Both the position numbers and the translations under genes were made by a program. Shown here piece by piece: positions 1 through 49,840 of a DNA stretch of 49,840 bases. The stretch lies in contig JAQUNC010000012.1 in NCBI GenBank assembly GCA_028717805.1, forward strand, positions 1 to 49,840, written 5' to 3'. The stretch is from Atribacterota bacterium. GTDB lineage: Bacteria; Atribacterota; Phoenicimicrobiia; Phoenicimicrobiales; Stramentimicrobiaceae. The notes under the pieces are model-generated. The model worked only from the letters and a program-made list of their open reading frames with translations. It was not told where the DNA came from and did no database searches. Position 1 is the stretch's first letter. Each line of letters opens with the position of its first letter.

Positions 1-1
1 T

Positions 2-532
2 CTACGATCCTTTCTCTATTATTCTATTCTGGTTTTTCGTAATCCCCTCTTTAATATGTGTTAATATGTCTTCTAAAATATAACAGCAAGATAAAATGCC
101 TCCTACTAGAACGGCTGAATAGACATAAGACATGCGAATATGTAGTGCGGGGCTTATCTGTCTAAGTGTTAGGTGAGACAAATAAACTCCATTAATAATC
201 ATTACATCAAAAATTAATATAAAAAGGAAAATATCCAGTGCAAATTGTAAACTCTGTTGCAATTTTGGAGGAAGTTTCTTAAAAAAAATATCAACTGTAA
301 AATGTGATTTTCGTTTAATTCCAATTGCTGCTCCTAACAAAACAATCCATATTAGAAGAAATCTAGAGGCTTCTTCTGTCCAGGCAAGTGGAGAATTTAA
401 TAGATAGCGAAAGACAACCTGAAGCAGCACTATAACAGAGAGCAACGCTGCTTGCATGGCTATGATTGTTTCAATAATATTAGATTTCCTAAAAGCTTTT
501 AAAATTTTTAAGATTGTTTCAATAATTATCAT
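2..532 (-). CDS. dctQ: TRAP transporter small permease (DctQ-type)
   Basis: This 176-residue inner-membrane protein looks like the small four-helix subunit of a tripartite ATP-independent periplasmic transporter. It joins the periplasmic binding protein to the large DctM channel and takes up organic acids with a sodium or proton gradient. Four hydrophobic stretches are visible at roughly residues 21-42, 56-70, 93-116 and 135-155, and the family signature LAWTEEASRFLLIWIVLLGAA spans residues 49-69. The stop codon lies at positions 2-4, so the gene is complete. It follows the dctP-like gene by 195 bp on the same strand. The DctM subunit is not in the window and is expected just beyond the left edge. 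An AGAAGG ribosome site lies somewhat far upstream. The substrate cannot be told from sequence. Confidence 0.9.
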   Translation of the reverse strand: MIIIETILKILKAFRKSNIIETIIAMQAALLSVIVLLQVVFRYLLNSPLAWTEEASRFLLIWIVLLGAAIGIKRKSHFTVDIFFKKLPPKLQQSLQFALDIFLFILIFDVMIINGVYLSHLTLRQISPALHIRMSYVYSAVLVGGILSCCYILEDILTHIKEGITKNQNRIIEKGS

Positions 533-727
533 TTAAATGATTTTTCCTTCTAACATATATTTTCTAAATCAGTAAATACTTTTCGAAATAAAAACTTTTC
601 TTTCTTAAAAAAGTGATTTATATTTTCCTTCCTTTTCATGTTAATGGACTATGTAGCAAGGTTTTATCTAAATTAAATACATCAATTAATGGCTTAAAGG
701 AATAACAAAAAATACAATAATCTGAAA

Positions 728-1726
728 TTACTCTACTGACATTACAAAATCGAAAAACTCATTTCCATATTCTTTGACAGCAGTTTCCCACATTGGAGTA
801 ACAGCATTCTTGAATTCTTCCTTATCAACCTCAGTAACGGTGGCACCTACTTTTTGTACCGCATCTTTTGCATCAACAGTCAATTTTGCCCAGGATTCAC
901 GTCCTGCCTCTATGAAAGCTGGTAATGTTTGCAACAATACTGTCTTATCAGCATCGGATAGTTTTTCCCAGGTTTTGGTGCTAACCAGTAATCCAGTTAT
1001 ATCAATAGTATGCACATCTAAAGCATAATAAGGTGCTCCCTCATAATGTTTCTGAGTATAATAAGCGCCGAAATCGTTCTCAGCCCCATCCAAGACTCCT
1101 GTTTGTAGAGCACTATAAACCTCACCGTAAGCCATAGGAACCGCTTTTGCTCCAACCATGTTCACCATATTAATATAGACATCATTTTCCATGACTCTGA
1201 TTTTTAAATTAGCCAGATCCGCTATGCTATTTACCGGTTTTTTAGTATAGAAGCATCTTCCTCCTCCACATATCCAACCCAAGCTTAAAAAACCGACATT
1301 CTGTTCTTCAATATAGGCATTCATTTTGTATGATAATCCAGAATCAAGAACTCTAATAAGATGATCTACATCTTTAAATATATAGGGAAGGCTTAACACA
1401 TTAATCTGTGGAGCAAAACTACCAAAAGGTCCCAAAGAGGTGGTACAAAAATCTATGGTACCCATCTGCACGCCTTCAATTAATTCTCTTTCGTATCCTA
1501 AAACTGCATTGGAATAAACTTCAAGTTTAATTTCCCCATTGCTTGCTTTATCTATTGCTTCTGCCCAGGCAGCGAAGGCTATATGATATGGGTATTCTTC
1601 AGTGCTGTCGTCACCAGAACGAAGTACCAGTCTCGGTTCTGCTAAGGCTGATAATGATACTAAAAATACCGCAACTAAACAAATTGATACTACTAATATT
1701 GATTTCTTAAAATTAATGTTAGCCAT
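728..1726 (-). CDS. dctP: TRAP transporter solute-binding protein (DctP family)
   Basis: This is a periplasmic binding protein of 332 residues, a normal size for DctP. An N-terminal signal peptide runs to about residue 29, with a KKSI start, a hydrophobic core and cleavage near LSALA. The mature part starts with the RLVLRSGDD strand and carries the central family stretch with KIRVMEN (about 175-181) followed by GAKAVPMAYGEVYSALQTG. In that stretch the conserved Arg normally salt-bridges the carboxylate of the ligand, so an organic acid or sugar acid is the likely substrate. A good AAGGAGG site precedes the ATG. The gene is first in a dctP-dctQ unit, and its upstream region holds repeats listed separately. 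Being close to sugar-acid and inositol genes makes a sugar acid plausible, but that is inference. Confidence 0.93.
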   Translation of the reverse strand: MANINFKKSILVVSICLVAVFLVSLSALAEPRLVLRSGDDSTEEYPYHIAFAAWAEAIDKASNGEIKLEVYSNAVLGYERELIEGVQMGTIDFCTTSLGPFGSFAPQINVLSLPYIFKDVDHLIRVLDSGLSYKMNAYIEEQNVGFLSLGWICGGGRCFYTKKPVNSIADLANLKIRVMENDVYINMVNMVGAKAVPMAYGEVYSALQTGVLDGAENDFGAYYTQKHYEGAPYYALDVHTIDITGLLVSTKTWEKLSDADKTVLLQTLPAFIEAGRESWAKLTVDAKDAVQKVGATVTEVDKEEFKNAVTPMWETAVKEYGNEFFDFVMSVE

Positions 1727-2254
1727 TTATGATATTGCCTCCTTATCGGACTGATATTTTTTAATTTTTAAGTTTAGTTAAACTTATTTTTAAAATACTA
1801 ATGTTTTTTGTTATTGTAGTTTTTTGTTATTTTTTCAGTCTAAATTATTTTGCTTTTCCTGCTACATAGCCCATTTTAAGAAATACTTTTATTTAATTAT
1901 AAAAATAGATATTTATTTAAGTATTTTAACCGATTCAATCACCCTCCTTAAAATTATATTTCAAAAATATTCAGGTATGCTATTTTCTATATAATAGAAT
2001 TAATTTCTATATAATATAAGTTTATTGTATACCAGATGTCTTGGAATGTCAAATTTTACCCTGATAATTTATTGATAATATTAAAAGAATGCCTATTAAT
2101 TGAGGAAACTTATTATGAACGGATTGATTACTCTTCCTTCTAAGTAAATTTATTCTCCTGATGATATAATGATGATTAGTTAATCAAAATATTGTAAACT
2201 GATATATTTTTTACAACTATCCCATAAATAAAGAAAAATTCCTCTCTTTTCCTA
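1727..2254. other. AT-rich intergenic region upstream of dctP
   Basis: There is no convincing gene in these 528 bases; all frames are closed by frequent stops. The region holds the dctP ribosome site, a 16-bp imperfect palindrome at 1770-1785 (AAGTTT/AAACTT arms), a tandem 13-bp repeat at 1984-1996 and 2004-2016, and a GTATAC-centred site at 2025-2034. These are plausible control elements for leftward transcription of the TRAP genes. Confidence 0.5.
1984..2034 (-). promoter_or_regulatory. Tandem 13-bp repeats and a GTATAC site upstream of dctP
   Basis: The 13-mer TTTCTATATAATA occurs exactly at 1984-1996 and again at 2004-2016, so start-to-start spacing is 20 bp, about two helical turns. Eight bases further on, TTGTATACCA (2025-2034) is a near palindrome of the kind bound by FadR-type GntR regulators. 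The spacing suggests two regulator dimers on one DNA face. No candidate regulator is adjacent. Low complexity in AT-rich DNA is the competing explanation. Confidence 0.3.
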
Positions 2255-3931
2255 CTATCTAGCTCTATCAAGATGGGAAAGGTCAAGACCGGTTATAAAA
2301 TCAAGCACTACCGGAATCCCATCTTTATTCAGCTGCAAGGCTTTTTCCAGGGCAGGCCAAATATCCGAAGGATTGTTTACTCTTTGACCGTAACAATTAC
2401 AAGCTTCAGCCCATTTTACGAAATCGGGCTGAACTTTAAATGTAGCGATATCGTTACCTTTATACTTTCTCTGGTTGTATTTAACCCAGCCAAAAGCAGA
2501 ATTGTTCAGGATTACCCAAGTACAACCGGCTCGATATTGTGCTGCAGTGGGTAACTCCTTCATATACATCTGGAATGCTCCGTCCCCAGTGATGCATACC
2601 ACTTTTTTCTCTGGTTTGGTGAGCTTAGCAGCGATAGCTCCTACCACTCCCATACCCATACAGGTCTGCTCGGCAACGGGTATACTGAAAGATCCTTCTT
2701 GAACTTTGTAATAAGGATAGCAATAAGACCAGGTATCCTGGGAACCATTTTCGTTTACCAATATAGTATCATTTCCAAAGACCTTACTCACCTCATGGAC
2801 AATCCTTTTTGCAGGAATGGGAAGATCTTTTATCTGACACTCCTGCTCTATCTCTTCCTCATATTCTTGCTTATCGCTTATTAATTTTTTGATTCTTGAT
2901 CTTTCCTTATAAATTAGATCTTCTGTCAACCAATCTTTTATGGTATAAGAAAGCTGCCTTAGCACCAATTTAGCATCTCCTATAATTGCCACATCAGGGA
3001 ACCAGTTTCTGCCTATTTCAAAAGGTGCTATATCTATCTGGATGAATTTGGCTTTGGGTGGGAAGTCTTCCCAGTCATGAGTTTGAAAACTTTCATTCCT
3101 GCTACCCAGGGAGATAAGTAGGTCAGCTTGATTATAGTAGTCCTTGGCTATCTTGGTCCTGTAGATACCGCTTACTCCCAGAGCAAGAGGATGATTTTCA
3201 CTAAGAATACCCCTGCCTCCCGGAGTGGTTAAAAAGGGTATACCTAATAATTCTATAAACTCTCTAAACTCCTCACTGGCTTGAGAGAGTGTTACACCAT
3301 GACCGGCTATTATTACCGGTTGGCTGGCTGAAAGCAACAGTTTGGCAGCAGCTTGAATTAATTCCGGATCTCCTGCTGTTTTGATTCTTTTAATTGTTTG
3401 GTATTCAACAATTGGCTCTGCTTCAAGTTCAAAACCACTAGCTATCCTGCCTCCTACATCAAGAGGTATTTCTAAAAAGACTGGGCCTGGTTGTCCATTT
3501 AGAGCCAGGGAAAAGGCACGATTAAGGTACCAAGGAATCCTTTCCACACCAGGTATTCTGGCACTCCATTTAGTAATTGGCTCCATCATCCTTCTCTGAT
3601 CACATTCTTGAAATTCTCCCATACCCTCTGTCTTTTGATTGACCGAGGGGGCAAAAATAAGCAGGGGTACACATCCTGAATATGCCTCCAGCACACCTGG
3701 TATTAGATTGGCCACTCCGGGACCCGAACTGGCACTGCATACTCCCGGTTTACCGGTTAAGCGAGAATAAGCCATAGCCATAAAAGGAGCAGAGCCTTCA
3801 TACCTTAAATTAATGCCCTTAAGACCTTTTGTTTGATGGGAATACCAGTGTAAGTCAGTATCCCCTATACCATAAACATGTTCAACGCCCTGCTCCTTGA
3901 TTATATTAGTAACCAGTTCCCAAGATTTCAT
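2255..3931 (-). CDS. ThDP-dependent enzyme, acetolactate synthase-like
   Basis: This cytoplasmic thiamine-diphosphate enzyme of 558 residues belongs to the acetolactate synthase/benzoylformate decarboxylase superfamily. The N-terminal PYR domain has the catalytic Glu in the RYEGSAP stretch (about residue 44) followed by SSGPGVANLIPGV. A middle nucleotide-fold domain covers about 190-330. The C-terminal PP domain has the metal/ThDP signature GDGAFQMYMKEL with the closing NN pair about 25 residues later. It is shorter than IolD (about 630 residues), so the inositol ring-cleaving trione hydrolase is not supported. ATG at 3931 is chosen because GGAGG sits nine bases upstream; the ATG nine bases earlier overlaps that site. 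It lies downstream of the inositol operon and next to the TRAP genes. The substrate is unknown: a 2-keto acid decarboxylase or ligase role is likely. Confidence 0.85.
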   Translation of the reverse strand: MKSWELVTNIIKEQGVEHVYGIGDTDLHWYSHQTKGLKGINLRYEGSAPFMAMAYSRLTGKPGVCSASSGPGVANLIPGVLEAYSGCVPLLIFAPSVNQKTEGMGEFQECDQRRMMEPITKWSARIPGVERIPWYLNRAFSLALNGQPGPVFLEIPLDVGGRIASGFELEAEPIVEYQTIKRIKTAGDPELIQAAAKLLLSASQPVIIAGHGVTLSQASEEFREFIELLGIPFLTTPGGRGILSENHPLALGVSGIYRTKIAKDYYNQADLLISLGSRNESFQTHDWEDFPPKAKFIQIDIAPFEIGRNWFPDVAIIGDAKLVLRQLSYTIKDWLTEDLIYKERSRIKKLISDKQEYEEEIEQECQIKDLPIPAKRIVHEVSKVFGNDTILVNENGSQDTWSYCYPYYKVQEGSFSIPVAEQTCMGMGVVGAIAAKLTKPEKKVVCITGDGAFQMYMKELPTAAQYRAGCTWVILNNSAFGWVKYNQRKYKGNDIATFKVQPDFVKWAEACNCYGQRVNNPSDIWPALEKALQLNKDGIPVVLDFITGLDLSHLDRAR

Positions 3932-4338
3932 GTTTAACATCCTCCATTTTGTATTTCATTTTAACCAGCAAAAAACAAACCCGCACGCTAGCCGGTGACT
4001 TAAAACCCTTTAAATGTGGCCAATTTTTACTTTTTATTAACTAATTTTTCTATGTTCACTTCATTTCTTAACTAGCATTATAGTTAATCTGTGAAGAAAA
4101 TTTCACCACTTACTTCGGGATTCATTCAAAAATATCAAGTTTGGGTACATTTTAATCCTTATGGCTCAGTCATTTTATTCAAGCAAGATTCTTCTCAATG
4201 ATGTTCTTCCCATATTTACTCAATATCTGATTTCTTCCTAAAATTATTAATCCATTTTCTGATTTTGTTTATTCATTATCTAAAATTTAAAAATATAATG
4301 GCAAGTAATTCTAATTTTATAAGATTTATCCAATCTTA
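3932..4338. other. Intergenic region between isomerase remnant and ThDP enzyme
   Basis: These 407 AT-rich bases show no open frame of note and no recognisable RNA. The GGAGG site of the ThDP gene is at its left edge. No clear terminator separates the inositol operon from the ThDP gene, so read-through is possible. Confidence 0.4.
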
Positions 4339-4699
4339 TCAAATATTCAATCCGTTTAAAGTTTTCATAGTCATTTCTGTAGCAGCATCCTGTTCAGGTA
4401 AAGGAAGTATTTCTGCTGAAATATGGTCATGATATTCTATGTCTTTCAATGTTAGTACTATTTCAGAAAAATCAAGATGACCGAAACCTGGTGCCCAACG
4501 ATTACTGTCCGCAACATGAATATGGGTAATATATTTTTTAGCTTGTGTTAAACTTTTAATAGCGAGGATCTCTGACTGCCAATTCAACCCCATCAAAACC
4601 AAGTTGAGCAATTTTTTTAATATTTTTCTCCAAATCCTCTTGAAAGGCCAGAGCTGAAAATTTAGTCTGTTGTGTGGAGACAACAATGCTTTTTTTCAT
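4339..4699 (-). pseudogene. Sugar phosphate isomerase/epimerase remnant (IolO-like), internally deleted
   Basis: Two parts of one TIM-barrel isomerase (AP-endonuclease-2 fold) are present in different frames. The N-terminal part starts at ATG 4699 with a GGAGG ribosome site (4708-4713) and reads MKKSIVVSTQQTKFSALAF through KIAQLGFDGVELAVRDP, then meets a stop at 4556-4558. The C-terminal part continues in another frame from about 4570 with KKYITHIHVADSN, GHLDF and SAEILP, and ends at 4339. Intact family members are about 270-290 residues; here roughly residues 46-190 are missing, an estimated loss of about 430 bp with a frame change. Metal-binding residues of the middle barrel are therefore gone. 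The position directly after IolN, and the family, match the epimerase IolO of the Thermotoga pathway (5-keto-L-gluconate to D-tagaturonate). An assembly error is possible but a clean internal loss is more likely. Confidence 0.85.
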
Positions 4700-4841
4700 A
4701 ATCCAATCCTCCAGGGTATATTAACAATTGATATTATGCAAAATAATATATCCAATTTCCTATTCTATTTAAAATAATATTGAATTGACTTAATCCAACG
4801 ACTATCTAATCTACTCATTAAATATCCATGCAAATCAGTAT

Positions 4842-4875
4842 GAGATTGCTTCGTTGCTGCGCTCCTCGCAACGAC
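4842..4875. repeat. Widespread GAGATTGCTTCG-type intergenic palindromic repeat
   Basis: This GC-richer block starts GAGATTGCTTCGTTGC and ends GCTCCTCGCAACGAC. It closely matches a repeat I know from intergenic DNA of many unrelated bacteria, with consensus beginning GAGATTGCTTCG and ending CTCGCAATGAC. It contrasts in base composition with its flanks and lies between the damaged isomerase gene and iolN. Its mobility mechanism is not shown by the sequence. Confidence 0.6.
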
Positions 4876-4914
4876 AAAAAAGAGTTCGTAATACTCAATA
4901 TACACGACTGAATA

Positions 4915-6024
4915 TTATAGACTATTTATCTGTCCAATATAGGGTAATTCAAAGACTGATTTCCAGCCTTTACTCATAGGTTCTCTCAAGAATGGTTCTA
5001 TATCTTTGGGATCTCTTAAGCTAATCTTTTCCACTGGTGGCAATTTGCCAGCTGGATAGTTTTCTAAAATTTCATCATGTACCAGAGTTAGGTATTTCAA
5101 AATTGCCGCTACAGGTCTTTTGGCTTTCTCAGCAGTTGCTCTGGTTGGTTTACCTACTACACCTTCGGGAACAGCTGCTCTTTCGATAGCAGAATGGCCT
5201 TCTCCCTGTTGCCACTGCTGCGGACGACGATAGGGATCAACAGAGGTATCAAAATGTCCACCAGGTAATAAAGATTCTCCCTCGGTATCAACAGCATACT
5301 TCATATCTAACATATCCGGAAAGAGTAATAATCCCACAGAGGCTTCCGCTTCATCAGCATGAATGAAGTCAGTGGATAAACTATCTTTCCTTTTAATCGG
5401 GATAAAGAATTCTCTGATTGCTCGATGCCAATCAATCACCCGATAAATACCTGGCAATTGATAGCGCTTACAAAATTCCTGCAAAGCTGATTCTAATACC
5501 CATAATTGTCCATGATTGTTAATCCAGATTTGTTTTCTAAGGCCATCATTCCAGAGTCCTAACATAACATTAATCATGGTCTCTCGAACTACATCTTCAG
5601 GCATAATGATAGTACCAGCCATACCGCAATGATGATAGGGATGGGCACCATAATTTAAGGGAGTAAAGGCTAAACTTACCGGTTTCCCCTTCTTTTTGGT
5701 ATACCTCCTGAGAGCCTCACAGATTTGAGTTACCATGAAGGTATCCAGACCAGAATTTGCATAATCACCATGACATTCGGTGCATCCTACCGGAACAAGG
5801 ACAATGTCATTCTTTCTCCGCTCCTCCATAACATGCTTTCTGGGTGTATTTTGAATATAACTTCCTGCTTTCCCCAATTCCGATGGAGAAGGAATGTCAT
5901 AATCCTTTAAAATTTTCTCAATTTCACTCATAGGTGCATCAAAGATCTCTTTCTTCAACTGACCTACATTGTTATTTTCAAAGAAAATATTGGGATATTC
6001 TGTTGTTAACCATTGATTTTCCAT
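4915..6024 (-). CDS. iolN: Creatininase-family 3-dehydro-scyllo-inosose hydrolase (IolN-like)
   Basis: This 369-residue creatininase-fold metalloenzyme probably opens the ring of 3-dehydro-scyllo-inosose (diketo-inositol) to 5-keto-L-gluconate in the cytoplasm. The fold's metal ligands are visible: Glu83 and His85 in CTECHG, Asp94 in SGLDT, His171 in NNHGQ and Glu225/227 in HADEAEAS. It is longer than creatininase (about 260 residues) because of an N-terminal extension of about 70 residues and a C-terminal tail, as in the inositol branch of the family. AAGGAG precedes the ATG. It is 57 bp downstream of the IolM gene in the same operon, which is the main reason to choose the inositol function over creatinine amidohydrolase. 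The assignment is by family resemblance and context. Confidence 0.8.
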   Translation of the reverse strand: MENQWLTTEYPNIFFENNNVGQLKKEIFDAPMSEIEKILKDYDIPSPSELGKAGSYIQNTPRKHVMEERRKNDIVLVPVGCTECHGDYANSGLDTFMVTQICEALRRYTKKKGKPVSLAFTPLNYGAHPYHHCGMAGTIIMPEDVVRETMINVMLGLWNDGLRKQIWINNHGQLWVLESALQEFCKRYQLPGIYRVIDWHRAIREFFIPIKRKDSLSTDFIHADEAEASVGLLLFPDMLDMKYAVDTEGESLLPGGHFDTSVDPYRRPQQWQQGEGHSAIERAAVPEGVVGKPTRATAEKAKRPVAAILKYLTLVHDEILENYPAGKLPPVEKISLRDPKDIEPFLREPMSKGWKSVFELPYIGQINSL

Positions 6025-6081
6025 ATTTTTCTCCTTAATATATATTTAGTTGACTTTTTTCACAAAAATATCAGATTACAA

Positions 6082-7278
6082 CTAATCAAATATACAGGTA
6101 ATCTTGGCTTCCTCTCTAGAGGTCCTGAGCATTATTATATGTTCTGGAACTTCTTCTAATTTTATCCTTTTAGTAATAATGGGGATCATATTCATCCCGG
6201 TAGCCATTGAACTAATTACTCTGGGGAATGTCCCGTGACCTGAATGTCCCTGGGAACCGACAATTTCTGCTCTCCTAACCTGAAATACCTCTCCGGTTAA
6301 AGGAATTTTCTTATCAGCCCGGGCTACAATAACTACGGTGCTGTTAACCATCTTTCCTTCCCAGATGCATTCTTCTATTCCTGGCCATACTTTATCCGGC
6401 AATCCAGTGGCCTCTAAATAAAGTTTGGCACCCAATCCTCCGGTAATCTCTAAAACACTCTGAGCAAAGTTCTCTCCTATCGGATTAATAATAAAGTCAG
6501 CACCCATCATTTTGGCTATCTTAGCCCTATCTACAGAAGGCTCTGAGAGAATTACCCTGGCTGCACCAGCTCTCTTTAATATCGCTACAGCGGCAAGTCC
6601 AATTGGTCCTCCACCCAGAATAACCACATTATCTCCCGGTCTGATTCCCCCACCTCTTTCGATTACTGCATTATAGGCTACTGAGGTAGGCTCTGTTAAA
6701 CTACCTGCCAGGAATAAATCATCCCCTTGGTGCACTTCCCTGAGTTCTTCCAGGCTCCAGGTATACTTAGCATCAACTTTTACATATTCGGCAAAGGCAC
6801 CATCAATGCTAAACCCAATTTCCTGTAATTTCTCACAATGATTGGGATACCCATCAACACAGGGCCGGCAGGTTCCACACCAGAACATCTCTTCTGCAGT
6901 TACTGCTTCCCCTTCTTCATATCTCTTACCGGTTCGTTTATTAAAGGCATTTTCTCCAGCTTTCACTACAATACCGGAAAACTCATGACCTAAAACAGCA
7001 GGAAAAGCTGTTAAACCAGGATACCAGATATAGCCATCTTCATCCAGTTGCGCCATATGCACATCGCTACCACAGATACCACAGGCTTTTACCTTGATTA
7101 GCACATCGGTTGGTCCAATTTCAGGAATATCTTTTTCCACAATCTTAAGTTGTGGGTTACGCCATACTTTACTACCCAAGTATGTTAATTTCCCTTCTAT
7201 ATCCTTGGAACCAATCTTAAAATCGGGCTTTGGATCCCAGGTTGCTTCCAGTACTACTGTTTTCATTTTTTTTGCCAT
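6082..7278 (-). CDS. iolM: Zinc-dependent scyllo-inosose 3-dehydrogenase (IolM-like)
   Basis: This is a medium-chain alcohol dehydrogenase of 398 residues. Catalytic zinc ligands are seen in CGICGSDVH (Cys about 68) and GHEFSG (His-Glu about 98). The structural zinc loop is present as CGTCRPCVDGYPNHC. The NAD-binding Rossmann motif is GGGPIGLAAVA near residue 220. The unusual N-terminus with WDPKP and KVWRNPQL, and the insert DEDGYIWYPGL, match the branch annotated as scyllo-inosose 3-dehydrogenase in Thermotoga-type inositol clusters. It would oxidise the 2-keto-inositol made by IolG to the diketone used by IolN. The start at 7278 has AAAGGAG nine bases upstream. It sits between the LacI regulator and IolN in one transcription unit. 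Confidence 0.82.
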   Translation of the reverse strand: MAKKMKTVVLEATWDPKPDFKIGSKDIEGKLTYLGSKVWRNPQLKIVEKDIPEIGPTDVLIKVKACGICGSDVHMAQLDEDGYIWYPGLTAFPAVLGHEFSGIVVKAGENAFNKRTGKRYEEGEAVTAEEMFWCGTCRPCVDGYPNHCEKLQEIGFSIDGAFAEYVKVDAKYTWSLEELREVHQGDDLFLAGSLTEPTSVAYNAVIERGGGIRPGDNVVILGGGPIGLAAVAILKRAGAARVILSEPSVDRAKIAKMMGADFIINPIGENFAQSVLEITGGLGAKLYLEATGLPDKVWPGIEECIWEGKMVNSTVVIVARADKKIPLTGEVFQVRRAEIVGSQGHSGHGTFPRVISSMATGMNMIPIITKRIKLEEVPEHIIMLRTSREEAKITCIFD

Positions 7279-7309
7279 TTTTCTTATCTCCTTTACTTCT
7301 GAAATTATT

Positions 7310-8311
7310 TTAGTCTATTTCTCGACATGATTTTCTTTTAATTAATTCTGGTTTTATAAGTATATTAGGATGATTCGCTTTGCGCTCTATTCTTTCTAAT
7401 AGTTTGATAATTGCTAATGAGCCCATTTCTACCATAGGCTGTCGAATTGTAGTCAGAGGTAGTGATAGGTAAGATGCTAACTTAATATCATCAAATCCGA
7501 CAATGGAAAAATCAGAAGGGACTTCGAAATTATGCTCACGAATTGCTTCTATGGCACCTACTGCCAGTAAATCATTGGCAGTAAATACTGCAGTAGGGGG
7601 AACTTCTAATTGCAAGAATTGTTTCATTACCTGATAACCACCTTTAATTCTAAAATCACCTTCCCCTAGGTAAAATCTTTGAAAAGGAATGCCATATTTC
7701 TGTAGCGCTTTTTGGTATCCCTTGATTCTATCCAAGGCAGCTGTAGTATTATAAGGTCCAGCAATATGAGCTATTTTTTGATGCCCCAAGCTGATTAAAT
7801 ACTCTGTAGCGAGATATCCTCCGGCAATATCATCAATAGAAATTGAATTTTCTTGCACTCCTTTAATATTACGAGAAAGAAGTATATAAGGACACCTAGT
7901 CCGTCCTAACTCTATAATGCTTTTATCTCTGATTTTAGCAGTTGCCATAATTACACCTTCTACACATTTTTCTGTTAGTAATCTTAAATAGTTAGCTTCT
8001 TTTTCCAAACAATCATCAGTATTACATAGAATCACATTATAACCATACTTATTAGCAGTATCCTCCACGCCTCTGGCCAAACCAGCAAAAAAGGGATTGG
8101 AAATATCAGGAATCAACATAGCTAACGTCTGGATCTTCTTAGTTTTGAGACCCCTGGCTAAGGCATTAGGAGTATAATTCAAATCTTCGATCGTAGAAAA
8201 AACCTTCTTTGCAGTCTTTTCACTGATATTAGGATTACCATTGATCACCCGGGACACTGTGGAAGGATGAACTCCCACTGCTTTGGCAATATCTTTCATT
8301 GTAGTTCTCAT
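7310..8311 (-). CDS. LacI-family transcriptional regulator of the inositol operon
   Basis: This is a 333-residue repressor-type regulator. Residues 1-25 form the LacI helix-turn-helix (TMKDIAKAVGVHPSTVSRV), followed by the hinge NGNPNISEKT and LNYTPNALARGL. From about residue 60 there is a periplasmic-binding-protein-like sensor domain with ISNPFFAGLARGVEDTA, GVIMA, FTANDLLAVGA and VGFDDIKLASYL. The ligand is probably inositol or one of its keto derivatives, inferred only from its place inside the operon between iolG and iolM. An AGGAAG ribosome site lies ten bases before the ATG. It is likely autoregulated as part of the operon; a candidate operator is listed at 13970-13985. Confidence 0.9.
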   Translation of the reverse strand: MRTTMKDIAKAVGVHPSTVSRVINGNPNISEKTAKKVFSTIEDLNYTPNALARGLKTKKIQTLAMLIPDISNPFFAGLARGVEDTANKYGYNVILCNTDDCLEKEANYLRLLTEKCVEGVIMATAKIRDKSIIELGRTRCPYILLSRNIKGVQENSISIDDIAGGYLATEYLISLGHQKIAHIAGPYNTTAALDRIKGYQKALQKYGIPFQRFYLGEGDFRIKGGYQVMKQFLQLEVPPTAVFTANDLLAVGAIEAIREHNFEVPSDFSIVGFDDIKLASYLSLPLTTIRQPMVEMGSLAIIKLLERIERKANHPNILIKPELIKRKSCREID

Positions 8312-8345
8312 GGTAAAAATCTTCCTGAAATGATTTTAAAGATAT

Positions 8346-9368
8346 TCAATAGGACCAATTATGGTCAGCAATAGTAATGAATTCTTTTTTCGACAATGAT
8401 TCTTTGGCAGCATATCCCATGACCACCGCCATCTTGCCGTCAAATCCACTTACAGAAGGTTCTTTATCTTCTTTAATACATTGAATGAAATGTTTCATTT
8501 CATCAATATAGGATTCGTTGTATCTCTCTAAAAAGAAATATACCGGCTTATCGCTTTTGATATCCTCGACACCACTCACAAAAACTTCAGTTGGTTTTTT
8601 ATTCCCCACCTGAATACAGCCTTGGGAACCAAATACCTCTATTCGCTGATCATAACCATAAACGGCTTGTCTACTGTTGTCAATGGTTCCCCAAGCACCA
8701 TTTCTATATTGAAAAGTGACCAGGGCAGTATCGATATCATTATATTTACCTATCTCCGGATTTACCAGAGTGCTTCCCACTGCTATAAGCTCTTTTACCT
8801 CATCATCCAGAAGAAAACGTATCATATCAAAATCATGAATCATCATATCCAGGAAAATGCCGCCTGACACTTTAATGTATTCTATGGGAGGAGGGGCAGG
8901 ATCGCGACTGGTAATCCTAACAATATGTGGACTACCAATCTTGCCTTCTTTCACCAGGTCTTTAGCCTTCCTAAAGCTGGGATCAAAACGCCTATTAAAA
9001 CCAATTTGTAGTTTCATCCCTGCTCTCTTTACCTCTACCAATGCTTTATCAATTTGATCTATATCAAGGGCAATCGGTTTTTCACAAAAGATATTTTTCC
9101 CTGCCTGCGCCGCCTCAGTGATTATTTGAGCATGGGTATCCGTTGAGGAACAGATGATTACGGCATCGATATCCTTATTATCTAATAACATACGATAGTC
9201 ACCAGTAACTACTGGTATCCCTAACTGGGAGGCAATTTCCTGTGCACTCTTTTCCAATACATCAGCAACTGCGAATAACCTTGTTCCTGGAACCCGGTAT
9301 TTCAAATTCATTGCGTGCAACCTGCCAATTCTACCTGCACCAATTAATCCAATATTAACTTTTTCCAT
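8346..9368 (-). CDS. iolG: Gfo/Idh/MocA oxidoreductase, probable inositol 2-dehydrogenase
   Basis: This is an NAD-dependent oxidoreductase of 340 residues, the usual length for IolG. The N-terminal Rossmann domain opens with NIGLIGAGRIGRLHA. The EKP signature appears in NIFCEKPIALD (about 95-97). The catalytic Lys/Asp/His region GGIFLDMMIHDFDMIRFLL follows near 165-185. The closest functional match is myo-inositol 2-dehydrogenase, which gives scyllo-inosose (2-keto-myo-inositol), the first step of inositol breakdown. AAGGAGG precedes the start. It is 34 bp upstream of the regulator gene. Other polyol or sugar dehydrogenases share this fold, so the assignment leans on the IolM and IolN neighbours. 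Confidence 0.82.
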   Translation of the reverse strand: MEKVNIGLIGAGRIGRLHAMNLKYRVPGTRLFAVADVLEKSAQEIASQLGIPVVTGDYRMLLDNKDIDAVIICSSTDTHAQIITEAAQAGKNIFCEKPIALDIDQIDKALVEVKRAGMKLQIGFNRRFDPSFRKAKDLVKEGKIGSPHIVRITSRDPAPPPIEYIKVSGGIFLDMMIHDFDMIRFLLDDEVKELIAVGSTLVNPEIGKYNDIDTALVTFQYRNGAWGTIDNSRQAVYGYDQRIEVFGSQGCIQVGNKKPTEVFVSGVEDIKSDKPVYFFLERYNESYIDEMKHFIQCIKEDKEPSVSGFDGKMAVVMGYAAKESLSKKEFITIADHNWSY

Positions 9369-9479
9369 ACCTCTACTACCTCCTTTTTAATGCTGTCTGC
9401 TTCATTTTTTCTTGCTATTCCTTTAAACGATTCATTGTTGAATATAATGCAATCGATAGATGCATTTTTTCTTTTATTG

Positions 9480-10739
9480 TTAAAATCTGAATTCCCTCAC
9501 TGTTTGAAACATCGCTATCAGGTTTTCAATGGGAACTTTAGATTGAATATTATGAATGGTGTTAAAGACAAAGCCTCCGCCCTTTCCAAATATCTGGCAG
9601 CGCTCGGTGACTTCTTCTTTTACCTCTTCAGGTGTTCCAAAGGGAAGTGTTCTCTGGGTATCTATTCCACCTCCCCAGAAGACTAACTGTTCTCCATACT
9701 TTTCCTTCAACCTTTTGGAATCCATATCCTTTGCGGAGGTCTGAACAGGGTTTAAAATATCTACTCCTGCTGCTATAAAATCATCTAAAAATGCAGCAAT
9801 GGATCCACAACTATGATAGAAAGTCTTCCAGGATGTGTTTTTGTGTATCCAGTCATTGATTCTCTTATGAAAGGGTTTGTAAAATTCACGGTACATATCA
9901 GGAGAAATAAAAGGGCTGTTCTGGGTTCCAAAATCGGTGCCACTGACATAAATGACGTCAATTTTATTACCAACTGCTTCATGGGCAAGTTGCAGGTTTT
10001 TCAGTGCTATTTCACATTGCAGTTCAAAGATTCCCTTGATATAATCGGGATATTCAATATGAGCCATAATCCATTTTTCTGGATCTCTGATACCTTTGGG
10101 ATGTTTTACAGCCGGGCCTGGTACCTGAGAGATATCTCCAAAACTGGCATCAACAAATTCTCCAACGATGCAAAGATTGCTATTCTGATATAGGTTTTCA
10201 GCTTTCTTTTCTAAATACCGGAGTGTTTCTTCCGAAAAAATGGAGAATTGCTGATTAACCCAATCCTCAGGATTCAGATTTTGCTCATCAATCGATTCCT
10301 GACGAACTAAGAGATCAAAATAATAGCCGTCTTTGGGCATCTTTGCAACAGGAGCCACTGAGGTTTCTCCCTGGGGATAGAGAAACACATTTCCATCCTG
10401 ATCATGTTCGGTGGTAAATTTTCCCGGAACCATAATCCTCGTACCATCCGAGAGGATCCATGGTTTCCAATTTTCGTTTTTAAATCCAAATGCATTGGTA
10501 GGAAGCCATAGACCGATAATATCAATCCCTAATTTCTCAATTACTTCCATTTCAACCTCTGCCAGCATCTGAAAGGGATCTACAACTCTGACTGTTTCAG
10601 CCCTCAGATTCAATGCTTGCCTTAGTTTTACGTAAGTACTAGCCTGAATACCGGTTACCAATGTGGAACCTAAGTCAATAGGAATACGATCCGTTTCCTG
10701 ATGGTTAAGTGCCTTTCTTACCCGTTCTCGAGAATTCAT
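9480..10739 (-). CDS. Uroporphyrinogen decarboxylase (MtaA/HemE-like) family protein
   Basis: This is a 419-residue TIM-barrel protein of the UroD superfamily. It starts MNSRERVRKALNHQETDRIP, the typical opening of the catabolic branch, and contains YVSGTDFGTQNSPFISPDMYREF and FYHSCGSIAAFLDDFI with an HxCG motif that resembles the zinc-thiol site of MtaA/CmuA-type methyltransferases. True HemE is about 340-360 residues and lacks this motif, so haem synthesis is unlikely. No corrinoid protein gene accompanies it. It lies between iolG and the ABC ATPase gene in the inositol operon; such proteins recur in sugar-uptake operons with no proven role. AGGAG precedes the ATG. Confidence 0.8.
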   Translation of the reverse strand: MNSRERVRKALNHQETDRIPIDLGSTLVTGIQASTYVKLRQALNLRAETVRVVDPFQMLAEVEMEVIEKLGIDIIGLWLPTNAFGFKNENWKPWILSDGTRIMVPGKFTTEHDQDGNVFLYPQGETSVAPVAKMPKDGYYFDLLVRQESIDEQNLNPEDWVNQQFSIFSEETLRYLEKKAENLYQNSNLCIVGEFVDASFGDISQVPGPAVKHPKGIRDPEKWIMAHIEYPDYIKGIFELQCEIALKNLQLAHEAVGNKIDVIYVSGTDFGTQNSPFISPDMYREFYKPFHKRINDWIHKNTSWKTFYHSCGSIAAFLDDFIAAGVDILNPVQTSAKDMDSKRLKEKYGEQLVFWGGGIDTQRTLPFGTPEEVKEEVTERCQIFGKGGGFVFNTIHNIQSKVPIENLIAMFQTVREFRF

Positions 10740-10787
10740 TCAACTATCTCCTAAAAATAAAAAATAATTGCGAATTTTAAGAAAAAT

Positions 10788-11555
10788 TCATGCTTTTTCC
10801 TCTTGTTCCATCTTCCCAGAAGCAATAATTTCGATAATATCTTCCGGACTGGAATCTTTTTTATAAACCTCTCCAATTTTAATCCCTTTATCCAGCATAA
10901 CAAATCTTTCCGCAACAGGATATACATGGTACACATTATGTGTGATGAAGATGACTGAAATTCCTGACTCTCTAGTATTCTCCACCTGCCTCAATACTTC
11001 CCTGGTCTCCCTGACTGATAAAGCAACAAGCGGCTCGTCAAGAATCAGAAGTTTGACCTTGAAATGCATCGCTCTCCCAATAGAAATAGCCTGTCTTTCT
11101 CCACCAGACAAAATGGAAACAAACTCATCTGCCGATCTTACTCTAACTCCTAATCCAGTAACCGCTTTGTGGCATTCTGTATCCATTTTTTCCCGATCAA
11201 GCAAACAAATAGGACCTATTCTTTTGATTGGCTCCCGACCTAAAAAGAAATTCCTGGAAATACTCATGATATCTACCAAAGACATGGCCTGATGAACGGT
11301 TTCAATCCCTATTGTCCTGGCATCTTTGGGAGAAGAAAAATTTACCTTCTTACCTTCAAAATAAATTTCACCTTTATCAGGAGGAAAAACTCCGGCCAGA
11401 ATTTTGATTAGAGTAGACTTACCTGCTCCGTTATCTCCTAACAAACCCAATACTTCCCCTTTATGGATTTCGAGATCTACCTTTTTCAAAGCCTGAAATG
11501 CTTTATAATATTTTTCAATTGCTACCATCTTTGCTAAGGGAGTAACTTCCTTCAT
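10788..11555 (-). CDS. Sugar ABC transporter ATPase (CUT2 type, single domain)
   Basis: This is a 255-residue cytoplasmic ATPase with one nucleotide-binding domain, as in FrcA-like importers, so it should work as a homodimer on the permease. It shows Walker A GDNGAGKSTLIK, Q-loop HQAMSL, signature LSGGERQAISIGRA, Walker B LLILDEP and switch FITHN. The residues after Walker B read LVALSV where TAALGV is usual, a mild deviation. ATG 11555 is chosen because AAAGGAGG lies ten bases upstream. A GTG at 11645 directly after the permease stop would add 30 residues without homology to the fold. It is co-transcribed with the permease and binding protein; the likely cargo is inositol or a related polyol. 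Confidence 0.88.
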   Translation of the reverse strand: MKEVTPLAKMVAIEKYYKAFQALKKVDLEIHKGEVLGLLGDNGAGKSTLIKILAGVFPPDKGEIYFEGKKVNFSSPKDARTIGIETVHQAMSLVDIMSISRNFFLGREPIKRIGPICLLDREKMDTECHKAVTGLGVRVRSADEFVSILSGGERQAISIGRAMHFKVKLLILDEPLVALSVRETREVLRQVENTRESGISVIFITHNVYHVYPVAERFVMLDKGIKIGEVYKKDSSPEDIIEIIASGKMEQEEKA

Positions 11556-11645
11556 AGAACAAGATCCTCCTTTACCGTCTATCATCGCAAACTCAAAATG
11601 ATCAAAGAAAGCATTTTTAACATGATGATTTTGCATATCACTCAC

Positions 11646-12641
11646 TTACATGTCCAAATGCCTTAATTTCAGATTAATAGTCGCAGCGATGATTAAAATG
11701 GCACCTACAAATGCCTGATACCAATAGGCAGGAGCACCCATCATGACCAGACCAGTTCTCATCATTCCCATTAAAAATGCTCCAAAGAATACCCCGATAA
11801 TTGTTCCATAGCCTCCAGTTAAAAAAGTGCCTCCAATAACAGCAGAGGCAATAGCCTCCAATTCCATTCCTGTTCCGAAAGATGCATTTGCCAAATTAAA
11901 TCTACTGATTACAATGCAACCAGATAATGCCGCCATCAGAGCAGAACACATAAAATTAATTAGTTTTACTTTATCAGTATTCACTCCCATTGCTCTGGCA
12001 ACAACACGATTCCCACCGGTCGCAAATACCCAGTTACCGTAACGTGTTTTGGTGAGCACGATTGAAAAAATCAGAGTCAGTGCAAGGAACCAGATGTGAG
12101 AAGGCCGAAAACCAAAAGCTATAAAGCGAGTTAACATAGTTGGCATAATAGAATCGCTGGAATAGCTAACTGATTCACCACCGGTTAATGCTAAAAGTGA
12201 TCCTCTCAACAGTAATTGCATACCTAAAGTAGCAATAAAAGAGGGAATCCGCATGCGCAAAGTGATTAGTCCGTTGCAAATTCCAATCAAAGCTGCTATT
12301 GCCAGAGTTAACACAAAGGATAATGGTGAATTATATTGATTAGCCAGGGTCACAAAGAGAAAGCCTGAAAAAGCGTAAATGCTACTCACCGAGAGGTCAA
12401 ATTCTCCGGAAATCATTAAAAACGCCACACCAATAGCCATGATTCCTAATTCTGAAACAATAGTAAGAATTCCAGTTACATTCCGCAAGGATAAAAAATT
12501 TGACGAAAAAACTGAAAAAATAATTAATAAAACTAGGAAGGCAAGCATCACTCCGAATTCAGGTAATCTACGTATCTGAGAGAAATTAAAAGTTTGACCT
12601 TGGATTTTAACCCCTTCTTCACTCTTTATTTTTTTTATCAA
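11646..12641 (-). CDS. Sugar ABC transporter permease (CUT2/BPD_transp_2 family)
   Basis: This is an inner-membrane channel subunit of 331 residues related to RbsC/XylH, with about nine to ten hydrophobic segments. Diagnostic stretches are LMISGEFDLSVSSIYAFSG near residue 80, GICNGLITLRMRIPSFIATLG near 125-145 and VIGGTFLTGGYGTIIGVFFGA near 270-290, the last being the ATPase-coupling region. The N-terminal 25 residues are cytoplasmic. It lies between the binding-protein gene and the ATPase gene. Upstream, between it and the binding-protein gene, is a strong hairpin (12699-12734) that may lower its expression relative to the binding protein. Confidence 0.92.
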   Translation of the reverse strand: MIKKIKSEEGVKIQGQTFNFSQIRRLPEFGVMLAFLVLLIIFSVFSSNFLSLRNVTGILTIVSELGIMAIGVAFLMISGEFDLSVSSIYAFSGFLFVTLANQYNSPLSFVLTLAIAALIGICNGLITLRMRIPSFIATLGMQLLLRGSLLALTGGESVSYSSDSIMPTMLTRFIAFGFRPSHIWFLALTLIFSIVLTKTRYGNWVFATGGNRVVARAMGVNTDKVKLINFMCSALMAALSGCIVISRFNLANASFGTGMELEAIASAVIGGTFLTGGYGTIIGVFFGAFLMGMMRTGLVMMGAPAYWYQAFVGAILIIAATINLKLRHLDM

Positions 12642-12698
12642 CTCTTCCTCCCACTAAAGCTTCCCTAATAGTCTTTTTTGTATTTGTCATACTTAGCC

Positions 12699-12734
12699 TA
12701 TTGGGTGGCACCATTCTCAAGATACCACCCAATA
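12699..12734 (-). promoter_or_regulatory. Intercistronic hairpin between sugar-binding protein and permease genes
   Basis: The arms TATTGGGTGG (12699-12708) and CCACCCAATA (12725-12734) are perfectly complementary over 10 bp with a 16-base loop. On the minus-strand transcript no U-run follows, so this is better read as an mRNA-stabilising or processing hairpin than a terminator. Such hairpins commonly protect the 3' end of binding-protein messages, giving more binding protein than membrane subunits. Confidence 0.65.
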
Positions 12735-12767
12735 TATCTAATAATTACTTTCTTCAGTCACCAGAAC

Positions 12768-13751
12768 TTATCTGAATCCATCTTTAACCAAATCCGCCAG
12801 GGCAGGAATATTTTCTGCCGTAATAACTGCCGGTCCTGTGGATACCGGAGCTGGGGGAGGTGCAAATCCATACTTGGCATTTAAATAGGCAAATACGACA
12901 CCAAGATAACCCTGCAGATATTGCTGCTGATCCATGGTAAACATGACTTTACCTTCCTGAATATATTCCAGTATCTTGGAAGAGCTATCCATCTGAGCTA
13001 TCTTTACATCTTTTCCGACCTTTACTCCGTCTGCTTCTAAACGCGGGATAATGGTCTCTGTACGCATGGTATTTGAGCAGAAGATTGCATCAGTGTCGGG
13101 ATGTGTCTTTAAATAAGCCGCTACCATCTCAGCTCCTCTAACCGCGTCATCCGTAATATCCAGGGCTTCCACCATTACGCCGTTTTCTTTCATGGTATCG
13201 ATATAGCCTCTTCCCCTTGCTTCAATATTGGTTGCACCAGGGTGATGATTCGCAAAGATTGCCCGTTTGGGAGTAAACCTTTTCAATGTCTCCAGAGCTG
13301 CCTGTTTACCAATGAAGTAACTGTCTTCGCCAACATAGGTCAGAACGGGTATCCGGTCCGCTTCGGGTTCTCTAAGATCAGGTGCATTGATGGCTACTAC
13401 CGGTAAACCTCCCGCAATAGCTGCCCGGAGAGATTCATCCATCCCCTCAGGTGCAGTAAGAGTACAAACTAAACCATCAGGATTACTTGCCAATGCCGCC
13501 TCTATATAAGCCATAAATTCCTCCAGCTTAAATTCTGTTGGCCCGGTATATATAACCTCCAAATCATCATAAAGAGTCCCTGCATCCAGTGCTCCCTTCT
13601 CACAAACCTTCCAGAATGGATCTGCAATACCACCATGAACGACTACATAAATTTTATATTCTTTTTCTGCCGCAAAAGAAATCAGAGCAAAACTAAAGAA
13701 CAAAAAAATTACAACAAATATCAACAAACCTGTTTTTAAATTAGATTTCAT
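12768..13751 (-). CDS. Sugar ABC transporter substrate-binding protein
   Basis: This is a periplasmic binding protein of 327 residues from the ribose/galactose-binding (Peripla_BP_4) class. A signal peptide covers about residues 1-27 (MKSNLKTGLLIFVV, cleavage near ISFAA). The mature protein begins KIYVVVHGGIADPFWKV, with an aromatic ligand platform DPFW, and later TYVGEDSYFIGKQAA and MDQQQYLQGYLGV typical of the family. ATG 13751 is chosen: GGAGGTAAG lies just upstream, while the longer frame from 13817 would put 22 residues before a normal signal peptide. It is the first gene of the inositol operon. Inositol as ligand is inference from context. Confidence 0.92.
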   Translation of the reverse strand: MKSNLKTGLLIFVVIFLFFSFALISFAAEKEYKIYVVVHGGIADPFWKVCEKGALDAGTLYDDLEVIYTGPTEFKLEEFMAYIEAALASNPDGLVCTLTAPEGMDESLRAAIAGGLPVVAINAPDLREPEADRIPVLTYVGEDSYFIGKQAALETLKRFTPKRAIFANHHPGATNIEARGRGYIDTMKENGVMVEALDITDDAVRGAEMVAAYLKTHPDTDAIFCSNTMRTETIIPRLEADGVKVGKDVKIAQMDSSSKILEYIQEGKVMFTMDQQQYLQGYLGVVFAYLNAKYGFAPPPAPVSTGPAVITAENIPALADLVKDGFR

Positions 13752-13945
13752 TCTTACCTCCATTAAATATTTAAATTTTTTAAAACACATATAAAAAATA
13801 TTTACCCGATACCTCACCTCCCCTTATTGACTTCCTGTTATGCCAAAAAACTTCTTTCTCAACACATTTCTCCAGGTAATTTTCTGTTTTTCAAGAAGCC
13901 AAAGTTAGTAATTTGACATTCCTATGTAACTATGAAATGATTTTT

Positions 13946-13985
13946 AGTTATTTCTAAATAATAAATAACTGAAGCATATACTTCA
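13946..13985 (-). promoter_or_regulatory. Candidate operator palindromes upstream of the inositol operon
   Basis: Two inverted repeats lie side by side about 200 bp upstream of the first operon gene. AGTTATTT/AAATAACT spans 13946-13970 with a 9-base spacer. TGAAGCATATACTTCA spans 13970-13985, where 14 of 16 positions are self-complementary. The second has the size and symmetry of a LacI-family operator, though it lacks the usual central CG. The link to the LacI gene at 7310-8311 is inference. Confidence 0.3.
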
Positions 13986-14252
13986 TTGAATCAAGCTTTT
14001 TATATTTGATTAAAAAAATAATAAATATCAGTAAAACTTTTTGGTAATCCCAAAAATGAATATTTGTAAATCAATTCATCACATATTTTTTAGTAAAAGC
14101 TTCCATAATATAACAAAACAAATTGACTGTTAAAACATTGAAAGACTTCTTTTCCTCTCTCTACATCTGAAATCTAAAGGAAACGGAATAATGAAGACTG
14201 AAACATTGTCAGAATAATCAATTGATAAGACTCTATCGGTTGGACAGCAAGT

Positions 14253-14272
14253 TTTCATTGTCAAAGAACAAA
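14253..14272 (-). repeat. 20-bp motif, inverted copy of the one at 49672-49691
   Basis: Read on the minus strand it is TTTGTTCTTTGACAATGAAA, identical base for base to 49672-49691 on the plus strand. The core GTTCTTTGACAAT looks like a boxA antitermination element. It lies about 500 bases upstream of the inositol operon and about 200 bases from the end of the EamA gene. Confidence 0.5.
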
Positions 14273-14474
14273 ATTAAATTTGCTGAAACACTGCTACATC
14301 TATACCAAATTGACTAAAATTGATTAATAGGTACTGTCTATTTCATTATACTTCTGGCAGATTCGTGCAATCGGTTGCATCAATAATAATATCATATAGA
14401 ATATTTTTCTTCAATGAAATTTATATCAGTAAGCCATTCTGATATGAAAAAATCAACTCAATGAAAGACAACTT

Positions 14475-15371
14475 CTACCGTAACTCGCTTTTGACGTAGG
14501 ACAAATAGATAATCCCCAACAGAATAATAAAAAAGCCGCTGATCTGGAAGAAATCGGGAATCTCCTGTAATATAAACCAGGCAAGAATTATGGAAATAGC
14601 TGGGTAAACAGAGATAATGGCAGTCGCCTTGGATAGATTAATACGCTTAATGGATTCATAGAAGGTATAATAAGTTAATCCATAAATAACAACTCCGTAG
14701 AAAATAAGAATACCGAGAATATTCAAATCTTTTAGGTGCTCAAATTGATTTACTCCAACCAGCTGACTTAATATAAAAAGAAAAATACCACCAAATAATG
14801 TCCTTCCTGCTGCAATAAAAAGAGGGCTTATTTCTGTTTGATTCAGCAGTTGTTTACTAAAAAGATGACCAGCCTGGTAACAGAGTGGGGTTAACAGAAC
14901 CAGGATATCACCCCAATTCAATTTAAAAGTTCCCTGATAAATAACCAGCGATGTTCCGAAAATGATTAGCAGGGTGGAAATCATTTGTCGTAGAGTCACT
15001 CTTTCTTGAAGCAGAAGGTATCCTATAATCAAAGCATAAATAGGTTCTACTTGTAACAAAATAGCAGAATTTATGCCACTGGTTAATCTAACACCATAAA
15101 AAAATAGAATATTAGAGAGGGTGGTCCCAAAAAATCCAATAGATAGTAGAGAAAGAAAATATCTTCTTTCCATCAATAAAAAAAGTGATTTCCTTTTCAA
15201 TAAAATAATTAAAATGAGACTTGCTGCGGCAATGAGATTGGTTAAACTGGCAAAAAAAAGTGGCTGCACTAAAGAAACCCCATACTTTCCTAAGATAGGC
15301 TGGGTGCCATGAATAAATACACAGATCATTACCAGAAGAACGCCTTCTTTTTCTTTTCTATCCATAAGCAC
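14475..15371 (-). CDS. EamA/DMT-family transporter
   Basis: This 298-residue inner-membrane protein has ten hydrophobic segments in two repeats of five, the layout of drug/metabolite exporters such as RhaT and YdcZ relatives. Each half carries an EamA signature: residues about 90-135 with SAILLQVEPIYALIIGYLLL, and about 250-295 with ATAIISVYPAISIILAWFIL. It probably exports a small metabolite or amino acid; the substrate is unknown. The start is ambiguous between GTG 15371 and ATG 15365, with GGGGGA upstream at a better distance for the GTG. It is 26 bp downstream of the Clp1-like gene on the same strand and may share its transcript. Confidence 0.88.
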   Translation of the reverse strand: MLMDRKEKEGVLLVMICVFIHGTQPILGKYGVSLVQPLFFASLTNLIAAASLILIILLKRKSLFLLMERRYFLSLLSIGFFGTTLSNILFFYGVRLTSGINSAILLQVEPIYALIIGYLLLQERVTLRQMISTLLIIFGTSLVIYQGTFKLNWGDILVLLTPLCYQAGHLFSKQLLNQTEISPLFIAAGRTLFGGIFLFILSQLVGVNQFEHLKDLNILGILIFYGVVIYGLTYYTFYESIKRINLSKATAIISVYPAISIILAWFILQEIPDFFQISGFFIILLGIIYLSYVKSELR

Positions 15372-15397
15372 TCTCTTCCCCCAGTTTTTATTAGTAA

Positions 15398-16510
15398 TTA
15401 ATATCTTTCTGGCTCAATAGGAGGTAATTCCAAACCATCAGGTTTAATTCTTATTCGCCCCAGCTCAATTTTAGCTAAATTATCAAGTGAAATAGGAATT
15501 GGTAAATAAGCAGTAATCTTCTTCCTCTCAAAATCAATATGCTTGATTATCCCTAAACCATTGCTCAGTCCTTCTGAATTAGTAAACGACACTAACAGGT
15601 GTTGGAACCAATTAGGAAGAATAACAAGAACCTGCTTTACCTGAAAATGTTTTTTTATCCTGGCCAAAGTATCTTTATTGGAAATACTTTGTGGTTTTGA
15701 TAATAACATGAACAATCTACTATCGATTACTTCAGCCGAGATTGTCTCCAACTGAAACTCTTTCCAACATAAGCTAACTATATTTTTTTCTAAAAATAAA
15801 CTAAAGCCAAAATTAAAATCTTTTATCTCTATTGCTGAGAAATCAATATCTCTTAACTGTGAATCTTTAAAATATATACTGAATTGTCTTCTCCTCCTTG
15901 CTTTCCTCTCCTTCCAATTTTTAGTGATAATGTTCTGATATGGTTTAATACGGTATGTTTTAATGGAAGGTTGGGCTTCTAATTCCAATAAAATTGGTTC
16001 TAACTCTTCATCAAATTGAAGTGCCACTAAAATAGCAGGATTAACCTTCTTAATCAAATTATTCTTTAAGTATACTCCGATTCTTCCCATTACCAATCCA
16101 GTAGTATCAATTAAAAGAGTATCTACTTTTATCTTTTGAGCAATAATATAGAGCTGACAAATTTTCTCCAGAAATATAGTAATACACTGCTCAGGAGATA
16201 TAGCCCCAATGAAAAGCATACAGTCAATCGGGACAATACCATCTTCTACTCTTTTTTTATCAACAATACACATTCCAATGGTACCGGGAGGACCCAGGAT
16301 TGATTGTCCAATATCAACATCAATTAGACCAATCTTTCTATTTCTCCTGCCAAGATAATGAATTAACAATTTAATAAAACTTGTTTTTCCGGAATCTGTT
16401 TTTCCTAAAACCATTACCGTCCCATCTTGACTCTGGATCTTCTGGACAATGGGCATCCAGTCTCCGGGCATGATTAATTCATTATCAGTTAAATTCAAGT
16501 TAGCTATCAT
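15398..16510 (-). CDS. Clp1/GRC3-like polynucleotide 5'-hydroxyl kinase (P-loop)
   Basis: This is a 370-residue cytoplasmic P-loop protein. Walker A is GKTDSGKTSFIK (about residues 36-47), followed by the family hallmark LIDVDIGQSILGPPGTIG (about 62-79), in which the DxDxGQ and PGTIG elements define CLP1/NOL9/GRC3 kinases. A further hydrophobic strand with DTLLIDTTG near 125-135 fits a Walker B/lid region. The C-terminal 150 residues are a lineage-specific domain with no match I recognise. Eukaryotic and archaeal relatives phosphorylate RNA or DNA 5'-OH ends. Bacterial copies are known but little studied. GAGGAA precedes the ATG. The neighbouring DMT and NfeD genes give no functional clue. 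Confidence 0.78.
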   Translation of the reverse strand: MIANLNLTDNELIMPGDWMPIVQKIQSQDGTVMVLGKTDSGKTSFIKLLIHYLGRRNRKIGLIDVDIGQSILGPPGTIGMCIVDKKRVEDGIVPIDCMLFIGAISPEQCITIFLEKICQLYIIAQKIKVDTLLIDTTGLVMGRIGVYLKNNLIKKVNPAILVALQFDEELEPILLELEAQPSIKTYRIKPYQNIITKNWKERKARRRRQFSIYFKDSQLRDIDFSAIEIKDFNFGFSLFLEKNIVSLCWKEFQLETISAEVIDSRLFMLLSKPQSISNKDTLARIKKHFQVKQVLVILPNWFQHLLVSFTNSEGLSNGLGIIKHIDFERKKITAYLPIPISLDNLAKIELGRIRIKPDGLELPPIEPERY

Positions 16511-16589
16511 TTGTTCCTCAGTCTAATTTAATAAAGGTTTAATAATTATGTTATAATAATGTTATCACAAATAATGGTAAAGAAAAATT

Positions 16590-17942
16590 ATGTTATCTTT
16601 AAGCCATTACTCAAATTGTAAAAGACTATATAGACAAATAAAGCTTTTTATAATAATTGTGAGTATATTTATATTAAACTCTTCTATCAACCTGGTTTCT
16701 TCACAATCTTCCTCGGCAATTTATTCTTTAAAATTAGAGGGGACTATAAATCCCATTACCGCCCAATACATTATAGAGGGAATTAAAAAGGCAGAGGCAA
16801 ATCAAATAGAATGTGTCGTCATTCAGATAGACACTCCTGGTGGTCTGGATGATTCTATGCGCAAGATTATTAAAGAGATGCTCAATACCCATATCCCAGT
16901 TATAATATATATTGCACCACAGGGGGCTCGGGCAGCTTCAGCTGGGGCTTTTATTACCATAGCCGCTAATATTGCCGCCATGGCTCCCGGAACCAATATA
17001 GGAGCTGCTCACCCCGTTGCTATGGGTGAGGAGCAGATTGATGAAGAAACAAAATCAAAAATAGTGAATGATGCTGCCGCCTATATCAAAACTTTAGCTA
17101 ATAATAGAAACAGAAACGAAGCAATGGCTGAGAAATTCGTCAGAGATAGTATCTCTATAACCGAACAGGAAGCGCTGGAGAATAATATTATTGAATTTAT
17201 TGCCCCAAGTCTGGAAGATTTAATTTTTATGATTGATGGGGTCAAAGTAACTACTGCCGAGGGGGACAAAAAATTAAATACCCTGGGCAAGGAAATCATT
17301 GAATATAAAATGTCCCTCAAGGATTTATTTCTTCATAATCTTAGCAATCCCAATATCGCTTATATCCTTTTATTTTTAGGTATTTATGGTATCCTGGGAG
17401 AATTCAGTAATCCAGGAACATTATTCCCCGGCATATTTGGTGGTATCTGCCTGATACTCGCCTTCGTTGCCTTTCAGATGATACCCATTAATTTTGCTGG
17501 TTTTATTTTAATCGCTTTAGGAATTATCCTTTTAATTTTTGAAATTTATACTCCCACCTTCGGTTTACTGACCCTGGGTGGAATAACCTCTTTAACCCTC
17601 GGTTCCTTTATGTTAACCAAGGATATGGCTCCCTTTTTAAAAATTTCAACTGGTATTATTCTTTCCATGGTTGTTGCCACGGGAGCCTTTTTCGTTTTTG
17701 CTGTAACCAAAGGCATCAGAATACAATGGAAAAAACCTATTTCCGGCAAAGAGAGTATGATTGGGATGATTGGTGTCGCCAGAACAAATTTAAATCCTGA
17801 TGGACAAATCTTTATACACGGGGAAATCTGGCAAGCTACTATTTTAGATGAAAAACCCATTAAGAAGGGAGAAAAGGTCATTGTTGAATCTTTAGATGGA
17901 CTTCGTCTAATCGTTAAAAAAACTGATAAAAAGGGGGAATAA
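16590..17942 (+). CDS. nfeD: NfeD-family membrane serine protease, long form
   Basis: This is a 450-residue long-form NfeD protein. An N-terminal hydrophobic signal or anchor lies at about 18-38. A ClpP-like protease domain covers about 45-225 with nucleophile Ser117 in RAASAGAF and a Lys dyad partner at 155 or 157 (KSKIVNDAA). Four to five membrane segments span about 255-375. A C-terminal OB-fold NfeD domain covers about 385-450 with [18 protein letters not shown]. Relatives cleave stomatin near its C-terminus and act in membrane quality control. The stomatin gene follows after 2 bp, so they form an operon. A TATAAT box at 16552-16557 gives a short leader. Confidence 0.93.
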
Positions 17943-17944
17943 AA

Positions 17945-18754
17945 ATGAATCTTATCACGTCAACGAGTCTCTATCTGGGAATCCTGATTATAATATTTAT
18001 CATACTATCTCAAGCAATAAGAATTGTAAGAGAATATGAAAGAGGTGTTGTCTTCCGTTTAGGAAGAGTAGTCGGAGCAAAAGGACCTGGTCTTATTTTG
18101 CTTATACCGATTGTAGATCATATGGTTAAAGTAAGTCTGAGAACAATCAATATGGATGTACCGGCACAGGAGGTAATAACCAGGGATACGGTTCCTATAA
18201 AGGTCAATGCAGTAATTTATTTTCGGGTAATTGATCCGGTAAAAGCAGTTATATCGGTAGAAAACTACATCTCTGCTACCTCTCAAATTGCCCAAACTAC
18301 CCTGAGAAGTGTCTTGGGAGAAAGGGATCTGGATACCTTTTTATCTCAAAGAGAAAAAATAAATCAAACATTACAACAAATTGTTGATGAACAGACTGAT
18401 CCTTGGGGAATTAAAGTTACTACTGTAGAAACAAAAGATGTGGAATTACCTGAAAATATGAGACGAGCAATGGCCAAGCAAGCAGAAGCAGAAAGAGAAA
18501 GAAGGGCAAAGGTAATACATGCAGAGGGTGAATTCCAGGCATCAGAAAAACTGGTGCAGGCAGCAGAAAAAATGAGTAAGCAACCGCTATCCCTGCAATT
18601 ACGTTACTTGCAAACTCTGGGAATTATTGCTGCTGATAAAAATACCACTACTGTCTTCCCCTTCCCTCTGGAATTGGTTAAACCATTTGTGGATTTTTAT
18701 GAAAAACAAAAAGAAAAAGTTTCTAAAACACCCGAAGAAAAGACCAAAAAATAG
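17945..18754 (+). CDS. Stomatin/SPFH-domain protein (slipin)
   Basis: This 269-residue membrane-associated scaffold protein has an N-terminal hairpin membrane segment at about 8-26. The SPFH domain follows from about 28 with [27 protein letters not shown] and [17 protein letters not shown] helical region with [16 protein letters not shown] near 175-200 forms the oligomerising coiled coil. The C-terminal VFPFPLEL segment resembles the hydrophobic stretch cleaved by NfeD proteases in archaeal homologues. It is tightly linked to nfeD (stop and start 2 bp apart), which supports a membrane microdomain or quality-control pair. A strong hairpin begins at its stop codon. Confidence 0.93.
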
Positions 18755-18784
18755 GATAATCAGGGGAAGTACCCCTGATTATCC
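18754..18784. terminator. Bidirectional hairpin between slipin and EF-Tu-like genes
   Basis: GGATAATCAGGGG (18754-18766) and CCCCTGATTATCC (18772-18784) form a perfect 13-bp stem with a 5-base loop. On the minus strand the stem is followed by TATTTTTTGG, a good intrinsic terminator for the leftward mini-gene. On the plus strand it is followed by TCCTTATTATT, weaker but usable for the nfeD operon. Sequence resembles hairpins at 48945 and 38594. Confidence 0.7.
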
Positions 18785-18890
18785 TCCTTATTATTATAAT
18801 AACTCCTCAATTTTATCCAAAGCAGATTTAATAAAAAATATTTCTGGTTTTTGTATAAGTTAGGCCATAAAAAGGATTGATATCACCTTA

Positions 18891-19151
18891 TTATTTATTG
18901 ATTATCTTATATACTTCGTCCCCGTCTCTCACTCTCTCTTTTATCCTGATACCGACAGAATCTCCGGCCTGTGCTGAATTTACTGGTTCCCTGTCAATTT
19001 GCATTGATTCAATTTCTTGCTCAAAATCGGTAGTATGACCACTAAAATATAGCGTATCTCCTACTTTAATTTCTCCTGAATCAATATCAATAGCAGCCAC
19101 ACCAATTTTGGCAAAATAATCAATAACGCGGCCAATTAATATCTTTTCCAT
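18891..19151 (-). CDS. EF-Tu domain 2-like mini-protein
   Basis: This 86-residue protein is a single beta-barrel like domain 2 of translational GTPases: KILIGRVIDYFAKIGVAAID, then GEIKVGDTLYFSGHTTDFEQ, then the QAGDSVGIRIKE strand. No GTP-binding domain is present. Such stand-alone domains are annotated as translation elongation factor-like proteins and often lie near U32 peptidase or translation genes; no U32 peptidase is seen here. It follows prolyl-tRNA synthetase by 88 bp on the same strand, with its own strong AAAAGGAGG site. A role in translation or protein modification is inference; the function is unknown. Confidence 0.8.
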   Translation of the reverse strand: MEKILIGRVIDYFAKIGVAAIDIDSGEIKVGDTLYFSGHTTDFEQEIESMQIDREPVNSAQAGDSVGIRIKERVRDGDEVYKIINK

Positions 19152-19239
19152 TTTTAAAATCCTCCTTTTCTAACTAATTTTTTCTTTATTATAAAATACA
19201 AAAATAGAATTCCTCCAATTTCTGCAATCATGTATTATG

Positions 19240-20682
19240 CTAATAAGCCCTGCCAAAATATGCTATAGTTGAAGATTCTGTGCCACAAAAGATGCATTTC
19301 CCTTTTTCCTCATTTTGTTCCAGCGGTATACATCGAATAGTGGCTTTAGTATCTTTTTTAATCTGATTTTCACATTCCTCATTTCCACACCAATAAGCTG
19401 TTATAAAACCACGTTTCTCTTCTATTATCTGTTTAAAATCTTCATAATTTTCAGTAAATCTAATATTTTCCTCTAAGCGTGATCTGGCTTGCATGTATAG
19501 ATTGTTTTGAATATCGGGCATCCATCTCTCCAAAGTAGAAACTAATTCCTTCTCTGATATAAATACTTTTTCCCCTTTATCCCTTCTTATCGCTGTAATT
19601 TGATTCTGAGCAAGGTCGCGTGGTCCGATTTCTAATCGAACAGGAACTCCTTTCATCTCCCATTCATTAAATTTCCATCCCGGCGTATAAGCATCCCGGT
19701 CATCCAGTTCAACCTTAAATTTTTCTTCCAACAATTTCTTGTATTCTTGAGCTTTATTCATTACTTCCTGTTTAGATTTATCAAAGAAAATGGGAACAAT
19801 GACGATATGTATTGGGGCAACTTTGGGAGGTAATTTCAAGCCTCTTTCATCTCCATGAACCATAATTATCCCTCCAACCAGCCTAGTAGTAGTTCCCCAG
19901 GAGGTAGTCCAGGCCAACTGCTCTTGCTGATTTTCATCTAGAAAATGAATATCAAAAGCCTTAGCAAAATTTTGACCTAGATTATGGGAAGTGCCTGCCT
20001 GTAAGGCTTTACCATCACCCATTAAAGCTTCCAAAGCATAGGTATGCACGGCACCAGCAAACTTTTCCTTATTGCTTTTTCTCCCAATAATTACCGGAAT
20101 AGCGAGGTCCTGTTCTATATAATCCTTATAGACAGTCAATATTTTTAAAGTCTCCTCTTCAGCCTCTTCCTTACTTTTATGTGCTGTGTGTCCTTCTTGC
20201 CATAAAAACTCTGTAGTTCTTAAAAAAGGACGGGTTACCTTTTCCCATCGAACGATGTTAGCCCACTGGTTGATTAAAATCGGTAAATCTCGCCACGATC
20301 GAATCCATTTAGAATAAAGACTACCAATAATGGCTTCCGAAGTTGGTCTTACCGCCAATCGTTCTTCCAATTTTTGATTACCGCCATGGGTAACCCAGGC
20401 AACTTCAGGGGCAAATCCTTCTACATGTTCTGCTTCCTTCTTTAATAAGCTCTCGGGAATAAAGAGAGGGAAATAAGCATTTTTATGACCGGTAGCCTTA
20501 ATTCTTCGATCTAAACATTGCTGCATATTTTCCCATAATGCATATCCGTAAGGTTTAATAACCATACATCCTTTTACTAGTGTATAGTCTGCTAAATCTG
20601 CCTTCAAGACTATATCGATATACCACTGAGAAAAAGCTTCTTCCTTAGATGCGATTTCCTTTACAAATTTTGTCTCATCCAT
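19240..20682 (-). CDS. proS: Prolyl-tRNA synthetase, archaeal/eukaryotic type
   Basis: This 480-residue class II synthetase charges tRNA-Pro. The length, the lack of the about 180-residue editing insertion of standard bacterial ProRS, and the C-terminal zinc-type domain ending in YFGRAY mark the archaeal/eukaryotic (type 3) form. Motif 2 is seen around RPFLRTTEFLWQEGHTAH (about residues 152-169) and the proline-pocket stretch GTSHNLGQNFAKAF at about 230. The C-terminal cysteines CGNEEC and CIFCG fit the zinc site. An AGAGGAG ribosome site precedes the ATG. Reading continues to the EF-Tu-like mini-gene downstream. Confidence 0.96.
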   Translation of the reverse strand: MDETKFVKEIASKEEAFSQWYIDIVLKADLADYTLVKGCMVIKPYGYALWENMQQCLDRRIKATGHKNAYFPLFIPESLLKKEAEHVEGFAPEVAWVTHGGNQKLEERLAVRPTSEAIIGSLYSKWIRSWRDLPILINQWANIVRWEKVTRPFLRTTEFLWQEGHTAHKSKEEAEEETLKILTVYKDYIEQDLAIPVIIGRKSNKEKFAGAVHTYALEALMGDGKALQAGTSHNLGQNFAKAFDIHFLDENQQEQLAWTTSWGTTTRLVGGIIMVHGDERGLKLPPKVAPIHIVIVPIFFDKSKQEVMNKAQEYKKLLEEKFKVELDDRDAYTPGWKFNEWEMKGVPVRLEIGPRDLAQNQITAIRRDKGEKVFISEKELVSTLERWMPDIQNNLYMQARSRLEENIRFTENYEDFKQIIEEKRGFITAYWCGNEECENQIKKDTKATIRCIPLEQNEEKGKCIFCGTESSTIAYFGRAY

Positions 20683-21013
20683 AACTATTCTCCTCTGTCA
20701 CAAAGCATAAATAAGATAAATCAATTGCCAAAATTCTATCACATTTTACTCAAATTGTCTAAAGGTTAAACCCTACAAACAGGTAAGGGTATAATGGTCA
20801 TATTAATGAAATATTTAAAAAGTTTTATCTACTTGAAAATATTCAAATTAGTTGTCTATACCTCAAATCTAGTATATATCAGTCAATCTCTAATTATCAA
20901 CGTCTCAACAAAAAATATACTAACTAGACCACCACCATAATCCTTACCAACAATTTTTTATCTTAAAAATGGGATGCTTGCACAACTATTGGTAATATTC
21001 TATAATATTAATC
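20683..21013. other. Divergent intergenic region between proS and patatin gene
   Basis: These 331 AT-rich bases hold no gene. A TATAAT at 21001-21006 with TGCACA (20979-20984) sixteen bases upstream looks like the promoter of the patatin gene and would place the transcription start at or next to its ATG. No T-box or other leader RNA was recognised on the proS side. Confidence 0.5.
20979..21006 (+). promoter_or_regulatory. Sigma-70-type promoter abutting the patatin start codon
   Basis: TATAAT at 21001-21006 matches the -10 consensus exactly. TGCACA at 20979-20984 matches four of six -35 bases with a 16-bp spacer. Initiation about seven bases after the -10 would fall at 21013-21014, the first base of the ATG at 21014. 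No Shine-Dalgarno sequence is present before that ATG. Confidence 0.5.
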
Positions 21014-21958
21014 ATGAATATAAACAGATCGATTATGCCAATTTTAACTATCGTTTTTTTTATTACCTGTGTTATTTTCTCTTCTGCTCAGAATGAACCA
21101 AAAATAGGTTTAGCTCTAGGAGCCGGGGGACCTCGTGGATTTGCCCATATCGGCGTATTAAAAGTACTGGAAAGGGAAGGAATTAAAATCGATTACATTG
21201 CCGGAACCAGTGTGGGTAGTTTAGTTGGAGCCTTTTATGCCCTCGGTTTTGATTTAAAGGACATAGAGGATTACATTTTAGAAGAGAATTTTACAAAATA
21301 CCTATCTTTTAAAAATATTACCTTTGAATTAGAAGAGTATCAGGATAAGAAAATATTGGGAATTTCAATAAATCTACCCAAAATGATAGCCGATGCAGCC
21401 TGGCCTAGAGGCTTGCTTTCTACTATTGCCATAAGAGACAAATTTGACCAGCTTTCTAATTGGGCACATTTTGAACATGATTTAAAGATTCCCTACAAAG
21501 CAGTGGCTACGGACTTAATAACCGGAGAGAAGATTATTATAGATAAAGGAAAGGTCTCTAATGCTGTAGCTGCCTCCATTTCTATTCCTGGCTTATTTTA
21601 CCCCTTTGAATGTGAAGATGGAATTTTAGTTGACGGTGGTTTAAAGGACCCTGTTCCGGTGGATGTGGTACGGCAGATGGGTGCTGATATTGTAATTGCC
21701 GTAAGCTTACAGGAAATGACTGGAGAAAAGAAAGACCCTAATAATGTTATTTCTATTGTTGAAAGAAGCATGGATATTATGATAGAAGATTTAACTAATC
21801 TCTCTCTAAGAGGTGCTGATTTGATTCTCAAACCCCAATATCAAGGTGAGGTATCTTACTTTCTAAAGAAAAAAGAGCGAGTAGCAATTATTAGACAAGG
21901 AGAAATTGAGACAGAAAATAAAATTAATGAATTAAAAGAAATGATTAGAACTTTTTAG
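21014..21958 (+). CDS. Patatin-like phospholipase
   Basis: This is a 314-residue lipid acyl hydrolase of the RssA/NTE type. A signal peptide or anchor runs from residue 1 to about 25, ending near FSSAQ, so it likely acts in the periplasm or on membranes. The oxyanion element is GAGGPRGFAHIG (36-47), the nucleophile Ser66 is in GTSVGS, and the catalytic Asp207 is in VDGGL. All catalytic parts are intact. There is no ribosome site before the ATG, and the promoter sits so close that the message may be leaderless; a later Met at residue 8 also lacks a ribosome site. It stands alone between proS and the T-box operon. Confidence 0.92.
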   Translation: MNINRSIMPILTIVFFITCVIFSSAQNEPKIGLALGAGGPRGFAHIGVLKVLEREGIKIDYIAGTSVGSLVGAFYALGFDLKDIEDYILEENFTKYLSFKNITFELEEYQDKKILGISINLPKMIADAAWPRGLLSTIAIRDKFDQLSNWAHFEHDLKIPYKAVATDLITGEKIIIDKGKVSNAVAASISIPGLFYPFECEDGILVDGGLKDPVPVDVVRQMGADIVIAVSLQEMTGEKKDPNNVISIVERSMDIMIEDLTNLSLRGADLILKPQYQGEVSYFLKKKERVAIIRQGEIETENKINELKEMIRTF

Positions 21959-21985
21959 ATACCCTGAATCAAACACATTAATTTC

Positions 21986-22014
21986 TTGACAAAAAAATAT
22001 TTATTACTTAGTAT
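21986..22014 (+). promoter_or_regulatory. Promoter of the T-box-controlled transporter operon
   Basis: TTGACA (21986-21991), a 17-bp spacer and TAGTAT (22009-22014) fit a sigma-70-type promoter. TATACT at 22018 is an alternative -10 element. Transcription would start about 45 bases before the T-box stem I. Confidence 0.6.
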
Positions 22015-22067
22015 TATTATACTAACAAAAATTCGCACATTTAATAATTAAATAAAAAAATCTAAAT

Positions 22068-22306
22068 CAATGGCAAAGTAGGTTGAGTCAAGTATTTCAG
22101 AGAAAGGTATAGCAGGTGTAATTACCTTAATTGACTTTTAACCCAAATAGAGTCCATTGGTAATAAAAAAGGTTGGTTGCCTTTAAAATTACAATGAGTG
22201 GGAAAAATGATTCTTCGTTTTTCCAATCAGGGTGGCACCACGGGAGCATTATCTCGCCCCTCTTTCTTGATAGATTCAATATCAAAAAGAGGTAGCGAGA
22301 TTTTTT
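22068..22306 (+). ncRNA. T-box riboswitch with intrinsic terminator
   Basis: Stem I is closed by CAATGG (22068-22073) and CCATTG (22154-22159). It holds the specifier-loop element AAAGTA (22075-22080) and the conserved apical loop GGTGTAA (22115-22121). The T-box proper is AGGGTGGCACCACGGGA at 22229-22245. It is followed by a terminator hairpin, ATCTCGC paired with GCGAGAT and CCTCTTT with AAAGAGG (22251-22301), then six T. The acceptor-reading bases are UGGC, so the cognate tRNA should have discriminator G. The specifier is not certain: AAU (22146-22148, Asn) or CAA (22144-22146, Gln) both lie opposite AAAGTA and both tRNAs normally have G73. The leader would switch on the amino-acid transporter downstream when that tRNA is uncharged. 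Confidence 0.9.
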
Positions 22307-22370
22307 ATTTTTGCCTGCTTGTTATAAAATATAATTAGAATTGCATGAACTACAGGAGTATGTCATTATC

Positions 22371-23075
22371 ATGGATCAATTATATATAATCTGGAAGGGT
22401 ATACCCTCCCTATTGACAGGAACACTGGTTACCATTAATCTAACCTTATATTTTTTAGCACTGGGTTTTATACTGGGAATTATTTTAGCACTGGGGCGTG
22501 TTTATAGCCCTCCTGGCTTACAATTATTAATTATTTTACCCTTTGAACGTTTTTTTAGAGCTGTTCCAGCTCTTGTCCTATTATTTTTATTCTATTTTGG
22601 TTCCTCATTCTTTCATATTAATATAAGTGCTTTTATGGCTGCTGTCCTGGCTATGGGTTTACGCTCTGCTGCCTATCAATCTGAAATATTTAGAGGAGCA
22701 ATTCAATCCATTGGGGAAGAACAGATGAAAGCAGCTCGTTCATTAGGTATGAATACACTGCAGTCAATCAGGTATGTAATATTACCTCAAGCTTTAAGGC
22801 TTTCTATCCCTTCCTGGTCTAATGAATATGCTGTTGTTCTAAAAGACAGCTCCTTAGCTTATGCGGTAGGAGTAACAGAGCTTTTAAGACAGGGTCGATA
22901 CATTGTTGCACGTACCTTCGGTAATGCTCTGCTGGTTTATACCGTCTGTGCTCTAATATATTTTATCCTGGTTTTTAGTGGAAACCAGCTCTTAAGGATT
23001 TTGGAAGAAAAATACAAAATCCCCGGTTATGAAATAAAACAAAGTAGAAAGCAATCTGTCTTGGAAAGGATTTAA
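22371..23075 (+). CDS. Polar amino-acid ABC transporter permease (first)
   Basis: This 234-residue inner-membrane subunit is of the HisM/GlnP type, with five hydrophobic segments. The ATPase-coupling EAA loop reads [20 protein letters not shown] at about residues 122-141, followed by [19 protein letters not shown] 22371 is chosen: AGGAG lies 12 bases upstream and the domain begins there, while the upstream TTG at 22341 has no support. It is the first gene after the T-box terminator. A second permease lies two genes on, so the channel is probably a heterodimer. Confidence 0.92.
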
Positions 23076-23076
23076 C

Positions 23077-23835
23077 ATGCCTAAAGTTATTCTAAAAGTA
23101 GAAAATTTACACAAAAGCTATGGAAAGTTAACAGTTTTAAAAGGTATCTCATTTCAGGTCAACCAGGGAGAAACTACTGTTATTATCGGTCCCTCCGGTA
23201 CCGGTAAAAGCACCTTACTGACCTGTATTAATAAACTTACTCCACCTGACAAAGGTCGTATCTGGTTAGAAGAAATTGAAATAACCAATCCTAATACGGA
23301 TATTAATATAATCCGTTCCTCTATTGGTATGGTCTTTCAACATTTCAATCTTTTTACCCACCTCACCGTTTTAGATAATGTTCGCTTAGGATTAACAGTG
23401 GTGAAAAAAATACCAAAAGATAAGGCAACTAATATTGGTATAGAAAAATTGAATCTGGTAGGATTGGCAGACAAACTAAATTCCTATCCTGCTGAACTAT
23501 CCGGTGGACAGCAGCAACGTGTTTCTATTGCTCGTGCCCTGGCAATGAATCCCAAACTCATCTTATTTGATGAACCGACCTCTGCCCTGGATCCCGAATT
23601 AATTGGAGAGGTTTTAAATGTAATGATTAAACTTGCAGAAAGTGGAATGACCATGGTGGTGGTTTCTCATGAAATGGGATTTGCCCGATCAGTAGCTAAC
23701 GACATTATTTTTATGGAAAATGGTGTAATTGTGGAAGAGGGTAAACCTGATACTATGTTCCACCATTCCCAGAATCCCAGAACCAGAGAATTTTTATACA
23801 AAATTACCGAACTTTATGGAGGAAGGTCAGAGTGA
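23077..23835 (+). CDS. glnQ: Polar amino-acid ABC transporter ATPase
   Basis: This 252-residue ATPase of the GlnQ/HisP family energises the two permeases flanking it. Complete motifs are Walker [12 protein letters not shown] (about 39-49), Q-loop VFQHFNLF, signature [15 protein letters not shown], Walker [15 protein letters not shown] and switch VVSHEM. The start follows the permease stop by one base, and its last bases overlap the next gene (GTGA), so translation is coupled through the three genes. The symbol reflects family, not proven substrate. Confidence 0.94.
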
Positions 23836-24488
23836 GGTTTTTAGAACTAACCTGGAATATTTTGCCAAAATTATTGGGAGGTACCGTCATCACTATAGAA
23901 CTTACCATTATTGCCATCACCACAGGTGTCTTACTGGGAATCCCGGTTGCTCTGGGAAGAGTATATGGCTCTAAGTTAGTTTATACTATTTCTACATTTT
24001 TTGTGGAAATTATTCGTGGTACACCTTTACTTACTCAGCTTTTTATTCTCTATTTTGGTCTACCCTCTGTGGGTATAATGCTCTCACCATTGGTAGCAGC
24101 TATGATCGGAATGGGTATAAATAGTGCTGCCTATCAAGCCGAATATTTTAGAGGAGCGATTCAGGCTATCAGGAAGGAACAATTAATAGCTGCTTATTCT
24201 CTGGGGATGAAACAAATTCAGGTTATTAAACATATTGTCTTGCCACAGATGTTCCGATTGGCAATCCCTTCCTGGTCTAATGAACTGATCTATTTATTAA
24301 AATACTCTTCTATGGCATATATGATTCAGGCACCAGAAATTATGTCTCAAGGAAGGTTAATCGCCTCACGAAATTTCAGAACTTTTGAAGTTTTTATTGT
24401 AGTTGCCCTAATTTACCTTATTTTAGTTTTAGTTCTTTCCAAACTACTAGACCTGATGGAAAAAAGATTTCACATTCCAGGTCTATAA
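23832..24488 (+). CDS. Polar amino-acid ABC transporter permease (second)
   Basis: This 218-residue permease is of the HisM/GlnP family, starting with GTG within a four-base overlap with the ATPase gene. AGGAAGG lies inside the end of the upstream gene as ribosome site. The EAA loop is [20 protein letters not shown] (about 116-135), followed by [16 protein letters not shown]. It is similar to but clearly diverged from the permease at 22371-23075, consistent with an old duplication and a heterodimeric channel. Confidence 0.93.
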
Positions 24489-24587
24489 ACTATGGAATAC
24501 TGGGGGGGATGAAAACAAGCATTAACTGTTAAAAATGGAAATTTGTAAAAATTGTTAAAAAATATTCCTTAAGGAGGAAACAAAAAT

Positions 24588-25457
24588 ATGATTAAACAAT
24601 TAGCTAAAAAAACAATTAGTTTCTTATTTATTCTTATTATGTTAGTAGCAGTCAATATGTTATCTTCTTCGGCTGCCTCAGAGAAAATTATTGTAGGAAC
24701 TTCGGCAGACTGGCCACCTTTTGAATGGGTTGATGCAAACAATAATTTTGTGGGATTTGATATGGACTTAATGAAAGTAATCGCCAAAATTCAGGATTAT
24801 GAAATAGAAATACAGGATATCGGTTTTGATTCACTTATTCCTGCCCTTCAATCTGATAGAATTGACCTAATGGCTGCTGGTGCAACCTTAACCAAAGAAC
24901 GTCTAGAAGTTGCTGATGCCTCTAACACTTATTGGTCAGGTAGCCAAGGGGTAATGGTTAAAGAAGATTCAAAATTAAATATTGCAACTGCCTTGACTGG
25001 CGGAAATGCAATTGGGGCTCAAAGAGGAACAACACAGGCTGATTGGTTGGAAGAAAACGTGGTTCAAGCAAATGTAGATATTAAATTAGAGTTATATGAA
25101 ACAAATGACTTGGGAATCATGGATTTAGTCAATGGACGTATTGATGTTTTTGTTGCTGATACTCCAGCAGCCGAAGCATTTGTCAAAAATAATCCCATCA
25201 AAATCGTCGGTACTATTAATACTGAAGAAGAGTATGTTTTCTATGTCCAAAAAGGTGATCCAAAAGGAATTCTTCCGGTAATCAATGAAGGATTAGCAAA
25301 AATTCAACAGACTCCAATCTGGGATAATTTAGTCAATGCTTACTTCATGGGAGATTTAAACAAAATTTCTGATTGTTATGCCCAATTTGGTTCATTGTTA
25401 GAGAAAGATGTAGAGGCTTTTGCTCAAAACTTGGCTGAATGCATGATGTCTGATTAA
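24588..25457 (+). CDS. Amino-acid ABC transporter substrate-binding protein
   Basis: This is a periplasmic binding protein of 289 residues (SBP_bac_3 family). A signal peptide covers about 1-31 with cleavage near SSSAAS. The mature N-terminus is KIIVGTSADWPPFEWVDANN and VGFDMDLMKVIA, the standard opening with ligand-contacting aromatic and acidic residues. AAGGAGG precedes the ATG. It closes the T-box operon and is followed by a strong hairpin. Two extra cysteines near the C-terminus (CYAQ, ECMM) are unusual and might form a disulfide. The ligand is probably Asn or Gln if the T-box reading is right. Confidence 0.93.
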   Translation: MIKQLAKKTISFLFILIMLVAVNMLSSSAASEKIIVGTSADWPPFEWVDANNNFVGFDMDLMKVIAKIQDYEIEIQDIGFDSLIPALQSDRIDLMAAGATLTKERLEVADASNTYWSGSQGVMVKEDSKLNIATALTGGNAIGAQRGTTQADWLEENVVQANVDIKLELYETNDLGIMDLVNGRIDVFVADTPAAEAFVKNNPIKIVGTINTEEEYVFYVQKGDPKGILPVINEGLAKIQQTPIWDNLVNAYFMGDLNKISDCYAQFGSLLEKDVEAFAQNLAECMMSD

Positions 25458-25506
25458 AAAAATTTCATGGTAAAGAGATTAAAAAATTATTAAGATGTTG
25501 AAAATG

Positions 25507-25558
25507 ATTACACTCACTTCGGAATCGTTAAATCTATTTCAAAGTGAGTGTAATTTTA
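25507..25558 (+). terminator. Terminator hairpin after the amino-acid transporter operon
   Basis: ATTACACTCACTT (25507-25519) and AAGTGAGTGTAAT (25542-25554) form a perfect 13-bp stem with a 22-base loop, followed by TTTTA on the plus strand. The opposite strand has only a weak T-run, so it mainly serves the transporter operon. The convergent AOR gene ends 36 bp further on. Confidence 0.7.
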
Positions 25559-25589
25559 TAAAAAAGAGTACTATAATTTCTGATAACTA

Positions 25590-27488
25590 TCAGGTTAATT
25601 CCTCTACCAGCCAGTCTAAATCCAATTCAATCAGTTTTCCTATACTTGGTTTCCCTTCTTTGTTCCATCCCATTAATTCATAGCGTAATTTTTTGGCCTC
25701 TTCAAAATCCTTTCGCTGTAATGCTCCTTTGCCCTTAAGAGGTCCATCGGGGAAATTAGAAAAAAATATTTCTGGTAAAGTGTCATCATCTGCAGTAAAT
25801 CCTTCTCTAATATTATATACTCTAGCCATATTTATAGTTCTTTCTCCTAATTTCATCAGTTCATACCAGGTAGTCTGCCAGCTGGTTGTAGCACGAACAA
25901 TCGCCAGTAATTCATCCATAGTGCCCAGACTTCTAGGTACATAACCAAAGTCACATATACCTAAAATATCAAAAATAGTCCAGTAAATATCCAGCATCTT
26001 AAACAGAGCTACCTTTCGATAACTCAAATCCGTTGCGTCCAGCGGTTTTAAGATACCAAGACCGCTCATTTCCTTTAAACCAATGGAGTCTTTGCTGGAA
26101 AAGAAAGGATCATGCGGAGCTTTCATGTGATCTGCTCCATAATCAGAAAAAGCAAACTGTAGGGCAAGACTAGCTTTGGCTCTCGGATCGTGCATAGGAA
26201 CTTCCTGTCCTTTAACCTCTTTTAAATATTTCTCAGAGCCCCGGCCAATTTGGCGGGATAATATACGTGAACCCTGGGCTAACAACTTGCCAAATCCCTC
26301 TTTTTTAGCAATCTTTTCAATTAAAATAAGCAAGGCTTCTTTATTGCCAAAATGCAAATCTATACCATCTGCATCTTCCCTATTTAATATTCCCTCTTCA
26401 TAACATTGCATAGCGAAAGCAATAGTCATTCCTGCTGAGATGGTATCTATACCCCATTTGTTACATAATTCGTTGGCTTTAGCCACATAGGGCAAATCAG
26501 CAATACCACAAATAGAACCAAGGGCTACAACAGTTTCGTATTCTGGTCCCCCATAAACAGGATTTATTTCTATTTCTCCATTATTAAACTCTACTACTCT
26601 TTTACAGCGAATCGGGCAGGCATAACAGCTATCCCTCCCTTTTAGAATTGTTTTATTATAAATTTCAGCAGTAAGATTTTCACCATCCCGAAAATAACCG
26701 GTAGTCCAGTTTAAAGATGGAAGTGAGCCTGATTCGTAAAACCCCCTTACTGTAGCAGGGGTACCATATTCCCTTAAAGCTCTGCTCAAAGGATTTTCCA
26801 TAACTCTTCGGGCAATATTCGCAGATATTTCTTTCACTCTTTCTTTATCATAAAGGGTAACAGGATTGTTACCTCTTACCACAATGGCTTTAAGTCTTTT
26901 AGAACCCATCACAGCGCCTAATCCGTTTCTACCATTAAAATGAGTTAACTCATTAACAATATTGGCATATAAGACCTGATTCTCTCCAGCCAGGCCAATC
27001 TGACATATTCTGATATTTTTATCTCCCAGTTCTTCCTTGATTATTTGTTCTACTTGATAGGTTTCCTTACCCCAGAGATTGGTGGCATCTTTAAATTCGA
27101 CCTGTCCGTCTTTAATCCAGATATAGCATGGTTGTTCAGCAATGCCTCGAATAACTATGGCATCAAAACCAGCCTTTTTTAGTTCCGGTCCCCAATAACC
27201 GCCTGCTTCAGATTCTCCCTGTGCTCCAGTTAAAGGAGATTTAGTACAAACTGTATAACGGGGCATTGCCGGAGCTGCATTCCCTAAAATAACACTGGTA
27301 GAAAAAATAAGTAAATTATCCCCTGAAAAAGGATCCACACCTGGTTTCATTTCTTTTAACATATAGTAAAGTCCAAATCCTCGGCCCCCCCAGTAGGTAC
27401 GATAAAAAATTTCATCAGGCTGTTCAATCTGATAACTTTTTTTATCGAGGTCAATTCTTAAAATCTTACTGTTATATCCAAATGGCAT
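25590..27488 (-). CDS. aor: Aldehyde:ferredoxin oxidoreductase (tungsten, AOR family)
   Basis: This 632-residue cytoplasmic enzyme oxidises aldehydes to acids, or the reverse, with ferredoxin, using a tungsten-bispterin centre and a [4Fe-4S] cluster. The cluster ligands are Cys288, Cys291 and Cys295 (CYACPIRC) with a fourth likely at Cys512 (GICDFGY), the same spacing as the Pyrococcus enzyme. Pterin-binding stretches include YWGGRGFGLYYMLKE and GSKRLKAIVVRG. An AGGAAGGAG ribosome site is present. A divergent DUF362 ferredoxin-type protein begins 215 bp away and could be an electron partner. No MoaD-like or pterin gene is nearby. Confidence 0.95.
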   Translation of the reverse strand: MPFGYNSKILRIDLDKKSYQIEQPDEIFYRTYWGGRGFGLYYMLKEMKPGVDPFSGDNLLIFSTSVILGNAAPAMPRYTVCTKSPLTGAQGESEAGGYWGPELKKAGFDAIVIRGIAEQPCYIWIKDGQVEFKDATNLWGKETYQVEQIIKEELGDKNIRICQIGLAGENQVLYANIVNELTHFNGRNGLGAVMGSKRLKAIVVRGNNPVTLYDKERVKEISANIARRVMENPLSRALREYGTPATVRGFYESGSLPSLNWTTGYFRDGENLTAEIYNKTILKGRDSCYACPIRCKRVVEFNNGEIEINPVYGGPEYETVVALGSICGIADLPYVAKANELCNKWGIDTISAGMTIAFAMQCYEEGILNREDADGIDLHFGNKEALLILIEKIAKKEGFGKLLAQGSRILSRQIGRGSEKYLKEVKGQEVPMHDPRAKASLALQFAFSDYGADHMKAPHDPFFSSKDSIGLKEMSGLGILKPLDATDLSYRKVALFKMLDIYWTIFDILGICDFGYVPRSLGTMDELLAIVRATTSWQTTWYELMKLGERTINMARVYNIREGFTADDDTLPEIFFSNFPDGPLKGKGALQRKDFEEAKKLRYELMGWNKEGKPSIGKLIELDLDWLVEELT

Positions 27489-27703
27489 TAATAAGCTCCT
27501 TCCTATTAATATTTTATATTCTAAATTTTTTGTTTTTATTTTTCTTCCTGCTGAATAGGATACTAAATACTATTCTCTATATTAATGAACAAATTTGATT
27601 TTAGCAAATAATATCTGGATAATTACTTAGCACGAATTACTATTTATTTTTGCAGAATTTTGTTATAATGGAAAAGTTTAAAAAATGGTAAACGGATCTG
27701 AGC

Positions 27704-28855
27704 ATGAATAATAGAAAAGTTGTTTTTATACCCTGTAAAACATATCAGCAAAATGAGGTAAACAGAGCAATCCAGCAATTGTTTACCGAGTTAGGTGGTC
27801 TCAATCAATATATCCAGCCTGGGCAAAAGGTACTGTTAAAAGTCAATCTATTGATGAAAAAATCTCCAGAAGCAGCGGTTACCACTCATCCTGCTTTAGT
27901 AGAAGCCATTGTTAATCAAATTCATACTCTTGGTGCAAGGGCTATAATAGCTGATAGTCCCGGCGGACCTTTCACCAAATCCTGGTTAAAAGGTATTTAT
28001 CGGGAAACCGGTATGGAAGAAGTTGCTGCTAAAACAGGTGCTCAATTAAACTGGAATTTCCAGCAACAGGAATTCTCTAATCCAGAAGGAAAAATTCTTA
28101 AACAGATTACCGTAGCAAAGATCATTAAAGAAGTTGATGTGGTTATTTCTCTGGCTAAACTAAAAACACACGGTTTTACCATCTATACTGGTGCGGTAAA
28201 AAATCTTTTTGGCACCATACCGGGTCTCTTAAAAGCGGACTATCATTTAAGAATGAGCGACGTCAGGGATTTTTCCAATATGCTGGTTGATGTTACCGAA
28301 TTTGTAAAACCACAATTATCAATTATGGATGCAGTAATAGCTATGGAAGGTACCGGTCCGTCAGCCGGTGATCCAAAGCAGGTTGGTCTTCTGGGTGCTT
28401 CGACTAATCCTCATGCCCTTGATCTTGCTTGTTGTTATCTAATTGACCTGGCTGCTGAGCGAATATTTACTTTACAGAAGGCCATAGAGAGAGGACTGAT
28501 ACCAACAAATATCCAGGAGCTTGATATTAAGGGAATAAATAGAGAAAAGTTTGAGCCAATCCCCTTTAAAGTTCCGACAACGTCACGGAGCAGACATATT
28601 CCCATTCCCTTACCTCCTCGCCTGGATGACTTCTTTTACAAAATATTACGTCCTAAACCTGATTTTAGACACAAAAAATGTGTGGGTTGTGGCTTATGCG
28701 CCCGGCATTGTCCTGCCAAATGTATTGAAATGATTGAAAATAGACCGAAAGCCGATCTTACTCGCTGTATTCGATGCTTCTGCTGCCAGGAGTTATGCCC
28801 TTATCAGGCAGTTGAAATAAAAAGAAGTAGATTATCACAATTAATATTCCGATAA
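27704..28855 (+). CDS. DUF362 protein with C-terminal two-[4Fe-4S] ferredoxin domain
   Basis: This protein is 383 residues long. Residues about 40-290 form the DUF362 domain, with GQKVLLKVNLLMKK, VTTHPALVEA, DSPGGPF and KLKTHGFTIYTGAVKNLFG, all typical landmarks. Residues about 320-375 hold two CxxCxxCxxxC clusters (CVGCGLCARHC and CIRCFCCQELC). The DUF362 function is not firmly known; it is frequent in anaerobes next to oxidoreductases. It is divergent from AOR, so an electron-transfer link is possible but only inferred. The ribosome site is weak. Confidence 0.88.
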   Translation: MNNRKVVFIPCKTYQQNEVNRAIQQLFTELGGLNQYIQPGQKVLLKVNLLMKKSPEAAVTTHPALVEAIVNQIHTLGARAIIADSPGGPFTKSWLKGIYRETGMEEVAAKTGAQLNWNFQQQEFSNPEGKILKQITVAKIIKEVDVVISLAKLKTHGFTIYTGAVKNLFGTIPGLLKADYHLRMSDVRDFSNMLVDVTEFVKPQLSIMDAVIAMEGTGPSAGDPKQVGLLGASTNPHALDLACCYLIDLAAERIFTLQKAIERGLIPTNIQELDIKGINREKFEPIPFKVPTTSRSRHIPIPLPPRLDDFFYKILRPKPDFRHKKCVGCGLCARHCPAKCIEMIENRPKADLTRCIRCFCCQELCPYQAVEIKRSRLSQLIFR

Positions 28856-29194
28856 TCAATCTTTTTTCTAAATATTAATAATAAACATTGGGTATCGCTT
28901 TTTTCCATCCGATCTAATTTTTTAATTACCGGCCTACCATTCTCTCACCGGGCAGGAATTTATTTGAAACCTTTTTGATAAATCTTTACTTTTTTTCTGT
29001 TAGATAGAACTATGTATCTATTGCTGGCTCTATAGTTTATAATAAGGATTATTTTATTAGCCATTAAGGGGTTGCTTTGAAAAGCACCTTTCTAATTATT
29101 TTATAAAAATGGAGACCAGGCTCTTGTTTTATTTTAGAATAGTGTTACAATTATTAAAAAAGTAACACGATTTCTAATAAAAATGGGGGTTTCA
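28856..29194. other. Intergenic region upstream of btuF-like gene
   Basis: These 339 bases hold no gene. A stem-loop with AAGGGGTTGCTTT paired imperfectly to AAGCACCTTT lies at about 29064-29094, about 100 bases before the btuF-like start. No second cobalamin riboswitch was found here: the B12 box and CGGTG elements are absent. A GGGGG ribosome site lies just before ATG 29195. Confidence 0.4.
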
Positions 29195-30295
29195 ATGTTT
29201 ATTAAAAACAAATTATTTATTGTTTTTTGGAGTCTACTACTTGTCAGTATCTTTACTTCCTATTGTTTGGCGTCTGATATTCAAATAACCGATACCTTAG
29301 GTAGGGAAGTGGGTATACCACAGGAGATCAACCGAATTCTGGCAGTAGGGTGTTCTCTTAGGGAGGTTCTTTCTTTTGATGTAGTAGATAAGATTGTGGG
29401 GATTGAGTACCGGGAGAAAGCCAAAACAGATGAAAAGGGAGCTCCCCAGGGCTCTGATTTGCCCTATATGCTTGCTTTCCCTGAATTGTATAATTTACCG
29501 GTAGTCAATATAGGAGCAGGTGGAAGCGGATATAACCATGAAGTGATTATACAATTAAATCCCGATATTATATTCATGGGTGCAACTGATACTCAGAAAG
29601 TTGATGATTTACAGAATAAGACCAGGATCCCGGTTATTGCAGTATATACTAATCCTATTGGGACACTCAAACAAGACGAAATGTTTTACCAATCTTTAAA
29701 AATTATTGGTGAAGCATTAGGTAAAAAAGACCGAGCCGAGGAGTTAATCAATGCAATTGAAACTTATAAAAAAGACCTCAGTAATCGAACAAAAGATATT
29801 TCTGATGAGCAAAAATTAACTGCCTATATTGCTGGAAGGGCTTTTTATGGTTCTCATGGCTTAACTTCTACTGATCCGCAATGGCCTCCCTTTAATTGGC
29901 TCAATATACTGAATGTTGCCTATGAATTGTCTGAGTTGAGTTCCGGAGTTAATATCGATAAAGAAGCACTGATCGGTTGGAATCCTGAGGTGATTTTTAT
30001 ATCTCCTGTTTCATTGTCTATTATAGAAAACGAGTTACAAACCAGTCCCTTCAAAGAGCTTAAGGCAATCCAGGAAAATAAAGTATACTATGTCTTACCT
30101 TTTTGCTGGTATTCCTATAACAAGGAAAACGCAATCATTGACGCCTATTATGTGGGGAAGACGATCTATCCAGATATATTTCAGGATATAAATATTGATC
30201 AAAAAGGAGTAGAGGTCTTTAAGAAATTTTACGGAGGGAGCGGTGAAAGTGCTTATTATACTCTAAAAGATAGATTTAAAGCGTTCAGTCAATAA
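29195..30295 (+). CDS. Corrinoid/iron-chelate ABC transporter binding protein (BtuF-like)
   Basis: This is a 366-residue periplasmic binding protein of the helical-backbone class (Peripla_BP_2). A signal peptide lies at about 1-26 (FIVFWSLLLVS, ending near CLAS). The mature part starts IQITDTLGREVGIPQEINRI, the standard opening, and has QLNPDIIFMG and WNPEVIFISP strands. It is about 70 residues longer than E. coli BtuF because of an insert near LPYMLAFPELYNLP. ATG 29195 is preferred over 29183 because GGGGG lies between them as ribosome site. With the FecCD-type permease, the ATPase and a B12-riboswitch-linked receptor nearby, a corrinoid ligand is favoured, but a siderophore or haem cannot be excluded. 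Confidence 0.88.
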   Translation: MFIKNKLFIVFWSLLLVSIFTSYCLASDIQITDTLGREVGIPQEINRILAVGCSLREVLSFDVVDKIVGIEYREKAKTDEKGAPQGSDLPYMLAFPELYNLPVVNIGAGGSGYNHEVIIQLNPDIIFMGATDTQKVDDLQNKTRIPVIAVYTNPIGTLKQDEMFYQSLKIIGEALGKKDRAEELINAIETYKKDLSNRTKDISDEQKLTAYIAGRAFYGSHGLTSTDPQWPPFNWLNILNVAYELSELSSGVNIDKEALIGWNPEVIFISPVSLSIIENELQTSPFKELKAIQENKVYYVLPFCWYSYNKENAIIDAYYVGKTIYPDIFQDINIDQKGVEVFKKFYGGSGESAYYTLKDRFKAFSQ

Positions 30296-30345
30296 TGGAG
30301 TATTATATATTATAATACATCATATTTACTAATTGGTGAAAAAAT

Positions 30346-31395
30346 TTGAATAAAAATGTAGTCCAAAAATATACTCAATTGAATAGAAAAAAAATAGTTA
30401 TGGGAGGTATCCTAATTATCTTTTTACTCTTGTTTGGTCTATTTTCCCTATCCATAGGTGGACATAAGCTCTCTTTATCCACAATTTATCAAGCCTTAAT
30501 AGGCAAAGGAGGGAACACAGCGGAGTTAATCATTTGGAATATTCGTCTTCCTAGAATATTAGCAGCTATCATTGCCGGTATTTCCCTGGCAGTTTCCGGA
30601 GCAGTGATGCAATGTACCTTAAGAAATCCACTGGCTTCCCCTTATACCATAGGAATATCGCATGGGGCAATGTTTGGAGCTGCTGTTGCTATTATCCTGT
30701 TTGGTATTGGTGGTGCTGAGAGTACCGGAAAAATATTTATTAACAGCCCCTATCTGATAACTGTTTTTGCCTTTTTAGGTTCCTTTGTGGCTGTTTTAGT
30801 GATCCTGCTACTGGCAAAGTTAAAAAATTTTGCTCCAGAAACCATTATACTGGCTGGAGTAACTATGAGTTCTTTATTCACTGCCGGAACTATGGTCATG
30901 CAATATTTTGCAAATGACCTGCAATTAGCAGCTATGGTTTACTGGTCTTTTGGAGATCTGGGAAGACCACATTGGGTAGAGGTAGGTATAATGGCAGTAT
31001 TTATGATTTTATCTGTTGCTTATTTTATTTACAAACGCTGGGATTATAATGCTTTAGAAAGTGGAGAGGAAAGTGCCAAATCATTAGGAGTCAATACCAA
31101 AAAAACCAGATTATTAGGAATGTTGGTTGCCTCCCTCCTGGTATCGGTCAATGTGGCCTTTTTGGGTATTATCGGTTTTGTTGGATTAATATGCCCTCAT
31201 CTGGTAAGAATATTAATAGGTGGAGATTATCGCTTTATCATCCCTATCTCTGCCTTAATTGGAGCATTATTATTACTCATTTCCGATACTGTTGCCCGTA
31301 CTATTATTTCACCTATTATATTGCCGGTAGGAATATTAACCTCTTTTCTGGGAGCCCCGGTCTTTCTTTACTTGCTTATTAAAAGATATCGGTGA
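30346..31395 (+). CDS. Corrinoid/iron-chelate ABC transporter permease (BtuC/FecCD family)
   Basis: This 349-residue inner-membrane permease has about ten helices. Landmarks are IIWNIRLPRILAAIIAGISL, SGAVMQCTLRNPLASPYTIG, LAGVTMSS and FVGLICPHLVRILIGGDYR, the last being the ATPase coupling loop. Start is TTG at 30346; the ATG 11 bases later is in another frame and stops at once, and the next in-frame Met (about residue 19) would cut into the first helix. It lies 50 bp after the binding protein and 144 bp before the ATPase gene. Confidence 0.9.
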   Translation: MNKNVVQKYTQLNRKKIVMGGILIIFLLLFGLFSLSIGGHKLSLSTIYQALIGKGGNTAELIIWNIRLPRILAAIIAGISLAVSGAVMQCTLRNPLASPYTIGISHGAMFGAAVAIILFGIGGAESTGKIFINSPYLITVFAFLGSFVAVLVILLLAKLKNFAPETIILAGVTMSSLFTAGTMVMQYFANDLQLAAMVYWSFGDLGRPHWVEVGIMAVFMILSVAYFIYKRWDYNALESGEESAKSLGVNTKKTRLLGMLVASLLVSVNVAFLGIIGFVGLICPHLVRILIGGDYRFIIPISALIGALLLLISDTVARTIISPIILPVGILTSFLGAPVFLYLLIKRYR

Positions 31396-31539
31396 TAAAA
31401 TAAATTCTAAAGATTAAGAGGTAATAAAGCTTATTATTTTTACCTGAAGCCCGAGAATTGGTAATATTCAATTCATTAAGAGGATTCAGTAAAAAATGGA
31501 AAGGGATGAATAGAAAAAGAAGAATAAGGGAGATAACAA

Positions 31540-32292
31540 ATGATTCTTCAAGTAGATGGAATGGAATTCTCTTACCCGAGTAAAAGTGTTTTAAAAAATA
31601 TAGTATTTCAGGTAAATAAAGGAGAGGTTGTTTCTGTCCTGGGAATAAACGGAGCAGGCAAATCTACCCTGTTAAGGTGTATCAATAAGATATTGAAGCC
31701 ACAAAAAGGAACTGTATTAATTGATAGATTTAATTTAAAACAATTAGATGATGTGGGGATTGCCCAAAAAATGGCTTATGTTCCTCAAAATACTATCAGT
31801 AATTATATGACCGTTTTTGATACAGTGCTCTTAGGTAGAAAACCTTATATTAAATGGGAAGCCTCTAAAAGGGATCTTGAAATTACCAGCAATATTTTAA
31901 AGCTAATGCAGTTAGAAAAATATGCCTTGCGCAACACCAATGAGTTAAGTGGTGGTGAACTGCAAAAAGTTATTATTGCCAGGGCTCTGGTTCAGGAACC
32001 TAAAGTTCTTTTGTTAGATGAACCGGCTAACAATCTAGATTTAAAAAATCAGATAGAAGTGATGAAAATCATTAGAGATATTTCCAGAACTCAAAATATT
32101 TCTGCTATTGTAGTTATGCATGACTTAAACCTAACTTTGAGATTCTCCGATAAATTTATTATGTTAAAAGATGGAAAAATCTTCTCAGAAGGGGGTAGCA
32201 AAGTAATTAACTCCAGAAATATCCGGGAAGTTTTTGATGTAAACGCCTATGTAGATAATTATAATGGTATTCCCATTGTAGTATTAGAGTAA
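31540..32292 (+). CDS. Corrinoid/iron-chelate ABC transporter ATPase (BtuD/FecE family)
   Basis: This 250-residue ATPase has Walker A GINGAGKSTLLR, Q-loop VPQNT, signature LSGGELQKVIIARAL, Walker B VLLLDEPANNLDLK and switch VVMHDLNLTLRFSD, all intact. It energises the permease encoded upstream. AGGGAGATAACAA precedes the ATG. It is the last gene before the riboswitch-controlled receptor operon; its own transcription seems to come from upstream of the binding protein. Confidence 0.92.
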   Translation: MILQVDGMEFSYPSKSVLKNIVFQVNKGEVVSVLGINGAGKSTLLRCINKILKPQKGTVLIDRFNLKQLDDVGIAQKMAYVPQNTISNYMTVFDTVLLGRKPYIKWEASKRDLEITSNILKLMQLEKYALRNTNELSGGELQKVIIARALVQEPKVLLLDEPANNLDLKNQIEVMKIIRDISRTQNISAIVVMHDLNLTLRFSDKFIMLKDGKIFSEGGSKVINSRNIREVFDVNAYVDNYNGIPIVVLE

Positions 32293-32433
32293 TGTGGTGG
32301 TTAAAATATTTTTACTTAATCTATATAAATTATTAATTGCCTTTTTTACCAATATCAATGGTTGAATAAATAATTTTACCAAAAAGATTGAGTTAGAAAC
32401 GCCTGCCATTTGTATATTTAGTGAAGTCCTAAC

Positions 32434-32461
32434 TTGACAAATCGGATAGACAAAATATAAT
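32434..32461 (+). promoter_or_regulatory. Consensus promoter for the B12-riboswitch operon
   Basis: TTGACA (32434-32439), a 16-bp spacer and TATAAT (32456-32461) are exact matches to both sigma-70 hexamers. Start is expected near 32468, about 40 bases upstream of the riboswitch aptamer. Confidence 0.8.
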
Positions 32462-32506
32462 ACTAGGTAAAAAGAGAATAGAAAAAAATAAATAGAGTTT
32501 TAACAT

Positions 32507-32654
32507 TCATGGTTCAGAAGTGATTAAAAAGGAAAACGGTGCAAGACCGTTGCTGTCGTCGCATCTGTAATCAGCATAACCCGGTATTATTCACTGCCCA
32601 GCAGGTGGGAAGGATAATACTAAAAGGAGCTGGGAGCCAGAAGACTTGCCATGA
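32507..32654 (+). ncRNA. Cobalamin riboswitch
   Basis: A P1 helix pairs TCATGG (32507-32512) with CCATGA (32649-32654). Inside are the conserved ACGGTGCAAGACCGT hairpin (about 32536-32550), GTCGCATCTGTAATC, CACTG, GGTGGGAAGG and the B12 box AGCCAGAAGACTTGCC at 32635-32650. The order and spacing are those of adenosyl/aquo-cobalamin riboswitches. It precedes a TonB-dependent receptor gene, the classical BtuB arrangement. Confidence 0.93.
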
Positions 32655-32722
32655 TTGTCTGCTTGGGAGACCTCCGACATAGAGGGAGAGCAGGAGTAAA
32701 CAAATAGTGGTAAGTTTATTAA

Positions 32723-32757
32723 GCTGCCTTCTTGGAAAGAGGAGGCAGTTTTTTTAT
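32723..32757 (+). terminator. Riboswitch expression-platform terminator
   Basis: GCTGCCTTCTT and GAGGAGGCAG form a stem around a short GGAAA-type loop, followed by seven T at 32749-32755. It lies 68 bases after the aptamer and 84 bases before the receptor start, so B12 binding probably promotes termination here. An intervening hairpin at about 32660-32694 (CTGCT/AGCAG) may take part in switching. Confidence 0.85.
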
Positions 32758-32840
32758 TTACCAGGGGGAAGGAAGGGGGGAACAACTGTAAAATATTTTA
32801 TTTGATAAGAGCATTAATAATAGAAAGGGAACGAATAATA

Positions 32841-34733
32841 ATGTCCAAAAAATTTTATTTTATTCTTATAGCACTACTTATTTTCGTAAATATACCTTTG
32901 CTTTGTACTAATATTTTTGCAACCGAATTGCAGGATTCTCTTTTTACATTGGAAGAAATTGTGGTTATTGCCTCAAAATACCCGCAAGAATTACTTACCT
33001 CAATAGCTAGCGTTGAAATTATTAACAAAAAAGATATAGAGATCTCTAAATCTGAGAATTTATCGGGAATAATAAAAAATATTGCTGGGCTTGAAATAAC
33101 AGATTATGGTTCTCCCGGTGATATTAAATCGGTTAGCATTCGCGGTTCTTCTCCTGAACAAGTCTTAATCATGATAGACGGGAAGGTTGTTAACGATCCC
33201 CAAACCGGTAAAATAGATCTGGGCTTAATCCCGGTCGGTATGATTGAAAAAATCGAAATTTATCGAGGACCGGCATCAGCCCTCTATGGAGCAAATGCCT
33301 TAGGTGGGGTTATTAATATAATAACTCAAGGTGGGGGAGAGGAAAAAAAAGGAACGGCAGGAGTTTATTTCGGGAGCTATCATACCCAAAAATACCAGGC
33401 TTCTTATCAAAATCGAAGCAATGATTTTGACTATTTTTTTACTGGTGAATATTACCAAACAGAAGGTGACCGAGAAAACAGTCAATTGGATAAGATTTCT
33501 TTGCTGGGCAAGATTTCCAAGGAGATAGATCAAAAAACTGATTTGGATTTATCTATTCGTTATCATGATTATCAAAGAGGATTGCCCGGTTCTTTGGATT
33601 ACCCTACTCCCAATGCCCAGCAAAATGACCGGAATTTCAATCTGAATTTAAAATGGCAGAAAAGAGAAGAGAATAAAGATATCAATATAATAGCCTGGTA
33701 TGATTTTCACCGTCTTTATTATAACAATCCGGATGAATGGGAACACACCGGTGCCAGTATTCATAAAACCTATACTGCCGGGTTATCTTTTGATAGCACC
33801 CATTATAACTTCAGTTTTGATGATGACCATATAGAAAGTGACCATACTCTAACTTGGGGTGGAGATATTAAATACCATTGGATAGATAGTACAGATATCG
33901 GAAAACAACAAGATCTAAACAGTGCAGTATTTATTCAGGATGTCTGGCAGCCGGCAGAATTAGAAAAGCTAAGTATAACAGCTGGAGTACGTTATGATTA
34001 CCATCAAATCTTTGGTGGACAGTTTAACCCTCGGGTAGGGATTTCCTATCGTTTGCAAGATGAGCTCAGTTTTCATGCTTCTGTAGGCCGTGCTTATCGT
34101 GCACCCACTTATGATGATCTTTACTGGCCGGAAGATGGCTATGTTGGCGGTAACCCGGATTTGTTACCAGAAATCGCCTGGGCTTATGAAGCAGGATTAC
34201 GCTTTATAAATGAAAAAGGAGACGCTCAGGCTGAGTTAAATGTCTTTCAAAAAAATGTAAATGACTTAATTAATTGGACAGCTGATCCTGACGGGGTATG
34301 GAGACCTTCTAATATTGGCTCAGCACGTATTGTTGGAACAGAGGTTATCCTAAAGAGAGAATTTAATGACCACTTTATTGGAAATCTGAATTATACCTAT
34401 GTAAATGCCACTGACCTTGATACAGGCAATCCATTAAAACCAAGACATAAGTATGGGCTTGGTTTGGCTTACTTAAATCAGTTTGGAGTAAATAAGGATG
34501 ACTTTACAATAGGATTGAATGGATACATAGTCACAGGCCGACCTGATAATTTAGATAATTATTATCTTTTTGAAGCAAATATTGATAGAGATTTTACTGT
34601 TAATAAAGAAAAGGACCAGAAAATTAAATTAAGCCTCTCCATCAAAAATTTATTTGATCAAAGACCTGAATTAGTCAGTGGATATCCAGTTCAGGGAAGA
34701 ACATTTCTATTGGGAATTAGTGCTGATTTTTAA
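32841..34733 (+). CDS. btuB: TonB-dependent outer-membrane receptor, BtuB-like
   Basis: This is a 630-residue outer-membrane receptor. A signal peptide covers about 1-27, ending near NIFATE. A TonB-box-like segment TLEEIVVIAS follows at about 34-43. The plug domain (about 45-165) carries SVSIRGSSPEQVLIMIDG and YRGPASALYGANALGGVINII. The 22-strand barrel follows, and the chain ends with LGISADF, a C-terminal aromatic typical for Bam insertion. ATG 32841 is chosen for the signal peptide and an AAAGGGA site; the frame from 32802 adds 13 charged residues. The upstream cobalamin riboswitch makes corrinoid uptake the best functional call. This gene is direct evidence for an outer membrane. Confidence 0.92.
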   Translation: MSKKFYFILIALLIFVNIPLLCTNIFATELQDSLFTLEEIVVIASKYPQELLTSIASVEIINKKDIEISKSENLSGIIKNIAGLEITDYGSPGDIKSVSIRGSSPEQVLIMIDGKVVNDPQTGKIDLGLIPVGMIEKIEIYRGPASALYGANALGGVINIITQGGGEEKKGTAGVYFGSYHTQKYQASYQNRSNDFDYFFTGEYYQTEGDRENSQLDKISLLGKISKEIDQKTDLDLSIRYHDYQRGLPGSLDYPTPNAQQNDRNFNLNLKWQKREENKDINIIAWYDFHRLYYNNPDEWEHTGASIHKTYTAGLSFDSTHYNFSFDDDHIESDHTLTWGGDIKYHWIDSTDIGKQQDLNSAVFIQDVWQPAELEKLSITAGVRYDYHQIFGGQFNPRVGISYRLQDELSFHASVGRAYRAPTYDDLYWPEDGYVGGNPDLLPEIAWAYEAGLRFINEKGDAQAELNVFQKNVNDLINWTADPDGVWRPSNIGSARIVGTEVILKREFNDHFIGNLNYTYVNATDLDTGNPLKPRHKYGLGLAYLNQFGVNKDDFTIGLNGYIVTGRPDNLDNYYLFEANIDRDFTVNKEKDQKIKLSLSIKNLFDQRPELVSGYPVQGRTFLLGISADF

Positions 34734-34739
34734 AATAGA

Positions 34740-34795
34740 AAATAATAGGGATGGACAAACAAAATATAGTACATCCCTATTATTTCCCTAGCTAG
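34740..34795 (+). terminator. Hairpin between receptor and tonB genes
   Basis: AATAATAGGGATG (34741-34753) and CATCCCTATTATT (34782-34794) are perfectly complementary over 13 bp, extendable by one pair, with a 28-base loop. Only three T follow, so partial termination or mRNA protection after btuB is more likely than full stop. It would reduce tonB-exbB-exbD expression relative to the receptor. Confidence 0.6.
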
Positions 34796-34813
34796 AAAGA
34801 GTATAAAGAAAAA

Positions 34814-35668
34814 ATGAATAATAAATTTTTTATTATTGCCTTAATTATTTCAATATTTTTTCACTATTGGATTATTAATATTTTTTCTGACCAATCTGAT
34901 AAGTGGAAATATCCGGAAGAAAAAAAAGAAACAGTTATTTCTGCCAGGCTGGAATTTCTTGCATCCGATTCTTTTTCTCTGCTTATAGAAGAAAATCCTA
35001 ATCAAAATTTAGATAAGCATAATACGCCTCTAGAGACTATTTCTACAGAGAAAGAGATGATTACACAAAAAGACCTTCCCTCAGAAAATATCAGCAAAGA
35101 AGAGCAATATGGTATTGAATATAATTTATCAGAAATGAAAGAAATAATAGATGAACAATTACCTTCTTATAAGTATAAATCAACAGAACAAAATGGTACA
35201 TCAAATAGTCAAGAAATAGAAAATAGGCAGAAAACACCTGATAACATTTTAACTGACAATAAGGTTGATCAAGATAAAGAATACTACAAAGAAGTTACAA
35301 ATCAGGATTCTCTTCTGTTAAGAGAAGAAAGGGGGATTAAATCCATTCAGAAATATTTTCCTCTCGACTTAACAAATTCTAATCTAATAGATAATCTGGT
35401 AACCATGCCGCAAATTATTTCTTATCATCCACCAGAATATCCTGATAATTTAAGAAAAAGAAATATTGAAGGACAGGTCCAATTAAAAGTATTGGTTGAC
35501 AAAGAAGGTAATGTTAGTGAAGTGCTTATAGATACTTTCTCCGGTTATCGAGGTTTTGATCAGGCTGCTTTCGAGTCAATCTTTCACTGGAAATTTAAAC
35601 CAGCAAAATATGATGATGAGGAAAAAGATAGCTGGGTATTGATCCCTATCATTTTCAAACTGAAATAA
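34814..35668 (+). CDS. tonB: Energy transducer TonB
   Basis: This is a 284-residue protein. One N-terminal membrane helix lies at about 4-22 (FFIIALIISIFFHYWIINIF). A long hydrophilic linker runs to about 200, and a TonB C-terminal domain from about 205 contains HPPEYPDNLRKRNIEGQVQL, VDKEGNVSEV and AAFESIFHWKFKPA. It transmits the ExbBD proton-motive force to the receptor. The linker is rich in Glu, Lys, Asn, Ser and Gln and lacks the usual Pro-Glu/Pro-Lys repeats, so it cannot form the typical stiff polyproline rod. It lies 80 bp after the receptor and 20 bp before exbB. Confidence 0.9.
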   Translation: MNNKFFIIALIISIFFHYWIINIFSDQSDKWKYPEEKKETVISARLEFLASDSFSLLIEENPNQNLDKHNTPLETISTEKEMITQKDLPSENISKEEQYGIEYNLSEMKEIIDEQLPSYKYKSTEQNGTSNSQEIENRQKTPDNILTDNKVDQDKEYYKEVTNQDSLLLREERGIKSIQKYFPLDLTNSNLIDNLVTMPQIISYHPPEYPDNLRKRNIEGQVQLKVLVDKEGNVSEVLIDTFSGYRGFDQAAFESIFHWKFKPAKYDDEEKDSWVLIPIIFKLK

Positions 35669-35688
35669 ATTTAGAAAGAGGTATAAAA

Positions 35689-36315
35689 ATGAGAATATTA
35701 ATTGAGCAAGGGGGAGTTGTTATTTATCCTCTTTTGGCTGTTTCCGTTATTGCTTTAGCTATAATTATGGAACGGTTTTTTTATTTTAGTAGAATTAGAC
35801 GGGAAGTCCCGGAAAATATTATTCAGCAAGTCAAAGAGAGTCTAAAGCAAGGAAAAACCCAGGAAGCTCTAAAAATATTAAAGAAACCATACAATCCTAT
35901 ATATAGTGTATTGTATAAGGGAATTCTGGTCTGGGAAGAAGGTTATATAGAAACAGAAAGAGCAATGGAAGAGTTAAAGATGATTCTATTTCCCAGAATG
36001 GAAAGACATCTGGGGATGCTCCATTTTATCGGAAAGATAAGTCCTTCATTAGGATTATTGGGAACAGTTACCGGAATGATAAAGACTTTCCATTTTTTAT
36101 CTTTGAATGTTGAATCACAACAATTAGCTCAGGGCATATCTGAAGCACTAATAACAACTGCCTTTGGACTTAGTATATCAATTCCTGCCCTGGCTACTTA
36201 CTATTATTTTATGAATAAGCTGGAGCATGTGGTAAAACATACTGAAAAAAGGGAATTAGAATTAATTCATTATATTCAGAAATTAGGTGACCAGCATGCG
36301 CAAATACAAGATTAA
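35689..36315 (+). CDS. exbB: MotA/TolQ/ExbB proton channel
   Basis: This 208-residue inner-membrane protein has three hydrophobic segments, at about 10-30, 110-135 and 155-180. The conserved channel stretch is GKISPSLGLLGTVTGMIKTF (about 112-131) and GISEALITTAFGLSISIPAL (about 148-167). It forms the pentameric motor stator with ExbD. AGAAAGAGG precedes the ATG. The end overlaps the exbD start by 20 bases, implying translational coupling. Confidence 0.94.
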   Translation: MRILIEQGGVVIYPLLAVSVIALAIIMERFFYFSRIRREVPENIIQQVKESLKQGKTQEALKILKKPYNPIYSVLYKGILVWEEGYIETERAMEELKMILFPRMERHLGMLHFIGKISPSLGLLGTVTGMIKTFHFLSLNVESQQLAQGISEALITTAFGLSISIPALATYYYFMNKLEHVVKHTEKRELELIHYIQKLGDQHAQIQD

Positions 36316-36706
36316 AAAACTTGATATGGAAATAAATATCGCTCCGCTCATTGATGTTGTATTCCTTTTATTACTTTTCTTTATGCTTGCCTCTACCTTG
36401 GATACAAATGAGATTAGAGCAACAATTCAGTTACCACAAGCAGAAGGGGAAATAAGCAGAGAAAAAGATAAATCCATTGCTTTATATTTAGATAAAAATG
36501 GGATGATTTATGTAGGAAAGAATAATATTCCCTGGGATATATTGCCATATTATTTAAAAGAAAAATATAAAGATTTTTCAGATGGCATCGAAGTATACGC
36601 TGATAAAGAAGTTGATTTCGAATATATTGCTAAAATGATGGTAGTGGGAACTAGATTAGAGATTGATATAATTTCTTTTCTTTTAGAACATGAATATTTA
36701 AATTAA
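36296..36706 (+). CDS. exbD: ExbD/TolR biopolymer transport protein
   Basis: This 136-residue protein has a single helix at about 15-35 (IAPLIDVVFLLLLFFMLAS). It contains the essential membrane Asp (IDVVF) that carries protons, and a periplasmic domain follows. ATG 36296 is preferred because AGGTGA lies just upstream inside exbB; GTG 36287 would add three residues. It ends the receptor operon and is convergent with the amrS gene. Confidence 0.92.
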   Translation: MRKYKIKKLDMEINIAPLIDVVFLLLLFFMLASTLDTNEIRATIQLPQAEGEISREKDKSIALYLDKNGMIYVGKNNIPWDILPYYLKEKYKDFSDGIEVYADKEVDFEYIAKMMVVGTRLEIDIISFLLEHEYLN

Positions 36707-36784
36707 AAATTTTTCTCATCATAATAATGTTCAAAAATAATTCATATTCATCCACATTAGGTGGTTGGCAATATACTATGTTCA

Positions 36785-37798
36785 CTATTTTAACTTTCCT
36801 GACATTCCTATCCCCAGAATATTTTCCCCACAGAAAGGACAATTACCATCTTTTATCATATTCTCCGTAGAAAAATATTTGCGATGAATTACAGTTTTAC
36901 CACAGGAAGGACAATTGGTGTTCTCTCCCTCTCCTACATTACCCTGATATACATAGTGTAGTCCTTTTTCCCGTCCAATTTGATAAGCTTTCTCTAAAGT
37001 AGACAATGGCGTGGGAGGTGCATCATTTAACTGATAAGTAGGATAAAATGCCGTAATATGCCATGGTATATTTTTATCAATATCAGCAATAAATTCGGCT
37101 ATTTTCCCTAATTCATCCTCACCATCATTATATCCTGGAATAATCAGGGTAGTTATTTCAATCCAAATACCTAATTCAAAGTATTCTTTGATCCTTTCTA
37201 ACACCGGTTTTAACTTAGCACCACAAATCCGTTTATAAAATGCATCGCTTATCGCTTTTAAATCAATATTAGCCGCATCCAAATAGGAAGCAATGTAATG
37301 GAGAGCTTCCGAACTGATGTAACCATTGGTAACAAAAATATTCTTTAATCCCTTTTGTTGGGCAATCCGAGAAACCTCTAAAGCTGTTTCAAAGTAAATA
37401 GTGGGCTCAGTATAAGTATAAGAAATGGACAAACAGCCACTGTTTAATGCGTTTTGAACTACCTTCTCGGGAGTAGTAATCTCTCCATCTATAATATCTC
37501 TTCTTGCCTGGGAAATAGACCAATTCTGGCAGTGCAAACAATGAAAGTTGCACCCCATTGCTGCAATGGAATAGGATTGTGAACCGGGATAAAAATGAAA
37601 CAAAGGCTTTTTCTCAATAGGATCTATATGAGCAGCAATTAATCGTCGATAATTCAAACTGTACAAAACACCTTCCTTATTTTCCCTTACCCGACATATT
37701 CCCTTGTTACTTGATGATATTTTACAGTGATGAGAACAAAGCAAACATTCTACTTTATAATCTTCTAATTTCTTATAAAATAATGCCTCTTGAGTCAT
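36785..37798 (-). CDS. amrS: AmmeMemoRadiSam-system radical SAM enzyme (AmrS-like)
   Basis: This is a 337-residue radical SAM enzyme. The cluster motif CNFHCLHC (CxxxCxxC) is at about 80-87, preceded by CLLCSHHCKI near the N-terminus and followed by a C-terminal CxxC pair set (NCPSCG, NCPFCG) suggesting extra metal sites. GEITTPEKVV, SYTYTEPTIYFETALEV and FVTNGYISSEAL are family landmarks. The usual AmmeMemoRadiSam partners (AMMECR1 and MEMO1) are not adjacent. ATG 37798 is chosen for AGGTGA just upstream. It lies 22 bp after the phosphoesterase gene. The exact reaction is not established for this family. Confidence 0.88.
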   Translation of the reverse strand: MTQEALFYKKLEDYKVECLLCSHHCKISSSNKGICRVRENKEGVLYSLNYRRLIAAHIDPIEKKPLFHFYPGSQSYSIAAMGCNFHCLHCQNWSISQARRDIIDGEITTPEKVVQNALNSGCLSISYTYTEPTIYFETALEVSRIAQQKGLKNIFVTNGYISSEALHYIASYLDAANIDLKAISDAFYKRICGAKLKPVLERIKEYFELGIWIEITTLIIPGYNDGEDELGKIAEFIADIDKNIPWHITAFYPTYQLNDAPPTPLSTLEKAYQIGREKGLHYVYQGNVGEGENTNCPSCGKTVIHRKYFSTENMIKDGNCPFCGENILGIGMSGKLK

Positions 37799-37820
37799 TA
37801 CCATCACCTATGATTTTTTA

Positions 37821-38555
37821 TTAAATCCCTATTGCCAATCGTTCTGCTAAAAACTTAGGAAGGCCAGCTTTAATTATCTTAGCCTGGGCTTTACTAATAG
37901 GGTAACTTACCCGCCTGATAAAAACCATCTCTTTTTCAGTATCAAAAATGATAAAACTTGCCTGAGGATTACCATCTCGGGGCTGACCAATACTACCGCT
38001 ATTAATGATATAGCTATGATTGTTTTCTAAAATAATCTCAGCTCCGACAGTTGCATCAAAATAACGAACTAACTTATTTTCCCGATGAAAGGTAAAATAT
38101 CCGGCAACATGGCTATGTCCAACAAAATAAACTTTGAAATCAAACTCAATAAATATTTCTTCTGCAGTCTGTTTGTCCAGAATATATTCCCACAGAGGTT
38201 GACGAGGACTACCGTGCACTCCCAATATATCTTTAGCAATAGTAATTCTTCTCCGTAAACCATTGAGGTAATTAAAGTTTTGCTCATTTAACTGTTTCTT
38301 AGTCCATTGAAGGGATTGTTTTGCATCTTCATTAAAATAATACAAATCTAATTCCCCAGTTATGGCGCCCTCATGATTTCCCTTTAAGCACAACCAATCC
38401 AATTCTCTCATCTTTTCAATACAGTAAACCGGATCAGCCCCATACCCTATGATATCTCCTAAACAAAAAATGCGCTCTACATTTTTTAACTCATTTAGTA
38501 CTGCATTTAAAGCCTCGGCATTGCCATGAATATCAGAGATGATTCCCATTTTCAA
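37821..38555 (-). CDS. Metallophosphoesterase (YfcE/DR1281-like)
   Basis: This 244-residue calcineurin-like phosphoesterase has an intact dimetal site: D and H in GIISDIHGN, D in CLGDIIGYG, NH in LKGNHEGA, H in GVHGSPRQ and GHSHV. TTG 38555 is chosen as start because it gives MKMGIISDIHGN, the normal family N-terminus, with GAGG ten bases upstream; the frame from 38597 adds 14 poorly conserved residues. It may hydrolyse cyclic nucleotides or phosphodiesters. It lies upstream of amrS on the same strand. A hairpin at 38594-38616 lies just before it. Confidence 0.9.
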   Translation of the reverse strand: MKMGIISDIHGNAEALNAVLNELKNVERIFCLGDIIGYGADPVYCIEKMRELDWLCLKGNHEGAITGELDLYYFNEDAKQSLQWTKKQLNEQNFNYLNGLRRRITIAKDILGVHGSPRQPLWEYILDKQTAEEIFIEFDFKVYFVGHSHVAGYFTFHRENKLVRYFDATVGAEIILENNHSYIINSGSIGQPRDGNPQASFIIFDTEKEMVFIRRVSYPISKAQAKIIKAGLPKFLAERLAIGI

Positions 38556-38593
38556 GGTAGACAAACCTCTCTCTCTGGAAAACAATAGAATAT

Positions 38594-38800
38594 TCAAGGG
38601 GAATTCTTCCTCTTGAGAACCCCTGAAATACCTCTTTTAAATTGAGAAGGTAAGCAACATAGTAATGTTATTTTTATGATCCTGAGGAATCATAAATATA
38701 GTAATCAAATATTTTATATTTAAAATCTAATTTAACACCATCTTCCTTGTTTAATAATTATTCATCATTAAGAGGTTAGGGAGTAAACTCCCCTTTAGCC
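38594..38800. repeat. Two intergenic hairpins between phosphoesterase and FucI-like genes
   Basis: TCAAGGGGAA (38594-38603) pairs with TTCCTCTTGA (38607-38616) with one G-U, and CTTCCTCTTGAGAACCCC resembles the element seen at 41943 and 48963. A second hairpin, GGGAG/CTCCC with flanking TTA/TTTA pairing, lies at about 38775-38798. They may be transcription stops or members of a small palindromic repeat family. No gene lies between them. Confidence 0.5.
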
Positions 38801-38827
38801 TATTTATCAATGTCTGGTTAAATAAAG

Positions 38828-40024
38828 CTAAAGCAGGTAGGAAAAGAATTGCTCCAGCAGATTACTATGCCAACCCTTACATATTAATTGATGATTGGCT
38901 ATTGATTTGTCCAAAAAGTCAAGAACTGGTCTTTTTAGTAAAATCTGTAATTGTGTACGACACATATTTGGTGATTCTAAATTACTTATCAATTCTCCTT
39001 CTGAAATAAAATATCTTTCTATATTCCCATCCATTTTAAAAATGGTCACTGGACCTTCTTGAACCTTACCGCTCACAGCAATTCCCATACCAGATTCAAA
39101 ATGACTTTTCCAATGAAAGCTTTTACACATGTTAAGCGGAATAGTGCAATGAGAAAAGATTACCTCATTTTTTTTCTCGTCAATACAGGAAGGATTAGCC
39201 ATAAAAACCGGTTCATCAGTTAAATGATGTAGAAGAATCATTGAAATTAACGCAGGTAAGTCACCTTCACACCCAGCAAGTAAACCTTCCCGATTCAATA
39301 AAGACAAGGATAGACACCCTGTATTTTGATAGAAATCTAATAATTCAAAACAACGAACAGTGATGGCATTAAAATTATATTCCATCATTAAATTCTTTAA
39401 ACCTTGATATATTCGCAGTGATTGATTAAGAGTATTACGGTCAAATCCTGAAACAGCTACTATATTAAGGGGAATATCTATGTCTTTAACCTGATCTATG
39501 TGTCTAACCATTTCTTCTATAGGGATATCATATATTTTCATTCCCAGTTTTTTTCTAATGGCATTATAGTCTGCTTTACTGGCAATTAACCACTCAGATG
39601 GCTCACCTAAAACACCAATGCAGTATTTGCTACAGATTTTTTTTGTTTCAATTACTTTTTTTATCAACTTTAACCTTTGGGCAATCCACGCTTCTGAACC
39701 ATGTAAGATCTCTACCTTTTCACTTCTTCTTTGTAAATAGGTCTTAATCTCCAAAGCTGCGGGTAAAGAATTATACAAGCAACTAGTCAAAAGCAAATAT
39801 GGTGGAGGGAATTGCTGATAAATCCGCTTAAATTTTTCTTCTACTCCACCAGATTTAATTAGAATGACTGGCAGGATATCTCCCTTCTTAACTTCTGCAG
39901 GGCTAATAGATAATATTTTTTCTCCCAGGTATTTTTCAACCGATGTTAAAAAGGGCTGAAGAGAAAAGTCAATATTCTGTTTTTCCATAATATTGGAAAC
40001 TAAATGATAACAGCCTATTTTCAA
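38828..40024 (-). CDS. L-fucose/arabinose isomerase-like protein of unknown function
   Basis: This is a protein of 398 residues. The C-terminal half resembles the FucI/AraA-type isomerase superfamily: NAITVRCFELLDFY, GCLSLSLLNREGLLAGCEGD with the acidic CEGD segment, and a binding region around MANPSCIDEKKNEVIFSHC. The N-terminal half has a domain with LLTSCLYNSLPAALEI and CIGVLGEPSEWLIAS. It is shorter than FucI (about 590) and lacks clear signs of the full hexameric isomerase, so a different keto/aldose substrate or a non-isomerase role is possible. TTG 40024 has GGTGG six bases upstream; ATG 40030 directly abuts that site. It lies 53 bp after the FakA/DegV gene on the same strand. Confidence 0.6.
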   Translation of the reverse strand: MKIGCYHLVSNIMEKQNIDFSLQPFLTSVEKYLGEKILSISPAEVKKGDILPVILIKSGGVEEKFKRIYQQFPPPYLLLTSCLYNSLPAALEIKTYLQRRSEKVEILHGSEAWIAQRLKLIKKVIETKKICSKYCIGVLGEPSEWLIASKADYNAIRKKLGMKIYDIPIEEMVRHIDQVKDIDIPLNIVAVSGFDRNTLNQSLRIYQGLKNLMMEYNFNAITVRCFELLDFYQNTGCLSLSLLNREGLLAGCEGDLPALISMILLHHLTDEPVFMANPSCIDEKKNEVIFSHCTIPLNMCKSFHWKSHFESGMGIAVSGKVQEGPVTIFKMDGNIERYFISEGELISNLESPNMCRTQLQILLKRPVLDFLDKSIANHQLICKGWHSNLLEQFFSYLL

Positions 40025-40077
40025 TATCATCCACCACTAATAAAAACATTTTTACCATTCAAATTATAAATATTCTA

Positions 40078-41883
40078 TTAACCACCCATCACCGCTATGG
40101 CAGTGCCACCTCTACCTATGTGTACACTGAGAGCAGGTGATCCCTCCGCAATATATATTTCAGCTTGAGGAAAACGATTTTTTAATTCCTTCTGGTACCA
40201 TTTTGCCAAATTAATATCCTGAATGTGAGCAATAGCAAAATAGGGATTCTTCTCTCCTAAAGCAAATTGACTAGCTAATTCTAAAGTCTTATCCCATAAA
40301 CGACGCAAACCAACCACTTTAGCCGCTTCTTCAAAGGCGCCCTCCTGATCTAAGGTAATTACTGGCTTTAAATGTATCATAGAACCTATGAATCCCTTTA
40401 TTCTATCCAGACGCCCACTTCTAATTAGATATTTTAAGGTTGGAATACTAACAAATATTTTACAATGCTGAATATGATTATTTATTCTTTCTATTAACTG
40501 ATTGAGTGGAATCCCATTCTCAACCAGGCGAGCAACCTGCAACACAATTAATCCCAGACCAACTGAACTGGTCTTAGCATCAATTACCTGAATTTTATCC
40601 TGATATTTACTTTGTTTACTAGCAACACATGCTGCCTGAAAAGTACCACTTAACTTTCCTGATATATGAATAGAAATAATAGCCTCATTTTCTTCCCCAA
40701 CTTTCTGGTAAATATCCTCAAAATACTGGTAAGGGGGTTGAGAAGTTGTTACATGTTGCTCGGGGTTTTCTAGAAAATCCAAGACTTCTGTGGTAGAAAT
40801 ATTAACCCGATCTAAAAAACTCTGTTCATTAACCTGAACAGCTATAGGTACTATTTTAATATTATATTTTTCAATTAATTCATCTGGCAAATCACAGGTT
40901 GAATCAGTAACTAGGGCAATCTTTGGTAATTTTATGCTTCCCTTAATATCTCCTGTCTGCTCCCACATATCATCTACTTTGGTTTGCACAATTGTACCAA
41001 AAGAACCTATCTCAGAGAAAACTAAATCAGGTTGATTAGTATGAATATGGATTTTCAACTGTTCATCAGATCCAGCTACTACCTGGGAATCACCCAAACT
41101 GGTTAATCTATCTCTGATAAGATTTCTGTTTAAATTATTTCCTTCTAGTAGGCATTCAGTGCAAAAACGAAATCTTGATTTTTCCAGGGAACGAAGAAAA
41201 GACTGCTCTTGTGAACTAATTGAGGATCTTTTTTCATCGTGTTTCATCATCCTTAATCGGCCAAATTCAATAAAATCAACAATTCCTTCCAATAAATTTA
41301 CAAATCCTTCTGCACCAGCATCCACTACACCGGCTTGTTTCAAAATTGCCAATTTTTCTGGGGTTTCTAATAATGAAACTCTGGCCTTTTTTAGAGATTT
41401 TTTAAATAATTCTACAAAATCGGGTGTTCTATGAGCCAATTGATTGACATGATTCGCCCAATCTCTCATAACAGTAATAATTGTGCCTTCACAGGGTTCA
41501 GCAATAGCCATAGCTGCCTGCTCCACTGCTTTTACAGCTGCTTGAGAAAAGGCTACCGTCGTTAGGCGATTCATACCCCGAGTTGCCTCAGCTAATCCCT
41601 GGAAAAACTGAGCTAGAATAGCACCAGAATTACCCCTGGCACCCTTAAGAGCAGATTTAGCAATGCGCTGAATCATAAGCTCAAAAGAAGTCTGGCGAAA
41701 ATCCTGAACCCCTTCTACAATATTATTCATAGTTATAGCTAAATTAGTACCGGTATCTCCATCAGCGACTGGAAAGACATTAATATCATTGAGATGATCT
41801 TTAGTCTGACCAATTCGCTGAGCTGAGGTCATTATAAATCTCTTAAAACGAATTCCGTTAATATACTTAATCTGTATTTTCAT
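40078..41883 (-). CDS. FakA-like DAK2 kinase fused to a DegV/FakB fatty-acid-binding domain
   Basis: This is a 601-residue fusion. Residues about 5-205 form the DhaL/DAK2 nucleotide domain, with the metal site in NVFPVADGDTGTNLAITM and KGARGNSGAILAQFFQG. Residues about 235-310 resemble the FakA linker domain (FRFCTECLLEG, LKIHIHTNQPD). Residues about 320-600 are a DegV/FakB domain with VTDSTCDLP, TTSQPPYQYF and HISGKLSGTFQAA, where the Ser and Thr bind a fatty-acid carboxylate. In Firmicutes FakA and FakB are separate proteins that phosphorylate fatty acids from outside; here both functions may be in one chain. ATG 41883 has AAGGTGAG upstream. Confidence 0.87.
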   Translation of the reverse strand: MKIQIKYINGIRFKRFIMTSAQRIGQTKDHLNDINVFPVADGDTGTNLAITMNNIVEGVQDFRQTSFELMIQRIAKSALKGARGNSGAILAQFFQGLAEATRGMNRLTTVAFSQAAVKAVEQAAMAIAEPCEGTIITVMRDWANHVNQLAHRTPDFVELFKKSLKKARVSLLETPEKLAILKQAGVVDAGAEGFVNLLEGIVDFIEFGRLRMMKHDEKRSSISSQEQSFLRSLEKSRFRFCTECLLEGNNLNRNLIRDRLTSLGDSQVVAGSDEQLKIHIHTNQPDLVFSEIGSFGTIVQTKVDDMWEQTGDIKGSIKLPKIALVTDSTCDLPDELIEKYNIKIVPIAVQVNEQSFLDRVNISTTEVLDFLENPEQHVTTSQPPYQYFEDIYQKVGEENEAIISIHISGKLSGTFQAACVASKQSKYQDKIQVIDAKTSSVGLGLIVLQVARLVENGIPLNQLIERINNHIQHCKIFVSIPTLKYLIRSGRLDRIKGFIGSMIHLKPVITLDQEGAFEEAAKVVGLRRLWDKTLELASQFALGEKNPYFAIAHIQDINLAKWYQKELKNRFPQAEIYIAEGSPALSVHIGRGGTAIAVMGG

Positions 41884-41929
41884 AACTTCACTCACCTTAT
41901 GATCAATAATTAAATACTACAGGGTAATG

Positions 41930-41990
41930 GGGTAGGGAATTTCTTCCCCTTGATAACTCCTTTATAATATAAATATACCGTATATGGTAT
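41930..41990. repeat. Composite palindromic repeat, copy 1
   Basis: A GGGAA/TTCCC hairpin leads into CTTCCCCTTGATAACTCC, followed 18 bases later by TATACCGTATATGGTA, itself an inverted repeat (ATACC/GGTAT). The same two modules in the same order occur at 48945-49021. Both copies lie upstream of minus-strand genes. Confidence 0.5.
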
Positions 41991-42170
41991 TGTTTTATAC
42001 TTAAAGTTTATTGTCTTCTTGATCAAGCTAGTAATGGTATGAATGAAACATTCTTAAAATCTAATTTAGCATATCATACGTTTTCTTTATTAAAAATATT
42101 ATTTTAATCTTATTATATATCTAATAACAGGTTTTTTCTAATCTTTATTGGAATTATATAGCTATTATAT

Positions 42171-42224
42171 AAAAAACAGGCAGGATAAAGCTTTTATTGT
42201 ATTATATTAAGCTTTCCTGCCTGT
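42171..42224 (-). terminator. Intrinsic terminator of glnA
   Basis: ACAGGCAGGA (42176-42185) and TCCTGCCTGT (42215-42224), with inner AAAGCTT/AAGCTTT, pair into a long stem with a 15-base loop. On the minus strand it is followed by TTTTT (42175-42171). It lies 31 bp past the glnA stop. Confidence 0.85.
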
Positions 42225-42254
42225 AGCTTTATTTTTAATTCCAATGTAACCTTA

Positions 42255-43583
42255 TTAGTAATTAGCAAGGTATTGTTCTAACTCCCAGGGAGACACTTGT
42301 AGGCTATACAACTCCCACTCCTTATATTTTGCCCTTAAATAATTAGTGATAATATGATCAGTAAGCCCTTGGTGCAATACTTTATCCTTTTGGAATTCTT
42401 CTAAAGCCTCTTTTAAATTGGTTGGTAAACATTCAATACCGTATTTTTTTAATTTTTGGTCATCCATAGCGTATATATTTTCATTGATAGGGTCAGGTGG
42501 CATAATCTTTTTTTGAATTCCATCTATACCTGCAGTAAGAATAACGGCAAATGTCAGATAGGGATTACAGGATGGATCAGGACAACGAAATTCTATCCTG
42601 GTATTGCCATCTCTCACCACCGGTATTCTGATTAAAGGGCTCCGATTACGATGTGACCAGGCAATATAAACTGGAGCCTCATACCCTGAGATTAAGCGCT
42701 TATAAGAATTTACTAGTGGATTAGTGATAGCAGCCAGTCCTTTGGCATGTTTCATTATACCACCAATAAAATAAAGTGCCTCTTTGCTCAAGTCATATTT
42801 AATATCAGGATCATAAAAGGCATTCTTGCCATTTTTAAAGAGGGAAATATTGGTATGCATTCCTGATCCCGCAATACCATAGACTGGTTTGGGCATAAAG
42901 GTTACATGCAGATTGTGCCACATTGCAATAGTCTTACTGGTTAATTTTAATACCATAATGCGGTCAGCCGTAGTAATGCCATCAGAATATCGGAAATCTA
43001 TCTCGTGCTGACCCGGTCCTACTTCGTGATGAGAAGCTTCTACTTCAAAACCCAATTTTTCTAAGGTGATAGCCATATCTCTGCGTAGTTCTTCTCCCAA
43101 ATCTATGGGAGAAAGATCGAAATAACTAGCCTGGTCATTAGTTTTAGTTGTGGGTTTGTTTTGTTCATCCCTACCAAAGATGTAGAATTCCATTTCTGGT
43201 CCAAAATTAGCAGTATAGCCCATTTTTTTCAGATCAGCTAATACCCTTTTCAGATTAGTTCTAGCACAGCCAGCAAAAGGTGTCTTATCTGGATTAACAA
43301 TATCACAGATAATCCTGGCTACATACTGTTCTTCTTCCCAGGGATTAACCATAAAGGTATCCAAATCAGGCTGTAGATACATATCTGATTCCTCAATCCG
43401 ACAAAAACCCTGTACCGATGAACCATCAAACATAATGTTTCCATCTAACACTTTTTCCAGGTCTCGTATTGGTACCTCTATGTTCTTGGGAATCCCCATA
43501 ATATCAGTAAACTTAAGCCGTACAAACCTTATCTTTAATTCCTCTGCCTTTTGTAATATCATTTTTTTTGTTGTCTCAGACAT
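42255..43583 (-). CDS. glnA: Glutamine synthetase, type I-alpha
   Basis: This 442-residue enzyme makes glutamine from glutamate, ammonia and ATP. Motifs include MFDGSSVQGF, the ATP/Glu site GPGQHEIDFRY, AGSGMHTNISLF and NSYKRLISGYEAP with the Asn-Arg latch RNRSPLIRIP. The length and absence of the 25-residue insertion and adenylylation region of the 470-residue beta type place it in GSI-alpha, which is feedback-regulated rather than adenylylated. GGGAG precedes the ATG. It is followed by its own terminator and preceded by the sigma-like gene, with no GlnR gene or P-II gene nearby. Confidence 0.96.
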   Translation of the reverse strand: MSETTKKMILQKAEELKIRFVRLKFTDIMGIPKNIEVPIRDLEKVLDGNIMFDGSSVQGFCRIEESDMYLQPDLDTFMVNPWEEEQYVARIICDIVNPDKTPFAGCARTNLKRVLADLKKMGYTANFGPEMEFYIFGRDEQNKPTTKTNDQASYFDLSPIDLGEELRRDMAITLEKLGFEVEASHHEVGPGQHEIDFRYSDGITTADRIMVLKLTSKTIAMWHNLHVTFMPKPVYGIAGSGMHTNISLFKNGKNAFYDPDIKYDLSKEALYFIGGIMKHAKGLAAITNPLVNSYKRLISGYEAPVYIAWSHRNRSPLIRIPVVRDGNTRIEFRCPDPSCNPYLTFAVILTAGIDGIQKKIMPPDPINENIYAMDDQKLKKYGIECLPTNLKEALEEFQKDKVLHQGLTDHIITNYLRAKYKEWELYSLQVSPWELEQYLANY

Positions 43584-43704
43584 ATATTACATCTCCCTCA
43601 TTCTTAGTTTATTAAAATAGAACCTTACAAAAAAATAATTTAACTATACAAGTAATTTTTTTAGCTTTTTGGAAACCAATTTTTTTAATTTTTTTATTAG
43701 GGAT

Positions 43705-44232
43705 TTATTCGTAATAGAACTGGTACTTCTGCCTTATCTTTCTGCGCATTTTTGAAACCATAGTATGTGAAATACCAAGCTCTTTGGCAATTTCGCGATC
43801 AGTAAGGCCTTTCATACGGAAATCCAGCAATACCTTCTCTTTTATAGATAATTCTTTGCTAAATTCATCCAAGTATAAATACTCATCCAAGATATAATTA
43901 TTGCCATACTTGTTTATTAGTTTTGTTTCATCCTTTATTTCCCGACTTAGTGCTTCACGATCGGGATAAACTTTATTCGGATATTCAGTTACAGTTTTAA
44001 GGTTTTTTCTGATATAATTTTTTAGATAATAATAACAACCCTGTAAGATATAACTATCATTTTTATCTTTTAACTGTCCCTTTTCTTTCTCTTGCCACAA
44101 GTATAATAGGATTTCTTGGTACAGATCATCACTATCTATATACTGATAATTGATATTTATCTTCCGAATAATAGCTCTAATCTGGTATTTTATGCTATTA
44201 ACTATTTCGCTTAGTTCTCTTTCTTTTTTCAT
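43705..44232 (-). CDS. Small sigma-70-like factor
   Basis: This is a 175-residue protein. Residues about 10-60 look like sigma region 2 (QYIDSDDLYQEILLYLWQEK). Residues about 125-172 form region 4 with a clear helix-turn-helix (LTDREIAKELGISHTMVSKM). Region 3 and region 1 are absent. The pattern resembles sigma factors of the SigO/SigI or phage-like type rather than standard ECF factors, and no anti-sigma gene is adjacent. The ribosome site is weak. It stands between glnA and the DHOD-like gene; what it controls cannot be told from this window. Confidence 0.75.
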   Translation of the reverse strand: MKKERELSEIVNSIKYQIRAIIRKININYQYIDSDDLYQEILLYLWQEKEKGQLKDKNDSYILQGCYYYLKNYIRKNLKTVTEYPNKVYPDREALSREIKDETKLINKYGNNYILDEYLYLDEFSKELSIKEKVLLDFRMKGLTDREIAKELGISHTMVSKMRRKIRQKYQFYYE

Positions 44233-44320
44233 AAGCCATTTATATTATTTTTATCGTCAGTAAATATATTTATAATAATAAAAATATCCTTTGATAGATA
44301 TAATTTATACTATTTAGGAA

Positions 44321-45313
44321 TTATCCCTGGCGGTAAGAATCAAGTACTTTCAAATAGTTAGCCCTCTCCCAGAGAGCTGCCTGAGGAGTTGTTCTATGAC
44401 TCATAATGCCATGAATCTCTTGTAATGACTGATATTTGTTATTTTCCAACCATTTTTCTATCTCTACCAATAAAGACTGGAGATAACCAATTCCTCTTTC
44501 CAGTAATACAGAAGCAATCATGGTTACCTTAGCACCAGCCATGATACTTTTGATAACATCCTCTGTAGCATGTATTCCTCCAGTAATAGCAATGTCTGTC
44601 TCAATTTTGCTAAATAAAATTGCTGTCCATCTTATTCTTAGCAATAATTCTTCAGAGGTACTTAACTTAATCATTGGTTCGATTTTCATCTTTTCCAGGT
44701 CAATATCAGGCTGATAAAAACGATTAAAGAATACCAGGGCACTGGCACCAGCATGTACTAATTTGCTACTCATATTTGGTATGGAACTAAGATAGGGATG
44801 AATCTTCACAGCTACGGGTATAGCAACACTTCCGGTAATTTCATCAACCAGTTTTAGATAATGTTCTTCTATTTGACGACCATCCATTTCAGGATCGGTC
44901 GGCAGAAAATAAATATTTAATTCTAAGGCATCGGCACCGGCTTCTTCCATCGCAATAGCATTATTTATCCAACCACCGACTGAGATGCCATTAAGACTTC
45001 CGATTACAGGTATATTTACTTTACTCTTAGCCTCTTTAATAAAACTCATATATTTTTCAGGAGTTAACTTGTTACGAGCTACGTCAAAATAGTAATCGAG
45101 ATATTTACGATAACCATCCTTTTCATATAATAAGGAATAGCTGAGCTCACTCTGAATTGCTTGTTCTTCAAAAAACGAAGGCAATACAACAGCTGCAGCT
45201 CCATTCTCTTCTAATAACCTCATCCTTTCAATGTTCTCTCCCAGGGGAGAGGAAGCAATAACAAGAGGGTTTTTTAATTTCAGACCCATATAGTTTACCC
45301 GTAAATCAACCAT
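44321..45313 (-). CDS. Dihydroorotate dehydrogenase-like FMN oxidoreductase
   Basis: This is a 330-residue TIM-barrel FMN protein of the DHOD/dihydropyrimidine dehydrogenase family. It opens VDLRVNYMGLKLKNPLVIASSP, has GADALELNIYFLPT and VAVKIHPYLSS, and ends with phosphate-binding ITGGIHATEDVIKSIMAGA. No other pyrimidine synthesis gene is nearby, and the position of the usual catalytic Cys/Ser loop reads ELNIYFLPTDPEMDG, unlike the canonical NCPN. A different substrate than dihydroorotate is likely. AAGGAGG precedes the ATG. Confidence 0.82.
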   Translation of the reverse strand: MVDLRVNYMGLKLKNPLVIASSPLGENIERMRLLEENGAAAVVLPSFFEEQAIQSELSYSLLYEKDGYRKYLDYYFDVARNKLTPEKYMSFIKEAKSKVNIPVIGSLNGISVGGWINNAIAMEEAGADALELNIYFLPTDPEMDGRQIEEHYLKLVDEITGSVAIPVAVKIHPYLSSIPNMSSKLVHAGASALVFFNRFYQPDIDLEKMKIEPMIKLSTSEELLLRIRWTAILFSKIETDIAITGGIHATEDVIKSIMAGAKVTMIASVLLERGIGYLQSLLVEIEKWLENNKYQSLQEIHGIMSHRTTPQAALWERANYLKVLDSYRQG

Positions 45314-45373
45314 ATAAATTTCCTCCTTGAAAAGTTATCAATAATTACTCTAAAATATAGTTAAAATTTACCC

Positions 45374-46879
45374 TTACCTCAAATCTTCCGAACGATCAGA
45401 TAATATTCGATAAATTTCTAAGATTTCTTGATGGCTGTCTTGTGCCTGAGCTCTGTTAATAACTACTTGCCTATTGTATTGATCTTCCAGAATAATAAAT
45501 GGTTCCTCACAACTCTCAATTCTTTCAACCAGATCCCGCATATTCCATATTTTTTCCCCATTTACCCGATCCACTACCCAGTTACCTATATTTTGATAAC
45601 CCTGGTTCACATCTGCAGCCAGTGCTTTTAATAAAACTACAACCTGTTGGTCTTCTCTTTCGGGAATATTATTTAAGATACAACATACTAGCTCTCTGGG
45701 AGCAGATTGATACCATTGTGCACCCCAAATATTCAATAAATCTTTAGTTAAGGGGCAGAATACCAAACCACCATATATATAATAAGTGGGAAGAGTTTCA
45801 TATTGTTCCATAGGTACTAGACGATCTTTAATTAATGAACGAAAGAGATTAGCTCTTCTTTCTATTTTTTCTCCTTCCCGCAAAATAGTTAAGTTTAGAT
45901 CTTCGCCAATCTGCTTTTGTTGAATAACATAATTTAAGTGCGTTCTTTCATTAAGGCGAAATTCGACAGTTCCATCATTGCCAATGGAAAAATCTTCAAC
46001 TGAAAGCAATACATCGCCAATTTCTAAATTACCATCAGCTGGAGAACCAGGAACAATCTGGTTAATGAGAACTCCGCTTATGCCATCCTCCATTTGATAG
46101 TATCTTCTTAAACCTTCATTCTCCATATCCTGTATACTTATACCCAAACTGGGGTATCCATCCAGAGTACCATCTTCTAAATCAGCAAAGAAATGGCGAA
46201 TAACAGGAATAGGCACCATATAACCAATATTCTGAGCAGAGGAAATTCCCTGCATTACCACTCCCACAATTTTATCATCTACTAATACCGGACCACCGCT
46301 ATTACCAGGATTAATTGCTGCATCAATTTGTCCCGCTAAAAAAACAGAGGAACTGTGTACATAGGGTTGATGTTCAATACGGGAAATCACTCCTTTAGTA
46401 ATGCTTAACATATCCCCACCTATGGGAAATCCATAAACCATTACTTCCTGTTGTGTTTCTGGTAGTTCACCAAAAGATAGAGCCGGTGTTCCGATAAAAA
46501 ATTCGGATTCTTCTACAGTTAATAAGGCTAAATCAGTTAAATGAGAAACAGCCGCCACTTGTGCCCGATACCGTTGTGTATCTCCATATTTTCGCACTTG
46601 CAGAAAAGTTTGATTACTTACCACATGGGCATTAGTCAAAATTAGATTATGTTCTATTATACATCCTGAACCAGAACTGGCTCGTGGTCCCTGCATACTC
46701 CAAGGATTGTAATAATCCGGATAATTGCTAACCGTATAAACCTTAACAATGGCCTCACGAACATCTGTAGCCGCCAGAGAAATATAGTATGGCGAAATAA
46801 ACATTAAAAAAACAATAATCAATATCTTAATGAGCAGTTTTCTCTTATTACTATTTCTTAATAAACTTCCTCTAAACAT
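45374..46879 (-). CDS. Trypsin-like serine protease with PDZ domain (DegP/HtrA-related)
   Basis: This 501-residue protein has a signal peptide or anchor at about 14-37 (LLIKILIIVFLMFIS), so it acts in the periplasm or on the membrane. The trypsin fold covers about 42-215 with catalytic His85 (LTNAHVV), Asp116 (LTDLALL) and Ser194 (GNSGGP). A PDZ domain covers about 225-340 with GVLINQIVPGSPADGNLEIGDVLL. The last 150 residues form a less known region typical of DegP-like proteases that have a second, degenerate PDZ. GAGGTAG precedes the ATG. It probably degrades misfolded envelope proteins. Confidence 0.9.
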   Translation of the reverse strand: MFRGSLLRNSNKRKLLIKILIIVFLMFISPYYISLAATDVREAIVKVYTVSNYPDYYNPWSMQGPRASSGSGCIIEHNLILTNAHVVSNQTFLQVRKYGDTQRYRAQVAAVSHLTDLALLTVEESEFFIGTPALSFGELPETQQEVMVYGFPIGGDMLSITKGVISRIEHQPYVHSSSVFLAGQIDAAINPGNSGGPVLVDDKIVGVVMQGISSAQNIGYMVPIPVIRHFFADLEDGTLDGYPSLGISIQDMENEGLRRYYQMEDGISGVLINQIVPGSPADGNLEIGDVLLSVEDFSIGNDGTVEFRLNERTHLNYVIQQKQIGEDLNLTILREGEKIERRANLFRSLIKDRLVPMEQYETLPTYYIYGGLVFCPLTKDLLNIWGAQWYQSAPRELVCCILNNIPEREDQQVVVLLKALAADVNQGYQNIGNWVVDRVNGEKIWNMRDLVERIESCEEPFIILEDQYNRQVVINRAQAQDSHQEILEIYRILSDRSEDLR

Positions 46880-47236
46880 TATTTTCTACCTCACTTCAAA
46901 CTTTATATAATCATTTTACACTATAAATCAATCTTATCATCAATAGTAACTCTAGAAAGTTGCAGAAATTCTGTGCAGTAGCAGTAACTAAGTTAATAAT
47001 CTGTTTACCAAGGCGGGCTCATTGCATAAGAAACAGTTTTAGGTATTATCTTCAATACCGATATAAAAACTACCATTACCAATCGGATGATTTCTTGCTA
47101 CCAGAAGAATATTTCTTACCTGATGCAGTTTTTTCCTGCTAATGAATAAAGAAGATATTATCAATTTTGGTCAGGTAACTTCAGGAAATCTATTTACCAG
47201 AAGAAATATAAAATACTGTAACTAAGACCAGGAGAA
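46880..47236. other. Intergenic region, possible decayed coding DNA
   Basis: No intact gene is seen in these 357 bases. On the minus strand a closed stretch of about 40 codons (about 47060-47170) reads RNILLVARNHPIGNGSFYIG, which has protein-like composition but no start with ribosome site and no match I know. The 11-mer TACCAGAAGAA occurs twice (47099-47109 and 47195-47205). Confidence 0.35.
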
Positions 47237-48148
47237 TCAATCCTTCTTGACAGTGCCAGTTTCTACACCAATATTTACCCATAACATCTTTCCATCATCA
47301 AATATTGGTTTTATCATATGCTTATCGTTTAAATAACTCAAATGAGCTGCAACGGTAATATGGGTTAAGACAAACTGAACACTGGAAAGCTGTAGATGAT
47401 AATCATTGACCAAAAGCTGTAATATTCTTTCTCTAGAGACCGGCTGGTAACAGTAAGTTATAATTTTCTTATTAATTTGCTCTACCTGATCTCTATTTAC
47501 CCGAATCAAATCACCAATATCTCCTGTAGGCTGAGCATGGGCAGGGATAAATAATTTTGCTGAAAGTTTTTCTAACCAGGAGAAGGTATTAAGAGCTTGT
47601 TCAATATTGCTCTTTACGGTTAAGCCATATTTGTTAATTATTTCGAGTGAAAATAGACTATCAGCAATAAACAATACATCATCAGGAGTCTTTATGCCAA
47701 TCATCTGAATGAAATGTCCTTTCAGTGGGAAAGCCTGTAAAGGTGTATCCTTAATCATTCCTTCGGTATTGATAATATGAGTTACTTCAGAAGGCTGTGC
47801 CTGTAAAAATTTATTTCTCATTGCCTTAAAGGGAAATGCACCCCACAATAAAAAAGGTTCTAACCATGGCTCACTAATAAAGATCGATTCTACGGCTGTA
47901 GCTAAAATATCACAACCGGTCTTTTTCTGTAAATAGGCATTTCCGCCAATATGGTCAGCATTGGAATGTGTATTAATAATTTTACTCAATTGCCATCCTT
48001 TCTCTTCCAGAAGTCGGAATATTTTTCTACCAGCTGACTCATCATTCCCGCTATCAATTAAGATAGCCTTTTTATCTTCCACAAAAAGACCAAGATTGGT
48101 CGGTCCAGGGATATAGTAAGTATTCTCAGTAACTTGCCTTAATTCCAT
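47237..48148 (-). CDS. Metallo-beta-lactamase-fold hydrolase with winged-helix tail
   Basis: This is a 303-residue protein. The MBL motif reads NTHSNADHIGG (about residues 56-66): the usual HxHxDH has Asn in place of the second His. Further metal ligands are DSLFS and PAHAQ. The C-terminal 80 residues look like a winged-helix domain (RERILQLLVNDYHLQL). ATG 48148 is chosen for GGAG six bases upstream; TTG 48160 overlaps that site. The Asn substitution recurs in some MBL subfamilies, so the protein may still bind metal. The substrate is unknown. Confidence 0.85.
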   Translation of the reverse strand: MELRQVTENTYYIPGPTNLGLFVEDKKAILIDSGNDESAGRKIFRLLEEKGWQLSKIINTHSNADHIGGNAYLQKKTGCDILATAVESIFISEPWLEPFLLWGAFPFKAMRNKFLQAQPSEVTHIINTEGMIKDTPLQAFPLKGHFIQMIGIKTPDDVLFIADSLFSLEIINKYGLTVKSNIEQALNTFSWLEKLSAKLFIPAHAQPTGDIGDLIRVNRDQVEQINKKIITYCYQPVSRERILQLLVNDYHLQLSSVQFVLTHITVAAHLSYLNDKHMIKPIFDDGKMLWVNIGVETGTVKKD

Positions 48149-48205
48149 ATTGCACTCCAATAAATTATTTATTATCCCAGCAGATTTATTTGAAGAATCA
48201 TTTCA

Positions 48206-48916
48206 TCAGACAGTTATTTTCATTTGGTCATATGCCAAAATACTTTCAGGATATAATCTGGGAAAATCATTTTCTCTATTCATAGTATCCTTACCAATAT
48301 GAGTAAAAATAATGTTGTTAATTCCATATTTTTTACACCAGTTAATCTGAGTTGGTATTTTGGTATGCCCAAGAAGTATTTTCCCTTCTCTTCTTAACAG
48401 GTTTGCCTTTGCTGTTGAGCCATCACCAATGTAATAATCAGATCCTGGTAAAATTTGTTCCTTAGCAATTATATCAACCAGGTCAGGATTATATATCAGA
48501 ACTTTATAGTCTGGCAACCGAATTTTAAATCCAACTGCAGGACAACAAATGGAATGAATTACTCTATATGGTAATATCTGAAAAGGACCTAAAGATAATC
48601 TTTGATAAGGAATAAAAATGCAGGAATTAACAGGACTAAATTTGCCATAATCAAGCGTTTCCTGAGTCAGATATATCGGAATAGCAGAATTAGCTTCTTC
48701 CAAAGTCCAGAGATAATGATCAGTATGAGCATGGGTAATTAGTATAGCATCGGGTTTCAGAATGCTCAAATCATAAGCATGGATATGACCATAATCGATA
48801 AGTAGACGAAAGGGATGGGCATCAAAGACCTGCAATAATAAAGAAGAATGGTAAAAGTGTTTTTCGGTTCTTTCTTCCACCTCTGCTCGGGTACCTAAAA
48901 ATGTCAACCTAGTCAT
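48206..48916 (-). CDS. Metallo-beta-lactamase-fold hydrolase (PhnP/RNase Z-like)
   Basis: This is a 236-residue MBL protein with an intact motif THAHTDH at about 60-66, an N-terminal LTFLGTRAEVE strand, and downstream GDGSTAKANL and FTHIGKD. The shape is that of PhnP or RNase-Z-like phosphodiesterases, but the substrate is not determined. AAGGAATTAAT precedes the ATG. It lies just upstream of the other MBL gene, and a composite hairpin repeat lies upstream of its start. Confidence 0.85.
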   Translation of the reverse strand: MTRLTFLGTRAEVEERTEKHFYHSSLLLQVFDAHPFRLLIDYGHIHAYDLSILKPDAILITHAHTDHYLWTLEEANSAIPIYLTQETLDYGKFSPVNSCIFIPYQRLSLGPFQILPYRVIHSICCPAVGFKIRLPDYKVLIYNPDLVDIIAKEQILPGSDYYIGDGSTAKANLLRREGKILLGHTKIPTQINWCKKYGINNIIFTHIGKDTMNRENDFPRLYPESILAYDQMKITV

Positions 48917-48944
48917 ATTAATTCCTTAACTGCTTCTTAATACA

Positions 48945-49021
48945 GGATTATTAAGGGGAATCCTTCCCCTTGATAATCCCCTAATTAGTATATAGTATAC
49001 CAGTATAAAGTATACCGTATA
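48945..49021. repeat. Composite palindromic repeat, copy 2
   Basis: GGATTATTAAGGGGAA (48945-48960) and TTCCCCTTGATAATCC (48964-48979) form a 16-pair hairpin with one T-G opposition and a 3-base loop. TATACCGTATA follows at 49011-49021, with a partial copy (GTATACC) before it. The block then becomes GC-richer (CGTCGTAGAGCGTTGAGCG). It shares both modules with 41930-41990. Confidence 0.6.
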
Positions 49022-49099
49022 ACGTCGTAGAGCGTTGAGCGTATTGCGTAAATCATAGGCCACAGTTCAATAGCATATTTTATAAGAAATAGAAAGAAT

Positions 49100-49543
49100 T
49101 TAAATATTTATCTTTAATACCTGCTGATAAAACTGTAAAATCTGCTCATAGGCAGAATCCGAGCTGCTAATACTGGAAGTTAATTTCTCTAAGGGACATT
49201 GGTCAGTCTGGTTACGATTTTTAATATAGGGAACACATTGCCCAAATTGATAAAAAACAGAATTATTATCCAATATTTCTCTGGCATTCTCACTAATTGT
49301 CCCAGCATATACTGCTTTCACTTGATAATTAGCCACTAAAAGAGCTGCGGCTCGACCAATCACCTTATCAGCTATAATTGCCTTATTAAGGACTTGATCA
49401 TCACCATTGATAACTTCCAATAAAGGAAGAACACCTTTTTTATAGGATGTTTTTATTAATTTACCTCTTTTTATTAATACAAAAGTATACTTTTCTTTCT
49501 GTAAGATTTCTTTTGCTTTGTTCAAATCATCCATATTTGTCAT
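49100..49543 (-). CDS. DUF1893-family protein (cytidine-deaminase-like fold)
   Basis: This 147-residue small soluble protein matches DUF1893: ILQKEKYTFVLIKRGKLIKTS near the N-terminus, then ADKVIGRAAALLVANYQVKAVYAGTIS in the middle. The fold is related to cytidine deaminases in known structures such as Thermotoga TM1506, but zinc ligands are not conserved here in the usual pattern. The function is unknown. The start could also be the Met at residue 4; no strong ribosome site favours either. Confidence 0.75.
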   Translation of the reverse strand: MTNMDDLNKAKEILQKEKYTFVLIKRGKLIKTSYKKGVLPLLEVINGDDQVLNKAIIADKVIGRAAALLVANYQVKAVYAGTISENAREILDNNSVFYQFGQCVPYIKNRNQTDQCPLEKLTSSISSSDSAYEQILQFYQQVLKINI

Positions 49544-49840
49544 ACTTTTTACTTCTTTGGCATATTTTCCTTCTCATCTATTGTTCATATTATATACATC
49601 TTTTTACTCACTTATCAAGTTGTTAGAATTTTATTTATCATATGGTAATGCATAACCAAAATTGCACTAAATTTGTTCTTTGACAATGAAATTCTGTTGA
49701 TTCAGAAACCTCCTTAATAGGATAACAAGGTTCTCATTACGGTGGTTGAATCCCCATTCTACTTCTTTTAAGTAAAATGGGAAATAGACACTTGAGATGC
49801 CACGGTAATGGTACAACCAATGCTTGGCAAAAGACCAGAA
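49544..49840. other. Right-edge intergenic region with nested hairpins
   Basis: These 297 bases show no open frame. They hold the 20-bp motif TTTGTTCTTTGACAATGAAA (49672-49691) repeated in inverted form at 14253-14272. They also hold a nested structure: outer arms CATTACGGTGG (49735-49745) and CCACGGTAATG (49800-49810) around an inner hairpin CCCATTCTACTT/AAGTAAAATGGG (49753-49781). A further CCAATGCTTGG hairpin follows. It may be a structured RNA or an element that continues past the window. Confidence 0.45.
49672..49691 (+). repeat. 20-bp boxA-like motif, second copy
   Basis: TTTGTTCTTTGACAATGAAA lies 43 bases before the nested hairpin element at 49735. The match to the first copy stops exactly at both ends. 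It resembles rRNA-leader boxA elements, but no rRNA gene is in view. Confidence 0.5.

What the first reader, a model, noticed from the sequence alone, without database searches (positions are those of the whole stretch)
22068..22306. T-box controls an entire amino-acid ABC transporter; tRNA acceptor pairing points to Asn or Gln
The antiterminator acceptor-binding bases read UGGC. By the known pairing with NCCA, the cognate tRNA must have discriminator G, which excludes Leu, Ile, Lys, Met, Tyr and His and leaves Asn, Asp, Gln, Glu, Ser or Trp. The only triplets opposite the AAAGTA specifier element that fit are AAU (Asn) or CAA (Gln). T-boxes are rare outside Firmicutes-like groups, so a diderm with TonB is a notable host.
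Basis: partly seen in the sequence, partly recalled or inferred. Interest (0 to 1): 0.55.

Follow-up and report, generated by a model that had tools for sequence, protein, structure and literature searches.

The report
Arginine-sensing tRNA switch on transporter

Summary
Window 22062-22306 is a transcriptional T-box leader (RF00230, 76.8 bits, E 5e-17; below Rfam's 93-bit cut-off, as are 9 of the genome's 11 full-length T-boxes). It precedes a permease-ATPase-permease-binding protein operon. The Asn/Gln assignment does not hold; the specifier is most likely AGA (22149-22151, arginine). AGA is in 6 of 6 orthologous transporter T-boxes and 14 of 14 homologous argC T-boxes; AAU and CAA are not kept in register. 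The genome's tRNA-Arg(UCU) has discriminator G73, pairing with UGGC; both tRNA-Glu have A73. The binding protein keeps or conservatively replaces seven of eight published arginine contacts of Thermotoga ArgBP. The host is Atribacterota; T-boxes occur in 50 of 50 genomes searched there, so the host remark is right and too modest. New member of a known kind. Side finding, more unusual: the leuS T-box carries a complete tRNA-Ala(GGC) gene between Stem I and antiterminator, in 17 of 50 Atribacterota and in many Bacillota genomes.

The parts
21986..22014 (+). candidate promoter TTGACA-17-TAGTAT
   Evidence: 10 of 12 consensus matches, but the scan found no more promoter-like sites than shuffles, so weak
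22062..22264 (+). T-box leader RNA (RF00230 match)
   Evidence: 76.8 bits, E 5.4e-17
22068..22159 (+). Stem I with AGUA (22077-22080), AG bulge (22099-22103) and distal loop GGUGUAA (22115-22121)
   Evidence: read, aligned
22149..22151 (+). specifier triplet AGA (arginine)
   Evidence: in 6 of 6 transporter and 14 of 14 argC T-boxes
22196..22226 (+). Stem III (22201-22224) with RRRxG and AA flanks
   Evidence: read; motif as described in PMC7583486 (passages)
22229..22261 (+). antiterminator with bulge UGGCACC (UGGC 22233-22236)
22251..22306 (+). intrinsic terminator hairpin and U run, overlapping the 3' half of the antiterminator
22371..23075 (+). permease subunit 1 (PAAT type; ORF can also start at TTG 22341)
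   Evidence: BPD_transp_1; HEQRo_perm_3TM over cut-off
23077..23835 (+). ATPase subunit
   Evidence: ABC_tran; best NCBIfam GlnQ, below its cut-off
23832..24488 (+). permease subunit 2
24588..25457 (+). substrate-binding protein with arginine-type pocket
   Evidence: SBP_bac_3; TmArgBP contacts

Best explanation
A class I (transcription-attenuating) T-box leader specific for arginine. When arginine runs low, uncharged tRNA-Arg(UCU) pairs its anticodon with AGA in the Stem I specifier loop and its 3' GCCA with UGGC in the antiterminator bulge; the antiterminator forms and RNA polymerase reads into the transporter operon. When the tRNA is charged, its 3' end cannot seat, the stronger terminator forms and transcription stops before the operon. 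The operon imports arginine. Together with the related T-box before argCJBDG elsewhere in the genome, uptake and synthesis of arginine answer to one tRNA. Shown by sequence: the leader architecture, the invariant AGA, the matching tRNA and discriminator, the mutually exclusive hairpins, the arginine-type pocket. Inferred: tRNA binding, the transcriptional response and the transported substrate.
For: RF00230 over the full model; leader conserved before the same permease in G002, G003, G004, G006, G007. AGA in 6 of 6 transporter and 14 of 14 argC leaders; in four of the six transporter leaders it sits in the standard register [G/C]AAN-NNN-R that fits nine other T-boxes of the genome, each matching its downstream gene (leuS CUC, ilvB AUC, serC UCC, ilvB CUC, trpB-like UGG, archease-rtcB-serS UCC, argC AGA, hisS-asnS-aspS GAC, pheS UUC; read by eye). 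tRNA-Arg(UCU) G73 pairs with UGGC. Terminator form favoured by about 8 to 15 kcal/mol over the forced antiterminator in 6 of 6 orthologs. Binding protein keeps Asp37, Glu42, Phe76, Arg101, Gln142, Asp183 of TmArgBP, with Trp for Phe38.
Against: In the window leader and in G006 the strict register reads UAG, so AGA needs a one-base shift; read one base the other way the window gives AAU, whose tRNA-Asn also has G73. GAR overlaps AGA in all 20 leaders and is set aside only by register, by A73 and by the argC context. The fourth base of UGGN is C in some and U in other arginine T-boxes, so it is a weak discriminator. TmArgBP contact Ser131 is not matched (the alignment puts Tyr there in TmArgBP and Ala here). 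Score is below Rfam's gathering cut-off. The G009 ortholog has lost the sensor and keeps only the terminator. No expression data.
Confidence: 0.88

Rival explanations
1. Asparagine T-box: specifier AAU at 22146-22148, read by tRNA-Asn(GUU); the operon imports asparagine.
For: AAU followed by A fits the usual spacing in the window; tRNA-Asn has G73; Asn-regulated ABC transporters are tabulated in PMC2494555 (passages).
Against: At that place G002 has AAG and G007 AAA; 0 of 14 homologous argC leaders hold AAU in the loop (one search counts AAU in 5 of 6 transporter leaders, but the one in G002 lies downstream of AGA). Binding pocket is arginine-type.
Confidence: 0.06
2. Glutamine T-box: specifier CAA at 22144-22146, read by tRNA-Gln(UUG).
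For: CAA in 4 of 6 transporter leaders; both tRNA-Gln have G73; ATPase is nearest GlnQ (below cut-off).
Against: Absent in G004 and G006; lies upstream of the usual specifier place; TmArgBP, whose pocket is shared, was reported not to bind glutamine (PMC4022495 passages).
Confidence: 0.02
3. Glutamate T-box: specifier GAG/GAA overlapping AGA by two bases.
For: A GAR triplet overlaps AGA in all 20 leaders (rows); the Rfam alignment of the window places GAG near the specifier columns.
Against: Both tRNA-Glu have A73, which cannot pair with UGGC; the same loop stands before argCJBDG; register of the canonical orthologs gives AGA.
Confidence: 0.02
4. A decaying leader: the T-box no longer regulates and the operon is constitutive or silent.
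For: One-base shift in the specifier loop; G009 has lost the sensor.
Against: Stem I motifs, Stem III purines, antiterminator and terminator all intact in the window and largely conserved in six genomes.
Confidence: 0.04

Closest known systems
Class I T-box riboswitch (Rfam RF00230)
   Same: Stem I with AGUA, AG bulge and distal loop, Stem III with RRRxG/AA, UGGN antiterminator bulge, overlapping terminator, amino-acid gene downstream
   Different: Host is Atribacterota; score under the Rfam cut-off; one extra base in the specifier loop of this copy
argC T-box of the same genome and phylum (L009, L152-L168)
   Same: Homologous over the whole leader, AGA specifier, very similar Stem II/III region
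   Different: Controls arginine synthesis, not uptake; most begin the antiterminator with AGGUGG rather than AGGGUGG
T-box controlled amino-acid ABC transporters of Firmicutes (PMC2494555, PMC11477304; passages seen)
   Same: T-box before an ABC system; specifier used to predict substrate
   Different: The table passage seen in PMC2494555 has rows for Asn, Asp, His, Ile, Met, Trp and others but none for Arg; Arg T-boxes on transporters in Clostridia are recalled, from no call
Thermotoga maritima arginine-binding protein (4PSH/4PRS)
   Same: Asp37, Glu42, Phe76, Arg101, Gln142, Asp183 kept
   Different: Trp for Phe38; Ser131 contact not matched; binding not tested

Membership tests
T-box riboswitch, class I | Stem I with specifier loop, AGUA, AG bulge and distal loop | tested here: met
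T-box riboswitch, class I | Antiterminator with UGGN bulge overlapping an intrinsic terminator | tested here: met
T-box riboswitch, class I | Stem III with RRRxG and AA flanks | tested here: met
   sequence against the motif in PMC7583486 (passages)
T-box riboswitch, class I | Host tRNA whose anticodon matches the specifier and whose discriminator pairs with UGGN | tested here: met
   tRNA-Arg(UCU), G73
T-box riboswitch, class I | Rfam curated score (93 bits) | tested here: inconclusive
   76.8 bits, E 5.4e-17; 9 of 11 full-length T-boxes of this genome are also under it
T-box riboswitch, class I | tRNA-dependent antitermination | not testable with these tools
   needs a transcription assay
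Polar amino-acid ABC uptake system (PAAT) | HEQRo-type permeases, ABC ATPase, family 3 binding protein | tested here: met
Arginine-specific binding protein (TmArgBP type) | Acidic pair holding the guanidinium and the other published contacts | tested here: met
   seven of eight contacts kept or conservatively replaced; Ser131 not matched
Arginine-specific binding protein (TmArgBP type) | Binds arginine, not glutamine | not testable with these tools
   needs calorimetry

The most novel reading that the evidence does not exclude
T-box control is a native, phylum-wide way of regulating amino-acid supply in the diderm Atribacterota, with arginine uptake and synthesis under one tRNA; and in this phylum and in Bacillota the leuS T-box has taken a complete tRNA-Ala(GGC) gene into its Stem III, so that every attenuated leuS transcript is also a tRNA precursor and RNase P processing would cut the sensor from the switch.
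Probability: 0.55. Interest if true: 0.75.

Novelty: new member of a known kind. Interest (0 to 1): 0.45.

Why it matters
It assigns a substrate (arginine) to an uncharacterised transporter from its RNA switch and, independently, from its binding pocket, in a phylum known mostly from assembled environmental genomes. T-boxes in 50 of 50 Atribacterota genomes searched bear on how old T-boxes are and whether they are a Gram-positive speciality; two full-text searches for T-box with Atribacter found no paper (open-licence papers only). The case also shows that a specifier read from a single sequence can miss by a register that orthologs settle.

Tried and rejected
Rfam at gathering threshold misses the element; an E-value search on the short stretch finds it. 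Asn, Gln and Glu readings were tested against orthologs and tRNA discriminators and set aside. The wider PAAT homologs L049-L060 carry no T-box in the searched loci (0 of 12), so control seems confined to close orthologs in family f1. The four genome contigs T-boxes (7 of the 34 loci were given) have the same scores as four and were not counted again. Of 30 loci, 18 were given. Of 18 argC loci, the 4 without the core motif (L155, L156, L158, L169) were dropped before the count of 14. valS (L002) was not resolved and L012 has no Stem I; both were left out of the register calibration. Stem III pairing around the embedded tRNA was tested by shuffling each locus: most loci are not significant alone (31 loci, 4 with p under 0.03), so that pairing rests on variation seen by eye (GGUAAAU/AUUUACC, GGUAGAU/AUCUACU), not on this statistic. 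The embedded-tRNA pattern has chance hits: 12 of 76 rows are not tRNA by eye, and the reversed control pattern hit about 25 of 398 genomes by my count.

Full report
Check. The window stretch 22062-22264 matches Rfam RF00230 over the whole model, 76.8 bits, E 5.4e-17. The default search did not list it, since Rfam's cut-off is 93 bits. In the host genome (2.27 Mb, 92 contigs; the window is contig C12) the same model finds 12 places, 11 of full length; only two exceed the cut-off. So the low score is a trait of the lineage. The leader folds better than all 200 shuffles.

Host. The binding protein's nearest named relatives are Candidatus Atribacteria assemblies, 73-88% identical. The window also holds a TonB-dependent receptor, TonB, ExbB and ExbD, behind a cobalamin riboswitch. 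The diderm reading is sound. T-boxes occur in 50 of 50 genomes of the phylum that were searched, 2 to 14 each, and in 5 of 50 genomes sampled from outside it (stricter filters, E 1e-6).

Operon. Four genes follow: permease, ATPase, permease, family 3 binding protein. NCBIfam hits to named systems (GlnP, GlnQ, cystine, Lys/Arg/Orn) are all below their cut-offs, so the protein families alone do not name the substrate.

Conservation. Of 18 loci searched, five carry an orthologous T-box before the same permease (G002, G003, G004, G006, G007), which is 82-88% identical. G009, at 89%, has lost the sensor and keeps only the terminator hairpin. More distant homologs carry none (0 of 12).

Specifier. 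Nine other T-boxes of the genome were read by eye with the pattern [G/C]AAN-NNN-A, and each triplet fits its operon: leuS CUC, ilvB AUC, serC-serA UCC, ilvB CUC, trpB-like UGG, archease-rtcB-serS UCC, argCJBDG AGA, hisS-asnS-aspS GAC, pheS UUC. These gene names are my reading of the translations. The transporter leaders read: G004 GAAU-AGA-A, G003 CAAU-AGA-A, G002 CAAG-AGA-A, G007 CAAA-AGA-G, G006 GAAAU-AGA-G, window CAAAU-AGA-G. AGA is in 6 of 6, and in 14 of 14 argC leaders from relatives, with which the transporter leaders align along their length. AAU and CAA are not held in place among the orthologs.

Discriminator. All 44 tRNA matches were read. G73: Arg(UCU), Arg(UCG), Asn, Asp, Gln, Ser, Trp. 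A73: both Glu, among others. Four ends were called one base short and read by me (Arg(ACG), Arg(UCG), Glu(UUC), Leu(UAA)). No tRNA-Ile(GAU) was found. Over the eight calibrating T-boxes whose tRNA was found, the UGGN base pairs Watson-Crick in seven and as G-U in one (serC). UGGC therefore fits Arg, Asn and Gln and not Glu. TBDB uses the same criterion with wobble allowed (PMC7778990, passages).

Switch. In 6 of 6 orthologs the terminator form is about 8 to 15 kcal/mol more stable than the forced antiterminator, as expected for a default-off attenuator.

Substrate. Sequences of Thermotoga maritima ArgBP are among the best PDB matches (identity of 4PRS/4PSH from PMC4022495, passages). Its published arginine contacts map to Asp41, Trp42 (Phe in TmArgBP), Glu46, Phe80, Arg105, Gln145 and Asp191 of the window protein; Ser131 is not matched. 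These seven are the same in all eight close relatives tested (L073-L080, one position unread in L080), while two distant PAAT proteins (L081, L082) lack the first aspartate. TmArgBP is reported not to bind glutamine. This is independent of the RNA and agrees with it.

Side finding: a tRNA gene inside a T-box. The genome's best T-box (L001, 110.3 bits) stands before leuS and contains a complete tRNA-Ala(GGC), with encoded CCA and G3-U70, on the same strand between Stem I and the antiterminator. It is the only tRNA-Ala(GGC) found in the genome. Of 30 leuS loci, own genome and relatives, 29 have tRNA-Ala(GGC) upstream; the T-box core follows it in 15 of the 16 loci of families f1 and f2 and in 0 of the 14 others; in the six of these printed, a short terminator-like hairpin stands there instead, at least in outline. 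One f2 genome (L134) has lost Stem I and another (L129) the core. A pattern search found the arrangement in 17 of 50 Atribacterota genomes. In the phylum of a Peptococcaceae genome (L086) 74 of 398 genomes matched; 64 of the 76 rows end in a tRNA 3' end by eye. Of the 20 loci returned, ARAGORN finds tRNA-Ala(GGC) in 16 and LeuRS lies downstream in 16; L187 and L200 are chance, and L199 and L203 have intron-like sequence downstream (my reading). Of 11 loci given to Rfam, 8 hold a T-box over its cut-off and all 11 a tRNA. In many loci the tRNA is bracketed by a helix where Stem III should be, often with RRRxG before and AA after; shuffling tests are mostly not significant by locus. My reading, untested: the T-box terminator also ends the tRNA transcript, so attenuated leader yields tRNA-Ala. 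Full-text searches with T-box, leuS, tRNA-Ala and embedded-tRNA terms listed no paper that appeared to describe it (open-licence papers only, listings and a few passages seen).

Verdict. An arginine T-box on a probable arginine transporter: a new member of a known kind, in a host phylum where T-boxes were found in every genome searched.

Noticed in passing
L001/L122 (G000 C13:19623-19918, minus strand); L123-L137; L188-L206: Complete tRNA-Ala(GGC) gene inside the T-box leader of leuS (specifier CUC), between Stem I and antiterminator; 17 of 50 Atribacterota genomes and many Bacillota genomes. Other Atribacterota families have tRNA-Ala before leuS without the T-box core.
   Followed up: yes
L012 and L007 (G000 C56:2004-2083 and 2122-2399): Two antiterminator/terminator units in tandem before a trpB-like gene, the second without a Stem I.
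   Followed up: no
L119 (G000 C4:83000-91000): Serine T-box (UCC) before archease, RtcB RNA ligase and serS in a row: RNA-repair genes apparently under serine tRNA control.
   Followed up: partly
L208 (G009 C55:22300-24500): Ortholog of the transporter whose T-box sensor is gone and only the terminator hairpin is left.
   Followed up: partly
L129 and L134 (G016, G013): Broken leuS T-boxes: one without the antiterminator core, one without Stem I, both keeping tRNA-Ala.
   Followed up: partly
window 32493-32667: Cobalamin riboswitch (87.3 bits) before a TonB-dependent receptor, TonB, ExbB and ExbD.
   Followed up: partly
L004 (G000 C17:30511-30754): serC T-box has UGGU although tRNA-Ser has G73, a G-U pair, while the serS T-box has UGGC.
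   Followed up: no
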